Source: Synechococcus sp. LTW-R (lineage in GTDB: Bacteria; Cyanobacteriota; Cyanobacteriia; PCC-6307; Cyanobiaceae). From it: a DNA stretch of 64,000 nucleotides. The notes beneath the pieces were generated by a model. The model was not told the DNA's origin. It ran no database searches and was given only the letters and a program-made list of their open reading frames with translations. Positions 1 to 64,000 of this stretch are shown here, in pieces. The position numbers and the translations under genes are program-made. The number at the start of each line of letters is the position of its first letter. Positions within the stretch are counted from its first letter, which is position 1. Location: NCBI RefSeq assembly GCF_014217875.1, contig NZ_CP059060.1:310001-374000 (forward strand), written 5' to 3'.

Positions 1-302
1 AAGACCTCGGCATAGAGCGCGTTCACCTTGGCGAAGTCCCCCAGATCGGCCAGGAAGACCGTGGTGCGCACCACCTGTTGCGGGGTGCAGCCGGCTTCCT
101 GGAGCACGGCCTTGAGGTTGCTGAGCACCTGCCGGGTCTCCGCTTCCACATCGCCGCCGCCGATCATGGCACCGGTCGCGGGATCCAGGGCGATCTGGCC
201 CGAGCAATAGAGCACCCCGCCCGCCTTGACGGCCTGGTTGTAGGGGCCCACCGGTGCTGGAGCCGCCGCGGTTGTTACCGCCTCAATCGCTGGAAGGGTC
301 AT
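1..302 (-). CDS. RidA-family enamine/imine deaminase (partial)
   Basis: N-terminal part of a RidA (YjgF/YER057c/UK114) protein; the gene runs off the window edge after about 100 codons. The family hydrolyses reactive 2-aminoacrylate-type enamines and imines in the cytosol. Visible signatures are APVGPYNQAV near residue 16, the CSGQIALDP strand, and the TTVFLADLGDFAKVN stretch. The ATG at 300-302 is the natural start because it leads directly into the family fold. The C-terminal Arg/Glu region of the active site lies outside the window. It is divergent from the ABC ATPase gene at 346, with 43 bases between them. Confidence 0.9.
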   Translation of the reverse strand, partial: MTLPAIEAVTTAAAPAPVGPYNQAVKAGGVLYCSGQIALDPATGAMIGGGDVEAETRQVLSNLKAVLQEAGCTPQQVVRTTVFLADLGDFAKVNALYAEV

Positions 303-345
303 TGCACGAGAGGATGTGGCGCCGAGCCTATGGCGAACCTGCTGA

Positions 346-1446
346 ATGCCCGCTGAGATGCCCACCCCTGATCTCCCCCAGGAGCCGCAGGTGGAGCTCA
401 GTGGCCTCTGGCATCGCTACACCGGTCCCGCCTCCAGCGGGGACTGGACGCTGCGGGATATCGATTTCCAGCTCCAGCCCGGCGAGTTGGTGGGGCTGCT
501 TGGCCCCTCGGGCTGTGGCAAGACCACCCTGCTGCGCTTGATCGCTGGCTTCGAGAAGCCCGAGCGCGGTTCCGTTTCGATTGGCGGCCGGCCCGTGGCG
601 GGCCAAGGGCGCTGGCTGCCGCCCGAGCGCCGCGGGGTGGGCATGGTCTTTCAGGACTACGCCCTCTTCCCCCACCTCGATGCCTGGCGCAACGCCTGCT
701 TTGGCCTCAAGCGCGGCCAGGACACCAGCCGTGCGGCCTGGCTGCTGGAGCTGCTCGGCCTGAAGGGCCTCGAGCGCCGTTATCCCCACGAACTCTCCGG
801 CGGTCAACGCCAACGGCTGGCCCTGGCCCGCGCCCTGGCCCCGGGCTGCTCCCTGGTGCTGCTGGATGAGCCCTTCTCCAACCTGGACGTCGAGGTGCGC
901 CTGCGCCTGCGCGCTGAGCTCCCCGGCGTCCTCGCCCGTTGCGGCGCCAGCGGGGTGATCGTCACACATGACCCCGAGGAAGCGATGGCGATCTGCGATC
1001 GGGTGGCCGTGCTCGAGTCCGGTCACCTGCACCAATGCGCCAGCCCCCGGGAGCTCGTCAACGCTCCGGCGACCTCCTTCGTTGGGCGCTTTGTCCTCCA
1101 GGGCAATCTGCTCCCGGCTCAGGTGCAGGCCGGCTGCTGCGAGACGCCCCTGGGTGGTCTTGATCCCGTGGATCCCGCGGCGGCGGGGTCTCTCAGCGGC
1201 TCCGAGGTGCTGGTCAGCCAGCAGGCCATCGAACTGGTCCCGGATGACGACGCGGAGGCCTGGGTGGTGGGCCGGGAATACCTCGGTCGCGAGTGGCTCT
1301 ACCAGGTGCAGCTGGGCGAGCTGCGTCTTCGCCTGCGCCTGCCCCTGGATCTCGATTACTCCCGCGGCCAGCGCTGTCAGCTGCGTCTGCGCTCGGGCGA
1401 GTCGGCTCGGCTCTACCCCAGTGGTGCGGCCCTGATCGCCCGCTAG
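346..1446 (+). CDS. ABC transporter ATP-binding protein, iron(III)/spermidine-type importer (FutC/AfuC-like)
   Basis: A 366-residue ATPase that would energise an ABC importer at the plasma membrane. Walker A GPSGCGKT is at about residues 53-60, the Q-loop in VFQDYALFPH, the signature LSGGQ near 150, Walker B LVLLDE near 170, and the H-loop in VTHDPEEAM. The last ~110 residues look like the TOBE regulatory domain of the FbpC/PotA/CysA group. Iron(III) (FutC) is the likeliest substrate in a cyanobacterium, but no permease or binding protein is adjacent, so specificity is inferred. A second ATG at 358 could be the real start. The 3' end overlaps gloB by four bases, tail to tail. Confidence 0.88.
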   Translation: MPAEMPTPDLPQEPQVELSGLWHRYTGPASSGDWTLRDIDFQLQPGELVGLLGPSGCGKTTLLRLIAGFEKPERGSVSIGGRPVAGQGRWLPPERRGVGMVFQDYALFPHLDAWRNACFGLKRGQDTSRAAWLLELLGLKGLERRYPHELSGGQRQRLALARALAPGCSLVLLDEPFSNLDVEVRLRLRAELPGVLARCGASGVIVTHDPEEAMAICDRVAVLESGHLHQCASPRELVNAPATSFVGRFVLQGNLLPAQVQAGCCETPLGGLDPVDPAAAGSLSGSEVLVSQQAIELVPDDDAEAWVVGREYLGREWLYQVQLGELRLRLRLPLDLDYSRGQRCQLRLRSGESARLYPSGAALIAR

Positions 1447-2192
1447 CCCCGCCAGAGATCTTTGTGCCCCCGCAGCTGCCGCAGGGCAGCGGCGTCTTGA
1501 GCCCGCACAAACAGATTGGTGGCCAGCTCCACACCAATGCTGCTGGGGATAGTCGGTTGGCCTTCTCGCCGCTGCTGCTGGACCGCCGCGAGACGCTCAG
1601 CGATGGCGCTGTTGCCCGGTTCGCGCTCGGCGGCCCAGCGCAGATTCCCCTCGGTGTACTCATGGGCGCACCACACCCGGGTGCTCGTCCCCAGGGCGCT
1701 CAGGCTCTGCAGCGAGCTCAACATCTGCTCGGGCGTGCCCTCAAAGAGACGTCCGCAGCCGCCGGCAAAGAGGGTGTCGCCGCAGAACAGCTCGGCGGCC
1801 TCCTCGGCCTGGGGTTCCAGCACATAGGCAATGTGGTGGCGCGTGTGCCCGGGCACCTCGACCACCCGCAGGTGCCGCCCCAGCAGGGTCAAGCGATCGC
1901 CCCCCTGGACGCCCTGGGTTTGCAGTGGGATCCGCTCGCGATCCGCGGCGCTGGCGATCACCGCCGCCTGGGGCCAGCGCTGCAGCAACCCCGGGGTTCC
2001 ACCGATGTGGTCGTTGTGGTGATGGGTGTGCAGGATCGCCTCGAGCTCTAGGCCCCGCTCCTCCAGCCAGGCGATCACGGGCTCGGCCACCGCCGGATCC
2101 ACCACGGCGGCACCGCTGCCGCCCCCGTGCAAGACAAAGACGTAGTTGTCGCTCAGGACCGGGATCAGCGAGACCGTCGTGGCGGCATGCAT
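1443..2192 (-). CDS. gloB: Hydroxyacylglutathione hydrolase (glyoxalase II)
   Basis: A 249-residue metallo-beta-lactamase-fold enzyme that hydrolyses S-D-lactoylglutathione to D-lactate and glutathione, the second step of methylglyoxal detoxification. The dinuclear metal motif [10 protein letters not shown] is near residue 55; further ligands appear in [11 protein letters not shown] and in the [13 protein letters not shown] segment. The C-terminal glutathione-binding helices ([14 protein letters not shown]) match full-length GloB. The ATG at 2190-2192 is preferred over an upstream TTG at 2219, which would nearly abut the divergent hisG start. Confidence 0.93.
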
Positions 2193-2221
2193 CGTTAAAG
2201 TCCCGGTTCTGGCTGCCAACC

Positions 2222-2857
2222 ATGATCACCGTCGCGCTGGCCAAGGGAGCCCTGCTCAAGGACTCGGTTCGCCGCTTCGCGGCCGCTGGCCTGGATTTCG
2301 CGGCGGTGCTGGAGCCTGGCAATCGTCAGCTGATGGTGCCCAGCGTTTGCGGCCGGGCCCGGGCTCTGCTTGTGCGCAACGCGGATGTGCCGGTCTATGT
2401 GGCCTACGGCCAGGCCCAGCTTGGGGTGGTCGGTTACGACGTCTTGAAGGAACACCAGCTGCCGGTAGCGCAGTTGGTGGACCTCGGTTTTGGCGGTTGC
2501 CGGATGAGCGTGGCCGTGAAGGCCTCCAGCCCCTACCGCCGGGCCAGTGATCTGCCTGCTCACTGCCGGATTGCCAGCAAGTTCACCCGCTGCGCTGAGG
2601 AGTATTTCGACGCTCTGGATCTGCCCGTTGAGCTGATCCACCTGGCCGGTTCTGTCGAACTCGGGCCGATCACGGGCATGAGCGAAGCCATCGTCGACCT
2701 GGTGGCCACCGGCCGCACCCTCGAGGAGAACGGCCTGATCGCCATCGAAGACCTCTTCCACTCCACCGCCCGCCTGGTGGGTCACCCCCTGTCCCTGCGA
2801 CTGGATTCCGGCGAGATCCAATCGATCGTCGATCAGATCGCCAGCGCAGGCGCCTGA
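2222..2857 (+). CDS. hisG: ATP phosphoribosyltransferase, short form
   Basis: Catalyses the first step of histidine synthesis, condensing ATP and PRPP to phosphoribosyl-ATP. At 211 residues it is the short form, which lacks the C-terminal histidine-binding domain and in other bacteria needs the HisRS-like partner HisZ for activity and feedback control; hisZ is not in this window. Typical segments are [11 protein letters not shown] at the N terminus, the [19 protein letters not shown] strand-loop, and the PRPP loop in [18 protein letters not shown]. The stop overlaps the start of the downstream ABC exporter by one base (TGATG), so the two are probably cotranscribed. Confidence 0.95.
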
Positions 2858-4656
2858 TGGCCAAGCGCGACCGTCAGCGGCTGGTGCGTCTGCTGCCCTA
2901 CCTGGGGCGTGATCGCAAACGGCTGCTGCTGACCCTGGTGCTGCTGATCCCCGTGGCCGGTGCCGCGGCGGTGCAACCCCTGCTGGTGGGCCAGGCCATT
3001 TCAGCTTTGCGCCAGGAGCCCGTGCTGGCCTGGCTCGAGCCCCTATCCCTTTCGGGCCAGCTGCGCACCCTGGTGCTGCTGCTGTTGGTGGCGGTCTTGA
3101 TTCGACTCGGTCTGCAGGGACTGCAGAGCTTCAACGTCCAGGCCGTTGGCCAACGGCTGACCGCGCGGATTCGCAACGATCTGTTCGCCCATGCGATGGA
3201 TCTCTCCCTTCGCTTCCATGACCGGACGCCGGTCGGCAAGTTGCTGACCCGACTGACCAGTGACGTCGATGCTCTTGCTGAGGTCTTCGGCAGTGGTGCC
3301 GTCGGACTGCTGGCGGACCTGGTCACCCTGTTGGTGATCGCCGGAACGATGATCGCGATCGAACCGCGCCTGGGGGTGCTGCTGTTGGCGGTGCAACTGC
3401 CCGTCACCTTGACGATGCTCTGGTTGCAGAAGCGCTACCGCAAGGCCAACTACCGCGTCCGCGAGGAGCTCTCCCAGCTGAACGCGGATCTCCAGGAGAA
3501 CCTCCAGGGCTTGGAGGTCGTTCAGATGTTCCGGCGCGAGTCCCACAACTCCGCCCGCTTCTCCCGCACCGCGGATGCCTACCGCAGTGCCGTCAACGGC
3601 ACGATCTTTTACGACTCCTCGATCTCCGCCCTGATCGAGTGGGTGTCCCTCGGGGCGATCTCCCTCGTGCTGGCCCTGGGGGGCTGGATGGTGACCGCCG
3701 GCGCCATGGGCCTCGGCACCCTGACCACCTTCATTCTTTATTCCCAGCGCCTCTTTGACCCCCTGCGCCAACTGGCGGAGCGCTTCACCCAGATCCAGGG
3801 GGGCCTCACCGCCGTTGAGCGGATCGGTGAATTGCTCGAGGAGCCCATCGAGATTCAGGAGCTGCCCCTCAACCAGCGCTCGGCCGCCGCGATCCGCACG
3901 GGCAGCGAGATGAGCAGCGCCGGTGAGGTCGTCTTTGAGAACGTCTCCTTCGCCTACCGGCCGGACGACCCTATACTCACGGACCTCTCCTTCCGGTTCG
4001 CCCCCGGTGAGCACGTCGCCCTGGTGGGGCCGACCGGGTCTGGCAAGACCACGATCATCCGCTTGCTCTGCCGCCTCTATGAGCCGCAGCAGGGCCGGAT
4101 CCTGCTGGATGGCGTAGACATCCGCGAGTTGCCGATCCCGACCCTGCGCCAACGCTTGGGGGTCGTGCTTCAGGACACCTTCCTCTTCAGTGGCAATGTC
4201 GCGGACAACCTCCGCCTCGATGGTTCCGTCAGCGATGCCGAGCTGGAGCGCCTCTGCTTCGAGCTGGGATTGGAGCCCCTGCTGGATCGACTGCCCTCCG
4301 GCCTGGCCACCGAGCTGCGGGAGAGGGGCAGCAACCTCTCCTCCGGTGAGCGTCAGCTGCTCTCGGTCGCCCGGGTGGCGATCCGCAACCCCTCGGTCCT
4401 GGTCATGGATGAGGCGACGGCCTTCCTCGATCCCTCCACCGAGGCAACCCTGCAGCGGGACCTCGACAAGCTGCTGCGCCAGCGCACCGCCATCGTCATC
4501 GCCCACCGCTTGGCCACCGTGGAGGCGGCCCACCGGATCCTGGTGCTCCAGCGTGGTCGCCTGATCCAAGAGGGCACCCACACCGAGCTGCGCGCGGCCG
4601 GCGGTCTCTACGCCCAGTTGGCCGAACTGCAGGAGCGCGGCCTGGCCAAGCTCTAG
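2857..4656 (+). CDS. ABC exporter, fused membrane and ATPase domains (MsbA/multidrug type)
   Basis: A 599-residue half-transporter. About six membrane helices occupy residues 20-310, followed by a nucleotide-binding domain. Walker A GPTGSGKTT is near residue 394, the Q-loop in VVLQDTFLFSG, the signature NLSSGERQ (a common LSSGE variant), Walker B VLVMDEAT and the H-loop in IAHRLATVE. It should act as a homodimer in the plasma membrane exporting lipids, drugs or peptides; the substrate cannot be read from sequence. Translation is probably coupled to hisG. The 3' end overlaps the convergent hydrolase gene by four bases. Confidence 0.92.
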   Translation: MAKRDRQRLVRLLPYLGRDRKRLLLTLVLLIPVAGAAAVQPLLVGQAISALRQEPVLAWLEPLSLSGQLRTLVLLLLVAVLIRLGLQGLQSFNVQAVGQRLTARIRNDLFAHAMDLSLRFHDRTPVGKLLTRLTSDVDALAEVFGSGAVGLLADLVTLLVIAGTMIAIEPRLGVLLLAVQLPVTLTMLWLQKRYRKANYRVREELSQLNADLQENLQGLEVVQMFRRESHNSARFSRTADAYRSAVNGTIFYDSSISALIEWVSLGAISLVLALGGWMVTAGAMGLGTLTTFILYSQRLFDPLRQLAERFTQIQGGLTAVERIGELLEEPIEIQELPLNQRSAAAIRTGSEMSSAGEVVFENVSFAYRPDDPILTDLSFRFAPGEHVALVGPTGSGKTTIIRLLCRLYEPQQGRILLDGVDIRELPIPTLRQRLGVVLQDTFLFSGNVADNLRLDGSVSDAELERLCFELGLEPLLDRLPSGLATELRERGSNLSSGERQLLSVARVAIRNPSVLVMDEATAFLDPSTEATLQRDLDKLLRQRTAIVIAHRLATVEAAHRILVLQRGRLIQEGTHTELRAAGGLYAQLAELQERGLAKL

Positions 4657-5381
4657 GCGAGCGTTCGCTCCAGCCAGTTCTCAAGGACCTCGGCCAAGGG
4701 ACCCGGCGCGCTGCGCATCGGCAGGTGCCCTTCCCCGGTCAACTCGTGGACTTCAGCATCGCTGGCGTAGCCGGCGAGATGGCGGACGTAGCGCGGCTCC
4801 ATCACCGTGTCCTTGCTGCCCACCACCCAGAGGCTGGGCACCGTCAGTTGGCTGGCGAGCGCCGGCAGTTGGCGGACGGCTCCGCGCTGCATGCTGCAGG
4901 CCAGGAGCCCCCGGGCGGCGCGCAGTTCCGCCACCAGCGGGCTGCGAATCGCCTCGGTGCCCGGCAGTTGCGCCAGCCAGGTCGGGCGCCAACGCAAAAA
5001 AGTGGCGCCGCCGTTGCGCACCATCCGAAACGGCCGCGGTTGATAGACCCCGCCGCCTGAGGCGATCTGAACGATGCCCCGCAACTGCTCCCCCAGCTGG
5101 GGGGCGGCATGCAGCACCAGGCTTCCCCCCAGGGAATGGCCGATCAGCACGATCGGCCGCCCCTCGGCCCGCTCCCGCGCCGCCTCGGCCAGCCAGCGGC
5201 CGTAGCTGACCAGGTTGGTGCGCAGTTCCTTCGGGCGTGGGCGTTGACCAAAGCCCGGCAGATCCGGGGTCCAGAAGTCCCAGCGTGGCTCCAGGGCTTG
5301 GGTCAGGGGCTCCCAGAGCCGCCCGGAGAGCAGCCAGCCGTGCACGCCAACCAGCAGAGGTGCCGCGTTCAGGGATCCCAA
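4653..5381 (-). CDS. Alpha/beta-hydrolase fold protein
   Basis: A 242-residue hydrolase-fold protein. The oxyanion-hole segment VGVHGWLLSGRLW starts near residue 11, the nucleophile elbow is GHSLGGS near residue 83, an acid lies in VVGSKDTVMEPRY and the catalytic His in ELTGEGHLPMRS. That completes a Ser-Asp-His triad. The fold covers esterases, lipases and C-C hydrolases, so the substrate is unknown. The start is uncertain: TTG at 5381 gives the full N-terminal strand and no in-frame ATG precedes the core fold. Confidence 0.85.
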   Translation of the reverse strand: MGSLNAAPLLVGVHGWLLSGRLWEPLTQALEPRWDFWTPDLPGFGQRPRPKELRTNLVSYGRWLAEAARERAEGRPIVLIGHSLGGSLVLHAAPQLGEQLRGIVQIASGGGVYQPRPFRMVRNGGATFLRWRPTWLAQLPGTEAIRSPLVAELRAARGLLACSMQRGAVRQLPALASQLTVPSLWVVGSKDTVMEPRYVRHLAGYASDAEVHELTGEGHLPMRSAPGPLAEVLENWLERTLA

Positions 5382-5421
5382 TGCAAGAAACGGACCCAGC
5401 CTGCATCAAGGGGGTGACCTG

Positions 5422-5955
5422 GTGGGTCAGGATCACCCCAGCACTGGAGCAGGCTCCGTTCTGATTGGTTCCACCGCCACCGAACTCGAGGAGCTCTACG
5501 GCCGGGACCATCGCGTCTGCGTGACGCCCAATCCCAATGCCGCCTTGGTCTTGAGCCAGGAGCGGGAGATCGACCTCTACGACCTCGAGCAGCTCACCGA
5601 TGCGGTGGGCTGGAGCCGCCGTCCCCTGCGGCGGGTGCGCAAGGCCCTCGAGAACAGCCTCCTGGTGGTGGCCCTCTGGCGCCATGACGCGCGCCTGCCG
5701 CGCCTGGTGGGCTTTGCCCGCTGTACTGGCGATGGTGTGATCGAGGCCACCGTCTGGGACGTTGCCGTCCATCCCCATTACCAAGGGCTGGGCCTGGGCA
5801 AACAGCTGATGCAGTACGTGATTGAGCGGCTGCAGCAGATGCAGGTGGAGCGCATCAGTCTCTTCGCGGATCCAGGCGTGATCGAGTTCTATGGCGCCCA
5901 GGGTTGGGAGCTGGAACCCCAGAACCGCCGCTGCGCCTTTTGGTACGCCCCCTAG
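5422..5955 (+). CDS. GNAT-family N-acetyltransferase (Ycf52-like)
   Basis: A 177-residue acetyltransferase of the cyanobacterial/plastid Ycf52-like group. The acetyl-CoA-binding motif A is seen as VAVHPHYQGLGLGKQLM near residue 117, followed by a helix and the ISLFADPGVIEFYGAQGWE segment typical of GNAT motif B. Plastid relatives acetylate protein N termini or lysines; the target here is unknown. GTG at 5422 is the only upstream start giving a long N terminus, and the conserved part begins about 13 residues later, so the true start may be internal. It overlaps the next gene, on the opposite strand, by four bases. Confidence 0.85.
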   Translation: MGQDHPSTGAGSVLIGSTATELEELYGRDHRVCVTPNPNAALVLSQEREIDLYDLEQLTDAVGWSRRPLRRVRKALENSLLVVALWRHDARLPRLVGFARCTGDGVIEATVWDVAVHPHYQGLGLGKQLMQYVIERLQQMQVERISLFADPGVIEFYGAQGWELEPQNRRCAFWYAP

Positions 5956-6638
5956 CGGTAGTAGCGCTGGGCGAGCTCGTCTTCCGTGGCCCCCTGACGC
6001 CAGGCCCTCCGCAGAGCGGCGTTGCGTTGCGCGGTTTTGAGTACGCCATCCCGTCTCCAGCGGCGGCCATGAACCGCGAGCGGTAGGCCGAGACGGCGGA
6101 TCGGCGCCAGCGGTTGCAGCCGTTGGATTAGATCCAAGTCCTCCATGAGCGCGAGGGGGCGCATGCCGCCGGCCTGCTCGAGGAGCGCGCGCGGGAGCAG
6201 CAGCCCCTGATCGCCGTAGGGCAGGGCCCTGAGCTGGCAGCGCCAGTGGACGGCCCACTCCAGCAGCCGCAGGTTGAGGCCGGCCGCGGCGACCTGGAAG
6301 TCGAAGTACCAGGCGGCCGGTTCATCGGCCATGGCCCGCTCCACCCGCGTCCCCCAACCCGTGGGGAGCCTCGAGTCGGCGTGCAACAGCAACAGCCAGG
6401 GAGCCGTTGCCGCCGCAATGCCGACCTGCAGTTGCCGTCCCCGGTTGGCACCGCTGCGTAAGACCTGAGCCCCAGCCCGTTGGGCGACCGCCGCTGTGTC
6501 GGGCTCAGGGCTGGAATCCACCACGATCGTCTCGCGCACGAGCCCGGCTGGTGCTTGCTGCAGGTCCGCCAGCAAGAGCGGCAACCGCTCGGCCTCCAGC
6601 CGCGCCGGGATGACCACCGCCAGGGGGGGGCGGCTCAT
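5952..6638 (-). CDS. Glycosyltransferase family 2, TIGR04283 type
   Basis: A 228-residue GT-A fold protein. The N terminus PLAVVIPARLEAERLP and the acidic HADSRLP segment (metal and sugar-nucleotide site) place it in the TIGR04283 group, small transferases often encoded beside DUF2064 proteins. Its ATG at 6636-6638 overlaps the TGA of the DUF2064 gene (ATGA), indicating translational coupling. The acceptor and sugar are unknown for the family. An upstream start at 6662 is possible but lies deep inside the neighbour. Confidence 0.87.
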   Translation of the reverse strand: MSRPPLAVVIPARLEAERLPLLLADLQQAPAGLVRETIVVDSSPEPDTAAVAQRAGAQVLRSGANRGRQLQVGIAAATAPWLLLLHADSRLPTGWGTRVERAMADEPAAWYFDFQVAAAGLNLRLLEWAVHWRCQLRALPYGDQGLLLPRALLEQAGGMRPLALMEDLDLIQRLQPLAPIRRLGLPLAVHGRRWRRDGVLKTAQRNAALRRAWRQGATEDELAQRYYR

Positions 6639-7297
6639 GGCGGTGGCAACTGGCAGCGCCACCAGTTCTCGAGGTCCTGGCCTTCGTCGAGATCGTTCTG
6701 CTCCCGCAGCAGCTGAACCGGCAAGGCGCGTTGCGCCGCCGCCGCCAAGCTGCTCTGCAGCACCTGGCTGGTTCCCCAGGGGATGCCACTCATCAGGTGG
6801 GCGCCGGCCCGCTGGAAGCCGGCGCGGTTCAGGCCCATCAACCAGTAGCCCCCATCGCAGGCGGGGCCGATCACCAGGGGTGCGCTGAGCAGGGCCTCGG
6901 CGGCGGCCTCCAGGTCCTGGGTTTCCAGGCCCGGCAGGTCCGTGCCGATGACGAGTACCCGTTCAGCCCCCCCCTGAAAAGCCCGCTGCAGTTGCCGTTG
7001 CATCCGGCAGCCCAAACTGCCGCCCCCCTGCGCGCTCAAGCGCGCGCCCGGTGCAAGCGGTCGCAGCTCCTGCTGCCAGCGGCGCAGGCCGCGGGGCCCC
7101 AGTCCATCAACGGCGACCTCCAGGCTGTGCCCGTGCCGTTGGCTCCAGCTGCCGCCCACCTGCAGGCTGTGCTGGGTGAGCCGGCGTTGCACCTGGGCCG
7201 CGCTCCAGCGACCGGTTTGGCGTGCCAGTCGGCTTTTGCAGCGGCCGGGGGCTGGCCAGCGGGCCATCACCACCAGCGTCAACGGGGCAGTGGCCAT
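6635..7297 (-). CDS. DUF2064 / TIGR04282 glycosyltransferase-like protein
   Basis: A 220-residue nucleotide-sugar transferase-like protein. Diagnostic segments are LVVMARWPAPGRCKSRLA at the N terminus (resembling nucleotidyltransferase loops), VIGTDLPGLETQDL, and CDGGYWLMGL. TIGR04282 and TIGR04283 proteins occur as linked pairs in many bacteria and have been tied to modification of small molecules or lipids, but no reaction is firmly established. It is first in a two-gene unit with the TIGR04283 gene and lies just downstream of htrA on the same strand. Confidence 0.85.
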   Translation of the reverse strand: MATAPLTLVVMARWPAPGRCKSRLARQTGRWSAAQVQRRLTQHSLQVGGSWSQRHGHSLEVAVDGLGPRGLRRWQQELRPLAPGARLSAQGGGSLGCRMQRQLQRAFQGGAERVLVIGTDLPGLETQDLEAAAEALLSAPLVIGPACDGGYWLMGLNRAGFQRAGAHLMSGIPWGTSQVLQSSLAAAAQRALPVQLLREQNDLDEGQDLENWWRCQLPPP

Positions 7298-7304
7298 GCC
7301 GCGC

Positions 7305-8489
7305 CTACTTTCCGCGCGGGAGTTCGGCGGGTTTGATCTGCAGGGTCAGGGTCCGCTCCTTCCGCTGGATCACGATCGCCAGGTTCTGGCCGACCCGGCC
7401 CTGGTCCACGGCGACCTGCACTTCGGAGGGGTTCTTCACGGGCTTGCCCCCCACCTCTTCGATCAGGTCACAGGCGCGCATGCCTCCCTTGGCGGCCGGG
7501 CTGCCTGGGATGACCTCCACGACGACGACCCCCTTGGTTTCCGGCAGGCGGCATTCGGCATCGGTCGCATTCACCTCCCTGGCCAACTGCGGGGTGAGGG
7601 CCTGCAGGCGCACACCGATATAGGGATGGGAGGCTTGGCCGCGATCCAGGATTTGGGCGGCAATCTGGCGGCCAAGGTTGATCGGGATCGCAAAGCTCAG
7701 GCCCGCCCCTGGGGCCTGGCGGATGGCCGTATTGATCCCGATGACCTGGCCCCGGTCATTGATCAAGGGGCCGCCGCTGTTTCCGGGGTTCACGGCCGCA
7801 TCGGTCTGGATGTAGGGGACCCGCTGCCCTTCGCCGAGGGCATTGGTGCGCTGCACCGCACTGATGATTCCCAGGGTGACCGTGTTGTCGAGGCCGAGGG
7901 GGTTGCCAATCGCAATCGCCCATTCGCCGGGACGCACACTCTTGGAGTTGCCCAGGGGGGCCACCGGCAGGTTGGCGGCTGCCACCTTCACCACGGCGAC
8001 ATCGGTGATCGGGTCGGAGCCCAGCACCTTGCCTTTGAAGTTGCGCCCATCGGGCAGGGTCACGCCGACTTCATTGGTGCCCTCCACGACGTGGGCGTTG
8101 GTCAGGATCACCCCGTCGGAGCGGGTGATGAAGCCCGAGCCTTGCCCCTGCTGTTGCTGCACCGAGGGTCCGCTGCCAAAGAGGCCGCCCATCGGGTTGA
8201 CCACCCGCCGCACCGTGTCGATGCGCACGACCGCCGGTCCCACCTTGTCGACGGCGTTTACCACAAAGCTTTTGCCCCCAGGTAGCGGAGCAGCAGCTGG
8301 GGCATCACTGACCTGGGCGGGATCGCTGCCCTTGCCACTACCCCAGCCGGGCAGGCGCAGCCCGGTGCCGTTGCAGCCGCTCAATCCCAGGCCGAGCAGC
8401 AGGCAACCCAAGGCGAGCTGGGGGCGAACGCCATGCATCAAACGGGTCATGCTGCGCGCGGGCGTGGGGCAGGTGTTCAGGCGCATCAT
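7305..8489 (-). CDS. HtrA/DegP-family serine protease, lipoprotein-type N terminus
   Basis: A 394-residue trypsin-like protease for periplasmic or lumenal protein quality control. The triad is visible as His in LTNAHVVEG, Asp in PITDVAVVKV and Ser in NPGNSGGPL. One PDZ domain follows (YIGVRLQ... to the end). Near residue 40 a hydrophobic stretch ends in LSGC, a plausible lipobox, so the protein may be lipid-anchored. The ATG at 8487-8489 follows a GGGAG Shine-Dalgarno by about 8 bases and is preferred over GTG at 8498. It corresponds to the HhoA/HhoB/HtrA group; which member cannot be decided. Divergent from dnaA. Confidence 0.92.
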   Translation of the reverse strand: MMRLNTCPTPARSMTRLMHGVRPQLALGCLLLGLGLSGCNGTGLRLPGWGSGKGSDPAQVSDAPAAAPLPGGKSFVVNAVDKVGPAVVRIDTVRRVVNPMGGLFGSGPSVQQQQGQGSGFITRSDGVILTNAHVVEGTNEVGVTLPDGRNFKGKVLGSDPITDVAVVKVAAANLPVAPLGNSKSVRPGEWAIAIGNPLGLDNTVTLGIISAVQRTNALGEGQRVPYIQTDAAVNPGNSGGPLINDRGQVIGINTAIRQAPGAGLSFAIPINLGRQIAAQILDRGQASHPYIGVRLQALTPQLAREVNATDAECRLPETKGVVVVEVIPGSPAAKGGMRACDLIEEVGGKPVKNPSEVQVAVDQGRVGQNLAIVIQRKERTLTLQIKPAELPRGK

Positions 8490-8543
8490 CGGAGACACTC
8501 CCCCTTCAGACCACCCCTATATTCATGAGCCCCAGGGGACGAC

Positions 8544-9950
8544 GTGACGGTGCAGCAGGGAGAAACGCTGTGGCGTCAGGTTCAAGAAGCACTCCAAGGG
8601 AACCTCTCCAAGCCCACCTTTGAGACCTGGATTCGTCCAGCGACCTGTGTCGCGCTCCAGGGCAACGAACTGCAGCTGCTCGCCCCCAACACCTTTGCCT
8701 GCGGCTGGCTGCGCAAGAACTACCTGAGCACCATCGCGGCGGTGGCTAGCGAGATCGCCGGTCGCTCGATCGCGGTCAGCGTGGAAGCCGGTGGCGAATC
8801 GGCTCAGGGCATCACCCTGAACGGTCAGCCCCCCACCACCGCCGGCGTGGACGCGGCCCCCGGCAGTCCCGCCCCCCAGCAACGCACCGCTACGGGGGAA
8901 GCCCCGCGCAAGCTGGCCCCGGGCCTGAATCCCCGCTACGTCTTCAACCGGTTTGTGGTGGGGCCGAACAGCCGCATGGCCCACGCGGCGGCCCTCGCCG
9001 TTGCGGAATCCCCCGGCCGGGAATTCAATCCCCTCTTCATCTGCGGTGGCGTGGGTCTGGGCAAGACCCACCTGATGCAGGCCATCGGCCACTACCGCCT
9101 CGAGATTGACCCTGACGCCCGGGTCGCCTACGTCAGCACCGAGACCTTCACCAACGATTTGATCCAAGCCATCCGCAAGGACGGCATGCAGAAATTCCGG
9201 GACCGCTACCGGGCTGCTGATCTGATCCTGGTGGACGACATCCAATTCATCGAAGGCAAGGAGTACACCCAAGAGGAGTTCTTCCACACCTTCAACGCCC
9301 TGCATGAAGCCGGGCGCCAGATCGTCATCGCCAGCGATCGCCCCCCCAGCCAAATCCCCCGGCTGCAGGAGCGCTTGATCTCACGCTTCTCGATGGGCCT
9401 GATCGCCGACATCCAGACCCCGGATCTGGAAACGCGGATGGCGATCCTGCACAAAAAGGTCGAGCACGAGCGGGTCAGCTTGCCCCGGGACTTGATCCAC
9501 TACCTGGCGGGTCGCTTCACCTCCAACATCCGTGAACTCGAGGGTGCTTTGACTCGGGCCGTGGCCTTTGCCTCGATCACCGGCCTGCCGATGACGGTGG
9601 AATCGGTCGCGCCGATGCTCGATCCCGCGGGCGTTGAGGTGGAGGTCACTCCGGATCAAGTGCTCAGCAAGGTGGCCGAGGTCTTTGGTGTCGGCGTCGA
9701 TGAGATGAAGAGCGCCAGCCGCAAACGGGCCGTCAGCCAAGCCCGCCAGGTGGGCATGTATCTGATGCGCCAGGGCACCAACCTCTCCCTACCCCGCATT
9801 GGCGATGCCTTTGGCGGCAAGGATCACTCCACGGTGATGTACGCCGTCGAGCAAACCGAGAAGAAGCTCGCGGCCGATCCCCAGCTGGGTCGCCAGGTTC
9901 AGCAGGTGCGCGATCTCCTTCAGATCGACTCCCGCCGCCGCACCCGCTAG
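8544..9950 (+). CDS. dnaA: Chromosomal replication initiator DnaA
   Basis: A 468-residue initiator. Domain I is residues 1-85, a low-complexity linker (~95-125, rich in Pro/Ala/Thr) is domain II, the AAA+ domain has Walker [10 protein letters not shown] at 168-176 and Walker [10 protein letters not shown] near 231, and the C-terminal DNA-binding domain carries the signature [11 protein letters not shown]. The start is GTG at 8544. No DnaA-box cluster (TTATCCACA-like) is visible in the 54 bases upstream or near the 3' end, so this gene does not mark an obvious origin. The 3' end converges on cbbX with a three-base gap. Confidence 0.97.
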
Positions 9951-9953
9951 GCG

Positions 9954-10886
9954 TTAATCGGTGATCGGCTCACTGGGGTCGAGGCCTTCGACTTCACCGG
10001 AGAAGACGCGGCTGGCGGTGATGTCATCCGCTTCGAGAGTCATCAGATCCAGCTTGGTGAGCTGACTGCTGTTCATCACCTTGAACAGACGATTGGCCTG
10101 GCGCATCCGTGCGCGATCGATCGCATTGCGGATCGAGCGGGCATTCGCAAAGAACGGCAGTTGCATGCGCCGATCGATGTAATCCGCGAAGGCTGCCAGG
10201 GCCTCCTCGCTGAAGCGGTAGTTCTCCTCCGCCAGGATCAACCGGGCAATCGCGAGCAGCTCACTCGCGCTGTAGTCCGGGAAATCAATGTGATTGGCGA
10301 CCCGGGAGGAGAGACCTGGATTGCTTTGGTAGAAGACATCCATACGCTCCTTGTAGCCCGCAAAGATGACGACGAGGTCATCGCGGTTGTTCTCCATCAC
10401 CTGGAGCAGGATCTCGATCGCCTCCGCGCCGTAGTCCCGCTCGTTTTCAGGACGATAGAGGTAGTAGGCCTCGTCGATGAACAGCACCCCGCCCATCGCC
10501 TTTTTGAGCATCTCCCGCGTTTTCGGTGCGGTGTGGCCGATGTATTGCCCCACCAGATCATCCCGGGTGGCGGTGACCACATGGCCTTTGCGCACATAGC
10601 CGAGCTTGTGCAGAATCTGCGACATTCGCTCGGCCACGGTCGTCTTGCCCGTGCCCGGCCGACCCGTGAAGGACATGTGCAGGCTGGGGGCCGTCGTGGA
10701 GAGCCCCACCTGCTTGCGGGCGCGATCGACGACCAGCAGAGCCGCGATTTCACGGATCCGCGTTTTCACGGGTTTGAGGCCGATCAGCTCCCGGTCGAGT
10801 TGATCAAGAACGTCCTGAACCTCGGCGCCTTCGTAGGCGGCCTGGAGATCAACCGGCGTGCTGTCGGGCTGCTCAGATGAGACCAT
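9954..10886 (-). CDS. cbbX: CbbX, red-type Rubisco activase
   Basis: A 310-residue AAA+ protein that remodels inhibited form I Rubisco. Walker [10 protein letters not shown], Walker [12 protein letters not shown] and sensor segment [11 protein letters not shown] are all present. CbbX hexamers release tight-binding sugar phosphates by pulling the C terminus of the large subunit; alpha-cyanobacteria carry it with their form IA enzyme. The ATG at 10884-10886 overlaps the end of the acRAF gene by 14 bases; a TTG at 10901 is an alternative. It is the last gene of the CO2-concentrating island. Confidence 0.93.
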
Positions 10887-11127
10887 CGATGGCAGCGGCA
10901 AACGCGTGGTCAGCCTCGCCGATATTGGCCCCCTCCTCTTCAGGCCTCAGGGTGATGTTCACGTATGTACGACCAAAACTGAGGTCGGGGTAACGCCCTT
11001 CCTGTTCACAGAAGTCGTTGAGGCGATCCAGAAAAGCCCGATTGCCTGCGTAATCCTCGAATTCAATCCGGCATTCCAGCCATTCGACGCGATCGGGCTT
11101 GGGCCGTGGGTTCCAACGTTGATCCAT
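10873..11127 (-). CDS. acRAF: acRAF, pterin-dehydratase-like Rubisco assembly factor
   Basis: An 84-residue protein with the pterin-4a-carbinolamine dehydratase fold, recognised from [23 protein letters not shown] (split here as helix-strand) and [14 protein letters not shown]. The positions that in true dehydratases supply catalytic histidines are replaced: Tyr precedes PDLSFG, and the usual THxxGG loop reads EEEGAN. This fits the non-catalytic alpha-carboxysome relative shown to help Rubisco assembly. It sits between chpX and cbbX, overlapping cbbX. The function rests on family and context. Confidence 0.85.
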
Positions 11128-11136
11128 GGCTTGACC

Positions 11137-12279
11137 CTACGCCGCGAGGCAGTCGGTCCTGCCGATCACCAGGCGACCTGCCCAGGAGGCGGCATAGGCC
11201 CGGTTGGCCTCCTGTTCCTCCGGGTTAGTCGTGTCCAGGGCGTGGGGCATCGTGCCGCTGATGGCCGCGTTGGTCACGCAGAACATCGACTTCTGGAAGC
11301 TGCGGCAAATCTTTTCGCGCACATCCCCCTCGCCGCGGGTGCGTTCCCAATACCACTCGTGTAGACGCTTGGGCAGATGGCGGTACATGTCCTGCATCAG
11401 CAGGCTGGGCGGAACGCCGGCACCCATCGTGGGTAGGGGATCGGCGTAGAGGGCGCCGTAGGTGAAGGTCGCCTGGTCCGGTGAGATCTGCTGGGCCTGG
11501 GCGTTGTAGCTGACGGTGCCCAGGAAGGGCATGCCCCGCAGGAAGACCGCTTCGACGTAGGGGACGGCCACATCCACCAAGAAGGTGAGCTTGGCCTCGG
11601 GCGGCAGGATCCAGAACCGTTGCCCGCCGATCATCACGCCGTATTCGATCGGGTTGGCGGCGGCCGCCACCAGTCCCTGTTTGATGAAGTCGACCACATC
11701 CGGGATCGAGCGCACGGAGCCAGAGCGCTCAGCCTTGGCCAGATCGATGAACAGATCGCTCATCACCCGCCAGAACTGACCCAGGGCATGGGTCGTGGCG
11801 GCGTTGCGGATCAGTTCGCTCAGGAAATCCGGGAAGAGCGGATGCAGGATTGCCAGCAGCGGGTCGCGCCGGCGCTTGGCGGCGATGATCGCGTTGCAGT
11901 TCTCGGCGAAGGCCTCACTGTCGAAGTAGGCATCCATCCCGCCGGTGGCATGCCAGAGCATGCCTTTCATGCAGTACTCGGCGTACTCGAAGTTGATTCG
12001 GTCGTGGTTGAGATGGCGCCAGATCTTGGCGGGGCTGAGGTCCCCGTCGAGGTACTTGAAGATCGGGAATGGATTGAGGAACTGATGTTCCCCTTGGTAG
12101 ATCAGGTTCTTGCTGTAGGCGTCCAGGACTTCGCCATAGCTCTCGAGCACATCGACGACCTCGATCAGATGATCGGGGGTATCGCTGAGGAGGGTTTCAC
12201 CGCCAAGCAGCTTGGCGATGATCTGCTCGGTGTCGAGGCCGGGGTTGCTGTGAACCAGCTCGGCAGGAATAACAGGCAT
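11137..12279 (-). CDS. chpX: CO2 hydration protein ChpX (CupB)
   Basis: A 380-residue soluble protein that attaches to the NDH-1(4) complex at the thylakoid and converts CO2 to bicarbonate, driven by electron flow. Recognised by the family segments NLIYQGEHQFLNPFP, KIWRHLNHDRINFEYAEYCMKGMLWHATGG and the conserved His/Cys-containing C terminus; these supply candidate zinc ligands. It is encoded directly after ndhD4 (one base gap) as expected for the NdhF4-NdhD4-CupB module. It belongs to the CupB/ChpX rather than CupA/ChpY class because of this pairing. Confidence 0.92.
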   Translation of the reverse strand: MPVIPAELVHSNPGLDTEQIIAKLLGGETLLSDTPDHLIEVVDVLESYGEVLDAYSKNLIYQGEHQFLNPFPIFKYLDGDLSPAKIWRHLNHDRINFEYAEYCMKGMLWHATGGMDAYFDSEAFAENCNAIIAAKRRRDPLLAILHPLFPDFLSELIRNAATTHALGQFWRVMSDLFIDLAKAERSGSVRSIPDVVDFIKQGLVAAAANPIEYGVMIGGQRFWILPPEAKLTFLVDVAVPYVEAVFLRGMPFLGTVSYNAQAQQISPDQATFTYGALYADPLPTMGAGVPPSLLMQDMYRHLPKRLHEWYWERTRGEGDVREKICRSFQKSMFCVTNAAISGTMPHALDTTNPEEQEANRAYAASWAGRLVIGRTDCLAA

Positions 12280-12280
12280 C

Positions 12281-13789
12281 TCAGCTCACTCCCATCGATT
12301 GCAGGGCCAAGGCGGTGATCGAGGTCTCGCTCAGGTAACTGAGGCCAAACGGTAAGAGCCCAAGCGCAACAATCGCTGCCGCCAGGGCGATGGCCGGATA
12401 GGTCTCCCTCGGAGCCACCGGAGCGAGTTGCACGTCCAAGCGGGCGTCCTTGATCGGATCGTCGCTGTCCGGGGTAATGGAGAGGCGGCCGAAGAAGGCG
12501 CGGTTCACCAGCAGCAGGAAGTAGACCGCCGTCAGACCCGAGCCAACCATCGAGAGCAGGGTGGCGACGGGGAAGGCCGCGATGCTGCCGCGGAAGACCA
12601 GGAATTCGGAGATGAAGCCCGCCATGCCGGGCAGGCCGGCGCTGGCCATGACCGCCAGGATCATCAGGGTTCCGGTCAGGGGGAGACCCTTCTCGGGGCT
12701 CAGCAAGCCATGGAGCACCTTGAGATCGCGGGTGCCGGTCTTGCGGTAGACGATGCCCACCAGCAGGAAGAGCAGGGCCGAAATCAGACCGTGGGCCACC
12801 ATCTGGAAGACGGCCCCAAGCAGGCTGATCGGCGTGTTGGCCGCGGCAGCCAAGAGCACGTAACCCATGTGGCCGACCGAGCTGAAGGCCACCATTCGCT
12901 TCATGTCGGTCTGGGCGATGGCCGCCAGGGAGCCATAGAGCACGGAGATGGCCGCCCAAATGGCTAGGCCCGGGGCCAGTTCAGCCCAGGCTTCCGGGAA
13001 GAGCTGCAGACCAAACCGCAGCAGGCCATAGGTGCCGAGTTTCAGCAGCACACCCGCCAGCAGGACCGAGACCGGGGTGGCGGCCTGGGTGTGTGCATCC
13101 GGCAGCCAGTTGTGCAGCGGCACCAGGGGGATCTTGATGCCAAAGCCCAGCAGGATCGCCACCAGCAGAACGATTTGACCGCCCATGGCCAGGCGATCCG
13201 AGAGGACCGGGGTGATGCTGAAGTCGACACTGCCGGTGAGCAGGGCCAAGCCCAGGAAGGCCCCCAGGATCAACATCCCGGAGATGGCCGTAAAGATCAG
13301 GAACTTCGTGGCGGCATAGGCCTTGTTGGCGCCCCCCCAAACTGAGATAAGGAGCCAGAGCGGGATCAGCTCGAGCTCATAGAAGAGGAAGAAGAGCAGC
13401 AGGTTGTCGGCGATGAAGGCACCATTTACGGCACCGCTGATCAGCAGCAGCATCGCGAAGTAGATCCGCGGCCTTCGATCGATATCGCGGGTGATGACCG
13501 CCGAAACCAAAGTCAGGGCGGCATTGATCAGCACCAACGGCAGGGAAAGGCCGTCGATCCCGAGGGAATAATCCAGACCGATGCCCGGCAGCCAGCTGTG
13601 GAATTCCTGCAGCTGCATCCCGGCAATGCCGGGATCGAACTGGACGGTGATCACCAGGCTGGCCAGCAGCTGGACCACAAGGATGGCGATCGTGATCAGG
13701 CGCAGCCGTCCCAGGGGTTGCTCCCCCGGCCAGAGCAGCAGGATGGCGGTCCCCAGGAAGGGGATCAGAAGCAGAGAACTCAGCAACAT
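12281..13789 (-). CDS. ndhD4: NDH-1 subunit 4 (NdhD4), CO2-uptake type
   Basis: A 502-residue antiporter-like subunit of NDH-1 with about 14 membrane helices. The proton-channel core is recognised by YELELIPLWLLISVWGG, PLVPLHNWLPDAHTQAATPVSVLLAG and FSSVGHMGYVLL. Linkage to ndhF4 upstream and chpX downstream marks it as the D4 paralogue used in the CO2-uptake complex instead of respiration. Starts with ATG at 13789, three bases after the ndhF4 stop, so the three genes form one translational block. Confidence 0.93.
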   Translation of the reverse strand: MLLSSLLLIPFLGTAILLLWPGEQPLGRLRLITIAILVVQLLASLVITVQFDPGIAGMQLQEFHSWLPGIGLDYSLGIDGLSLPLVLINAALTLVSAVITRDIDRRPRIYFAMLLLISGAVNGAFIADNLLLFFLFYELELIPLWLLISVWGGANKAYAATKFLIFTAISGMLILGAFLGLALLTGSVDFSITPVLSDRLAMGGQIVLLVAILLGFGIKIPLVPLHNWLPDAHTQAATPVSVLLAGVLLKLGTYGLLRFGLQLFPEAWAELAPGLAIWAAISVLYGSLAAIAQTDMKRMVAFSSVGHMGYVLLAAAANTPISLLGAVFQMVAHGLISALLFLLVGIVYRKTGTRDLKVLHGLLSPEKGLPLTGTLMILAVMASAGLPGMAGFISEFLVFRGSIAAFPVATLLSMVGSGLTAVYFLLLVNRAFFGRLSITPDSDDPIKDARLDVQLAPVAPRETYPAIALAAAIVALGLLPFGLSYLSETSITALALQSMGVS

Positions 13790-13792
13790 CGA

Positions 13793-15652
13793 TCAACCTC
13801 CCCGTCCGAGCTGGAGCACACCGAGCAGCAAGACAATCGCCAGCAACACCGTCAGCACGTAGCTCTGGGTCTTACCGCTGACGCTGAGCTTCAGTCCGTT
13901 GGCGGTGGCCATCGAGAGGTTGCCGACACCATCGGCCATGGCCTTGATCACGTTGAGATCAAACCAGAGGGTGAATTGCGCCAGGTTGGCCACGAGGCTG
14001 ACGACCGTGCGCTTGTAAATCTCCGGCGTGTAGAAGTCGTAGGCCAGCAGATCCTGCAGGGTTCGGATCCACGGCGTTGTGGAGCGTGACCAGAACTGAT
14101 CGAGGGGGATCAGGGCTCCGATCACCACACCGATCAGGCCGGAAACTGAGACCGCACCGGCCACCGGAAGGCTGAAGGAGGCGATTCCTGGTACGGGATC
14201 GATGCGCTGCATCATCGCGGGCAGCAGCAGCACGATCACGCTCAGGCTGACCATGGGCAGGGCCATCAACCAATTGACCTCAGGCGCACGCTTGGTCTTC
14301 GGCAGAGGCTTCCCAAGGAACAAGGAGCGGTAGACCCGGGTGGAGTTCGTGGCCGTCAGCAGGTTGGTGAGTAAGAAAACCACCGCAAAGCCCGGCGCGC
14401 TGTCCTGGAGGCTGTTGACCATGAGGCCGTAGCACCAGAAGGAGCCGAGGGGCAGCAGACCGACGACGCCGGCGCTGCCGATGATGAAGGCCAAGGAGGT
14501 CGCGGGCATGCGGGTGCCAATGCCGCCGAGCTCCGTCAGGTCCTGACAGTTGGTGGTGGCGATGATGCTGCCCACCCCCATGAACTGCAGCGCCCGGGCC
14601 AGGCCATGGGCGAAGAGCAAGAGCAGGGCAATGCCAGGCAGTTGGAGGGCGATCGCGATGAAAACGAGACCCAGATAGGAGGTCGTCGAGTAACTGAAGG
14701 CGCGTTTGAGGTCCACCTGGGCCAAGGAGACCAGGGCTCCACCGATCGCACTGATGGCTCCGACCGCCAGCAAGACATCAGTGGCGACCGGCGAGAGCCG
14801 AACGATCGGCATCAGCTTCATCAGCACGATCGCCCCGCAGGTCACCACGACGGAATTCCTCAGGATCGAAGCCGGGTTCGGGCCCTCCATGGCTTCGTCG
14901 AGCCAAAGGTGCATCGGGAACTGGGCGCACTTGCCCATCGGGCCTGCAATCAGGCCGAGGCCCAACAGGCTGATGCCGAGTGGTCCGAGGGCCCCCGTTC
15001 CCTTGAGGTTGCCGGCCCAGTCGTAGAGGTCGTTGAACTCCATCGAGCCGGCAAAGGCCGAGAGTGCAACCACCCCCATCAACAGCAGAACATCGCCAAC
15101 GCGCTTGGTCAGGAAAGCGTCGCGGGCGGCGGTCACGACCAAGGGCTGGGCATACCAGAACCCCACCAGCAGATAGGTCGAAAGCGTGAGCATCTCCAGC
15201 AGGAAATAGCTCATGAAGAGGTTGCTGCTGAGCACCACACCGCTCATGGCCCCTTCGAAGAAACCGATCAGGGCGTAGAAGCGGGCCAGGGACCACTCTT
15301 TGTCGAGGTAGCCCAGGGCATAGACCTGGCAGATCAGGCTCATCGTCGTGACGAACTCCAGCGCAGCCAGATTCGTCAGCGAGAGATCGAAGCCAATGCG
15401 GAGATTCAAGTCAGCGGCCTGGAACCAGGCCAGATCGACATGCTGCGGTCCGATCTCGTAGACCGAGCGGATCACCAGGCTGCCGTGCACAACGGCGAGC
15501 AACGTGATCAACAGATTGAGGTAGGCCGCCGGACGGGGGCCATTGCGCTTGATCCACCCCGTCGCCCAGGGCAACGACAGGAGCATCCCACTGAACCCGT
15601 AGATCGGGATCAGCCAGATCAGTTGCAGGGGGAGGGGTAGAGCGGCGCTCAA
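13793..15652 (-). CDS. ndhF4: NDH-1 subunit 5 (NdhF4), CO2-uptake type
   Basis: A 619-residue distal antiporter-like subunit with about 15-16 membrane helices. Typical features include LTNLAALEFVTTMSLICQVYALGYL, the channel region KCAQFPMHLWLDEAMEGPNPASILRNS, and YSTTSYLGLVFIA. Together with NdhD4 and ChpX it forms the low-affinity constitutive CO2-uptake module. It is preceded by 93 bases without a gene, separating it from the bacterioferritin gene; nothing terminator-like is seen there, so it may still be read through from the cso operon. Confidence 0.93.
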   Translation of the reverse strand: MSAALPLPLQLIWLIPIYGFSGMLLSLPWATGWIKRNGPRPAAYLNLLITLLAVVHGSLVIRSVYEIGPQHVDLAWFQAADLNLRIGFDLSLTNLAALEFVTTMSLICQVYALGYLDKEWSLARFYALIGFFEGAMSGVVLSSNLFMSYFLLEMLTLSTYLLVGFWYAQPLVVTAARDAFLTKRVGDVLLLMGVVALSAFAGSMEFNDLYDWAGNLKGTGALGPLGISLLGLGLIAGPMGKCAQFPMHLWLDEAMEGPNPASILRNSVVVTCGAIVLMKLMPIVRLSPVATDVLLAVGAISAIGGALVSLAQVDLKRAFSYSTTSYLGLVFIAIALQLPGIALLLLFAHGLARALQFMGVGSIIATTNCQDLTELGGIGTRMPATSLAFIIGSAGVVGLLPLGSFWCYGLMVNSLQDSAPGFAVVFLLTNLLTATNSTRVYRSLFLGKPLPKTKRAPEVNWLMALPMVSLSVIVLLLPAMMQRIDPVPGIASFSLPVAGAVSVSGLIGVVIGALIPLDQFWSRSTTPWIRTLQDLLAYDFYTPEIYKRTVVSLVANLAQFTLWFDLNVIKAMADGVGNLSMATANGLKLSVSGKTQSYVLTVLLAIVLLLGVLQLGRGG

Positions 15653-15745
15653 ACGGTTAAAGAATTGGGCCGCCGAATGCGGCTTCGGTGGCGGAATTTA
15701 GGCGCTTCTGATGCCGATTGACGAAACCAGAAGCATCCAAGCGAC

Positions 15746-16255
15746 TCAGAAGCTGGCGCGGTCCTGCAGGGTTCCGCGGCGGCGGTTGCCGTAACGGCCA
15801 TACCCACGTGGACGGCGACCGCCGAGCTCCTTGAGCCAGGCCTCCAGGTCCTGCATATGGTGCTGCTCGTCGTCCAGCAGGGACTGGAAGAAGGCCGCGT
15901 TGTTTTGGTCGTTCAGCAGACGACAAAAACGCACGGCTTCGTCGTAGTGGCTGACGAGTTGCTGCTCCAGATCGGCGTTCTGCTCGAGCAGTCCCACCAG
16001 ATCGGTGGCGTGGGTGACCGGCTGCAGTTGGGAGGCTGCCGGTGCCACGCCAAGGGAGAGCATCTGCTGGACGATCCGCTCAGCGTGTTGCATCTCCTCC
16101 ACGGTTTCCTCGCGGAACCGTTCGGCGGATGCCTCATCACCCCAGAGCCCCGCGAGGGAGGCCTGGGTCATGTACTGCTGAACAGCGGTCAGCTCAAGGC
16201 TGAGGGCTCGCCCCAGAAAACCCAGGACGCGCGGATGGACGGCGTCCATGGTCAT
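15746..16255 (-). CDS. Bacterioferritin-type diiron protein encoded in the cso operon
   Basis: A 169-residue four-helix ferritin-like protein. Ferroxidase ligands are visible as LSLEL (Glu, helix A), EEMQHAE (ExxH plus the Met at the haem-ligand position of bacterioferritin), and DDEQHHMQ in helix D. Such a core would oxidise and store iron. Unusual is a C-terminal extension of about 25 residues rich in Arg, Gly and Tyr (GGRRPRGYGRYGNRRRG). Its ATG overlaps the csoS1E stop (ATGA), so it is translated from the carboxysome message. Bacterioferritin genes are known beside alpha-carboxysome operons, but whether the protein enters the shell is not settled here. Confidence 0.88.
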   Translation of the reverse strand: MTMDAVHPRVLGFLGRALSLELTAVQQYMTQASLAGLWGDEASAERFREETVEEMQHAERIVQQMLSLGVAPAASQLQPVTHATDLVGLLEQNADLEQQLVSHYDEAVRFCRLLNDQNNAAFFQSLLDDEQHHMQDLEAWLKELGGRRPRGYGRYGNRRRGTLQDRASF

Positions 16256-16911
16256 CAGGCCCGGCGGTTGTTGGTGCTGGACAGGGCGGGCTCCACTTCG
16301 GCGTGGGGGCGGGCAATGATGTGGGCTGCCACGAGGCCGTCACCCACGCGCTCGCAGGCGTCGGCGCCAGCGCGAACGGCGGCGTTCACAGCACCGGTTT
16401 CGCCACGCACCAGCACGGTGACGTAGCCACCACCGACGAACTCGCGACCGATCAGGGTCACTTCAGCCGCCTTGGTCATGGCATCAGCTGCTTCGATCGC
16501 GGGCACCAGACCGCGGGTCTCGATCATGCCGAGAGCAATGCCTTGAACGGAAGAAGCCATGGGGGAGGTGCGAGTGGAGGGGGTAGAGCGGTTGCCGCCG
16601 GAGCCCGAGCCGGAGGCAGAGGAGCGAGAGGCCGCAGCGCGGGTGCTGCGGCGGGCGGCCGGAGCCGCCTTGGCGGCGGAGCTGGCCGCGGTTTTCGCGG
16701 GGGTCGAAGCGACCGTCTTGGCGGTCACCGTCACGGGGGCAGAGGCTGCCGCCGGAGCGGGGGTGCTGGCCTTGGCGGCCGCCGCGGGGATCGCGGTCAC
16801 CGGAGTGGTCCCGGCCGCAGGCTTAGCGGCAGCTGCTTTGGCGGCAGAAGGCTTCGCGCTGGTTTTTGCGCTCGCTGACGTGCTGGTGGCTCGGGATCGT
16901 GGTGTGGCCAT
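16255..16911 (-). CDS. csoS1E: CsoS1E, BMC-domain shell protein with long N-terminal extension
   Basis: A 218-residue protein. Residues 118-218 are one bacterial-microcompartment domain ([20 protein letters not shown]..., pore-region [14 protein letters not shown]), nearly identical to CsoS1 of this locus. Residues 1-117 are an Ala/Ser/Thr/Pro/Lys-rich low-complexity extension with basic dots (MATPRSRATS, ARRSTRAAASR). The domain forms hexameric shell tiles; the extension should face one side of the shell. Met118 could act as a second start producing a plain hexamer subunit, but no Shine-Dalgarno precedes it. ATG at 16911 is chosen. Similar extended paralogues occur in some marine Synechococcus and Prochlorococcus. 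Confidence 0.9.
   Translation of the reverse strand: MATPRSRATSTSASAKTSAKPSAAKAAAAKPAAGTTPVTAIPAAAAKASTPAPAAASAPVTVTAKTVASTPAKTAASSAAKAAPAARRSTRAAASRSSASGSGSGGNRSTPSTRTSPMASSVQGIALGMIETRGLVPAIEAADAMTKAAEVTLIGREFVGGGYVTVLVRGETGAVNAAVRAGADACERVGDGLVAAHIIARPHAEVEPALSSTNNRRA
16291..16556 (-). repeat. BMC-domain duplication shared with csoS1 (copy at about 23812-24080)
   Basis: The BMC part of csoS1E and csoS1 share long identical stretches at DNA level, for example the segment around ACCCACGCGCTCGCAGGC. At protein level about 90 of 100 residues agree. This is a direct repeat 7.5 kb apart and a possible substrate for recombination or gene conversion. Confidence 0.8.
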
Positions 16912-16993
16912 GACGGTGATGGGCTAAGCCCGGTGGATGGTCGCTGGTGGAAACGGAATGGACCCAGGCTGGCTGGGAGGAACGCAGGGCTCC

Positions 16994-17245
16994 TTAGCCG
17001 TCGGGCGACCAGTGGTCGATGATGCCGCCGATCGTGAGATCGGTGAACAAGTTGGCGTTGCCGGTGGCGTGGCGGGCAGCGGAGCCACTGGCGGTGAACA
17101 CCCAATTGCCGGGGGAGGCACCCACCGGATCGGTGGCGACGTTCAACTTGCCCTTGGAGTTGCGCAAGATCCGCAGGTTTTGGTGGGCGAAGCCCTCCAC
17201 CCGTTGGGTGCAGACCATCGATCCCATCACCTGCATGATCTCCAT
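16994..17245 (-). CDS. csoS4B: Carboxysome vertex protein CsoS4B
   Basis: An 83-residue pentameric vertex protein (BMC-P, EutN/CcmL family) that closes the corners of the icosahedral shell. Family features are MEIMQVMGSMVCTQRVEG at the N terminus, DPVGASPGNWVFTASGSAAR in the centre and a C-terminal IGGIIDHW. Its ATG overlaps the csoS4A stop by one base (TAATG). The 82 bases between its stop and csoS1E contain no clear signal. Confidence 0.95.
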   Translation of the reverse strand: MEIMQVMGSMVCTQRVEGFAHQNLRILRNSKGKLNVATDPVGASPGNWVFTASGSAARHATGNANLFTDLTIGGIIDHWSPDG

Positions 17246-17535
17246 TACTTGGCTGCCCCTTGGGGTTTGCCCGCCGCCATCTCTTTGCCGGCGTCTGGAT
17301 CCCAGTGGTCGATGATTCCGACGATCGTCAGATCGCTCGGATAGGACTTGCTGCCGGCCGCTTCGCGGGCCGCGGAGCTACCGACGCAAATCACCCAATC
17401 GCCGGGGATGGCACCGACGGCATCGACAGCCACCTTCTGGGTGCTGCCATCGAGCACGACCTGGAGGTGTTTGTGCTGGAAGTCCGCGATGCGGTTGGTG
17501 GAAACCAGTGGCTTCACCACTTTGCAGATCAACAT
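17245..17535 (-). CDS. csoS4A: Carboxysome vertex protein CsoS4A
   Basis: A 96-residue pentameric vertex protein paralogous to CsoS4B. It has MLICKVVKPLVSTNRI, the loop AVGAIPGDWVICVGSSAARE and VGIIDHWDP. About a dozen extra residues (KEMAAGKPQGAAK) follow the fold at the C terminus. The start lies one base after the csoSCA stop, consistent with strict co-translation in the shell operon. Confidence 0.96.
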   Translation of the reverse strand: MLICKVVKPLVSTNRIADFQHKHLQVVLDGSTQKVAVDAVGAIPGDWVICVGSSAAREAAGSKSYPSDLTIVGIIDHWDPDAGKEMAAGKPQGAAK

Positions 17536-17536
17536 G

Positions 17537-19288
17537 TCAGTGCCCCCCTCCTGTGTTGAACGTGATTGAGGAACTTACGGTCTCGGCCGGAATGTGCCGA
17601 TCGCGATCCCTCACGGTGAGAAGGGTGTGCAAAAGACCTTGCTCACAGAGTTCGCTGTAACGGGCCTCGATGGCGGCCTTCACCCGCTCGCAGTGCTGGA
17701 TTGCACGTTCGCGGGCACCGGGAACGGCACCGTGGTAGTCGAAGCGCAGCACCACCGGAATCGGTAGACCGCGGGAGACGTTGAGGCCCTTGAAGATCTT
17801 GACCCCGACGTCGAGATCGGGAGCGCCTTCTTCCACGGTGTCCATGTAGGCGAAGTAGGTCAGGTTGCGCAGGTGGATCTCCTTGAAGCCGATGCCCACA
17901 CCGATGAAACGCTCGGCGTGGCCGAAATCGCTGTAGCTGCCGCCGTGGTACTGGCGGACGTAATCGATTTGAGAAAGGTTGTTCTCGATCAGTCGGCTGA
18001 TCAGCTTGACCATGCCCTGATCGGGGGCCCCGGCTGCAGCCGAGCTGACCTGCTTCTCGATCTCATCCCGGGCCTGGTCCGCGCGCATGCCGCGGGTCGC
18101 CTCATAGACGTCGCGGGCATCGAGCCAGCGCTCCAGGTTGGTGCTGCCCTCGGCACCGGGAACGTGGACCCGAATCGCGTCGGTGTCCGTGTCCATGCCG
18201 ATCAGCAACAGATCGACGGAGGCGCCGCAGCAGAAGCTGTTCTCGACCGCTTGCTGGAAGTCCTGCAGACGTTGCAGCCCCTGGGCGGCGGCGGCGGTGT
18301 CATCGCTGCCATGGGCGGCGCAGCCCTCATGGCAGGGGTCCTTCGAGCTGAAGTGGTAGACGACCGTTTTCAGGTAACGGGTGTCGGCGTGGGCAGGGTT
18401 CGGAAGCCCTTCGCGGTAACGCCTGTGCTCGGTCTTGACCCAGCGGTCGACGGTGTTCTCGACGTCGAACATCGCACCGGCATGGGAGCGGCGGCGCACC
18501 GAGCTGAACGGCAGCCTGAGCGCATAGGCGATCGCATGGGCCAGGCGACCGTCTGCGCAGGGGGTGACATCCAAGAGATGGAAGCCGCACTCCAGCAGGA
18601 AGGCGTTGAAGGATTCGGCGTCGCTGCTGCCGGACTGGGCCGCCAGGGGATCGTCGTTGAAGAAGGAGAGGCTGGCTTGCTCGTAGGCCTCAAAGACGCA
18701 CCAGGCAAAGAGGGTGCGCATGTCCAGTTGCGCGGTCCAGGCGGTCTCGAGGATCGGCTGGGGCAGCTCATGGCCCAGCTCAGCGAGGGCCAGGCGCTGG
18801 GCCTGCTCAACAAAATTGTTCTCGTGCTGAAGGGCCGAGAGGCGCTTCAGGACCGGCACGATCCGGTCAAAGGAGCCAAGGGTCTGCTCCTCGTAAGCCC
18901 GTAGGGCGGCGTTGGCTTGGCCGTTGCTCAGTGGATGGAGTCCACCGGAACGCATCGAGCTGGCCGAGAGGACTGCACTGGAGCTGCGGTCCAGAACGAC
19001 CTGGGTCGCGACAGGACGAACGCGGCGAGCGTTCCCCAGCTTGGTGCTGACCACCGCGCTGGAGGGTTTCTTTGCCCTGGGGCCGCTGGGGCGTGTCGCG
19101 CCGCTGGGGGTGCGGGAGGCGTTCGCCAATTCACGCTGACGCAGAACCTTGCTGAAGGCACTGCTGGGGTTGAGCTCAGCGGGAGAGTCCGCTGGGTTGA
19201 CCGAGACCGGGTCCCCAGTGCCGCGTTGGCGGCGGCTGGGGGCCGTTGGTGCTAGCGGCCGCTCGTTATTGGCGGAACGCTGAGGCAT
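17537..19288 (-). CDS. csoSCA: Carboxysomal carbonic anhydrase CsoSCA
   Basis: A 583-residue epsilon/beta-type carbonic anhydrase that supplies CO2 to Rubisco inside the shell. The zinc site is recognisable: Cys in DVTPCADGRL with its Asp-Arg dyad, then 68 residues on His in VVYHFSSKD, then 11 further Cys in PCHEGC. The first ~115 residues are low-complexity and basic (SRRQRG, RAKKP, NARRVRPV), the region that in Halothiobacillus tethers the enzyme to Rubisco. The Cyanobium enzyme has been reported to be activated by RuBP; whether those residues are kept here needs alignment. Thirteen bases separate it from csoS2. Confidence 0.95.
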   Translation of the reverse strand: MPQRSANNERPLAPTAPSRRQRGTGDPVSVNPADSPAELNPSSAFSKVLRQRELANASRTPSGATRPSGPRAKKPSSAVVSTKLGNARRVRPVATQVVLDRSSSAVLSASSMRSGGLHPLSNGQANAALRAYEEQTLGSFDRIVPVLKRLSALQHENNFVEQAQRLALAELGHELPQPILETAWTAQLDMRTLFAWCVFEAYEQASLSFFNDDPLAAQSGSSDAESFNAFLLECGFHLLDVTPCADGRLAHAIAYALRLPFSSVRRRSHAGAMFDVENTVDRWVKTEHRRYREGLPNPAHADTRYLKTVVYHFSSKDPCHEGCAAHGSDDTAAAAQGLQRLQDFQQAVENSFCCGASVDLLLIGMDTDTDAIRVHVPGAEGSTNLERWLDARDVYEATRGMRADQARDEIEKQVSSAAAGAPDQGMVKLISRLIENNLSQIDYVRQYHGGSYSDFGHAERFIGVGIGFKEIHLRNLTYFAYMDTVEEGAPDLDVGVKIFKGLNVSRGLPIPVVLRFDYHGAVPGARERAIQHCERVKAAIEARYSELCEQGLLHTLLTVRDRDRHIPAETVSSSITFNTGGGH

Positions 19289-19301
19289 CTCGAAGTGCTC
19301 C

Positions 19302-21662
19302 TCAGCCCCGGGCGCCGCCGGAGACGGTGATCAGAGAGCCCTGATCGGTGCTGCCGCTGGAGCCGGTCACCTTGTTGTTGGGAGCGGGAACTTCGTCGTT
19401 GCGCTTCGGCTGAACGCCGGGCATGGCACTCATCGGACCCACGCGGGTGGGGTTCCGGCGGCGGGCCGAACGGCCCTCGGTGCCGGTGACGCGGTCTCCA
19501 CGATCCCAGTCATCGCCGGTGATCTTGGTGCCGGAGCCTTCCCCGGTGACGCGGGAGGCTTGGGCCTCATCGGCGGCGATGGCCACGGGCTCCTGGGCTT
19601 GGGCCAGGCGCTGGCTGGAGCGACGGTCGAAGCGGAACTGTTCAGTGCCGGTGATCTTGCCGCTGGCCATATCGAAAGGACCAGTGATCCGTCCGCCTTG
19701 CTCGTAGGTGCTGCCGGTGACGCGACCGGTGCTTTCGCGCTCTTCCTGAGCAGCACGCGCCGGGGATTGGACGCTGAACTCTTGCCAAGCCGCACCGTTC
19801 AGGGGCTGGGGAAAGTCGGCATCGCGGCTGGGAGCAGTGCCGCAGGCGTTGGCCTGTTGGTCCGCACCGACGTAGGGGGTGCCGCTGATGGATTCGCAGG
19901 CGCCGCGCTCGGCGCCGGTCATCACACCACCGATGCCGGGCTGAATGCCGGTCATGCGGTTGGAGTTGCGGACGGGGGTGCGCTCACGGACAGCGCGAAC
20001 GGCGGAGGTGTTGCAGAAGTCGCCTGCCTGCTCGAGGCCGGCGTAGGGGGTGCCGGTCACCACCTTGCAGCTGCCGGGCTCATCACCGGTGACTTTTTCA
20101 GAGCGGCCGGTGCGGCTGCCGCTGACCACTTGATTGCGGTTGGTGATGCTGAAGCCCACCTTCGCGGCTTCCGGTGCGGGACGCGTGCCGCAGAAGCCGT
20201 CGAACTGCTCGCTGCCGATGTACTCATCACCAGTGACGTTGCGGCAGCTACCGGGTTCATCGCCGGTGACTTGCTTGCTGCGGCCCACGGCGGTGCCGGT
20301 GACATCGGTGCCCCGAAGGGTGTTCTGGCTGCTGACCTTGGTGGCCGCACGGCCACCGACGCTGGCATCAGAACCCAGGTACTGGTCGCCCGTCAGGTTG
20401 CGGCCTGAACCGGCTTCATCTCCGGTGACGCGCTCGCTGCGACCCACCATGACGCCGCTGACGGCCTGGCCGCCTTGGGTCTGGCTGCGCCCCACCTTGC
20501 GGACGGACGGATTCACGCCACCGCAATAGGAGCTGGACTGGTTGGCCGAGATGTACTCGGTACCGGTCACGGTCTTGCAGGTTCCGGGCTCATCGCCGGT
20601 GACCTTTTCACCGCGGCCGACTTCGTTACCGGTGACGCGGTTGCCGTGGCTGGTGGCGCTGACGCGCACCTTTGAGGGCTGGTTGCTGCTGGCGGGTTGG
20701 CCACCGCAGAAGGTCTGGAACACCTCGGCGCCGAGATATTCGGTACCGGTGATCGAACGGCAGGTGGCTGCTTCGTTGCCGGTGGTTTTCACCGAACGGT
20801 TGGCTTGGGTGCCGGTGACCGTTTGACCGGAGAGGGTTTCGCTGACGCCCACCTTCCAGGCGGCATCGGCGGCGGCTTGCTTGGCGCCGTGGCGGTTGGG
20901 GCCGCTGGGGCGGGTGCCGCTGTTGCGGGCACTGCCGGCAGCACCGGTCTTGCTTTTCAGCTCACGGACTTTCTGGGCCAGCTCGCGGGCACTCAGATCA
21001 GGGTTGATCTGGCGGGCGACAGCCGCGGCACCGGTCTTGGTGGAGTTGCTGGCGGACTTACCGCGCTTGCTCAGGGCCTCACGGCGAGCCAGTACCAGGG
21101 CGCGGCTGGCGTTGTGCTGAGCGGTCCCCTTGCGGGCAGCGGCGCGACGCTCACTGCCGGCACGGCTGGAGCTAGAGGCAGCCCGCTCGCTGGAGAGCGA
21201 CAGGGACGCCGAACGGGATTGTTGGGTATCGCTGGTCTTGTCTTGGCACTTGCACTTGTGCTCAGCAGCGGGCGCCGCAGCTGCCTTCGGGGCTTCCTTC
21301 GCGACGTCGGTGCGGGTGCGGTCTTTGGAGGTGTCCGCGCGCTTGCCACCGCGAGTCATGGCCTCACGGCGGGAGAGCACCAGGTCGCGGCTGGGGTTCG
21401 AAACCCGCTTGCCGGCGTTGGACCGATGGGCGCTGATGGGGGCGGACAGCTGACGGGTCGGTGCCGCAGCAGGGTCAACTGCTTCAGCGGCAGCCGGACG
21501 GGGGGCGCTGCTGGGAGCGGCGTTGGTCCGGGTCGGACGGGCATCGGAAGCGCTGCGAACGCGACCACCACCGCTGCCGTAACGGCCGGAGGCTTTCTTA
21601 CCGCCGTCGGTGAGGGCCTTGCGGCGCTCCAGGGCTGCTTCGCGACTCGATTTAGTGGCCAT
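19302..21662 (-). CDS. csoS2: CsoS2, carboxysome assembly scaffold
   Basis: A 786-residue intrinsically disordered scaffold that condenses Rubisco and anchors it to the shell. The N-terminal region has three clear Rubisco-binding repeats of the pattern RxxxxxRRxxxxxGK at about 7-23, 92-108 and 188-204, and a degenerate fourth near 225-239. Six M-repeats (VTG and Y motifs, Cys pairs) run from about 271 to 607. The C-terminal part (630-786) keeps VTGSTYEQGGRITGPF and the conserved shell-anchoring tail ending SLITVSGGARG. The ATG at 21660-21662 gives the canonical MATKSSREAALERRKAL start; an upstream in-frame start is spurious. No obvious slippery frameshift heptamer was noticed. Confidence 0.96.
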   Translation of the reverse strand: MATKSSREAALERRKALTDGGKKASGRYGSGGGRVRSASDARPTRTNAAPSSAPRPAAAEAVDPAAAPTRQLSAPISAHRSNAGKRVSNPSRDLVLSRREAMTRGGKRADTSKDRTRTDVAKEAPKAAAAPAAEHKCKCQDKTSDTQQSRSASLSLSSERAASSSSRAGSERRAAARKGTAQHNASRALVLARREALSKRGKSASNSTKTGAAAVARQINPDLSARELAQKVRELKSKTGAAGSARNSGTRPSGPNRHGAKQAAADAAWKVGVSETLSGQTVTGTQANRSVKTTGNEAATCRSITGTEYLGAEVFQTFCGGQPASSNQPSKVRVSATSHGNRVTGNEVGRGEKVTGDEPGTCKTVTGTEYISANQSSSYCGGVNPSVRKVGRSQTQGGQAVSGVMVGRSERVTGDEAGSGRNLTGDQYLGSDASVGGRAATKVSSQNTLRGTDVTGTAVGRSKQVTGDEPGSCRNVTGDEYIGSEQFDGFCGTRPAPEAAKVGFSITNRNQVVSGSRTGRSEKVTGDEPGSCKVVTGTPYAGLEQAGDFCNTSAVRAVRERTPVRNSNRMTGIQPGIGGVMTGAERGACESISGTPYVGADQQANACGTAPSRDADFPQPLNGAAWQEFSVQSPARAAQEERESTGRVTGSTYEQGGRITGPFDMASGKITGTEQFRFDRRSSQRLAQAQEPVAIAADEAQASRVTGEGSGTKITGDDWDRGDRVTGTEGRSARRRNPTRVGPMSAMPGVQPKRNDEVPAPNNKVTGSSGSTDQGSLITVSGGARG
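19842..20852 (-). repeat. Six M-type tandem repeats within csoS2
   Basis: Codes for residues 271-607 of CsoS2: six units of about 45-60 residues, each with VTG/SGR-type turns and, in five of six, a Cys pair about 18 residues apart (301/319, 362/380, 473/491, 532/550, 589/607). The third unit (390-433) has no Cys. At DNA level the GTGACC-type VTG codons give visible tandem similarity. Confidence 0.9.
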
Positions 21663-21701
21663 GTCCGCCCGGTGTATGGAATGACTGGATGGCATTAACG
21701 G

Positions 21702-21723
21702 GCTGGTTGATCTCAATCAACCC
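21702..21723 (-). promoter_or_regulatory. Hairpin in the csoS2 leader
   Basis: GGTTGAT (21705-21711) pairs with ATCAACC (21716-21722) around a CTCA loop; with one bulged base the stem extends to GCTG/CAGC. It ends about 40 bases before the csoS2 ATG on the message. Role unknown; it may stabilise the 5' end of a processed csoS2 transcript. Confidence 0.5.
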
Positions 21724-21790
21724 AGCGCGACAATGCTTGGAATCTGAAGGCGGAAACCCGCAATCAGATGGTTAATGCGTAAAAGAAGGA

Positions 21791-21816
21791 GTGGTCTCGA
21801 GATCACCCGAGACCAC
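21791..21816 (-). terminator. Terminator-like hairpin between cbbS and csoS2
   Basis: Perfect 9-bp stem GTGGTCTCG/CGAGACCAC with an 8-base loop, 20 bases after the cbbS stop. On the minus-strand message it is followed by UCCUUCUUUUACG, a U-rich but broken tract. It should cause partial termination or protect the cbbLS 3' end, lowering csoS2 and shell expression relative to Rubisco. Confidence 0.65.
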
Positions 21817-21836
21817 AACTTGATGAAGGCGCTTTA

Positions 21837-22178
21837 TCAGCGGCCTTCGAACACCACGAAGCAAGCGCCTTGGCTTTGGGTGTAGGCGTCGTAGCCCACG
21901 AGACGCACGTGGTGGTCGGGGTAAGCGCGGTGGCAAGCTTCGAGCTCGTTCACGATGACGCTCAGGTCCTTCTCACCGAAGAAGGGCAGCTTCCAGTAGG
22001 ACCAATAGGTGGCCATGGAGCGGCTGGGGTGGACGTGCTCAACGAGCGGGCTCCAACCCTGGGCAATGATGTACGCGATCTGGTCGTAGATCTCGTCCTG
22101 GGTCATCGGCGGGAGGAAGCCGAAGGTCTCCAGGGTGGCGACTGTTTGGTAGTCACCCACGGTGCTCTTGAAAGGCAT
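21837..22178 (-). CDS. cbbS: Rubisco small subunit, form IA
   Basis: A 113-residue small subunit of ribulose-1,5-bisphosphate carboxylase. Recognised by ETFGFLPPMTQDEIYDQIAYI, HPSRSMATYWSYWKLPFFGE and the CHRAYPDHHVRLVGYD strand. An AAGGAA Shine-Dalgarno precedes the ATG by about six bases. Lies between cbbL (116-base gap containing a strong stem-loop) and csoS2 (174-base gap with a terminator-like hairpin), so its expression level may be set by RNA structure. Confidence 0.98.
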   Translation of the reverse strand: MPFKSTVGDYQTVATLETFGFLPPMTQDEIYDQIAYIIAQGWSPLVEHVHPSRSMATYWSYWKLPFFGEKDLSVIVNELEACHRAYPDHHVRLVGYDAYTQSQGACFVVFEGR

Positions 22179-22243
22179 GGGGTTCCTTGAGATGGATGGA
22201 ATGAATGAACCTTGATTTGGTTCGATGTCCTGTTCCGATCACT

Positions 22244-22285
22244 GAGTGGGTAGGAGTCAACCGAAGCTGACTCCGTCTCCCACTC
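22244..22285 (-). other. Strong stem-loop between cbbL and cbbS
   Basis: Two stacked 7-bp helices: GAGTGGG (22244-22250) with CCCACTC (22279-22285), and GGAGTCA (22253-22259) with TGACTCC (22268-22274), around an 8-base loop and a small internal loop. It starts ten bases after the cbbL stop and has no T-tract, so it is more likely an mRNA stabiliser or processing site than a terminator. Confidence 0.7.
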
Positions 22286-22294
22286 GCTTCGAAA

Positions 22295-23707
22295 TCAGTT
22301 GACGTCGAGCTTGTCGACGGTGTCGAACTCGAACTTGATTTCCTTCCAGGTCTCGAGGGCGATGGCCAGCTCGGGGCTGTGCTTCGCGGCTTCCATGAGG
22401 ATGTCGCGGCCTTCGCGCTCAATCTCGCGACCGGCGTTACGGGCTTTGACGCAGGCTTCCAGTGCCACGCGGTTAGCCGCAGCACCAGCAGCAGAACCCC
22501 AGGGGTGACCGTGGGTACCACCACCGAACTGGAGCACGGAGTCGTCGCCGAAGATGCTCACCAGGGCCGGCATGTGCCAGACGTGGATACCGCCGGAGGC
22601 CACGGCGAACACGCCGCCCATGGAACCCCAATCTTGGTCGAAGAAGTTACCGCGGCTGCGATCTTCGGGAACGAAGGATTCGCGCAGTTGGTCGATGTAG
22701 CCGAGGGTGGACTGACGGTCGCCCTCGAGCTTGCCGACCACGGTGCCGGTGTGCAGCTGGTCACCACCGGAGAGACGCAGACACTTGGCGAGAACGCGGA
22801 AGTGGATGCCGTGCTTGGGGTGACGGTCGATCACCGCGTGCATGGCGCGGTGGATGTGCAGCAGGATGCCGTTCTTACGGCACCAGTGCGACAGACCGGT
22901 GTTAGCGGTGAAGCCACCAGTGATGTAGTCGTGCATGATGATCGGCTGCCCGAGTTCCTTGGCGAACTCGGCCCGCTCGTACATCTGCTCAGGGGTGGCG
23001 GCGGTGCAGTTCAGGTAGTGACCCTTACGCTCGCCGGTCTCCTGCTCAGCGGACTTCACAGCTTCGGCAACGAACTCAAAGCGGTTCTGCCAACGCTGGA
23101 AGGGCTGGGAGTTGATGTTCTCATCGTCCTTGGTGAAGTCGAGACCACCGCGGAGGCACTCATACACAACCCGGCCGTAGTTCTTACCGCTCAGGCCGAG
23201 CTTCGGCTTGATGGTGCAACCCAGCAGGGGACGGCCGTACTTGTTCATACGGTCGCGCTCGACCTGGATGCCGTTCGGGGGACCCATGCAGGTCTTGATG
23301 AACGCCATCGGGAAGCGGATGTCTTCCAGACGCAGGTGGCGCAGAGCCTTGAAACCGAAGACGTTGCCGACCAGGGAGGTCAGAACGTTGGTGACGGAAC
23401 CCTCTTCGAACAGGTCGAGGGGGTAGGCGATGAACGCATAGAAGGATTCCTTGTCGCCAGGAACGTCTTCGATGCGGTAGCAACGGCCCTTGTAGAAGTC
23501 GAGGTCGGTGAGGAGCTCGGACCACACAGTGGACCAGGTGCCGGTGGAGGATTCAGCAGCCACAGCAGCGGCAACTTCTTCCTTGGGAACGCCTTCCTGG
23601 CCGGTGCACTTGAAGCAAGCCAGCAGGTCGGTGTCGAGGGGGACGTAATCAGGAGTCCAATACGTGTCGCGGTACTCCTTAACCCCAGCGTCGTACTTCT
23701 TAGCCAT
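22295..23707 (-). CDS. cbbL: Rubisco large subunit, form IA
   Basis: A 470-residue catalytic subunit that carboxylates RuBP. The carbamylated Lys and its metal ligands appear as [11 protein letters not shown], the substrate loop as [18 protein letters not shown], loop 6 region as [15 protein letters not shown], and the N-terminal catalytic segment as [15 protein letters not shown]. Sequence features and the cso context identify form IA. A GGAG ribosome-binding site precedes the ATG. It is the second gene of the carboxysome operon, 71 bases after csoS1. Confidence 0.99.
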
Positions 23708-23752
23708 GGAGAATCTCCGAGTGGGTCGAGGGAAATAAGTCAGAGGGATGAG

Positions 23753-23768
23753 AGGCCATCAATGGCCT
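23753..23768 (-). other. Short inverted repeat between csoS1 and cbbL
   Basis: AGGCCAT-CA-ATGGCCT is a 16-base near-perfect dyad 11 bases after the csoS1 stop region on the message. As RNA it can form a 5-bp hairpin with a 6-base loop. It may be a processing or protein-binding site in the intergenic 71 bases. Confidence 0.4.
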
Positions 23769-23778
23769 AACTCAGTCC

Positions 23779-24093
23779 TCAGTCCTTCGAACCAACGAAG
23801 CCGGCGCTGCTGTTCAGAGCAGGCTCCACTTCACGGTGGGGGCGAGCAATGATGTGGGCGGCAACCAGGCCATCACCCACGCGCTCGCAGGCATCGGCGC
23901 CAGCGCGAACAGCAGCGTTCACAGCACCGGTTTCGCCGCGGACCAGAACGGTGACGTAACCGCCGCCCACGAATTCGCGACCGACCAGGCGCACTTCGGC
24001 GGCCTTGGTCATGGCGTCAGCGGCTTCGATCGCTGGGACCAGACCCCGGGTCTCGATCATGCCGAGGGCGATGCCCATGGTTTCGTTAGCCAT
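23779..24093 (-). CDS. csoS1: Carboxysome major shell protein CsoS1
   Basis: A 104-residue single-domain BMC-H protein that forms the hexameric facets of the shell. Core sequence [26 protein letters not shown] and pore-proximal [12 protein letters not shown] are canonical. ATG at 24091-24093 is preceded by the strong site AGGAGCAGG; the longer in-frame extension upstream is discarded. First gene of the cso operon on this strand. The single copy here plus CsoS1E means the shell hexamers come from these two genes unless other copies lie elsewhere. Confidence 0.97.
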
Positions 24094-24297
24094 TACCTGC
24101 TCCTGGAGGAGGGGTGGAATGTTCGCCAGCAACCTTGCTTCGGCAACGATCCGTAAGTCAAGACATTTGGAGCTCAATCACGATCACCGTCCCCTCAGTC
24201 TTTGATAAGAGCGGCTGATCAGTGCATCACAAAACTTTGGGGATCCTTCTCGGGTGGCTTTCGGGTCGGGTGCCTGACGTCTCCAAAAGCACTGCGG

Positions 24298-24579
24298 TTA
24301 GAGCGATTCGGCGTCTGAGAGATAGGCAACGCCGCCGTAATACTCCAGTAATGGCTTGAGGGTGACCCGCAGTCCCTCCACGATCTTTGGCTCGCAAAAC
24401 ACCAAGACGTGGGCATTCGCACCCAGTCCGCTGAAGTCCATGGCCTCTGATACGGAGCCGTGGGGGCCCTTGCCGGTCACGTGTTTCATCACGGTGTAGC
24501 CCGGTGAGCCGGCCGCATCGATCGCTTTGAGGACGGCATCGAGCTCCCGCTCGCTCACGATCACATCGAGACGTTTCAT
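24298..24579 (-). CDS. sbtB: SbtB, PII-like regulator of SbtA
   Basis: A 93-residue PII-fold protein. The ferredoxin-like N terminus KRLDVIVSERELDAVL, a short T-loop region around TGKGPHGSVSEAMDFSGLG and ANAHVLVFCEPKIVEGL match SbtB proteins, which bind adenyl nucleotides including cAMP and block bicarbonate uptake by SbtA. The protein ends in YYGGVAYLSDAESL with no C-terminal Cys pair, so it lacks the redox-sensitive C-terminal loop found in some SbtB homologues. Three bases separate it from sbtA, forming a two-gene unit. Confidence 0.9.
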   Translation of the reverse strand: MKRLDVIVSERELDAVLKAIDAAGSPGYTVMKHVTGKGPHGSVSEAMDFSGLGANAHVLVFCEPKIVEGLRVTLKPLLEYYGGVAYLSDAESL

Positions 24580-24582
24580 CGC

Positions 24583-25578
24583 TCAGCCGGCGGCGGGAAG
24601 GACGGTGTTGATCAGGGCCATGTACAGCGGGATCCCGACCAGGATGTTGAAGGGAAAGGTCAATCCCAGGGCCGTTGAGGTGTAGAAACTCGGGTTGGCC
24701 TCTGGAACCGTCATCCGCATCGCCGCAGGGACCGCGATGTAGGAGGCGCTGGCGCACAGCACGACAAATAGAAGGGCATTGCCAGGGCTGAGAGCCAATC
24801 CCCTGGCAATCAACGTGCCCAGGAGGGCGTTAAAGAGGGGCATTAACACCGCAAAACTGATCAGAAAGACACCGGCTTGCTTCAGGTCCCGAAGGCGTTG
24901 GGCGGCGACGATGCCCATGTCGAGCAGGAAAAAGCTCAGGGCGCCATAGAACAAGTTGTCGGTGAAGGGCAGCATCTTTTCAACGCTGCTGGGGCTGTTC
25001 GCGGCACTGAGAAAGCCCACCAACAAGCTGCCGACAAGGAGATAAACAGAGCCGTTCAGCAGCGCCTCATGCAGCACTGCTCCCCAGCGCATTCCGCCTG
25101 AACTGGGGCGTTGCTGCGGCGCCGCCAGTTTCACCAGGAGCAGGCCAACAATGATCGCCGGCGACTCCATCAGCGCTAGCGCCGCGACCATGAAGCCGTC
25201 GTGCGGCACGTGCTGGGTGTCCAGAAAGCTTTCGGCAGTAATAAAAGTCACCGCCGAGATCGAGCCGTAGGTCCCGGCAGTGGCGGCTGCATTGAAGCTG
25301 TCCAGCTTCCAGCGCAACACCGCGAAGGAATAAAGCGGCACCACGAGGGACATCAGGACCGCGGCGGCAATGGTCGGTAGGACTTGGCCACTGACGCCGC
25401 TGTGCTGCAACTCGAGGCCGCCCTTAAAGCCAATCGCCAGCAAGAGATAGAGCGAGAACTGCTTCGGCAGGGGGGCGGGGATCTCCAGATCCGAGCCCAC
25501 CAACACGGCAATGCCGCCGAGGAAAAAGAAGAGGACCGGGGGCGTGAACAGGTTCTGGAGAACCAGGCTGGTGTCCAT
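24583..25578 (-). CDS. sbtA: SbtA, Na+-dependent bicarbonate transporter
   Basis: A 331-residue membrane protein with about ten helices in two inverted halves. Recognised by LFTPPVLFFFLGGIAVLVGSD, AIGFKGGLELQHSG and GTYGSISAVTFITAESFL (the sodium/bicarbonate-binding half-helix), and the second repeat AFRNA-like VVLCASASYIAVPAAMRM. SbtA imports bicarbonate with high affinity across the plasma membrane. A PQQRPSSGG cytosolic loop separates the halves. Translationally linked to sbtB. The 209 bases upstream contain two inverted repeats shared with the rdgB promoter side. Confidence 0.93.
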   Translation of the reverse strand: MDTSLVLQNLFTPPVLFFFLGGIAVLVGSDLEIPAPLPKQFSLYLLLAIGFKGGLELQHSGVSGQVLPTIAAAVLMSLVVPLYSFAVLRWKLDSFNAAATAGTYGSISAVTFITAESFLDTQHVPHDGFMVAALALMESPAIIVGLLLVKLAAPQQRPSSGGMRWGAVLHEALLNGSVYLLVGSLLVGFLSAANSPSSVEKMLPFTDNLFYGALSFFLLDMGIVAAQRLRDLKQAGVFLISFAVLMPLFNALLGTLIARGLALSPGNALLFVVLCASASYIAVPAAMRMTVPEANPSFYTSTALGLTFPFNILVGIPLYMALINTVLPAAG

Positions 25579-25646
25579 CCAGGAACCCGTTGCGATGGGT
25601 CGATTCTGGGCGCTCCCCAGAACTGTTCAGAGCTGCACACATCCGG

Positions 25647-25670
25647 CCAGGCGCCGCTTGCAGCGCCTGG
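25647..25670. promoter_or_regulatory. Inverted repeat upstream of sbtA
   Basis: CCAGGCGC (25647-25654) and GCGCCTGG (25663-25670) around 8 bases, 70-92 bases before the sbtA start. No T-tract on either strand. It may fold in the sbtA leader RNA or act as an operator. Confidence 0.45.
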
Positions 25671-25692
25671 GGACCCTCCCTACGGTTCGATC

Positions 25693-25746
25693 GAGGCAGG
25701 TGCCCCTGGATTTGTCTGGGGTGGAATGTTCAACCCAACCTGCCTC
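25693..25746. promoter_or_regulatory. Long inverted repeat in the sbtA-rdgB divergent region
   Basis: GAGGCAGGT (25693-25701) and ACCTGCCTC (25738-25746) are perfect 9-base arms 36 bases apart, enclosing a second pair CCCC/GGGG. It ends 41 bases before the rdgB ATG. The position between two divergent genes suits a shared control region. Confidence 0.45.
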
Positions 25747-25787
25747 ACCCCTTTAGGCGGCACAATGGCGGCCCCTGGCGTCATTGG

Positions 25788-26384
25788 ATGCGACCTGGCA
25801 CGTCCCAGCCGATTTTGGTGATTGCCAGTGGCAACCCCTACAAGGTGGCCGAGATCCGCTCGATGTTGGATGCGGTCGACCTGGAGGTTCGTCAGCAGCC
25901 GGATGGCCTCGAAATTGAAGAAACCGGCTCGACGTACCTCGAAAACGCTCGCCTGAAGGCCTGCGGGGTGGCCCAGTTGACGGGGCAGTGGGCGCTGGCC
26001 GACGACTCCGGCCTCGAGGTCGATGCCCTGGCGGGTGCCCCGGGCCTCTACTCGGCCCGTTACGCCGCCACGGACCCCGAGCGCATCCACCGGTTGCTGC
26101 AGGAATTGGGATCGAGCCCCTACCGCAGCGGCAGCTTTAACAGCGCCATGGTGCTAGCCGACCCTGAGGGCCGCCCGGTGCTCGAGTCCGAGGGCATCTG
26201 CCGAGGTGAAATCCTTACCAGCCCCCAGGGGACTGGCGGCGGTTATGACCCGATCTTTTGGGTGCGTGAAGCCGGCCTGACTTATGCCCAGATGGGTCAG
26301 CACCTCAAGGACAAACTGGGTTCCCGTGGCAAGGCCGCGCGTGCGTTAGCGCCGGGCCTTAAGGAGATCTTCGGTCTGGCCTAA
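25788..26384 (+). CDS. rdgB: Non-canonical purine NTP pyrophosphatase (RdgB/HAM1)
   Basis: A 198-residue house-cleaning enzyme hydrolysing (d)ITP and XTP to monophosphates. Signatures are VIASGNPYKVAEIRSML at the N terminus, ENARLKA, the catalytic ADDSGLEVDALAGAPGLYSARY, and GGGYDPIF. The ATG at 25788 begins the fold directly; an ORF extension upstream is non-conserved. A HAM1 gene lies next to csoS1D in many alpha-cyanobacterial carboxysome loci, although no direct role in the carboxysome is known. Convergent with csoS1D, one base apart. Confidence 0.94.
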   Translation: MRPGTSQPILVIASGNPYKVAEIRSMLDAVDLEVRQQPDGLEIEETGSTYLENARLKACGVAQLTGQWALADDSGLEVDALAGAPGLYSARYAATDPERIHRLLQELGSSPYRSGSFNSAMVLADPEGRPVLESEGICRGEILTSPQGTGGGYDPIFWVREAGLTYAQMGQHLKDKLGSRGKAARALAPGLKEIFGLA

Positions 26385-26385
26385 A

Positions 26386-27180
26386 TCAGCGGGCTGAGCG
26401 CCTGTTGATCTGCTCGACCGCGCGCATGGCGGCGGCGGCGGCTTCGTTCACATCACCTTCCCAGCCGGCCAGGGTCAGGCGGCCGAAGGCGCCGACGGCT
26501 TTGACGTCAACGACCGTGATGTTGCTCGCCTTTTCGGCCTCATTGGCCGCGAGTAGGACATAGCCAGCGGGTTCGGTCTCGAGGATGAACATGCTCATGC
26601 CCGCCTGGATCATCGAACCACGCCGGTTCTGACGGTTGATCAGCACCGCATGGTCCGGGGTGATCGCGCGAATCACCTCGGTCCAGGTCACGCTGCAACG
26701 GGTCCGTTCGTCGACGCTGCTGCCGATCGCCTCCAGCACGACATCGCCGGAGTGGAGCACATTGCTCTGGTCGCGGTGATAGAGGGCGAGGGAGCCAAAG
26801 GCCCGCTCGACGATCATCTGGCCAAGGCGGACCGTGCTGGCCTTCAGGGCAATGTCGGTGACCCGGTGCACGGCCATGCCCGGGGAGACCTCCAACCAGA
26901 GGCAGGCATCGCCGGGGATCGGCAGGAAGCCTTGGCTCACCGTGCCCATGTAGGTGGCGAGCTGGGGTTGGAGCGAGTCGAGAAAAACGTAGGTGCGCAG
27001 TTCGATCGATTCGACCGCACTGGCTTGGCTCACCAGCCGCGCTTCGCTGTCGGTGGTGATGACGCAGCTGGCGGCCGATGGATGGAGCTCATCCAGGGAG
27101 GTGCCACTGCCGCTGAATCCCAGGTCGGTGCCAGTGATCTGGACCGATGAACTGCGTCGCCTGGGATTGCGTTCGATCAA
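26386..27180 (-). CDS. csoS1D: CsoS1D, tandem-BMC gated shell protein
   Basis: A 264-residue pseudohexameric shell protein made of two fused BMC domains; homologous trimers stack face to face and have a large gated pore for metabolites such as RuBP. Recognised by [54 protein letters not shown] and the second domain ending [16 protein letters not shown]. The N-terminal ~50 residues are variable and polar. The only in-frame start is TTG at 27180; no ATG occurs before the conserved core. It lies outside the main operon and has its own divergent upstream region. Confidence 0.93.
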
Positions 27181-27211
27181 GGGGTCGGGATGCTCCCTGA
27201 AGTTGGTTCAG

Positions 27212-27230
27212 CACCGCCTTCATGGCGGTG
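27212..27230. other. Hairpin in the csoS1D upstream region
   Basis: CACCGCC-TTCAT-GGCGGTG, a perfect 7-bp stem with 5-base loop, 32-50 bases upstream of the csoS1D TTG start. It would lie in the csoS1D leader RNA. No U-tract follows. Confidence 0.4.
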
Positions 27231-27380
27231 AGGTCCTCAGCTGACCAGCGGGAGGAGCGCGGCGATCTTACCGCCCGATCTCTGTGTCCTCGCTCGCTAA
27301 CGCCGGCCTGAAAAGGTGTCCACGGCCACAACCGCCGCCGCTGGCGTGGCTAACACGGGCCCATCCGCGGTGCGTTCGCG

Positions 27381-27689
27381 ATGCTCACACCGTCCACCAG
27401 GCTTCGTCTGCAGAACATCGTCCACCGCATTGGTGCGGACGAGGCGGTCTCGTTGGAGGAACGGATTTATCTCCAGAAATTTGCCGACCGCCATCACGCC
27501 GTCGCGGCATGGCTGCGCCAGGCCCGGCGCCGGCAGCAGGCGGCCTCCAGCCAAGGGGTCGATCGCTTGCTGGCGGAGCTGGATTTAGGGGATGTGGAAC
27601 CAGGGCCATCCTTTCGGCCGGATCCGGAGGATCCCGGCGATCTCGGCGATTGGTTCGGCCATGCCCCGGATTGGTTGCGGCGCAGTTGA
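27381..27689 (+). CDS. Conserved-type protein of unknown function beside csoS1D
   Basis: A 102-residue protein with no recognised family. The first ~65 residues look helical (RLRLQNIVHRIGADEAVSLEERIYLQKFADRHHAVAAWL) with a basic run (RQARRRQQ). The last ~30 residues are acidic and Pro/Asp/Gly-rich and end in a Trp-containing tail (DWFGHAPDWLRRS). Starts with ATG at 27381, 200 bases from the divergent csoS1D start. Codon choice and GC match the neighbours. Its place in the carboxysome neighbourhood suggests, but does not show, a CO2-fixation role. Confidence 0.75.
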   Translation: MLTPSTRLRLQNIVHRIGADEAVSLEERIYLQKFADRHHAVAAWLRQARRRQQAASSQGVDRLLAELDLGDVEPGPSFRPDPEDPGDLGDWFGHAPDWLRRS

Positions 27690-27762
27690 TGTCCGCTTGT
27701 CCCTGGGGTCTTGCGCCGCGGGCGAGAGCCGGTACCGTCCGGCCATCCCCGCAGGATTGCCC

Positions 27763-28197
27763 GTGGCTGCTAAGCGCTCTGCCCCTTCTGCGTCCGCGAA
27801 GGGCGCTGCTCCCGTTCAAGACGGCGGCGATCTCAACGCGGATCAGGCGCTGGCACTCGTCAGCATGACCCTGATGCAGAAACTGGCAGCTCAAGGCGAG
27901 TTGCCTTGGGTCTGGAACGAGGCTGAGGACGGCGGTTCCTGTGACATCGCCGGTCTGCGCCAACGCCTGGAGCTGACCCAGCTCGCCCTGCGAACCGGTG
28001 CCCCTCTGACCACCGCCGAGGTGACCTATTTGATGGGTGCCCGCCCCAGCAGCGCTGAGGTGGAGCGCGGTGGCCTGCATGCCCGCCGCATCAGCCGCAA
28101 CGTCTGGAAGCTGGCCCAGGTCTCCGGCGCCCAGCAGGCTCGCGGTGAAGTCACCAGCTTTGCAAGCTTCAACGACGGCCGCCGTCGTTTCGCCTGA
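27763..28197 (+). CDS. Conserved-type protein of unknown function, possibly DNA- or protein-binding
   Basis: A 144-residue protein. GTG at 27763 with AGGA seven bases upstream gives the start VAAKRSAPSASAKGAAP, an Ala/Ser/Lys-rich leader, followed by helices (DLNADQALALVSMTLMQKLAA), a segment (LRLELTQLALRTGAPLTTAEVTYLMGARP) that could be a helix-turn-helix, and a C terminus (RRISRNVWKLAQVSG). No family assignment is possible by eye. It follows the preceding unknown gene by 73 bases on the same strand and may share its promoter divergent from csoS1D. Confidence 0.72.
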   Translation: MAAKRSAPSASAKGAAPVQDGGDLNADQALALVSMTLMQKLAAQGELPWVWNEAEDGGSCDIAGLRQRLELTQLALRTGAPLTTAEVTYLMGARPSSAEVERGGLHARRISRNVWKLAQVSGAQQARGEVTSFASFNDGRRRFA

Positions 28198-28566
28198 TCA
28201 AGTCCATTCGCCGCCTGCGCTGATCTCCTGATCCCAGGCGGCGATCAGTTCGTCTTTCAGTGTTTCCGCCTGCAGCAGAGCGCTCTCGAGCCCTCCCCAC
28301 CAGTTGATGAGTGCCACCGGGACTGGCATGGCGTTGCATTCCAGCTCGTATGACTGGATTTGATCCTCAGCATCAATGAGGACACAGATGCTGAACTCCA
28401 GCAGCCCGCTGGGCCAGGGGTGCAGCGAAACCGTTGTCACGGCGCCCAGGTCAATGCTCCACCAAGGGGCGTCCGGTGGGACCTTGGGAACACCGGCAGG
28501 CAGGTCAAGTTTGGCCCAACCCCGCAGGACCAGTTGTTCCAGTAGGTCGTTGAGGTTGGAGCGCAT
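28198..28566 (-). CDS. Protein of unknown function
   Basis: A 122-residue soluble protein of no recognised family. It has a helical start (SNLNDLLEQLVLRGW), then beta-rich sequence (WWSIDLGAVTTVSLHPWP, LLEFSICVLIDAEDQIQSYELEC) and a C-terminal helix (ESALLQAETLKDELIAAWDQE). AGGGG six bases before the ATG at 28564-28566 supports this start over two upstream Met codons. Abuts the previous gene tail to tail. The layout recalls small cyanobacterial chaperone-like or accessory proteins but nothing decisive is visible. Confidence 0.68.
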   Translation of the reverse strand: MRSNLNDLLEQLVLRGWAKLDLPAGVPKVPPDAPWWSIDLGAVTTVSLHPWPSGLLEFSICVLIDAEDQIQSYELECNAMPVPVALINWWGGLESALLQAETLKDELIAAWDQEISAGGEWT

Positions 28567-28648
28567 GGACAGCCCCTGATGGGGTGTCTTTGTCATGGCA
28601 CGGGCCATGGGCTGCCAGCAAGCGCAGATCCGGCCATGGTGAGCCCAG

Positions 28649-30514
28649 TTGCGCGCCACAGGGGTGCTCTCGTTTGCCCGTCGCCTGTTGGGGCGTCCCC
28701 TGCCGCGCGCGGAGGCTGATGCCCAGCGGCTCCCCAGCCTGATTGCGCTGCCGATCCTGTCCTCGGATGCCCTCTCCTCGGTGGCCTATGCGACCGAGGC
28801 GGCCCTGGGGGTGTTGCTACTGGCCGGCAGTGCAGCCCTTGGCTGGTCCCTGCCAATCACGGTCTGCATCGTGGGGCTGATCGCCATCGTGGTGCTCTCC
28901 TACCGGCAGGCGATCGAGGCCTATCCCGAGGGTGGTGGTTCCTATGTGGTGGCCCGGGAGAACCTCGGCCCCATGGCGGGGCTGGTGGCGGCGGCGGCAC
29001 TGCTGGTGGATTACATCCTCACCGCGGCGGTGAGCCTGATGGCGGCGGTTCAGGCCTTGAGCTCGCTGCTGCCAAGCTTGCTGCCCCATGAAACCAGCCT
29101 GTCGCTGTTGCTGCTGGCCCTGGTGGGGTGGGCGAATTTGCGTGGCCTCAAGGAGGCCGGGCGGCTGTTTGTTCTGCCCACCTATTCCTTCGTGGTGATG
29201 GTGGGACTGCTGGCTGTCTTTGGTCTGCAGAACCTCGTCTTTGCCCATGGCTTCCGCCCGGATGCGCCACCGGCGGTGGCGGCCCTGGAGCCCTTGGGCC
29301 TGTTTTTGATCCTGCGGGCCTTCAGCGCCGGCTGTTCGGCCATGACCGGCATCGAAGCGATTGCCAATGGCGTGAAGGTCTTTCGTGAGCCCTCGGCCAA
29401 GCGCGCCCAGCGCACCTTGCTCGTGATGGGAGTCCTTTTGGCCCTGCTGTTCCTGGCCGTGAGCGGTTTGGCCTTTCTCTATGGGATTGCTCCGAACCCC
29501 GATCGCACGGTGCTGGCCCAGATCGGTCTGCGGGTGTTTGGCCCGAGCAACCCCCTCTACTGGTGCCTGCAGATCAGCACTCTGTTGATCCTCGGTTTGG
29601 CGGCCAACACGGCGTTTTCCGGTTTCCCGCGCTTGGCGGCCCTGCTCGCCCAGGACCGCTATCTGCCCCGCCAAATGGCCTGGCTTGGGGATCGCCTGGT
29701 GTTCCAGAACGGCATCGGCCTGCTGCTGTTGGTGTCAGCGCTGGTGATCGTGGTCTGCCGCGGCAACACCAATGTCGCGATCAATCTCTACGCCTTGGGC
29801 GTGTTCTTGGCCTTCACCCTCTCCCAGGCGGGTCTGGTGCGGCACTGGTGGTGCAGGCGTGGCTCTGGCTGGCGTGGGCGGCTGGCGATGAATGCCCTGG
29901 GGGCGATCACGACCGGTCTGGTCTTTGCGGTGATCGTCCTGAGCAAATTCGATGAGGGCGCCTGGATCGTGGTGCTGTTGCTGCCGCTCATGGTCTGGGG
30001 ACTGGGCGGGATCGGCCGCCGCTACGAACGGGTTTACGACGCGATCGAACTGCAGCCCGGGGAGGACATCTCGGTGCGATGGCCGGATCGTCAGGACGTG
30101 TTGGAGAACCAGAGCATCGTCTGGCTGGCGTCCTGGAGCCGTCCCACGCTGGAGGCCTTGCGCTACGCCGCCCAGGTCTCGGATCGGGTGATTGGCGTGT
30201 GGGTCTGTGAACCGAATGACGACTTTGAGGCGTTGCGCCAGCGTTGGCATCGCCTCGTCGGCGATGCGCCTCAATTTGAGTTGCGCCTGCTGGAGAGTCC
30301 CTTCGCGTCGTTGATCGATCCTTTTGCCCAGTTCGTGGCGGAGGAGGAAGCCCGCTGCCCGGAGAGTCAATTCACGATCGTGATGCCGATGGCGATTCCC
30401 CGGCGGCGGTTTGATCACCTCCTGCTCAACCAGCGTGGCCTGAACATGCGGGAGGCCCTCAACGAACGGCGCAGCCGGGTGTTCACCCTGGTGCGCTACT
30501 TCCCTCCGGCCTAG
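28649..30514 (+). CDS. APC-superfamily permease
   Basis: A 621-residue membrane protein. About 12 helices fill residues 30-460, with the APC-type unwound first helix region ALPILSSDALSSVAYATEA and the following YPEGGGSYVVARENLG. A cytosolic C-terminal domain of ~170 residues (LQPGEDISVRWPDRQ to the end) resembles a UspA-like nucleotide-binding fold (SIVWLASWSRPTLEALRYA, IGVWVCEPNDD). Such proteins transport amino acids, polyamines or K+; the substrate is not evident. TTG at 28649 follows GGTGAG; GTG at 28664 is an alternative. Its end overlaps bioA by four bases. Confidence 0.85.
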   Translation: MRATGVLSFARRLLGRPLPRAEADAQRLPSLIALPILSSDALSSVAYATEAALGVLLLAGSAALGWSLPITVCIVGLIAIVVLSYRQAIEAYPEGGGSYVVARENLGPMAGLVAAAALLVDYILTAAVSLMAAVQALSSLLPSLLPHETSLSLLLLALVGWANLRGLKEAGRLFVLPTYSFVVMVGLLAVFGLQNLVFAHGFRPDAPPAVAALEPLGLFLILRAFSAGCSAMTGIEAIANGVKVFREPSAKRAQRTLLVMGVLLALLFLAVSGLAFLYGIAPNPDRTVLAQIGLRVFGPSNPLYWCLQISTLLILGLAANTAFSGFPRLAALLAQDRYLPRQMAWLGDRLVFQNGIGLLLLVSALVIVVCRGNTNVAINLYALGVFLAFTLSQAGLVRHWWCRRGSGWRGRLAMNALGAITTGLVFAVIVLSKFDEGAWIVVLLLPLMVWGLGGIGRRYERVYDAIELQPGEDISVRWPDRQDVLENQSIVWLASWSRPTLEALRYAAQVSDRVIGVWVCEPNDDFEALRQRWHRLVGDAPQFELRLLESPFASLIDPFAQFVAEEEARCPESQFTIVMPMAIPRRRFDHLLLNQRGLNMREALNERRSRVFTLVRYFPPA

Positions 30515-31779
30515 AGCTGCTCCAAGCAGGACTGCAGCGCGTCGTAGCACTGCTGCAGTTGGGCATCGCTCGTGCACAGGGGCGGCAGCAGGTAGACGAC
30601 GTTGCCCAGGGGTCGGAGATAGACCCCCTGCTCGATGCAGTGGCGCTGGACGACCTTGCCGATCGGGTTCAGGTAACTGGTCTCGCCAGCCTCGATCTCG
30701 AAAGCGGCCACGGTGCCGGTGCAGCGGACGTCCTGCACCTTGGGGTGCTGTGCGAGGGCCTCGAGATGCGGTTGATGGCGCGCCTCAAAACCCGTGTAGG
30801 CCTGTGGGTTGGCCTCCAGCAGATCCAGGCTGGCGAGAGCTGCGGCGCAACCCAAGGGGTTCGCGGTGAAGCTGTGGCCGTGGAAAAAGGTGGCGGTGGG
30901 CTCGCTCTCGCTGATGAAGCCGGCGTAGATGCGCTCACTGGCCATGGTCACGGCCATCGGTAAGAAACCGCCGGTGAGTCCTTTGGAGAGGGCCACCAGG
31001 TCAGGTTGAATCCCGGCACGCTGGCAGGCAAAGAGCGCCCCGGTCCGGCCGAAGCCGGTCATCACCTCATCGGCAATGAACAGGGCCCCGCTGGCTTGGA
31101 CTTCCTCGGCAACGGCCTTCAGGAATTGAGGGCGCACCATGCGCATGCCGGCGGCCCCCTGGATGAGGGGTTCGACGATCAGGGCGGCGGTGGGGGTCTG
31201 GAGGGCTTCGCGTAGGGCCGTGAGGGCGGCCGCCTCCCGCTCATCGATGCTCGTATCACCCCAGTGGGTGGCCGGCCAGGGCAGTCGGGTGACATCGAAG
31301 AGCAGCTCTTCGAAGGCTTCGGTGAAGACCGAGCGATCGCCGACGGCCATCGCCCCAAAAGTGTCGCCGTGATAGGCCCCTTCAAAGGCGATCAATTGGC
31401 GGCGTTCACTGCCTTGGTTGCGCCACCACTGCCAGGCCATTTTCAGTGCCACCTCGACGGCGCTGGAGCCGTTGTCGGAGAAGAAGAGCCGCTCCAGACC
31501 GGTGTGGGCACTGAGTCGGTTGGCGAGTTGTTCGGCGGGCCCGTGGCTGAAGTTGGCGAAGATCACCTGCTCGAGCGCATGGGCTTGGCGCCCAATGGCG
31601 GCCGCGATGCTCGGTTCGGCGTGGCCATGGAGGGTGACCCACCAACTGCTGATGGCATCGATCAGCGCACGGCCGTCTTCGAGTTCCAGCAGTGACCCCT
31701 GGGCCCGCACCACCCGTTGGGGCGCGTCGCTGTGCGCCACCTGGGTGATCGGGTGCCAGAGGTGGGGATGCCAATCCAT
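30511..31779 (-). CDS. bioA: Adenosylmethionine-8-amino-7-oxononanoate aminotransferase
   Basis: A 422-residue PLP enzyme that makes 7,8-diaminopelargonic acid in biotin synthesis, with SAM as amino donor. Characteristic segments are WHPITQVAHSDAP near the N terminus, FANFSHGPAEQLA, FSDNGSSAVEVALKMAWQ, the HGD-type AYHGDTFGAMAVG and the Schiff-base lysine in ALSKGLTGG. No other bio gene adjoins it, so biotin genes appear dispersed. It ends three bases before bicA begins to read on the same strand (bicA stop at 31783 is upstream), so bicA-bioA may be cotranscribed. Confidence 0.94.
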   Translation of the reverse strand: MDWHPHLWHPITQVAHSDAPQRVVRAQGSLLELEDGRALIDAISSWWVTLHGHAEPSIAAAIGRQAHALEQVIFANFSHGPAEQLANRLSAHTGLERLFFSDNGSSAVEVALKMAWQWWRNQGSERRQLIAFEGAYHGDTFGAMAVGDRSVFTEAFEELLFDVTRLPWPATHWGDTSIDEREAAALTALREALQTPTAALIVEPLIQGAAGMRMVRPQFLKAVAEEVQASGALFIADEVMTGFGRTGALFACQRAGIQPDLVALSKGLTGGFLPMAVTMASERIYAGFISESEPTATFFHGHSFTANPLGCAAALASLDLLEANPQAYTGFEARHQPHLEALAQHPKVQDVRCTGTVAAFEIEAGETSYLNPIGKVVQRHCIEQGVYLRPLGNVVYLLPPLCTSDAQLQQCYDALQSCLEQL

Positions 31780-31782
31780 GGC

Positions 31783-33471
31783 TTAAGCGATGGCGCTGAC
31801 GGCCTGCTGTAGGGCCAGGCGACGGTCCAAGCCGGTGCGCTCCGGGGGCAATTTCTTGTAGAGCCCGAGCTTCTCGAGGCGACGCTTGGTGGTGCCTGTG
31901 GCCCCAACCACAAAGACCTCGCGGCCCTTCTCGATGGCCTCTTCGACGGCGTTCTCCACGGCCAGGGCGGCAGTGACCCCGAGGTGGGAGACCTCGGTGA
32001 GGTCGAAGACCACGGCGCGGCAATCCCCGATGGCGTTGTGCTCGCGGCCGATGGCCTTAGCGACACCGAAGATCATCGCCCCGTTGAGCTGGAAGAGCAG
32101 GACTTGACCGCGGGCGGCATCGAGCAGTTGACGTTCTTCGTCGCTGATCTCGAGGTCGCCGTCACCGGTGCTGATCGACTTAACGCTCTTGCTTTGCAGG
32201 GCGCTCATCTTGTCGATTGTGAGGATGTTGGCGATGAAGACGCCGACGCCCACGGCGGCGATCAGGTCCACCAGAACGGTGAGAGCAATCACCAGATACA
32301 TGATCAGCGCACCGCTGATCGAGATGCGGTGGGCGCGCTGGATGAAGCCCCAGTCGACGATGTCGACACCGACCTTCAAGGCGATGCCCGCGAGGACGGC
32401 TTGAGGGATCCGGGCGGCCACGCCGGTGAGGGCGAGGATCACCACCATCAAGATCAGGGCGCGGCTGATGCCCGAGAGGGCGCTGCGGCCGCCGCTCTGG
32501 ATGTTGACGACAGTGCCCATGGTGGCGCCGGCGCCGGGCAGGCCACCGAAGAGGCCGGAGGCGAGGTTGCCGAGGCCTTGGCCAATCAGTTCTTTGTTGG
32601 AGTTGTGCTCGGTGCGGGTGATGCTGTCGGCCACCACCGAGGTCAGCAGAGCATCGATGCAGCCGAGCATGCCCAGCACGGCCGCGTCCACGAACATCAG
32701 CTGCAATTCGCCCAGCTCAAAGTGGGGGATCTGCAGGGCGGGGAATCCCGAGGCGATTTCCCCGATGCGGCGGATCTCTTCGCCGCCGCCGCCCGAGAGC
32801 AGCGTCAGGGAGAGCACGGTGCCCACCACCAGGGCAATCAGTTGCGGGGGCGCAATTTTTTTGACGGCCGCCGGGGTCAACCAGAGGATCGCCATGGTGA
32901 TCAGCGCCAGGCTGATCTCGGTGGGCCGCGCGTTGGCCAGCAGTTGGGGCAAGTTATTGAGGGTGCCCATCACGCCGCCTTTGGGGCTGGCCTGACCGAG
33001 GAAGGGTCCCAGCTGGAGGATGATCAGGATCAGGCCGATCCCACTCATGAAGCCCGAGATGACCGTGTAGGGCATCTGGGTCACGTAGCGACCGAGCCGC
33101 AGCAGACCAAAGACGATCTGAAAGACGCCCGCGAGCATCACCACGGTGAAGGCCATCGCTAGGCCGTGCTCGGGGTTGCGGGCGGTCAAGCTCGCAATCA
33201 CGGTCGTCATCACCACGGTCATCGGACCGGTGGGCTCCGAGATCAGGCTCGGGGTGCCGCCAAACAGGGCCGCAAAGAGGCCCACCAGCACAGCGCCCCA
33301 GAGGCCAGCGGCCGCTCCGGCTCCAGAAGCGACGCCGAAGGCCAAGGCCATGGGCAGGGCGATCACCGCGGCGGTGACACCGCCGAAGAGATCCCCTTTG
33401 ATGTTGTTGGTGCTGATCTGATTCAGCAGGCGAAAACTTGACGCTCTTGGGGAGGTCGACGCCGGGGTCAT
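31783..33471 (-). CDS. bicA: BicA, SulP-family Na+-dependent bicarbonate transporter
   Basis: A 562-residue SLC26/SulP transporter with ~14 helices and a C-terminal STAS domain. The substrate-site segment (GGVTAAVIALPMALAFGVASG), PMTVVMTTVIASL and GGLPGAGATMGTVVNIQSGGRS are typical; the STAS domain begins near QVLLFQLNGAMIFGVAKAI. Similarity to BicA of Synechococcus PCC 7002-type proteins and the setting support bicarbonate, with low affinity and high flux, but some SulP relatives carry sulfate. ATG at 33469-33471 is chosen over an upstream start. A DUF389 gene is divergent 110 bases away. Confidence 0.88.
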   Translation of the reverse strand: MTPASTSPRASSFRLLNQISTNNIKGDLFGGVTAAVIALPMALAFGVASGAGAAAGLWGAVLVGLFAALFGGTPSLISEPTGPMTVVMTTVIASLTARNPEHGLAMAFTVVMLAGVFQIVFGLLRLGRYVTQMPYTVISGFMSGIGLILIILQLGPFLGQASPKGGVMGTLNNLPQLLANARPTEISLALITMAILWLTPAAVKKIAPPQLIALVVGTVLSLTLLSGGGGEEIRRIGEIASGFPALQIPHFELGELQLMFVDAAVLGMLGCIDALLTSVVADSITRTEHNSNKELIGQGLGNLASGLFGGLPGAGATMGTVVNIQSGGRSALSGISRALILMVVILALTGVAARIPQAVLAGIALKVGVDIVDWGFIQRAHRISISGALIMYLVIALTVLVDLIAAVGVGVFIANILTIDKMSALQSKSVKSISTGDGDLEISDEERQLLDAARGQVLLFQLNGAMIFGVAKAIGREHNAIGDCRAVVFDLTEVSHLGVTAALAVENAVEEAIEKGREVFVVGATGTTKRRLEKLGLYKKLPPERTGLDRRLALQQAVSAIA

Positions 33472-33581
33472 GACCGCTGCGAGTGGGGGCAAGACGCTAC
33501 GTCTGAGCCGAATCATTTGGGGCTTGGCCGGCAGCCCGTGAGCGAATCGGTCATCCTGAAGTCACTACCTTTCTGCGACCC

Positions 33582-34679
33582 ATGGGCGAGCCCACCAGCC
33601 TGGCGGCCCTGGAGGCCAGCTTTGAGCGGGAAGCGCGCCTGGATCAGTCCTATGTCGTGCTGACGGTGGCGGCGAGCTTGATTGCCACCCTGGGGCTGTT
33701 GGCTGATAGCGCTGCGGTGGTGATCGGGGCGATGTTGATTGCCCCCTGGATCCTGCCCCTGCGCAGTGCCTCCTTCGCGATCTTGGAGGGCCGGTTGGCA
33801 CTCGTGGGTCGGGCCCTCCTGACCTTGGCGGTGGGGGTGGCGATCACGGTGTTGACCTCAGCGGCCCTGGGCTTGGTGGCCAACCTGCCTGTGCTCGGCG
33901 ATGAGGTGCTCGGACGCACAACCCCCAACCTGCTGGATTTGGGAATTGCCCTGGTCGCGGGCTCGGTGGCCACCTATGGCCGCCTCAAACCGGAAGCGGT
34001 CTCCTCGGTGGCAGGAACGGCCATCGCGGTGGCCCTGGTGCCGCCGGTCTGCGTGCTCGGATTGCTGCTGGCGTTGCAGCAATGGGACCCCGCCAAGGGG
34101 GCGGCCTTGCTGTTTGCCGCCAACCTGCTCGGCATCCTGTCGGGGGGCCTGCTGACGTTGGTGGCCACCCAGGCGAGCCTGCGCCAGCAGCTGTTCCGCA
34201 GCCAGATGGGGCTGGTCAGTTTGCTGCTGACCGGCCTGCTCTTGATCCCGCTGACGGGTGGCTTTGTCACGCTGCTGGGTCAAGCGCAGCAGCGGCAGGC
34301 CCTGGAAGAGGTGGAGCGGGCGATTACCGAGAGCCTGCGTAAAAACACCATCACCTTGGGCCGGGATTCTGAGCTCACTGACGTGAAGATCGATTGGAGC
34401 CAGAACCCGCCCTTGATCAAGGCGGCGGTGCGGGTGAGCCGGCCGAACTTGCCAACCCCCAAGCAGGTCGCGGCCGTTCAGGACTTCATTAATAAGACCC
34501 AGAAATTCCGTTATCGGCTTCTGGTGCAGCGGGTTTCGATCGATGTGATCGGTCCTGAAACCGAACCCAACCCGGAGCCGATCCCGGTGGAGGAACCCAA
34601 GGAGCAGGCGCCCGAACCGGTTGAGCCGGCCCCGGTGCCTCCGACTCCTCCCGTGACGGCCCCGGCTCCGCCCGCTTAA
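33582..34679 (+). CDS. DUF389 membrane protein with Pro/Glu-rich tail
   Basis: A 365-residue protein of the DUF389/TIGR00341 family, of unknown function. Six or more helices occur in residues 25-235, including ADSAAVVIGAMLIAPWILPL and AGSVATYGRLKPEAVSSVAGTAIAVALVPP, which are family hallmarks. A soluble alpha/beta region follows (ERAITESLRKN to VSIDVIG), then an unusual ~40-residue tail almost entirely Pro, Glu, Val and Ala. Head-to-head with bicA and upstream of an antiporter gene on the same strand, so a role in ion or bicarbonate balance is plausible but unproven. Confidence 0.86.
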   Translation: MGEPTSLAALEASFEREARLDQSYVVLTVAASLIATLGLLADSAAVVIGAMLIAPWILPLRSASFAILEGRLALVGRALLTLAVGVAITVLTSAALGLVANLPVLGDEVLGRTTPNLLDLGIALVAGSVATYGRLKPEAVSSVAGTAIAVALVPPVCVLGLLLALQQWDPAKGAALLFAANLLGILSGGLLTLVATQASLRQQLFRSQMGLVSLLLTGLLLIPLTGGFVTLLGQAQQRQALEEVERAITESLRKNTITLGRDSELTDVKIDWSQNPPLIKAAVRVSRPNLPTPKQVAAVQDFINKTQKFRYRLLVQRVSIDVIGPETEPNPEPIPVEEPKEQAPEPVEPAPVPPTPPVTAPAPPA

Positions 34680-34735
34680 CGCTCAGGAGACATTTCGGCT
34701 GTTCTGTGCACAATTGGGCCAGTCCGCTGCTGGCC

Positions 34736-35821
34736 ATGCCTGACGCCCTCACCTTCCTGGAGATCGTGGCCGGCATCTCGCTTCTCTTTGGCGGGGGAGA
34801 GTTGTTCGTGGCAGGGGCCGTGGCGCTCTCGCTGCTGCTCGGCATCCCCCAGATCGTCATTGGTTTGACGGTGGTTGCCTTTGGCACCAGCGCCCCTGAG
34901 TTGTTTGTGAGCCTGCTCTCGACCCTTCAGGGCAGCTCAGGCGGTGATTCGATTGCCGTGAGCAATGTTCTGGGCTCGAACATCTTCAATGTGATGGTGG
35001 TGCTGGGCGCGAGCGCGGCGATCACGTCCCTGCGGGTGCGCAGTCGCTTAGTCCGGCGTGATGTGCCCCTGTTGCTCGCGGTGTCGATGGCCACGTGGGC
35101 CATGGCTTCATCCGGCAGCTTCACCTGGGTTGCGGGTCTGGCCCTGTTGACGGCCCTGGTGATCACCCTCGTGTGGGAAGTCCGCTCAGCCCGGGAAGAC
35201 CACGAGGAAGGCCTCGATGATATTGATGCGGAGGGGGCTTCAACCACTCCGGTGGCCCTGTTCAAGTTGGCCGTGGGCCTGGCGCTGCTGGTGGTGGGGT
35301 CCCAAGTGCTGATCAAAGGGGCGATCGCGGCGGCCCAAACCCTGGGGGTCAGCGAGGCGGTCATTGGTCTGACGATCGTCTCGGCCGGAACCTCGATGCC
35401 TGAGCTGGTGACCTCCCTTGTGGCGGCCTATCGGGGCAAGGCGGACTTGGCCATCGGCAACGTGGTGGGCAGCAACCTTCTGAACCAACTGCTGATCCTT
35501 GGGCTCTGTGCCTTGTTCTCTGGTCAGGACGGTCTGCTGGTCAGCCCGGAGCTGCTCCGCCGTGACTTCCCTGTCATGGTGCTGACGACCCTGGCCTGCC
35601 TGCCGATTTTCTGGAGTGGCGGCGTGATCAACCGCCTGGAAGGTTGGTTGTTGCTCGGGGCCTATGGCCTCTATCTGATTGAGCAGATCCTGAGCAGCAC
35701 TGCGGCACCAGGTATCGATGAATTCAGGCTCTTTGTCCTGGTGGCGGTCCTGCCGCTGGTTCTCGTTTTCCTCACCTGGACCTCTCTGCGTTGGATGCAG
35801 CAGCGCAAGGCCGCTGGCTAG
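34736..35821 (+). CDS. Na+/Ca2+-type antiporter (CaCA family, YrbG-like)
   Basis: A 361-residue cation exchanger with ten helices in two inverted repeats. The alpha-repeat ion-binding motifs are VIGLTVVAFGTSAPELFVSLLS (first) and VIGLTIVSAGTSMPELVTSLVA (second), separated by an acidic cytosolic loop (AREDHEEGLDDIDAEG). It would exchange Na+ or H+ for Ca2+ at the plasma membrane. ATG at 34736 starts the first repeat; a GTG at 34706 would add ten residues. Placement behind DUF389 and near bicA suggests help in maintaining the Na+ gradient used for bicarbonate uptake. Confidence 0.9.
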   Translation: MPDALTFLEIVAGISLLFGGGELFVAGAVALSLLLGIPQIVIGLTVVAFGTSAPELFVSLLSTLQGSSGGDSIAVSNVLGSNIFNVMVVLGASAAITSLRVRSRLVRRDVPLLLAVSMATWAMASSGSFTWVAGLALLTALVITLVWEVRSAREDHEEGLDDIDAEGASTTPVALFKLAVGLALLVVGSQVLIKGAIAAAQTLGVSEAVIGLTIVSAGTSMPELVTSLVAAYRGKADLAIGNVVGSNLLNQLLILGLCALFSGQDGLLVSPELLRRDFPVMVLTTLACLPIFWSGGVINRLEGWLLLGAYGLYLIEQILSSTAAPGIDEFRLFVLVAVLPLVLVFLTWTSLRWMQQRKAAG

Positions 35822-35833
35822 AGAGGCGGCGCT

Positions 35834-36052
35834 TCAGTTCAGAACAACGCTCGGGAGCATGGAGACGCTGAGCCCAGCCGCGGTGGCGTCGCTGTAGAGA
35901 CTCTCGCTGCTCTCCCGGTTCAGATTCACCTTGCCGGAGCAAATCAGCTCCCAGGTGTCATTGGCGAAATGGGTTTGCAGCCAAAGCATCCCCAGAACAC
36001 TGCGGTGTTTGAGGTTGTAGCTCGCTCCGACGGACGTCAGGGTGATGTCCAT
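35834..36052 (-). CDS. Small protein of unknown function
   Basis: A 72-residue ORF (MDITLTSVGASYNL... ending SMLPSVVLN) with balanced composition, a Trp/His-containing centre (LWLQTHFANDTWELIC) and no recognised family. Its ATG begins directly after the U-tract of a perfect terminator hairpin at 36058-36088 on the same strand, so it could only be made by terminator read-through or from a promoter not seen. Converges on the antiporter gene. Confidence 0.5.
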   Translation of the reverse strand: MDITLTSVGASYNLKHRSVLGMLWLQTHFANDTWELICSGKVNLNRESSESLYSDATAAGLSVSMLPSVVLN

Positions 36053-36057
36053 GGCCC

Positions 36058-36088
36058 AAAAAAAACCTCCCCCTATTCCAGGGGGAGG
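36058..36088 (-). terminator. Factor-independent terminator after the DUF4278 gene
   Basis: Perfect 8-bp stem CCTCCCCC/GGGGGAGG (36066-36073 with 36081-36088) and 7-base loop. Read on the minus strand it is followed by eight U residues (36058-36065). It terminates transcription from the DUF4278 gene, 60 bases past its stop. Confidence 0.9.
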
Positions 36089-36147
36089 CGTCGGATGCTG
36101 ATGTATCAACGCGAACCAAAATCAAAAGCCTTGGTTTTGCTGCGTGA

Positions 36148-36363
36148 TCAGCCCTGGTTGACTTGGGCCGCGGCGTCCGCCTGACGGTGGTGGTAGTGGT
36201 GGCCGCGGTACTGGAGGTCGACGGAGGCGTCGACGGCAGCGGCTTCGTGGCGTAGAGGGGCCTCGAAGTGCTGGCCCCGGTAAGCGTGCTCAACAGGGAT
36301 GGCGGCGGGCTGTTCGTGGCTGGCGGTGTCGTAGCTGACGCCCCGGTATTGCAGTTTGCTCAT
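36148..36363 (-). CDS. DUF4278-type small protein with YRG repeats
   Basis: A 71-residue protein with three YRG-type units: LQYRGVSYD at the N terminus, AYRGQHFE in the centre and LQYRGHHYHH near the C terminus. The YRG motif is characteristic of DUF4278, a family of small cyanobacterial proteins of unknown role, usually with one or two units. The His-rich third unit (GHHYHHR) could bind metal. ATG at 36361-36363 starts directly on MSKLQYRG; a Met three codons earlier is an alternative. Confidence 0.78.
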   Translation of the reverse strand: MSKLQYRGVSYDTASHEQPAAIPVEHAYRGQHFEAPLRHEAAAVDASVDLQYRGHHYHHRQADAAAQVNQG

Positions 36364-36516
36364 GGTGGTCATCGGGCCTCGAAGGGTCGGTGGGTTGTCC
36401 GCTTCGTGGGAAGGAGCGTTGCTTCGCCTTGCGGTGGGCTACTTCCGGTGGAGCCAGGCCCAGAGGGGGCTCCCTCAACGTTTTGTCCTTCTGCAGCATT
36501 TCTAGCGGAATAGGAA

Positions 36517-36531
36517 TGTTCACAGTGAACA
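36517..36531. promoter_or_regulatory. 15-base perfect palindrome, possible operator
   Basis: TGTTCAC-A-GTGAACA reads the same on both strands, centred at 36524, about 205 bases before the amt start and 150 bases before the divergent DUF4278 start. The dyad form suits a dimeric regulator. It does not match the cyanobacterial LexA (AGTAC-type), Fur or NtcA consensus, so the regulator is unknown. Confidence 0.5.
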
Positions 36532-36640
36532 AAATCTGTGTATCTGTACTTTTTGTAATATTGTGTGTGATTTCTCGAACATCTTTCCTTCATATTCGTT
36601 CCGGTGGCTCGGTCGTCTTTTCGAGTCAAATTGCTAATTT

Positions 36641-36654
36641 GTAGCGACTGCCAC
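36641..36654 (+). promoter_or_regulatory. Near-consensus NtcA-binding site upstream of amt
   Basis: GTA-N8-CAC differs in one base from the NtcA consensus GTA-N8-TAC. It lies 75 bases before the amt ATG, a usual position for nitrogen control. The -10 element is not clear: TCTAAT at 36687 is farther from the site than the usual ~22 bases, so the assignment is tentative. Confidence 0.4.
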
Positions 36655-36729
36655 CTTGACGGGGTTGGTTGATGCGGAACATTGGGTCTAATGGCGGTTA
36701 TCCGTCATCCACCCAGCGACTGCTTTTTG

Positions 36730-38187
36730 ATGACTGTTGCTTCTGCATCTCGGCCTCGGCCGAAGAGCCTGCAGGAAGCGAGTTTGCTTGAGGGACCGCA
36801 GCTCCTGCTCCGCAAGGTGCGAGGTTTTTCCTCTGGCCGCTCGTTGACCTGGTTGGCCTGTGTACCCCTGGCTCTCTTCGGTCTGGGTGTCTTCAACCTT
36901 TCAGCTCACGCAACCGAGTTGCCAGAGCTCAATGCAGCCTTCTTGGCTAACAACATGTGGCTCTTGGTGGCCACGATCCTGGTGATCTTCATGAACGCCG
37001 GTTTCGCCATGGTCGAAGCCGGGATGTGCCGACAGAAGAACGCCGTCAACATTCTCGCCAAGAACCTCTTCGTGTTCGCCCTTGCGGTGACCGCCTATTG
37101 GTTCATTGGTTACTCACTCATGTACGGCGGCTCCGTCGCTGACGGCTGGTTCTATTTCAACGGCCTGTTCTTTGACCCCACTGTCACCGCTGAGATGGTG
37201 ACTGACGGAAGTCTGGTCCCCACCGTTGACTTCCTCTTCCAGGCCGCTTTCGCGGGCACCGCTGCCACGATCGTTTCCGGTTTGGTTGCTGAGCGCGTCA
37301 AGTTCGGTGAGTTCGTGATCTTCGCTCTCGTCCTGACCGCGTTTATTTACCCGATCTCCGGCTCCTGGCAGTGGAACGGCGGCTGGCTGAGCGAGCTCGG
37401 CTTCATTGACTTCGCTGGCTCCTCCATCGTTCACTCCGTTGGGGCTTGGGCCGGTCTGGTGGGCGCCATGCTGCTTGGCCCCCGCATCGGCAAGTTCGTG
37501 GGCGGTAAGCCTCAGGCCATCCCTGGCCACAACATGTCGATTGCAACCCTCGGCGCGCTAATCCTTTGGATTGGCTGGTACGGCTTTAACCCCGGCTCTG
37601 AGCTGGCGATGGACCAGTACGTGCCCTACGTGGCAGTGACCACCACCCTGGCTGCTGCTGGCGGTGCCATTGCGGCCACCATCGTCTCGACCCTGACCTC
37701 GGGTAAGCCTGACCTGACGATGATCATCAACGGCATCCTGGCCGGTCTGGTGAGCATCACCGCAGGTTGCGGCAACATGACCCTGGTGGGTTCTTGGGTT
37801 GCCGGTGCCGTGGGTGGCATCATCGTCGTCTTCGCGGTCTCCGCACTCGACGCCGCTGGCATCGACGATCCCGTTGGCGCCTTCTCCGTGCACGGTGTGT
37901 GCGGAGTTTGGGGCACCCTTGTGATCGGCCTTTGGGGCGTGGATGGCATGGATGTGGGCTCCGCCGGCATCGGGCTTCTCAATGGTGGCGGCATCAGCCA
38001 GCTGGGTATCCAGGCCCTGGGCTGTGCGGCCTATGCCATTTGGACCATCGTCACCTGCTGGATTGCTTGGTCGGTGATCGGCGGTCTGTTTGGTGGCATC
38101 CGCGTCACCGAGCAAGAAGAGATCGAAGGTCTCGACATCGGCGAGCACGGCATGGAGGCTTACCCCGATTTCGCCTCGGCGAAGTGA
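36730..38187 (+). CDS. amt: Ammonium transporter, Amt family
   Basis: A 485-residue channel-like transporter that imports ammonium across the plasma membrane. After a ~55-residue N-terminal region with a cleavable-looking hydrophobic segment (LACVPLALFGLGVFNLSAHA), eleven helices follow. Family signatures are NNMWLLVATILVIFMNAGFAMVEAGMCR, FVFALAVTAYW, the pore His of VHSVGAWAGLVGAML and of SVHGVCGVWGTL. ATG at 36730 is preferred over 36691 and a TTG at 36682. A perfect terminator follows. An NtcA-like site upstream fits nitrogen control. Confidence 0.94.
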   Translation: MTVASASRPRPKSLQEASLLEGPQLLLRKVRGFSSGRSLTWLACVPLALFGLGVFNLSAHATELPELNAAFLANNMWLLVATILVIFMNAGFAMVEAGMCRQKNAVNILAKNLFVFALAVTAYWFIGYSLMYGGSVADGWFYFNGLFFDPTVTAEMVTDGSLVPTVDFLFQAAFAGTAATIVSGLVAERVKFGEFVIFALVLTAFIYPISGSWQWNGGWLSELGFIDFAGSSIVHSVGAWAGLVGAMLLGPRIGKFVGGKPQAIPGHNMSIATLGALILWIGWYGFNPGSELAMDQYVPYVAVTTTLAAAGGAIAATIVSTLTSGKPDLTMIINGILAGLVSITAGCGNMTLVGSWVAGAVGGIIVVFAVSALDAAGIDDPVGAFSVHGVCGVWGTLVIGLWGVDGMDVGSAGIGLLNGGGISQLGIQALGCAAYAIWTIVTCWIAWSVIGGLFGGIRVTEQEEIEGLDIGEHGMEAYPDFASAK

Positions 38188-38208
38188 TTCTCTGACCGGT
38201 ACTCCCTG

Positions 38209-38232
38209 GGCCCGCTTCGGCGGGCCTTTTTT
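38209..38232 (+). terminator. Factor-independent terminator of amt
   Basis: Stem GGCCCGC (38209-38215), UUCG tetraloop and GCGGGCC (38220-38226), followed by six T residues. It lies 21 bases after the amt stop and is a textbook intrinsic terminator. Confidence 0.95.
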
Positions 38233-38284
38233 ATTGGCCGGCTGTACTGGCCTGTCAGCATGCAAGCCAACGGCCGTCCAGCTC

Positions 38285-38539
38285 TTGCCCTGCCCGCGCT
38301 GCGGTGCTCGCTTGATCACCAAAACCGAGCAGCCGCCTGTGCGCTTGGTTTGCGTGGAGTGCCGGCAGGTGCTGCCCCAGAACGCCCAGGTGCCAATCAT
38401 CACCTTGGTGGTCCGTCACTTTTGGGGCGTGACGCTGCTGTTCGGCTTCGTGGTGGTTCCACTGCTGGTAATGAGCCTTTCGCCGTGGATTGAGCGGGTC
38501 CCCCGGGCGCCCCGCACCCACTTGAGCACCACTAGATGA
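38285..38539 (+). CDS. Small zinc-ribbon membrane protein (hypothetical)
   Basis: An 84-residue frame with two CxxC pairs, CPRC near the N terminus and CVEC about 20 residues later, typical of a zinc ribbon, followed by one transmembrane helix (TLVVRHFWGVTLLFGFVVVPLLVM). The pattern is protein-like and the frame runs without a stop to the Rrf2 gene, which it overlaps by eight bases tail to tail. The start is unclear: TTG at 38285 gives the minimal protein; TTG at 38234 lies inside the amt terminator. Confidence 0.5.
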   Translation: MPCPRCGARLITKTEQPPVRLVCVECRQVLPQNAQVPIITLVVRHFWGVTLLFGFVVVPLLVMSLSPWIERVPRAPRTHLSTTR

Positions 38540-38984
38540 AGTACATCGCCTGAGCCTGGAGGCGCGCATCCCGCTGTGCGAGGAGATCCGCCAGGGTTGT
38601 GGACTCCAGCAGCGTTCGCCGCTGGTCCGTGAGCTGAGTGTCGAGGGCGTGCAGCACCTGTCGCTCCAGACTCGGTTGAACCGCCTGCTCCGGTTCAGAT
38701 CTGCCCTCCAGGCAGTCGAGCACCTCGCTGAGATGGATCGTTGCGGCGGGTCGGGTCAGTTGGTAGCCCCCCCTGGGGCCGCGGCTGCTGTTGAGCAGGC
38801 CCTCTTTGCGCAGGCTGGTCAGCAGCTGCTCGAGGTAGCGCTCGGGAATGTCCTGGCGCTGGGCGATGGCGGAGACCTGCAGCCGTCCTCCTCGGGCCTC
38901 GATGCCAGCGAGTTCAAGTAGGGCCAGGAGCCCGTAGCGGGTTTTGGCGTTGAAGGACAACGGCGCGACTTGGGTTGATTCCAC
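38532..38984 (-). CDS. Rrf2-family transcriptional regulator
   Basis: A 150-residue winged-helix regulator. The DNA-binding domain is recognised by KTRYGLLALLELA, VSAIAQRQDIPERYLEQLLTSLRKEGLL and SSRGPRGGYQLTRPA, the hallmark wing. Only one Cys (EVLDCLEG) is present in the region where IscR and NsrR carry three [Fe-S] ligands, so it is more like the cluster-free CymR group, which controls sulfur genes. Starts with GTG at 38984. It is divergent from the SLC13 permease gene, 121 bases apart, and may regulate it. Confidence 0.9.
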   Translation of the reverse strand: MESTQVAPLSFNAKTRYGLLALLELAGIEARGGRLQVSAIAQRQDIPERYLEQLLTSLRKEGLLNSSRGPRGGYQLTRPAATIHLSEVLDCLEGRSEPEQAVQPSLERQVLHALDTQLTDQRRTLLESTTLADLLAQRDARLQAQAMYFI

Positions 38985-39105
38985 GGTAAAGCACTTGGGA
39001 ATTGTTAGTGCGTGGTTCCCTTTTGGCTATTGGCTTCTGCTATCCCTTTTCCCTTCGGGTCGTAGTTCCCGACCTCATTGCCGTATTTCTTGACCTGTAG
39101 GCTGA

Positions 39106-40935
39106 ATGCCTTGCCCGATCGCCCCTGTCTTGGCTGATCTTGTTGCTGCCGCTCTGCAGCCCGAAGCATTGATCACGCTGCTGGTGCTGATCGGCTCGGT
39201 CGTGCTGTTTGTGTCCGGTTGGCTGGCCCCGGATCTCACGGGCCTGCTGGCCGCCGGGTTGCTCGTCAGCTTTCACGTGATTGAGCCGAGGGAGGCCCTG
39301 GAGGGCTTTGGCAGCCCGGCCCTGATCACCCTGGCGGGTCTGTTTGCGATTTCCGCGGGATTGTTCCGCAGTGGTGGTTTGGATCGCCTGCGGGCCTTGA
39401 TTGGCTCCGATGCGATTCGCAGCCCCAAGCGAATGATCGCCCTAATGGTGACTGTGGTCGGCCCCGTTTCTGCGGTGGTCCCCAACACCCCGATCGTGGC
39501 CAGCCTGCTGCCGGTGGTCGAGGGCTGGTGCAAGCGCCGCCGCATTTCCCCGTCGAAGGTGCTGCTCCCCTTGTCCTTTGCGACGGTGCTCGGGGGCACC
39601 ATCACCCTGCTGGGCAGTTCGGTGAACCTTTTGGCCAGTGAGGTCAGCAGCCGTCTGGGTTACGGCAGTTTTGGCCTGTTCAGCTTTACCCCGATTGGCT
39701 TGGGGGTCTGGTTGCTGGGCGGCTCCTTGATGGTGCTGCTCGCCGATCGCTTTCTGCCGGACCGGGGGCGCGATGACGATGACCTGATCGCCGATCTCTC
39801 CAGCAGTGGCTATTTGACGGAGGTCAAGATTCCCCTGGGCTCGGAGCTGATCGGTCAATCGCTCCATGCCACCCGTCTGCAACGGCGCTTTGACCTCGAC
39901 GTCCTCGAGCTCCACCGCGGCACGGAGCGCTTCATGCCGCCCTTGGCCGATCGCACGTTGATGCTGGGTGATCGCTTGCTGCTGCGCTGCAACCGCGACG
40001 ACCTGCTGCGGCTGCAGCAGGACCACACGGTGGTGCTGGCCCCCACGCCCGAGCAGCCGGTGAGCTTGGAGCAAGACAACAGCCAGCGAATGGTGGAAGT
40101 GCTGTTGCCTTCGGGCTCCACCTTGGCTGGCGATTGCCTGCGGGATTTGCGCTTCAGGCAGCGCTACAACGCCACGGTCCTTGCGTTGCGCCGCGGCAAT
40201 GCCGTGCTGCGGGAACGGCTGGGCCGGGCTCAATTGCGTGAGGGCGATGTTCTCCTGCTGCAGGGGCCGAAGGACGCCATCCGTGGCCTTCAGGCCAACA
40301 ACGACTTGGTCGTCCTCGAGCAGCTGGAGAAAGATCTGCCGACGGTGAGCCGCAAGTGCGTGGCTCTGCTGATTGCCGCCCTGGTGTTGCTGCTGCCCAG
40401 TTTTGAGGTCATCCCCCTGGTCGCGTCCGTCCTGCTGGGCACGGTGGCGATGGTGGTGACGGGGTGCCTGCGGGCCGGTGAATTGCAGCGGGTGGTGCGC
40501 CTGGACGTCCTCGTGCTCTTGGGCTCCTTGGCCAGCTTCAGCGTCGCCCTGGAGAAAACGGGCTTGGCCTCGGCCCTCGCCCAGGCGTTGTTGCTCGGCC
40601 TCAGCAGTTGGCCGGTCTACGGCGCGATGGTGGCGGTCTTCCTCTTCACGGTGGCCCTGACGGAGGTGATGAGCAACGCCGCCACCGTGGCGATGTTGAT
40701 TCCGATCGCCGGTCAATTGGCCCAGGGGTTGGGCTTGCCGCCGATGGCGCTGATCTACATCGTGCTGTTCGGCGCCAGCCAGAGCTTTCTCAGCCCCGTC
40801 GGCTACCAAACCAACCTGATGGTTTATGGCCCGGGTCGCTATCGCTTCTTGGACGTCTCCCGCTACGGCTTCCCCCTCACCATCGCCATGGCCATCGCTG
40901 TGCCCTGGATGGTCTGCCGTTGGTTCGGGCTGTAG
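39106..40935 (+). CDS. SLC13-family permease with two RCK_C (TrkA-C) domains
   Basis: A 609-residue divalent-anion/Na+ symporter-type protein. Membrane halves at about 20-205 and 415-609 flank two cytosolic RCK_C domains (~235-305, GSELIGQSLHATRLQRRFD..., and ~325-400, GSTLAGDCLRDLRFRQRYN...). SLC13 motifs are seen as GPVSAVVPNTPIVASLLPVV and its repeat TEVMSNAATVAMLIPIA. Relatives include sulfate transporters and the algal sulfur-acclimation protein SAC1. Substrate sulfate is a reasonable guess, helped by the divergent Rrf2 regulator, but not shown. Confidence 0.88.
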   Translation: MPCPIAPVLADLVAAALQPEALITLLVLIGSVVLFVSGWLAPDLTGLLAAGLLVSFHVIEPREALEGFGSPALITLAGLFAISAGLFRSGGLDRLRALIGSDAIRSPKRMIALMVTVVGPVSAVVPNTPIVASLLPVVEGWCKRRRISPSKVLLPLSFATVLGGTITLLGSSVNLLASEVSSRLGYGSFGLFSFTPIGLGVWLLGGSLMVLLADRFLPDRGRDDDDLIADLSSSGYLTEVKIPLGSELIGQSLHATRLQRRFDLDVLELHRGTERFMPPLADRTLMLGDRLLLRCNRDDLLRLQQDHTVVLAPTPEQPVSLEQDNSQRMVEVLLPSGSTLAGDCLRDLRFRQRYNATVLALRRGNAVLRERLGRAQLREGDVLLLQGPKDAIRGLQANNDLVVLEQLEKDLPTVSRKCVALLIAALVLLLPSFEVIPLVASVLLGTVAMVVTGCLRAGELQRVVRLDVLVLLGSLASFSVALEKTGLASALAQALLLGLSSWPVYGAMVAVFLFTVALTEVMSNAATVAMLIPIAGQLAQGLGLPPMALIYIVLFGASQSFLSPVGYQTNLMVYGPGRYRFLDVSRYGFPLTIAMAIAVPWMVCRWFGL

Positions 40936-40967
40936 AACGTGGGTCTCCAGATCCGAAAGACTCTTCA

Positions 40968-41429
40968 ATGAGCGGGCCCAAGTCGTGGCTGAGGCGCCTG
41001 CGTCAGTGGTTGCTTTGGCTATGGCATCACGAGGCCACGGTCGGTCAGAAGGCCCGCGGTTTAGCCGCCGGCGTCTTCATGGGCTGTTTCCCCATCTTTG
41101 GCTTGCAGACCCTGCTGGGCATTGCCCTGGCCAGCCTGGTGCGCGGCAACCACATCCTCGCGGCGGCGGGCACCTGGATCAGTAATCCCCTGACCTACAT
41201 CCCCCTCTACTGGTTCAACTACGCCGTGGGCTGCAGGGTGCTGGGTCCAGGCCCCGCCTTGCCGTCTCTTGAGGTGCTTCAGCAGGGGGGACTCTTGGAG
41301 CTGGGCCTGGCGATGAGTTCCCGCCTGTTGCTCGGATCCACCCTGGTGGGATTGGCCAGTGCGGGCCTCTTTGGTGGGCTCTATTGGTGGTTGCTCAGGC
41401 GCAGTAAGGGCGCCAGCTCCCACACCTAA
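40968..41429 (+). CDS. DUF2062 membrane protein
   Basis: A 153-residue protein of the DUF2062 family. The signature ARGLAAGVFMGCFPIFGLQTLLGIALASLVRGNHILAAAGTWISNPLT is interrupted here only for reference: the key block GVFMGCFPIFGLQT is near residue 33 and SNPLTYIPLYW near residue 70. Three to four helices are predicted. Function is unknown; in other bacteria the domain is often next to or fused with glycosyltransferases. ATG at 40968 follows the permease stop by 32 bases. It overlaps the convergent CNNM gene by four bases. Confidence 0.85.
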   Translation: MSGPKSWLRRLRQWLLWLWHHEATVGQKARGLAAGVFMGCFPIFGLQTLLGIALASLVRGNHILAAAGTWISNPLTYIPLYWFNYAVGCRVLGPGPALPSLEVLQQGGLLELGLAMSSRLLLGSTLVGLASAGLFGGLYWWLLRRSKGASSHT

Positions 41430-42421
41430 CCCTCGCTGGGCACCCGCTTCCAGCCGGCCAGCACGCCAAGGATGTCGGCGGCACTGACCAGGCCGACGAA
41501 GGCCCCGAATTCATCCACGACGACCCGGACGGAGCTGCGGTCGCCTCTGCGGAAGCTGGTGAGGAGTCGATCGGCGCGGATCATCTCCGGTACGAACTGC
41601 GGCGCATCGCAGAGCTGGCTGATCAGGCGGTAGCCCCCGCCGCTGAGCAGTTCAGCCATGGCCCGCTCACGGCTTTGGACCCCGAGGACCTCATCCACCT
41701 CCTCTCCAAGGACCACCCACCAGGCGTCATCGGGGGCATCCAGGATCTCCTGGCGCACCGAGTCCAAGTTGGCGGCGCCGGAGAGGGAGGGGGTGGCAAC
41801 CCGCGAGACCATCAGGTCCCTGGCGGTGAGGTCATTGAGGGCAAAGACCTTGCCGATCATGGCCGCCTCGTCGGCTTCGATTTGCCCCTGCTGTGAGCCC
41901 AGGCGTGCCATCAAGTGGATCTCACGTTCGTTGGTCGTGAGTTCGTTCTTGGCGGTGATGGCCGGCATCAGCTTCTCGAGCACCAGCAGCAGGGGCAGGG
42001 TCAGGCGCTCAAGCATCAGCAGGATGCGCGCGGAGACCAACGAGATGGGCATGGCGAAGCTGTTGCCAATCGTCTTCGGCAGGATTTCAGCGAAGAGGAT
42101 CACGGCCACCGTGAATCCGACGTTGAAGAGCAGCAGCGCCCAGCGCCCCCCGACGGTCTCGAAGACCTGGTTCGCCTGGCTGCCTAGCAGGATGGAGCCG
42201 GAGATGTTGAAGAGGTTGTTGATCACCACGAGCAGCACCAGGGCCCGTCCCGGCCGGGCCTTGATCCGCTCCAGGGCCTTGGATCCGGCCACCCGTTGTT
42301 GCTTGAGGGTGTGGACCTGAATCGGATTCACCGTCAACATGGCGGCTTCCGTACTGGAGGCCAACGCCGAGCCCACCAGGATCAGCACTGCCATCACCAG
42401 CAGCACAACGATCGGATTCAT
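41426..42421 (-). CDS. CNNM/CorC-type membrane protein (DUF21 plus CBS pair)
   Basis: A 331-residue protein. The DUF21 transmembrane domain (residues 1-160) shows SSTEAAMLTVNPIQVHTL, VVINNLFNISGSILLG and AEILPKTIGNSFA; a CBS pair follows (ARDLMVSRVATPSLS... and VRVVVDEFGAFVGLVSAADILG). Homologues export or regulate Mg2+ and Co2+. The C-terminal CorC/HlyC domain of longer relatives is absent. Divergent from trkH with 50 bases between starts, so expression may be coordinated with K+ uptake. Confidence 0.88.
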   Translation of the reverse strand: MNPIVVLLVMAVLILVGSALASSTEAAMLTVNPIQVHTLKQQRVAGSKALERIKARPGRALVLLVVINNLFNISGSILLGSQANQVFETVGGRWALLLFNVGFTVAVILFAEILPKTIGNSFAMPISLVSARILLMLERLTLPLLLVLEKLMPAITAKNELTTNEREIHLMARLGSQQGQIEADEAAMIGKVFALNDLTARDLMVSRVATPSLSGAANLDSVRQEILDAPDDAWWVVLGEEVDEVLGVQSRERAMAELLSGGGYRLISQLCDAPQFVPEMIRADRLLTSFRRGDRSSVRVVVDEFGAFVGLVSAADILGVLAGWKRVPSEG

Positions 42422-42471
42422 CGACTGGTGGACGCTGCGAGATCGATCGGACCTTACCTACGGTTTGCGGG

Positions 42472-43875
42472 ATGAACCCGTCTTCGAGCAATCCAGTTCG
42501 GGCGCTGCAGCGTTGGCGTCAGCAGCTCACGGTGCCGCAATTCACCGTGGTGACGGGTCTGTTGGTGATCGTTCTGGCGACGCTGCTCCTCTCGACGCCC
42601 CTCTGCTCCACCAGCAACGTTGGCCTTTGGCAGGCCCTGTTCACGGCCACCTCGGCGATCACCGTGACGGGACTGTCGGTGATCGATGTCGGCGAAGACC
42701 TGACCTTCGCCGGGCAGGTGGTGCTGGCCGGGCTGATCATCACCGGCGGTCTCGGCTTGATGGCGATTACGACCTTTCTGCAGGGCTTCGTGCAGGGGCG
42801 ATCCGGTTTGCGGCATCGCCTCGACAAGGGGCGTTCCCTCGATGAGTTCGGCGTCGGTGGCATTGGCCCCACCTTCCACAGCATCCTGCTGGTGGCCCTC
42901 TGTGTGATGGGTCTCGGCACAGTCGTGCTTTACAGCTTTGGCTTCACCGACATCGACGACCCCGGCCGCCGGCTGTGGGCTTCGATGTTCCATGCGATCA
43001 GCGCCTACAACAACGCGGGCTTTGGCCTCTGGTCCAACAGCCTGGAGAACTATCGCGATAACCCGGTGGTGACCGGTGTGATCGCCTTGATGATCGTCGT
43101 TGGCGGCATTGGCTGGCGGGTGGCCAATGACATCTGGAACAACCGCTTTCGGCTGGGGCGCCTGCGTCGCCTGAGCCTGCACACCCGGCTGGTCATCCGC
43201 AGCACGGCCCTACTCATCGCGATTGGCGCGGTGGGTCTGCTCATCACGGAGCATTTCGGCTACGGCGCCTCGGCGATGGAGCCCTACAGCTTTTTGCAGC
43301 GCCTTCAGATCGTCCTCTTCCAGTCGATTACGACCCGGACCGCTGGTTTCAACACCATTCCCCTCTCGGCCCATCAGATCACCGATGCCGGCCTGCTCTT
43401 GATCATCGTCTTGATGTTCATCGGTGCCAGTCCCGGCGGCACCGGCGGTGGGGTCAAAACGACGACCTTCGCGATCTTGATGGGGGCAACCCGCTCGACC
43501 CTGCAGGGCCGTAGCGATGTTCTCTTGCATCGCCGTCAAATCCCTGATGCGACGGTGTTGCGGGCCGTTGGGGTCACCTTGGCGTCGGCCTTGTTCGTGG
43601 TGTTGATGGCCCTGACCTTGGGGCTGGGCAATTCCCTCGGACAGCAGCAGGTCCAGTCCTTCAGTTTTCTGGAGAAGCTCTTCACCTGTGTGTCCGCCTT
43701 CGGCACGGTCGGTCTGGATCTGGGGGTGACGGCTCACCTGAACCGTTGGGGCCAGTTGGTCTTGATGGTGGGAATGTTCGTGGGACGGGTCGGAATCCTG
43801 TTGCTGCTCTCGGCGCTGTATGGCCATCGGCACCAAAGCCGCGTCGGTTATCCCAAAGAGGATTTGTATGTCTAG
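42472..43875 (+). CDS. K+ uptake membrane subunit TrkH/KtrB
   Basis: A 467-residue superfamily-of-K-transporters channel subunit with four pore repeats. Filter-region segments are TATSAITVTGLSVIDVG, FHAISAYNNAGFGLW, TTRTAGFNTIPLSAH and SAFGTVGLDLGVT. It takes up K+ through the plasma membrane when paired with the RCK ring encoded just downstream. Length and pore sequences fit the KtrB subgroup, which is Na+-dependent in cyanobacteria. Thirty-nine bases separate it from the trkA gene. Confidence 0.92.
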   Translation: MNPSSSNPVRALQRWRQQLTVPQFTVVTGLLVIVLATLLLSTPLCSTSNVGLWQALFTATSAITVTGLSVIDVGEDLTFAGQVVLAGLIITGGLGLMAITTFLQGFVQGRSGLRHRLDKGRSLDEFGVGGIGPTFHSILLVALCVMGLGTVVLYSFGFTDIDDPGRRLWASMFHAISAYNNAGFGLWSNSLENYRDNPVVTGVIALMIVVGGIGWRVANDIWNNRFRLGRLRRLSLHTRLVIRSTALLIAIGAVGLLITEHFGYGASAMEPYSFLQRLQIVLFQSITTRTAGFNTIPLSAHQITDAGLLLIIVLMFIGASPGGTGGGVKTTTFAILMGATRSTLQGRSDVLLHRRQIPDATVLRAVGVTLASALFVVLMALTLGLGNSLGQQQVQSFSFLEKLFTCVSAFGTVGLDLGVTAHLNRWGQLVLMVGMFVGRVGILLLLSALYGHRHQSRVGYPKEDLYV

Positions 43876-43914
43876 TGGCTTCACCACTTAGAACAGGGGC
43901 GTCGAGCTGAATCA

Positions 43915-44625
43915 GTGGTTGTGAATCAGTGGTGGCAGTGGAGCGCTGAATCCGGGGTCCGCCGCGGCAGCTTTGCCGTGATCGGAGTCGGACGCTTCGG
44001 CTCTTCAGTCTGCTCGGAATTGCTGCAGTCCGGCGCTGAGGTGTTGGCGATTGATTCCAACCAACGCGCCATCGACGAGCTGCGCCAGATCGATCCCGCG
44101 ATCGAAGCGCGGGTGGTGGACTGCACCGATGAAGAGGCCCTGCGGGCCGCCGGGGTGCTGGACATGGAGACGGTGGTGGTCGCCATGAGCGAACCGCTGG
44201 AGGCCAGCGTCACCGCAACCTTGATCTGCAAGGACTCCGAAGGCAGCCGCGTGAAGCAGGTGATCGCCCGGGCCACGAGCGACATCCACATGAAGATGCT
44301 CAAGCGGGTTGGTGCAGACCGCGTCGTCTTCCCTTCAAAAATGATGGGTCAGCGCCTGGGGATGGAGCTGGTGCGGCCGAACCTGCTGGAGCAATTGCGA
44401 TTGGATGACCGCAGCAGCATCGAAGAGATCAAGGTTCCCGAGGTCTTTGTGGGCCATTCCCTGCGGGATCTCAACCTGCGCAAGCACTACAACGTCAATG
44501 TGCTGGCGGCGGGCCCGGCGGGTGAGCTGCATGTGAACCCCCCGGCGTCCCATGTCTTGGCGGACGGGGAGCTGCTGGTGGTGATGGGCTCTGAGGACTC
44601 CCTGCGGGCGCTGCCGGCCAGCTGA
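43915..44625 (+). CDS. K+ uptake regulatory subunit TrkA/KtrA
   Basis: A 236-residue cytosolic RCK protein that gates the TrkH/KtrB channel. The NAD(H)/ATP-binding Rossmann motif is FAVIGVGRFGSSVCSEL near residue 20, with the acidic end of strand 2 in LAIDSNQRAID. The RCK_C domain follows (IEEIKVPEVFVGHSLRDLNLRKHYNVNVLAA). The start is GTG at 43915 or GTG at 43921. It forms the expected two-gene operon with trkH. Confidence 0.92.
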   Translation: MVVNQWWQWSAESGVRRGSFAVIGVGRFGSSVCSELLQSGAEVLAIDSNQRAIDELRQIDPAIEARVVDCTDEEALRAAGVLDMETVVVAMSEPLEASVTATLICKDSEGSRVKQVIARATSDIHMKMLKRVGADRVVFPSKMMGQRLGMELVRPNLLEQLRLDDRSSIEEIKVPEVFVGHSLRDLNLRKHYNVNVLAAGPAGELHVNPPASHVLADGELLVVMGSEDSLRALPAS

Positions 44626-44689
44626 CGGCGGGCCTTTGTGCGCTTTCCCTCACCCCGTTAATGACAGCTTGTGCCCAAAGCTCCCCTAA

Positions 44690-46012
<1,323 letters not shown>

Positions 46013-46022
46013 TTCGCCCCCG

Positions 46023-47606
46023 ATGGAACTCACGCTCTGGACCTACGAAGGCCCCCCGCACGTCGGGGCCATGCGCATCGCCGCCTCCATGGAGGGGGTG
46101 CACTACGTCCTCCATGCGCCGCAGGGTGACACCTATGCCGATTTGCTGTTCACGATGATTGAGCGGCGGGATCGCCGTCCGCCCGTCACGTATACGACCT
46201 TCCAGGCCCGGGACCTCGGCGGTGACACGGCGGAGTTGGTGAAACGCTCCATCGCCGATGCGGTCGAACGGTTTCAGCCCGAGGCTCTGCTTGTGGGTGA
46301 GAGCTGCACGGCGGAGTTGATCCAGGACCAGCCCGGGGCCTTAGCGGCTGGCATGGATCTCGGCGGGATTCCGATGGTCAATCTGGAGTTGCCGGCCTAC
46401 TCCAAGAAGGAGAACTGGGGGGCTGCGGAGACCTTCTACCAACTGGTCCGCAACCTGCTCAAGCCCCAGTTGCCCGCCCCTGGTGCGCCCAAGCTGGACC
46501 CCACCCGCTGGCGCGCCGAGAACCGTCGTCCCCGGGTCAATCTCCTTGGCCCCTCGCTCTTGGGGTTCCGCTGCCGCGATGACGTTCGCGAACTGACGCA
46601 GCTGCTGGCGGGCTACGGCATCGATGTGACCGTCGTCGCTCCCCTCGGTGCCCGGCCCGCGGATCTGCTGCGCATCCCCACGGCCGATGCCAACTTGAAC
46701 CTCTACCCCGAGGTGTCCGGTTCGGTCTGCAGCTGGCTGGAGCGCCAGTTCGGTCTACCGGCGGTCAAGACCGTTCCGATCGGCATCGGTGCCACGGTGG
46801 ACTTCCTGCGGGAGTTGCATGGCGTCTTGGGCCTCGAGCTGCCCGCTGAACTCCAGGCCGAGCGCCAGTCCCGCTTGCCCTGGTATTCCCGTTCCGTCGA
46901 TTCCACCTATCTGACCGGGAAACGGGTGTTCGTCTTTGCCGATGGCACCCATGCCATTGCGGCCGCCCGGATCGCCAGTCGCGAGCTGGGTTTCGAAGTG
47001 GTCGGCTTGGGCACCTACAGCCGCGAGATGGCCCGGGAGGTCAGGGCGCTGGCGGCTGAGTTGGGGCTCGAAGCCTTGATCACCGATGACTACCTCGCGG
47101 TGGAAGCGGCCATGGCCGAGGCGGCACCGGAGTTGGTGCTGGGGACCCAGATGGAGCGCCACAGCGCCAAGCGTCTTGGGGTCCCCTGCGCGGTGATTAG
47201 TTCCCCGCTGCATGTGCAGGACGTGCCGGCCCGCTACGCCCCGCAGATGGGTTGGGAGGGGGCCAACGTCATCTTCGACAGTTGGGTCCACCCCTTGATG
47301 ATGGGCCTGGAGGAACACCTGATCGGCATGTTCCGCCATGACTTTGAGTTCGTGGACGGCCATCGCAGTCACCTGGGGGATGGTGCTCCCGCTGCCCCAG
47401 CGGTTGAGGAACCGGCTCCGGTGGCGGTCGCCGTTGCTGGGGGCAGCCTGAGTTGGAGTGCCGACGGCGAGGCGGAACTGGCGAAGATCCCATTCTTCGT
47501 GCGCGGCAAGGTCCGCAAAAACACCGAGGCCTATGCCCGGGAGCAGGGGCTGGCTGTGATCGACAGCGAAGCCTTGTATGAAGCGAAGGCCCACTTCAGC
47601 CGCTAG
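46023..47606 (+). CDS. chlB: Light-independent protochlorophyllide reductase subunit B
   Basis: A 527-residue NifK-like subunit. The N terminus [22 protein letters not shown] is canonical, and the Asp that acts as the fourth [4Fe-4S] ligand lies in [11 protein letters not shown]. Substrate-site and central regions ([37 protein letters not shown]) are intact. The C-terminal ~65 residues ([18 protein letters not shown]) form the conserved PCP-reductase tail domain, reached through an Ala/Pro/Val linker. Followed by an intrinsic terminator that separates it from chlL. Confidence 0.97.
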
Positions 47607-47625
47607 GTCACTCCGCTGCGATCCA

Positions 47626-47649
47626 ATCCCCCGCGAGGGGGATTTTTTT
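47626..47649 (+). terminator. Factor-independent terminator of chlNB
   Basis: Stem ATCCCCC (47626-47632), loop GCGA, GGGGGAT (47637-47643), running into seven T residues. It lies 20 bases after the chlB stop, so chlL must have its own promoter in the following ~190 bases. Confidence 0.92.
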
Positions 47650-47804
47650 GTGGAGTACTCATCCACTGCTCCGATGGCAATGAATTGAGTATTGCTACCT
47701 AGTTCATTGTGTTCGAACCCTGATTTGTGCGATCCAACTGTTTCGCTTTGCATGGCGATGTCTCACGGCAGCCCCATGCAGGCCTTGGATGGTCACAGGA
47801 CTCC

Positions 47805-47832
47805 AAACCACAGGTTTTGTTCGCTGTGGTTT
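47805..47832 (+). promoter_or_regulatory. Stem-loop in the chlL leader
   Basis: A perfect 9-bp inverted repeat AAACCACAG/CTGTGGTTT around a 10-base loop, ending 11 bases before the chlL ATG, where a Shine-Dalgarno is expected. The right arm is followed by TTTTCCCTTGATTT. It could act as a translational gate, attenuator or protein-binding site. None of these is shown. Confidence 0.5.
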
Positions 47833-47840
47833 TCCCTTGA

Positions 47841-48728
<888 letters not shown>

Positions 48729-48741
48729 GCGACGGTCTCGG

Positions 48742-48969
48742 CTAGAGCCGCACCTTCGTCACCTCGGCCTTGAGGCTTCCGCCGCGGGTTCCGACATCGA
48801 TCGGAGCCCGCGTGAAGATCTCCACGCGAAGGCCATAGCGGGCAATGCTCCAAAGCCACTGGGCCAGGAGCGCTGCGCTGGCCACAGCGGCGAGGGGCCT
48901 GAGCAGCGGCTGCAGCAGGGCGGCACGTTGGCCGTTCAGCAGCAGGCAGGACTCGGCGGTGCGGTTCAA
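48742..48969 (-). CDS. Small membrane protein of unknown function
   Basis: A 75-residue ORF with one probable membrane segment (LRPLAAVASAALLAQWLWSI) and a polar C terminus. TTG at 48967-48969 overlaps the TGA of the preceding gene (TTGA), the same coupling pattern as elsewhere in this cluster, which supports its being translated. Last gene of a minus-strand set of unknown genes, convergent with chlL. No family recognised. Confidence 0.5.
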   Translation of the reverse strand: MNRTAESCLLLNGQRAALLQPLLRPLAAVASAALLAQWLWSIARYGLRVEIFTRAPIDVGTRGGSLKAEVTKVRL

Positions 48970-49424
48970 GAGCTCAGGCTCGTGCAGGCCTCCAGTAGGA
49001 GAGTCTCGGCTGGGGTGCCCACGCTGGGAACGCGCCAGTCGCCCCAGTTGGACCCCGCCCGCTTGCGGTTGATGGTCATGTCCTTGCAGTTCACCGCCAA
49101 GGCGCGATCGGGAATGCTGCCCTTGGGATCGCTGTCGGGGGTCGAGGGCCAACTGATGCCGCCAATCGACGTGGGCCGGGTCACGGCGCGCCGCCAGGGG
49201 GCGATCCAGACGTAGGGGTGGGTGTCAAAGGGCTTCCAGCTCTTCCAATCCACTTCGACGTCCCCAAAGCGCCGCCAGCGCGCGTGCTCTTCCTGTTGCC
49301 GCCTCCGCAGCCGCTCCAGCAGGACCTGTTGCTCCGACGCGCTTGCGGTGTCGGCCCGCGCGCTGGGAGTGCTTGTGCACAGCACCAGCATGAGCACGGC
49401 AAGAAGAGGCGCACGTCGCGTCAT
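48966..49424 (-). CDS. Secreted protein of unknown function
   Basis: A 152-residue protein with a clear signal peptide (RRAPLLAVLMLVLCTSTPSARA, cleavage near residue 24). The mature part begins with a Gln/Glu/Arg helix (ASEQQVLLERLRRRQQEEHARW) and is rich in Trp (DWKSWKPFDTHPYVWIAPWRR), with one Cys in VNCKDM and one in LEACTS that could form a disulfide outside the cytoplasm. Its ATG overlaps the stop of the upstream gene (ATGA). No family recognised. Confidence 0.75.
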   Translation of the reverse strand: MTRRAPLLAVLMLVLCTSTPSARADTASASEQQVLLERLRRRQQEEHARWRRFGDVEVDWKSWKPFDTHPYVWIAPWRRAVTRPTSIGGISWPSTPDSDPKGSIPDRALAVNCKDMTINRKRAGSNWGDWRVPSVGTPAETLLLEACTSLSS

Positions 49425-49915
49425 GGCAGGGGGGGTAGCGGCAGGGGCGAGATCGACTTCAGGGCGTCCTTGATCGAGACGGTGACATTGCCGCCGATCT
49501 GGTTCACTCCCACCTCGCCATTCACCAGCAGCGGTTCTTCGCTGACGATCTCCACCGCTTCGACGATCTTCTCGACGGCCACCGGCTTCTGGATCCGTGC
49601 CACATCTACAGGCAGGGATTCATTGGCTCTCACAGGGAGAGCCGTTGGGGCACTGACGGCAACCGGAAGGGAGCCATTGGCCTGAACCTGCACCGGTTTC
49701 AGGATCTTCTAGACCTGAATCGGTCCTTTCAGGACCACCGGGAAAGGCATCTGCCGCTTCACGGCGATCGGTATGGGTTGCCCAAGGATCTGGATGGCGG
49801 CCAGGGCCGCTGACCAGGTGGCGAGGACAATCGCCAGGGGCCAGCGACTGGCCATGGCCAACAGGAACCAGCGGGGCTGGTCCTCCTGGTTCAGTGGATT
49901 CACGGGCCTGCCCAT
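49421..49915 (-). pseudogene. Single-pass membrane protein with PxxV repeats, split by an in-frame TAG
   Basis: One reading frame is interrupted only by TAG at 49709-49711. Upstream half: cytosolic N terminus, then one membrane helix (PLAIVLATWSAALAAIQILG), then IPIAVKRQMPFPVVLKGPIQV. Downstream half continues the same short repeats (ILKPVQVQANGSLPVAV, TALPV, SLPVDV) and ends SPLPLPPLP. A single C-to-T change in a CAG codon would explain the stop: PIQV-stop-K aligns with PVQVQ. Alternatives are a sequencing error, genuine read-through, or re-initiation at GTG 49693. Starts ATG 49915 or TTG 49921. Function unknown; envelope location inferred. Confidence 0.7.
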
Positions 49916-49993
49916 CGGCAACCCCGTAAGGCTTGCCTCAGGCGTACATCAGGGATCAGGGGTTGTCATCCCTACTGCAGGGGAGACGTAGGC

Positions 49994-51046
<1,053 letters not shown>

Positions 51047-51550
51047 TCAGGGGGTCGCGACTGTCTTGGACGGTTGCTGATTGGAATCCGGTTTGGTTTG
51101 CTTCCAGACCACCCGCAGCCGGTTCGGGGCAATCCACTGGTCCTGTTCTTGGATCAGCTTTTGCTCGCCGCCCACGCTGAAGAGGCGGTCAAAACGGTTT
51201 TGCGCCTTGAGCAGCTTCGCTTTTTGGATGTCCAGGACGGCGGTGATTTCGCCGTAGCGATCCAGGCGTTCCTGGTAGGCGCCAGCCAGTCGGACCAGGC
51301 TGACGACCGCGACCAGGGAGAGGCCGATCTTCAAGGACAGTCCGATCGAGCCGTACAGCAGTTCCTGACTGGGGCTTGAGGCCCGCAGTTGCTGGGCGGG
51401 AGCGGATTCAACGACGCTCAGCTTCGCTTCGCTGCGCTTGCGACCAGCGTGACGTTGGCCTCGGGCGGGCTCAGCTTGGGTGGCTTGAGCAGCTCGACTC
51501 CGATTTGCGGATCGCCTCTGCGATGGCCGGGCAGATCGGGAGGGGCTCAA
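51047..51550 (-). CDS. Membrane-anchored protein of unknown function
   Basis: A 167-residue protein. The first ~45 residues are very basic and disordered (ARPSQRRSANRSRAAQA, RKRSEAK), one transmembrane helix follows (GLSLKIGLSLVAVVSLVRLAG), then a coiled-coil-like segment (YQERLDRYGEITAVLDIQKAKLLKAQNRFDRLF split here in two halves around LDIQ) and a polar tail. The layout resembles FtsL/DivIC-type bitopic proteins but no homology is claimed. TTG at 51550 is the only usable start upstream of the helix. Confidence 0.7.
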   Translation of the reverse strand: MSPSRSARPSQRRSANRSRAAQATQAEPARGQRHAGRKRSEAKLSVVESAPAQQLRASSPSQELLYGSIGLSLKIGLSLVAVVSLVRLAGAYQERLDRYGEITAVLDIQKAKLLKAQNRFDRLFSVGGEQKLIQEQDQWIAPNRLRVVWKQTKPDSNQQPSKTVATP

Positions 51551-51613
51551 AGGTGTGGAGATGTCAGGAGAGACGCACCGCTTCTAGCAGTTTGTCTCTC
51601 CCGTGCCAAGGGA

Positions 51614-51712
51614 TCAGGCGCGATAGAGGCTGGCGGCGAGACGCACTGCGAGCACGCCAGCGTGGGCGGCCACCACCAGGGCAATCAGAACTTCAGCCTG
51701 GGTGAGGGACAT
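51614..51712 (-). CDS. psaM: Photosystem I subunit PsaM
   Basis: A 32-residue single-helix subunit (MSLTQAEVLIALVVAAHAG..., ending LAASLYRA). It matches the PsaM pattern: short polar N terminus ending in Gln/Glu, ALVVA helix start, and the R-L-A-x-x-LY C terminus. PsaM helps trimer formation of photosystem I. ATG at 51710-51712. It is in the same direction as por, 63 bases upstream of the unknown gene between them. Confidence 0.88.
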   Translation of the reverse strand: MSLTQAEVLIALVVAAHAGVLAVRLAASLYRA

Positions 51713-51848
51713 GACCGTCAAGAAAAACACCAGCCCATTCTCACGTAGGTGGGCGTTCTGGCTAGGGAGAAGGCCTGCGCCTGTCACAGCTCGACACCCC
51801 TGGGGGAGGGCCTGGCTACGGTCGATCTGCACTTCTTAAGGCGTTTTG

Positions 51849-52331
51849 GTGTCTGGTCTGGCTCCTGGCAGCACGGTGTCGATTTCGGCGCAACAGGTTC
51901 AAGACCAGAGCCTCGAGCCTCTGCAGCCTTGGTTTGCCCTGGATCCCAAGGACCTGCTGCAGGCCAGCGGCAGTCTCAGCCTGGTCTTCGATTGGCCGCG
52001 CTCGGCCGAGGATCCGCGCGAGCTCTCTGAAATCACGGAGCTGCGCCTCTGGAGCCTGCGGGCTGATGCCCTCTGTCCTTGGCTACCGCTCCTGCTCGAG
52101 CGCAGCAGTGGTCAGTTGACCCGTCACGTGGCCATGCTGCTGCCCCATCAATTCAGCCGCACTGAAGGGATTCGCTTTGCTCCAGACAGCCTGGAGCTCT
52201 GGATGACCCATCGCCTCTTTCTGCTCGATCACTGGTCCCGGGGATACGGCCTCAACTGCCGGGGCAACCTGGAGCAGATGGCGGCAGTGCTTGGTTTTGA
52301 GTTGGACGGCAGCTTCTGGACAGACCACTAG
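51849..52331 (+). CDS. CRR6-family NdhI maturation factor (DUF1817)
   Basis: A 160-residue soluble protein of the CRR6/DUF1817 family. Family blocks are LQPWFALDPKDLLQASGSLSLVFDW (read as two pieces around LLQA), DPRELSEITELRLW, CPWLPLLLE and MLLPHQFSRTEGIRF. Plant and cyanobacterial CRR6 helps assemble subunit NdhI into the NDH-1 hydrophilic arm, which links it to the NDH-1(4) genes elsewhere in the window. GTG at 51849 sits eight bases after AAGG; TTG at 51846 is an alternative. Confidence 0.88.
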   Translation: MSGLAPGSTVSISAQQVQDQSLEPLQPWFALDPKDLLQASGSLSLVFDWPRSAEDPRELSEITELRLWSLRADALCPWLPLLLERSSGQLTRHVAMLLPHQFSRTEGIRFAPDSLELWMTHRLFLLDHWSRGYGLNCRGNLEQMAAVLGFELDGSFWTDH

Positions 52332-52335
52332 GGGG

Positions 52336-53088
52336 TCAGAGCCAGAGCAGCAGGGCCCGACGGCCCACATCAACGGACAGCAGGATGCAGAGCAGTCGGA
52401 TCAGCCCCACCAGGCGTTGCTCGGAGACCTTCTGCAGGTGAGCGGCTGACCATTGGGCGGCTGAAGCGGCCGTGGCCCCAAGGACGAAGCCGATCAGCAG
52501 TTGCGCCCTGCCGTCACCCCAAAACGTGAAGGCAGCCACCAGGGACGAGGCAAAGACCGCCATCGTGCTGAGCCGGATCGCGAGGTAGACCCCCAGCCGC
52601 AGGCTGCGCACCATTAGCGGCACCATCACGAGCCCGCCACCAACCCCGAGTAGGCCGCTGGAGAGCCCCGCCACCAGGCCGACGCCGATCAGGCCGGGCA
52701 CGGGCACGCTGCTGCGGCTCTCGCCAAGGTCCTGTTTGGGTGCAATCACCAGGGCCAGTAGCCCGTACATCAGGGCCTGCAACGCCAGGAGTTGCCAACC
52801 CTCCAGGCTGTGGCCCACCCGGCTGAAGAGTCCGCCCCCACAGGCGGCCCCCGCGCCGATCGCCAGGGCGGCTTGTCTGGGGACCTGACCGCTGCGCCAG
52901 TGGGTCAGGCTTCCCGCCATCGTGGTGGGAACGATGGCCAGGGTGCTGGTGGCGAGAGCCTGATGGGGCGGCAGTCCAATCCAGAGCAGCAGCGGCGAGA
53001 ACACCAGTCCGCCGCCGATGCCGAGCAATCCCGAGAGCAATCCAGCCAAGAGGCCAAGGGGCAGCAGAGGCAGGAGCTCCCAGGGCAT
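52336..53088 (-). CDS. TauE/SafE-family (TSUP) permease
   Basis: A 250-residue membrane protein with seven to eight helices in two repeats. The repeat motif is LLSGLLGIGGGLVFSPLLL in the first half and LSSGLLGVGGGLVMVPLMV in the second, both characteristic of TSUP proteins that export sulfite, sulfoacetate or similar anions. Substrate unknown. ATG at 53086-53088 leaves 42 bases to the divergent ligase gene; ATG at 53118 would leave 12. Confidence 0.9.
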   Translation of the reverse strand: MPWELLPLLPLGLLAGLLSGLLGIGGGLVFSPLLLWIGLPPHQALATSTLAIVPTTMAGSLTHWRSGQVPRQAALAIGAGAACGGGLFSRVGHSLEGWQLLALQALMYGLLALVIAPKQDLGESRSSVPVPGLIGVGLVAGLSSGLLGVGGGLVMVPLMVRSLRLGVYLAIRLSTMAVFASSLVAAFTFWGDGRAQLLIGFVLGATAASAAQWSAAHLQKVSEQRLVGLIRLLCILLSVDVGRRALLLWL

Positions 53089-53130
53089 GGCGTCGCCTGC
53101 TGCAATGGCAAGGCGCATCCTGTCAGTTCG

Positions 53131-53856
53131 ATGACGTGGCGTTGGATTCCTCCGCTGACGGCTGACGGCCAACGCCAGATGGCCATCGATCGCTGGATGC
53201 TTGCCCAGCAGTCAGGCGGCCAGGCCTCCCCAATGCTTCGGCTGTACCGCTGGAGTCAGCCGACCCTGTCCCTTGGGCGGCATCAACGCCAGATCGAGCC
53301 CCACTGGATTGCCCTGGCGGAGCAGGGGCGGTTGCGCTTAGTCCGTCGTCCCAGCGGGGGGCGGGCGGTCCTGCATGCCGGAGAGCTGACCTATGCCTTG
53401 GCCTGCCGGCCGAGGACGACCCATCGGCTCACGGCCTACGCCGAGGCCTGTCAGTGGTTGGTCGCGGCCTTTGAGGCCTTGGGGGTGCCACTGCACTTCG
53501 GCTCCGTGAAGGCCGCGGCGGCGGCCCAACGGGGCAATTGTTTCGCCAGCGGGACGGCCGCTGACTTGGTCCAGGCCAATGGCGCCAAGCGCATCGGCAG
53601 TGCCCAGCTCTGGCGTGGGGCCTGCCTGCTGCAGCACGGCAGTGTCTTGTTGCAGCCTCCCTCGGACCTTTGGCGGGAGGTCTTCTCCAGTCCGGCCCCA
53701 GCGCTGGAGCCCCTGCCTGAATTGGCGGTGATGGAGGCGTTGCAGCGGGCCGCGCGCGATCACCTCTGTGGCGGCCTGCTGCAACACCAAGAGTTGAGCC
53801 CATCGGAGTGGGGGGAGATTGAGGGGCAGGGCGACCCGGCCGCCCTCGCGCTTTAA
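53131..53856 (+). CDS. Lipoate/octanoate transferase-ligase family protein (LipM/LplA-like)
   Basis: A 241-residue protein of the BPL/LplA/LipB fold. Key blocks are RRPSGGRAVLHAGELTYAL (lipoyl-AMP site), GNCFASG (Cys at the position of the LipM nucleophile) and NGAKRIGSAQLWRGACLLQHGSVLL split by AQLW (catalytic Lys region). It would load lipoyl or octanoyl groups onto pyruvate dehydrogenase and the glycine cleavage H protein. Transferase and ligase activities cannot be told apart by eye. It overlaps the convergent site-2 protease gene by four bases. Confidence 0.82.
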   Translation: MTWRWIPPLTADGQRQMAIDRWMLAQQSGGQASPMLRLYRWSQPTLSLGRHQRQIEPHWIALAEQGRLRLVRRPSGGRAVLHAGELTYALACRPRTTHRLTAYAEACQWLVAAFEALGVPLHFGSVKAAAAAQRGNCFASGTAADLVQANGAKRIGSAQLWRGACLLQHGSVLLQPPSDLWREVFSSPAPALEPLPELAVMEALQRAARDHLCGGLLQHQELSPSEWGEIEGQGDPAALAL

Positions 53857-55079
53857 GCCTCGGGATTGCTCTCGATGGTGCGTGCCACCGGCGGCAGCAT
53901 CATCCCCAGGGGGTAGACGCCCTGGCGCCGTGCCGCCTCGAGGATGGGTAGAGGGAGGCGGACCCCCAGTTCCTTGAGCACCCGTTCCGCCAGTTCGGGG
54001 CGCTCCAGGGTCCCACTGGGTAGCCCCGCGGGACCGAGCACCAAGAGGCGATTCACCTCGGGCTGGTCGAGCTGGAGGATCGCCTGCCAAAGCGGGGTGT
54101 TGTCGCGGATCATCGGGAGCTGATCGAGCGGCTGCAGGTGGTCGCCGATGCACTCCTCATCCCAGCGCTGAACGGGCAGGGTCTGCAGCGGGGCATCGGT
54201 GATGAAGCCCTTCCAGCGGCCCCGATCACAGACCAGCAACCAATCGGCGAGTCCGTTCTCGTCGTTCAGTCGAATCCGGCTCAGATCCCGCAGGCTGGTG
54301 TCGGCCTCGAGCACCCGGAAGCGCCGTTGCGCCGCATCCTTGACCTGCAGGCGCCTCAGGACGCCCTGCAGCGCCAGCATCTGCGATTGATTGCGGGCCG
54401 CCCCCAGGCCGAACCAGCCCAGCAGCATCAACCAAATCCCAGCGACCCCGGCCCCCCGCAGCAGCAGGAAGGCCCCCAGGCCGATGGCCGTGAAGGCGAG
54501 CACCTTGCCGCTGGCGGTGGCGACCTGGACTCCCTTGCGCTGGCTGCCGGTGAACTGCCAGACCAGGGCCTTGAGGATCAGGCCGCCGTCCAGGGGCAGT
54601 CCAGGCAACAGGTTGAAGAGGGCCAGGATCAGATTTAGGCCCCCCAATTCGCTGACCATGGCCCCCAGCAGGGGGGAGGCATGGCTGGCGCTGTGGCTGC
54701 TGAGCAGCAGTAGGGCGGAGAGCACCAGGCTCACCAGCGGCCCAGCGGCGGCGACCCAGAAGGAGCCCATGGCCGTCGGGCATTCCCGCTCCACACTCGC
54801 CACCCCGCCGAGGAGGAAGAGGGTGATGCTGCGGACCTTGACCCCTTGGCTGAGGGCCACCAGGGAGTGCCCCAGCTCATGGAGCAGCACCGAGAGGAAG
54901 AGCAGCAGCGCGGTGAGGAGGCCAATGGCCCAGAGCCAGGGCTCCTGGGTTTGGGCGGCGAATTGCTGGCTGTACTGCTGTTGGAAGGCCACTGTGGCCA
55001 GGGCCAAGATCAGAAACCAGCTGGGGTGAATGCGCAGGGGGATGCCCCGGATCCGCATCAGTTGCCAGCCTTCCCCCAC
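53853..55079 (-). CDS. Site-2-type membrane metalloprotease (M50) with CBS-like C terminus
   Basis: A 408-residue protein. Zinc ligands are in the HELGH motif on a membrane helix (LLHELGHSLVAL, near residue 67) and the third in NLLPGLPLDGG. Five to six helices form the protease core; the C-terminal ~170 residues carry two CBS-like halves (RVLEADTSLRDLSRIRL, MIRDNTPLWQAILQL). Members cut regulatory membrane proteins such as anti-sigma factors. The target is unknown. Divergent from trpF with 55 bases between starts. Confidence 0.92.
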   Translation of the reverse strand: MGEGWQLMRIRGIPLRIHPSWFLILALATVAFQQQYSQQFAAQTQEPWLWAIGLLTALLLFLSVLLHELGHSLVALSQGVKVRSITLFLLGGVASVERECPTAMGSFWVAAAGPLVSLVLSALLLLSSHSASHASPLLGAMVSELGGLNLILALFNLLPGLPLDGGLILKALVWQFTGSQRKGVQVATASGKVLAFTAIGLGAFLLLRGAGVAGIWLMLLGWFGLGAARNQSQMLALQGVLRRLQVKDAAQRRFRVLEADTSLRDLSRIRLNDENGLADWLLVCDRGRWKGFITDAPLQTLPVQRWDEECIGDHLQPLDQLPMIRDNTPLWQAILQLDQPEVNRLLVLGPAGLPSGTLERPELAERVLKELGVRLPLPILEAARRQGVYPLGMMLPPVARTIESNPEA

Positions 55080-55134
55080 GCGTCCTCGTCCGTTGAACTG
55101 ATCCTAGAAAGGACCTGCTTCCAGGGGCCACGGC

Positions 55135-55839
55135 ATGACGGTGCGTCCAGATTCTCCGCTTGGGTACAAGCCTTGGTTGAAGGTCTGTGGCTTGCGCACG
55201 CCTGAGCAGGCCAGCGCCGTGGCCGCCCTGGGAGTGGATGCCATCGGCGTCATCGCTGTGGAGGCCTCACCCCGTTGGTTGGCGCCCGAGACCAGACCGG
55301 CGTTGTTTGCCGCGGTCCATCAGGCCTCCAGCCGTTGTCTTGGCGTCCTGGTGGTGTCCGACCCCAGTGATGCGGAGCTGCCCGTTCTTGGCCCCGCAGG
55401 AGGGCATCAGGTGTTGCAGCTCCATGGTCAGGAGACCCCTGAGCGTTGCCTGCAGTTGCGGAACGCCCTAGGTCCCGATCTCCTCCTCTGGAAAGCACTC
55501 CGCATTCGGCAGCCCGAAGATCTGCAGCGGGCCGTGGACTACGGCTCGGTGGTTGATGGCTTGCTGCTGGATGCCTGGGTGCCCGATCAGCTCGGGGGGA
55601 CCGGCCATCGCATCCCCATCGAATGGCTCAACGGATTTGAGCCCCCGCTCCCCTGGTGGCTGGCGGGTGGTTTGACCCCCGAGCGCGTCGCCCCAGCCCT
55701 GGAGGCGCTGCAGGCTCAGCCGCCCTCTGGGCTGGATGTCTCTAGTGGGGTGGAGCGAGCCCCCGGGGATAAGGACCTCGCCAAAGTGCAGCAGCTGGTG
55801 GCCGCGTTGGCTCCCTTTCGCCAGGATTTGAGCAGTTAG
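55135..55839 (+). CDS. trpF: Phosphoribosylanthranilate isomerase
   Basis: A 234-residue TIM-barrel enzyme of tryptophan synthesis that performs the Amadori rearrangement of PRA to CdRP. The catalytic Cys is in KVCGLRTPEQA at the N terminus and the catalytic Asp in LLDAWVPDQLGGTG. Phosphate-binding loops WLAGGLTPERV and GLDVSSGVE are intact. Not linked to other trp genes here, as is usual in cyanobacteria. Confidence 0.95.
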   Translation: MTVRPDSPLGYKPWLKVCGLRTPEQASAVAALGVDAIGVIAVEASPRWLAPETRPALFAAVHQASSRCLGVLVVSDPSDAELPVLGPAGGHQVLQLHGQETPERCLQLRNALGPDLLLWKALRIRQPEDLQRAVDYGSVVDGLLLDAWVPDQLGGTGHRIPIEWLNGFEPPLPWWLAGGLTPERVAPALEALQAQPPSGLDVSSGVERAPGDKDLAKVQQLVAALAPFRQDLSS

Positions 55840-55848
55840 CTCCAGGCC

Positions 55849-56349
55849 ATGGCCGCCCAGCGCTCTGCCCGCTTGCTCGTCGCCCTTGCCCTGGCCTCTG
55901 GCTTGGCTGTGCAGGCCCAGGACCTGGTGGGCTGCCGGTTGGTGGGGGCCAGCCTTCAGTGCATTCCGGGGGTGACGGAAAGCGCCCAGCAGCAAATCAG
56001 TACCTTTCGCAATCAGATCTCCGCGGACCTGGAACTCGAAGGCGCGATCCAACAGCAGATCAACGGACTCCAGTCCTTGGTGATCGCAGGAGAGGCGATT
56101 GAGGGCGGGTTGCTTCAGGCCACCATCTATGCGGATGCCGACGCTGCCCTGGCGACCCCCCAGTACCACTGGTACCGAAGAAGCCCAGACGCAACGACGT
56201 GGCTGCTGATTGAGTCAGCCCAGGGCACGATCTACGTGCCCGCTCCCGTCGATGTCGGTCAAAACCTGATCGTTGTGGCCGTGGTCATACAGGACGGTCA
56301 GGTGAAGCGAATCGCTTCGGCCCCGGTTGGTCCCGTGCTGGCCCCTTAG
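55849..56349 (+). CDS. Secreted protein of unknown function
   Basis: A 166-residue protein with a signal peptide (RSARLLVALALASGLAVQAQ, cleavage near residue 23). The mature part has two Cys (GCRLVGASLQC), a Gln-rich helical region (QQQISTFRNQI, IQQQINGLQSL) and a C-terminal beta-sandwich-like half (YHWYRRSPDATTWLLIESAQ, YVPAPVDVGQNLIVVAVV) reminiscent of Ig-like domains. No family assigned. It starts nine bases after trpF and may be cotranscribed. The 3' end overlaps folE by four bases, tail to tail. Confidence 0.75.
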   Translation: MAAQRSARLLVALALASGLAVQAQDLVGCRLVGASLQCIPGVTESAQQQISTFRNQISADLELEGAIQQQINGLQSLVIAGEAIEGGLLQATIYADADAALATPQYHWYRRSPDATTWLLIESAQGTIYVPAPVDVGQNLIVVAVVIQDGQVKRIASAPVGPVLAP

Positions 56350-57065
56350 CCCAGCATCGACTCCTGCTGTTTGACCAGTTCAAAGAACTCCGCTTTGAGG
56401 CTGGCGTCGTGGCGGAAGTCGCCGCGGACGACGGAGTTCACCATGCTGGTCTGGGGCTCCTTCACACCGCGCCACTTCATGCAGTAGTGCTGCGCCTTCA
56501 CGAGGATGGCCAGGCCCTGGGGTTCGCAGAGACGCTCGATCTCGTCGGCCAGGATCATCACCGCTTCCTCCTGGATGTGGGGACGGGAGAAGACCCAGTC
56601 GGCCACGCGGGAGAACTTGGAGAGGCCAATCACGCGCTCGCCGGGTTTGATGCCGATCCAGCAATTGCCCAGGATCGGGACCAGGTGATGGGAGCAGGCT
56701 GAGCGCACCGTGATGGGCCCCACGGTGTAGATCTCATCGAGCTTTTTGACGTTGGGGAAGCTTGCAATCTTGGGTTGAGGGTGATAACGACCCTTGAACA
56801 CCTCATGGAGGTACATGCGGGCCACACGCTCCGCCGTTTCCTCGGTGTTGTGGTCGTTATCGATATCGATCACCAAGCTGCGCAGCAGCTCGCGCACCTT
56901 GCCGGCGACCTCGATTTCCAGTTGATCGAGTTCACCGTCCTTGAGGTGCTCGGCGATGTTGTCGTTCGCCAGGAAGGGGACGCCAGCAGACTCGAGGCGT
57001 TCGCGGATGCGCCGGCTCACGGGGGCCAGCTGACCGGGAATACTCGAGGGCAGGGTTGAAGTCAT
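56346..57065 (-). CDS. folE: GTP cyclohydrolase I
   Basis: A 239-residue enzyme that converts GTP to dihydroneopterin triphosphate for folate and pterin synthesis. Zinc and active-site residues are in RSACSHHLVPILG and AQHYCMKWRGVKEP. The N-terminal ~30 residues are variable. ATG at 57063-57065 follows the SDR stop by 20 bases; an upstream start would overlap it. Last gene of the ado-aar-accA-SDR-folE run. Confidence 0.96.
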   Translation of the reverse strand: MTSTLPSSIPGQLAPVSRRIRERLESAGVPFLANDNIAEHLKDGELDQLEIEVAGKVRELLRSLVIDIDNDHNTEETAERVARMYLHEVFKGRYHPQPKIASFPNVKKLDEIYTVGPITVRSACSHHLVPILGNCWIGIKPGERVIGLSKFSRVADWVFSRPHIQEEAVMILADEIERLCEPQGLAILVKAQHYCMKWRGVKEPQTSMVNSVVRGDFRHDASLKAEFFELVKQQESMLG

Positions 57066-57085
57066 GAACGAATCCCGGGCTGCGT

Positions 57086-57817
57086 TCAAAGAACGCCCGC
57101 GGCGGGCATAAGGGTGATGTCCTCCATAACGTTGGAGGAAGGTTGCTGGGCCAAAGACAACAGCGTCTCGGCCACGCGCTCTGAAGTGAGCATGGCATGC
57201 CGGTCGAAGGAACTGTGGACCGTTTCGGTGTCCCAGAGGGGCGTATTAACCGCACCCAATGTGAGGGTCGATACACGGATTCCGTGCTGGCGTTCCTCCT
57301 CAGCGAGGCAGCGGCTGAAGGAGGCGAGGGCTGCTTTGGTCGTGCAGTAGGCCCCCCACTCGGGGAAGGCATTGCGGGCCGCGTGGCTGCTGACATTGAT
57401 GATCAGGCCGCGGGTCTGGCGTAGGGCCGGCAGGACCGCTTGGCAGGTTTGGAGCACGCTGGTGAGGTTGAGCTGCAGCAACCACTGCCACTGCTCCAGC
57501 GGCATCTCAGCGAGGGCGCCGGTGTAGGCCGCTCCGGCGTTGTTGATCAGGACCGTGGGAACGAGTCCGCGGCCGAGGAGGTCCTCCAGAGCAGGGCCGA
57601 TGGCCTGGGGATCAGCGAGATCGACGGCGATCGTCTCAACGCGGCAGGTCGAGCTGCCCAGCTCAGCGGCCAGCTGCTCAAGGTCCGGCTTGGATCGTGC
57701 CAAGAGCAAGAGCTGATAGCCCGCCTGGGCGAAGGCCCGGGCCGCGGCAGCGCCAATGCCCCTGGAGGCCCCAGTGATCAGAGCGACGGGGGGTTGGGCG
57801 GATGCGGAGGAGCTCAA
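57086..57817 (-). CDS. Short-chain dehydrogenase/reductase
   Basis: A 243-residue classical SDR. The cofactor motif ALITGASRGIGAAAARAF starts near residue 12, NNAG is in VLINNAGAAYTG, and the catalytic Ser and Tyr-Lys are in INVSSHAA and AYCTTKAALASF. The substrate is unknown. The same SDR lies between accA and folE in the alkane-gene neighbourhood of many cyanobacteria. TTG at 57817 gives the shortest complete fold and is used. Confidence 0.9.
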   Translation of the reverse strand: MSSSASAQPPVALITGASRGIGAAAARAFAQAGYQLLLLARSKPDLEQLAAELGSSTCRVETIAVDLADPQAIGPALEDLLGRGLVPTVLINNAGAAYTGALAEMPLEQWQWLLQLNLTSVLQTCQAVLPALRQTRGLIINVSSHAARNAFPEWGAYCTTKAALASFSRCLAEEERQHGIRVSTLTLGAVNTPLWDTETVHSSFDRHAMLTSERVAETLLSLAQQPSSNVMEDITLMPAAGVL

Positions 57818-57862
57818 CGGCGCGGGCGGGCCGCAGGGGCCCCAAGGAAACCGAGGAAAACC

Positions 57863-58852
57863 TTAAGAGCTCAGGCTCGCGTCCTGGGCGCCGGACTCCA
57901 GGAAGCGCCCCATGCGGCGGAACTTCGCGTAGCGCTGGTCCACGAGCTGCTCTTCGCTGAGGGCCTGCAGCGGAGAGAGCTGCTGCAGGAGAGCCGCCTT
58001 CAGGTTCTCGGCCGCCTGGAGCGGGGCCCAGTGGTTGCCGCCGGAGGGCTCCGGAATGATCTCGTCGATGATTCCGAGCTTGAGCAGATCCGGTGCGGTG
58101 ATTTTCAGTGCTTCGGCGGCCACGGGTGCCTTGCCGGCATCGCGCCAGAGGATCGAGGCGCAGGCCTCGGGGCTGGCCACGGTGTAGACGCTGTGCTGGA
58201 ACATCAGCAGCCGGTCAGCAACGCCGATGCCCAGGGCTCCGCCGGAGCCGCCTTCACCGATGACCGTGGCCAGGATCGGAACCCGGAGTTTGAACATCTC
58301 CCGCAGATTCACGGCGATCGCTTCGCCCTGACCCTGTTCTTCAGCCAGCAAACCGGCGTAGGCACCAGGGGTGTCGATGAAGCTGAGGATCGGCAGCCGG
58401 AAGCGATCCGCGTGCTCCATCAGTCGCATCGCCTTGCGATAGCCCCCTGGGGAGGCCATGCCGAAATTGCGGGCGACGTTTTCCTTGGTGTCCCGACCTT
58501 TCTGGTGGCCGAGCAGGACGACACCCTGGTCTCCGATGCGGCCCACGCCACCGACGAGGGCCTGGTCGTCGCTGCCACGGCGGTCCCCATGCAGTTCGAT
58601 GAACTCATCGGTAAGCACCTGGATGTAATCGAGGGTGCTCGGTCGATGGGGGTGCCGCGCGACCTGAATCTTCTGTGCGGGGCTCAGGTTGCTGAAGATC
58701 TCCTCGCGACGGCGTGCCGCGAGGGTCTCGAGTTGGAGCAGCTGCTGGCTGACGTCGACTTCAGAGTCCTTGGCCAGCTGCCGGATTTGGTCGATCTGCT
58801 CCTCCAGCTCCACCAGGGGCTTCTCGAAGTCGAGCAGGGGACGACGGGCCAT
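57863..58852 (-). CDS. accA: Acetyl-CoA carboxylase carboxyltransferase subunit alpha
   Basis: A 329-residue subunit that, with AccD, transfers CO2 from biotin to acetyl-CoA to make malonyl-CoA for fatty acids. Helical N terminus ([19 protein letters not shown]) and crotonase-fold core ([40 protein letters not shown]) are typical. It directly follows aar, with 38 bases between, tying fatty-acid supply to alkane formation. Confidence 0.96.
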
Positions 58853-58890
58853 GGCAGCGGGTGTAAGGGACAGGCGTTGAACCGGAGGGC

Positions 58891-59955
58891 CTAGGCAGCG
58901 GCCAGTTCCAGGTCGGGGTTGCCGGAGCTGGTGGGGGATTGGTTCAGGCCAATGGCGCGGAAACCATGCCGCAGGGAGGCCTCACCAATGAGCTCCATGT
59001 TCGCGATGGAGATGCGATTGCGTCCCCAGCTGAAGTTGGTGTGAATGCCCTCGAATTCCAGCAGCATTGCCTCGGCAAAGCAAGCGAACAACTGGCGTTT
59101 GGGGTTCTCCATCTCCACGACTTCCATCATCTGCCAGCTGATGTCCTGCCAGAACTCGACGATGCCGCCCTTGAGGACATGGACCCCTGCGCCGGCCACC
59201 TTGGCGTCGAGGTTCTTGGGGTAGCCGCCGTCAATCATCAAGCAGGGTTTCCGCAGGCTGCCCTGGTCGATAGTCAAGGTCTGGGGAAGGCTCGCGACCC
59301 AAACCACCACATCGGCTTCGGGCAGGGCCTCCTCAAGGGTCAGGATCCGCCCGCCCCCGAGGGACTCCTGCAGGTCCGTGAGGCGCTGCTGCTGGCGGGC
59401 CACCAGCAGCAGTTCGCCGACGCCGGTTTTCTGTGAGAGCCAGCGGCAGACGGCACTGCCGATGTCCCCGGTGGCGCCCACCACGGCCACCTTGGCCTGA
59501 CTCAGATCAATGCCCAGCAGCGGTGCATTGGTTTCGACCTGTTGGCAGATCACCCAAGCGGTGTGGGTGTTTCCGGTGGTGAACCGCTCCCACTCCAGGG
59601 TGGTGTTGCGGATTTGCTGGAACTTCGAGAGGTCGTAATTCTCGAAAATGATCGAGGTGAATCCGCCCAGGGCTGTGACGTTGATGCCGTTCTTCTGCGC
59701 CAGCTCCATGGCGTTCTGAACCTTCCGAGTCGCAGTCTTGAAGCGACTGAGCATCTCCGGCACGAAGCAGGAGTCGATGTAGGTCCCCTGGATGGTGGCA
59801 CCGGTCTTGCTGGTGACCTCAAAGGTCTCCAGTAGCTGGGGAGGGGCTGAACACCAGGAGAGAAGGTCCGCCTCGGCCATCTCCTCAAGCCCCAAGTCGC
59901 GGGCCTTTTCCTGGGCCTGCGCAAAGCTGCTGGAGTGACCGATCAGACCAAACAT
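58891..59955 (-). CDS. aar: Long-chain acyl-ACP reductase
   Basis: A 354-residue cyanobacterial enzyme that reduces acyl-ACP to fatty aldehyde with NADPH, the first step of alkane biosynthesis. The nucleotide motif [10 protein letters not shown] is at about 158-167. Cys292 in LFACFAEAM lines up with the acyl-accepting Cys of the S. elongatus enzyme. N terminus [11 protein letters not shown] is canonical; the ORF extension upstream is rejected. Preceded by ado and followed by accA on the same strand. Confidence 0.95.
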
Positions 59956-60033
59956 TCCTAGGGGCTCTCCTGGGTGGACACCGGCCAAGACACCTGATTA
60001 AAGGGCAGCGCCGGCTCGTTCAGGCTGGTGGCT

Positions 60034-60747
60034 TCAGCCGACCAGGGCGGCAGCCGCCATGCGGGCGATTTCGCGGGTGCTGAAACCGATCTCGGTCAGG
60101 GCTTCCTGGTAGGCGATCAGGAAGTCTTCGATCAGGTCCTCCTTATCCATGTGCAGCACCGCTGCATCACCGGCCACCTGGTCCAGCATCCGGCGGATCA
60201 GGGGCAGGTTTTCACGGTTGGCTTCCTCAAGCTCCTCGCGGCAGTTCTCCAGGTTGGCCTTGAGCCAGACCTCGCCGTAGTTGAGGTGGGTGTACTCGTC
60301 CTTCACAACCCCTTCGGTGATCTTGCGGGCGAAGGGATCGGCAACAGGGATATAGATGTGATAAGCGGAGATCGCGAAGGCTTCGATCAGCAGGGCCTGG
60401 ATCAGCAGGCAGGTCGGCACTTTGCCCTCGGCGAGGGCCTTCTGGAAGTTGCCGTGCAGGGGGGCAAAGAATTCCTTGGCAAACGCCATGTCGGCGGTCA
60501 CACCCAGGTTGTTGGCACAGGCGGTGAAGCCCTTCATGTGCTTCATCTCCATCCGAGCCAACTTGGTCAGCTCATCGGCCTGGTCGGGAATGAGGGTGCC
60601 GATCGAGATGTAGTTGTCGTGGGCTTCCTGCTCGCCCTCGATCACGATCGCGTTGATCCGGCTGTAGGCGTCTTTGTAGTTCGCGCAGGTGAAATCGGGA
60701 AGCGAAGCGCCCGCCGTAGGCAGATCAGTGGCTTCAAGGGTCGCCAT
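60034..60747 (-). CDS. ado: Aldehyde deformylating oxygenase
   Basis: A 237-residue ferritin-like diiron enzyme that turns fatty aldehydes into alkanes and formate. Iron ligands are visible in [36 protein letters not shown] and [14 protein letters not shown] at 60745-60747 is the start that gives the family's normal length; a 47-residue upstream extension in the same frame is rejected. Seventy-eight bases separate it from aar. Confidence 0.96.
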
Positions 60748-60854
60748 GGCTACCGAGAACACGTTGCAATGGGGTTGACTGTAACCATCTCCACAAGCCC
60801 AAGACGGGGTTTGGCTGCTTTTGCGCACCTCCCGTTGTCTGCAGGTGGTGGACC

Positions 60855-61679
60855 TCAGGGTTTGGATCCGGCTTTCCGGGGGGGCCAATCACTGTTGAGT
60901 AGCGCCATGAAGAGGCTGCTCCAGCCCTGCACCAGCCGTTCCTGAAGCGCTTCCCCCAAGGCTCCGCTGGCTTGGCGGGCATCGCCGATGACGCCGCTGG
61001 TGCTGAGGTCCTGGGTGAGCCAGGCATTGGGGACGGCTCCCTCCAGGCTCCAGCCCTGGGGAGGGTGGCTGGCCTGGAGTCCATCGACGGGCCGCTCCGG
61101 GCCGACCAGTTCAGGCTGCAGCTGGAGCATCAGGCTGGTCTCGGCCTGCCCCGCGTGGAGCCCCTGATGGCGTTCGGGCTCGGGAATCAGGCTGCTGAGC
61201 CCATCGGGGCCACTCCAGAGGAAACAGGGCAACACTCCGAGTGAGGGGTGGGCGGCCCTGAGTTGGCGCGCGGCCACCTGGAGTAAGGCGATCTGTCCGC
61301 CGTGGCCGTTGAAGAGCACCAAGCGCTGGAAGCCGGCCGCCGCCAGCTGGCCTCCGATCGCTTCGATGCTGCCCAGGAGGAGTTCCGGGGGCAGGCTCAG
61401 GCTGCCGGGAAAGCCGAGGTGCTCCGGCGAGAAGCCCAGGCTTTGAATGGGTAGACGCCAGATTGGGGCCTCTGGCGGCAGTCCCGTGAGCACCTGATCG
61501 AGGATCTTCTCGGCGAAGAGTGCATCGGTCCCGAGGGGCAAGTGCGGCCCGTGTTGCTCCACGGCACCAAAGGGCCAGACCACGGTGCTGCCCGGGGTTT
61601 GGGCGGCGGCTTGAACCGCGGGCCAGTTCAGGTGGTCGAGGCGACGAGACCCCTGCCGGGAGTGTGCGTCTTCGCCCAT
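60855..61679 (-). CDS. Creatininase-family amidohydrolase
   Basis: A 274-residue protein of the creatininase/MftE fold. Metal ligands are visible in [18 protein letters not shown] (Glu, His, Asp), [10 protein letters not shown] (His) and GQAETSLML (Glu). Family enzymes cut cyclic amides or peptides; roles range from creatinine and riboflavin pathway steps to peptide-derived cofactor maturation. The substrate here is unknown. ATG at 61677-61679. It lies upstream of ado on the same strand and is divergent from the S1-domain gene. Confidence 0.85.
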
Positions 61680-61742
61680 TGAGCCGTCTTCAACCAAGAA
61701 GGGTCGTCCCTACAGTGTGGCGCTGTGCGTCTTTGCTTGGTC

Positions 61743-63095
61743 ATGGCCGGTTCCGGCACTCCCCAGCCCTCCCAGCCCTCTGCCAAGCAGCAACCCACCT
61801 CGGCCCGTCCGGTGCCCCCGTCGCCGCAGCGTCCCGCCGCCGCGCCGCCGCCGGTTCGCAAGCCCCCCCAGGTTCTGCAGATCAATAAGAAAGAAGAGCA
61901 GCTGCGTCTCGAGCGCGAAGCCGCTGAAGCTCGTGCCGCCGCCGAAGCCGCTGCCCAGCGCGCAGCGGAACTCGAGGACGCCGCCCGGGCGGCCCGTGGT
62001 GAGGCCCCCGTTGCCCCCCAACGGCCCGCCGCGGCTCCCGCCAACAAGGCCGGTGACGATGAGCTGTTCGACATGAGCGGCTTTGAGGGCCTGAGCATGG
62101 CCGATCTGCTCGGCCCCGATGACCGGAACAAGGGCCGTCGCTCTGGCGGATCCCGCATGACGGCCCCCCAGGCGAAGCCTGCCGCTGTCCCCTCCCGCTC
62201 GGTCGACGATTTCGACTTCGATGAGGAGGCCTTCCTGGCGGCCCTCGATGAGCAGGACTTCGTGGGCACCACCGGTGAAGTGGTCACCGGCACCGTCATC
62301 GGCATGGAGAGCGACGGCGTCTATGTCGACATCGGTGGCAAGGCCCCTGGCTTCATGCCCAAGAAGGAATGTGCGCTTGGGGTGATCACGAACCTCAAGG
62401 AGCGTTTCCCCAAGGGCCTGACCGTCGAGGTGCTCGTCACCCGCGAGCAGAACGCCGAGGGCATGGTCACCATCAGTGCCCGTGCCCTCGCCCTGCGTCA
62501 AAGTTGGGAGAAGGTCCGCGCCTTGGAGAAAGAGGGCAAGGTCCTGCAGGTCAAAGTCAACGGCTTTAACCGCGGCGGCATCACCTGCGACGTCGAAGGT
62601 TTGCGCGGCTTCGTGCCCCGCTCCCAGCTTCAGGAGGGCGAAAACCACGAGGCACTCGTCGGTAAAACCCTGGGCGTGGCCTTCCTGGAGGTCAATCCCG
62701 AGACCCGCAAGCTGGTGCTCTCTGAGAAGAAGGCGGCCACCGCAGCCCTGTTCCAGAACCTGGAGGTGGGTCAGTTGGTCGAGGGTCAGGTGGTGGCGAT
62801 CAAGCCCTACGGCCTCTTTGTTGATCTGGGCGGCATCAGCGGCCTGTTGCACCACTCGGTGATCACCGGTGGTCAGATGCGTGATCTGCGTGAGGTCTTT
62901 GGTCAGGGCGATCGCGTCAAGGCGTTGATCACCGAGTTGGACCCCGGTCGCGGCCGCATCGCCCTGAATACGGCCCTGCTCGAAGGTCAGCCCGGCGAGT
63001 TGTTGATCGAGCGCGACAAAGTCATGGCCGAAGCCGCCGATCGCGCCAACAGGGCTCGTAACGTGCTGCGTCAGCAGGAACAAGCCGCCGGATGA
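61743..63095 (+). CDS. S1-domain RNA-binding protein (ribosomal protein S1 homologue B)
   Basis: A 450-residue protein with a ~165-residue disordered N terminus rich in Pro, Ala, Gln and then a charged helix (NKKEEQLRLEREAAEARAAAEA), followed by three S1 domains: GTVIGMESDGVYVDIGGKAPGF, VNGFNRGGITCDVEGLRGF, and GQVVAIKPYGLFVDLGGISGLLH (each cited in part). Cyanobacteria have a main S1 and a shorter homologue (Rps1B/Nbp1); this looks like the latter. The ATG at 61743 is preferred over GTG at 61725. The stop overlaps the Tab2 start (ATGA), indicating coupled translation. Confidence 0.88.
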   Translation: MAGSGTPQPSQPSAKQQPTSARPVPPSPQRPAAAPPPVRKPPQVLQINKKEEQLRLEREAAEARAAAEAAAQRAAELEDAARAARGEAPVAPQRPAAAPANKAGDDELFDMSGFEGLSMADLLGPDDRNKGRRSGGSRMTAPQAKPAAVPSRSVDDFDFDEEAFLAALDEQDFVGTTGEVVTGTVIGMESDGVYVDIGGKAPGFMPKKECALGVITNLKERFPKGLTVEVLVTREQNAEGMVTISARALALRQSWEKVRALEKEGKVLQVKVNGFNRGGITCDVEGLRGFVPRSQLQEGENHEALVGKTLGVAFLEVNPETRKLVLSEKKAATAALFQNLEVGQLVEGQVVAIKPYGLFVDLGGISGLLHHSVITGGQMRDLREVFGQGDRVKALITELDPGRGRIALNTALLEGQPGELLIERDKVMAEAADRANRARNVLRQQEQAAG

Positions 63096-63991
63096 TTCAG
63101 GCCACCGAGCCCGCGAGTCCTGCCCGCCTGCAGGCGGATTGGGAGCTGGATTACTACTCCCGTCCGATCCTTGAAGAGGATGGAAAGAAGCGTTGGGAGC
63201 TCTTGATTTGCAGCTCCCCTTCCGGCGCTGATCCGGAGCGTTCCTTTCAGTGGGTCATGAGGTGCCCCGCCTCCAGCGTGAACTCCCAGTGGCTGAAGAG
63301 CGCTCTGGAGCAGGCGTTGGAGCAGGCGGATTCTGAGGGGTTTGATCCTCCGCGCAAAATCCGCTGCTGGCGTTCGTCCATGCGCACGATGGTGCAGCGG
63401 GCCGCTGAGCAGCTGGGCCTTGAGCTGATTCCCAGCCGCCGCTGTTACGCCCTGGTGGAGTGGCTCCAGGAGCGTCAAGCCACGGTTTATCCCGAGGAAG
63501 AGGGCTACATGGCTGGCCCACTCGCACCTCCTCCGCAGCCGATTCAGCCCGTCGCTGTTCCCCTGCCGGAGGCGGCCCGCGGCGACAGCTGGTCTTGGGC
63601 CTCCCTGCCGATCGGCGTCCTGCGCGAGGCGATGACCTGGAACACCAGCTTCTCGGGACTCGTCCCCTTGCCGGCGTCCCTGGACAATGAGCTGATGGTC
63701 AGTGGCCTGCGCCTGTTCAGCGCGAGCCGCTCCCTCGCGATTGCCGGTTGGGTCTCCGGCCTGGAGCCCGTGCGACTGGAGGTCTCTGGTCAGCAACTTG
63801 TGCTGGAGGCGGGGCAGGAGGATCGCTGGCTTCTCGGTCAGCTGGAATCCGAAGAAGCCGAGGCCGCCGCTGGGGCGTTCCTCGCCGCCCGCGGCCAAGC
63901 CGGTGGTGTGCAATTCCTGGCCGTGCAATCCAGTCCCGATCAACCCGGTTTTGATGGCTTCTGGATCCTCCGGGACCTTCCCGATGCCTAA
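63092..63991 (+). CDS. Tab2/Atab2-family RNA-binding protein (DUF1092)
   Basis: A 299-residue protein of the Tab2 family. Family blocks are WELDYYSRPILEEDGKKRWELLICSS (in parts), the RCWRSSMRTMVQRAAEQLG segment, SRRCYALVEWLQER and the C-terminal WILRDLPDA. Algal and plant Tab2/ATAB2 promote translation of photosystem I mRNAs such as psaB. Overlap with the S1-domain gene by four bases suggests the two RNA-binding proteins work together, an inference from context. The gene ends nine bases before the window edge. Confidence 0.88.
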   Translation: MIQATEPASPARLQADWELDYYSRPILEEDGKKRWELLICSSPSGADPERSFQWVMRCPASSVNSQWLKSALEQALEQADSEGFDPPRKIRCWRSSMRTMVQRAAEQLGLELIPSRRCYALVEWLQERQATVYPEEEGYMAGPLAPPPQPIQPVAVPLPEAARGDSWSWASLPIGVLREAMTWNTSFSGLVPLPASLDNELMVSGLRLFSASRSLAIAGWVSGLEPVRLEVSGQQLVLEAGQEDRWLLGQLESEEAEAAAGAFLAARGQAGGVQFLAVQSSPDQPGFDGFWILRDLPDA

Positions 63992-64000
63992 CGGGCGCCA

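Follow-up and report, generated by a model that had tools for sequence, protein, structure and literature searches.

Gene X of Synechococcus sp. LTW-R, which lies in the 64,000-nucleotide stretch of DNA analysed here (the window), is interrupted by an in-frame TAG codon, and this stop probably arose by a recent nonsense mutation of an ordinary kind at the level of the strain. With the same boundaries as in its orthologues, the whole gene occupies positions 49421 to 49915 on the minus strand, starting at ATG 49915-49913 and ending at TGA 49423-49421. The TAG (49711-49709, minus strand) separates an N-terminal part of 68 codons (49712 to 49915), encoding a hydrophobic anchor and the first repeats, from a C-terminal part of 95 codons (49424 to 49708), in which the frame is open and carries no further disruption. 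Both parts lie in one frame. Between the stop codon that precedes ATG 49915 and the TGA at 49423-49421, no stop other than the TAG was found, so that the first-pass annotation was correct in describing two halves of one frame with an in-frame TAG between them.

The predicted product has a hydrophobic segment at its N-terminus and, after it, a series of short repeats of beta type such as PIPI, PFPVVL, PIQV, PVQV, LPVAV and PVAVEKI. It matches no Pfam or NCBIfam family, and a profile search against the PDB gave no match. A structure predicted from two sequences was of low quality (mean pLDDT 45), with a helix in the N-terminal part at low confidence only. No second copy of the gene was found in the genome, which is a single contig of 2,415,533 bases. 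Gene X is a single gene. Its family is picocyanobacterial and uncharacterised, and its product is a small protein with a membrane anchor and beta-type repeats.

Relatives of gene X were sought in 99 related genomes and then in 400 genomes of the family, about 70 of which carry one. The closest orthologues are found in G018 (93-94% protein identity; this genome is also the MAG Synechococcus sp. HW_metabat.21), G023 (90-91%) and G020 (86%). In each of these gene X is a single uninterrupted ORF of the same span, and all three have GAG (Glu) at the site of the TAG. When 15 members of the wider family are aligned, most have Glu or Asp at this position; Asn and Arg occur once each, and Gln does not occur. 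It had been proposed that the repeat pattern predicts CAG (Gln) at this codon, and that orthologues might show it. This prediction was mistaken, as the closest orthologues have GAG and the second VEKI motif of gene X itself, at codon 117, also uses GAG for its Glu. A mid-gene stop, at this site or elsewhere in gene X, was not found in any other family member whose locus was read; internal stops had been flagged in some distant members, and reading of those loci placed them at the C-terminal ends. The TAG is thus confined to LTW-R, one base away from the sense codon of the intact orthologues. Two separate genes divided by a conserved stop, the arrangement that would argue against a single gene, were looked for among the orthologues, and uninterrupted ORFs were found instead. 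Since the split is not conserved, the two halves of gene X belong to one gene. When genome contigs were scanned for a second strain of the same species, the sole match was the G018 record, and viral contigs scanned for the site gave no match. The G018 copy carries an in-frame deletion of 8 codons (alignment codons 95-102), indicating that the length of the repeat region varies.

The base change is GAG to TAG, a single G-to-T transversion on the coding strand, which would have converted a Glu codon of gene X into a stop. We counted substitutions on the branches leading to LTW-R and to G018. On the LTW-R branch there are 4 silent and no amino-acid-changing changes before the TAG, and 6 silent and 4 amino-acid-changing changes after it. 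The corresponding numbers for the G018 branch are 5 silent and 2 amino-acid-changing changes before the site, and 4 silent and 3 amino-acid-changing changes after it. Relaxed selection downstream of the TAG was therefore not detected relative to G018 (4 amino-acid-changing to 6 silent, against 3 to 4), the counts being small, and the changes in this region are mostly conservative. The lack of visible decay past the TAG fits a recent stop but also continued translation, between which such small counts do not discriminate. Taken with the intact orthologues, loss of function of gene X and recency of the stop are the readings that we infer to be most likely.

Four bases unique to LTW-R fall within 21 nucleotides, at 49691 to 49711 of the window on the minus strand, affecting codons 71, 75 and 77 (frame counted from 49921). 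Gene X has about 15 such unique bases in all, and the group is denser than the rest of the gene. The cluster may reflect chance, poor sequence or error, or a small conversion event.

The same cluster bears on the possibility that the TAG is a sequencing or assembly error, the true codon being GAG and gene X intact. This would account readily for a difference of one base in one genome while all relatives are intact, and four unique bases so close together could signal locally poor sequence. However, the other unique bases nearby only exchange one sense codon for another, and the chromosome is a single contig rated 100% complete. In addition, no other clear gene is broken among the 57 compared in the window, a result with which a lone error is still compatible. 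On balance we regard an error as less likely than a mutation, but as the most probable of the alternatives to it. Comparison of these window genes (about 57) with G023 and G020 left gene X as the only clear gene bearing a mid-gene stop; apparent stops in other window genes were attributable to upstream extensions of ORFs, antisense frames or doubtful frames.

The gene content of this genome argues that TAG is read as an ordinary stop. Release factor RF1 (prfA) is present (476.8 bits), none of the 46 tRNA genes found in the genome has a CUA anticodon, and a search of the genome for PylS found none. TAG is also a common terminator: of the 57 window ORFs with a G023 homologue, 17 end in it, por among them, though a small number of the ORFs counted could be spurious. 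For the 80 nucleotides following the TAG of gene X, predicted folding is not stronger than that of shuffled sequence (z -0.15). Together these observations lead us to expect termination at the TAG. RF1 would end translation there and leave a membrane anchor stub of 68 residues without most of the repeat domain. The N-terminal 68 codons are accordingly expected to be the only part of gene X that is made efficiently, and efficient translation of the C-terminal 95 codons is not predicted.

Translation might nonetheless restart after the TAG. The first common start-type codon past it is a GTG at 49691 to 49693 (minus strand), in frame and 15 nucleotides on, which arose by a lineage-specific change from GTC, and the frame beyond it is intact. 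Ribosomes stopping at the TAG and reinitiating at GTG 49693 would yield an anchored stub and an unanchored repeat part. The start is not conserved, however, the codon being GTC in G018, G020 and G023, and the sequence ahead of it offers no more than a weak Shine-Dalgarno-like AGAAG. The product would moreover be deprived of its anchor. Reinitiation in E. coli and Haloferax drops strongly across gaps of 13-14 nucleotides and is nearly lost above about 20 nucleotides (PMC10666635); a gap of +14 nucleotides cost 40-80% of reinitiation in E. coli (PMC10666635). Restart at this GTG is thus a distant prospect. A view in which the TAG and the lineage-specific GTG together mark a gene split by mutation, giving an anchored stub and, as a second product, a repeat protein without an anchor, we consider more doubtful still.

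Programmed read-through of the TAG, giving a short and a long form, is the least credible proposal, as the open downstream frame with its mostly conservative changes is set against a stop that occurs in LTW-R only and against the tRNA, RF1, PylS and RNA folding results given above, together with the frequent use of TAG as a normal terminator; read-through decoding was rejected on the lack of conservation and on the tRNA, RF1, PylS and folding results. Systems of pyrrolysine or amber-suppressor decoding share the in-frame TAG with gene X, but differ in just these decoding components. Of the three options that the first-pass annotation had left side by side, namely recent nonsense mutation, assembly error and programmed read-through, the first thus fits best, the stop being unique and the orthologues intact, the second is a less likely alternative, and the last is not supported.

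If the stop is a recent nonsense mutation, its effects may extend to the next gene. Gene Y (48966 to 49424, minus strand) encodes a protein of 152 amino acids with a likely signal peptide and, like gene X, has no Pfam or NCBIfam family. Its ATG (49424-49422) overlaps the TGA of gene X (49423-49421) in an ATGA sequence, so that the ATGA junction noted earlier at this place is real. Such overlaps are known to couple termination to reinitiation (PMC6728339, PMC10666635). No Shine-Dalgarno sequence is visible ahead of the gene Y ATG in either LTW-R or G018, and translation of gene Y therefore probably depends on ribosomes that have finished gene X. A premature TAG would allow fewer ribosomes to reach the ATGA overlap and would reduce the amount of gene Y product. 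Cyanobacteria often initiate translation without a Shine-Dalgarno motif (PMC6728339), and for this reason the polar effect on gene Y may be partial. Our analysis thus suggests that translation of gene Y is probably lowered by the TAG, perhaps only in part. The X-Y overlap in LTW-R and G018 resembles known cases of ATGA coupling, whereas the junction in G020 and G023 does not. The TAG differs from such cases in lying about 285 nucleotides ahead of the overlap, so that coupling here would be lost rather than used. The junction is an ATGA overlap in G000 and G018 and a gap of about 11 nucleotides in G020 and G023 (loci L002 and L004), which shows that its type changes between close relatives.

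The upstream neighbour of gene X is por, the gene for light-dependent protochlorophyllide reductase (49994 to 51028, minus strand; TIGR01289, 440 bits), which itself ends in TAG, and ORFs resembling further chlorophyll-synthesis genes are found nearby, as expected of cyanobacterial DNA. Of 25 genomes compared within the genus, six have strong matches to gene X (G000, G005, G018, G020, G021 and G023), and exactly these six have strong matches to gene Y. Some distant copies may go unseen because of rapid sequence divergence. By this co-occurrence, X and Y form a patchily distributed two-gene cassette, combining an anchored repeat protein with a likely secreted protein.

Most relatives lack gene X, which suggests that it can be lost at low cost and makes a tolerated nonsense mutation plausible. 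The case resembles the recent pseudogenes that nonsense mutations produce in single bacterial strains: there is the same one substitution, with intact orthologues, no other lesion and a gene of patchy occurrence. Nothing notable sets it apart from the usual examples; the affected family is one without a Pfam or NCBIfam model. Gene X should accordingly be annotated as interrupted in LTW-R, and the interruption has little significance past annotation. The broader point, and one of mild interest, is the X-Y cassette with its patchy occurrence across the genus.
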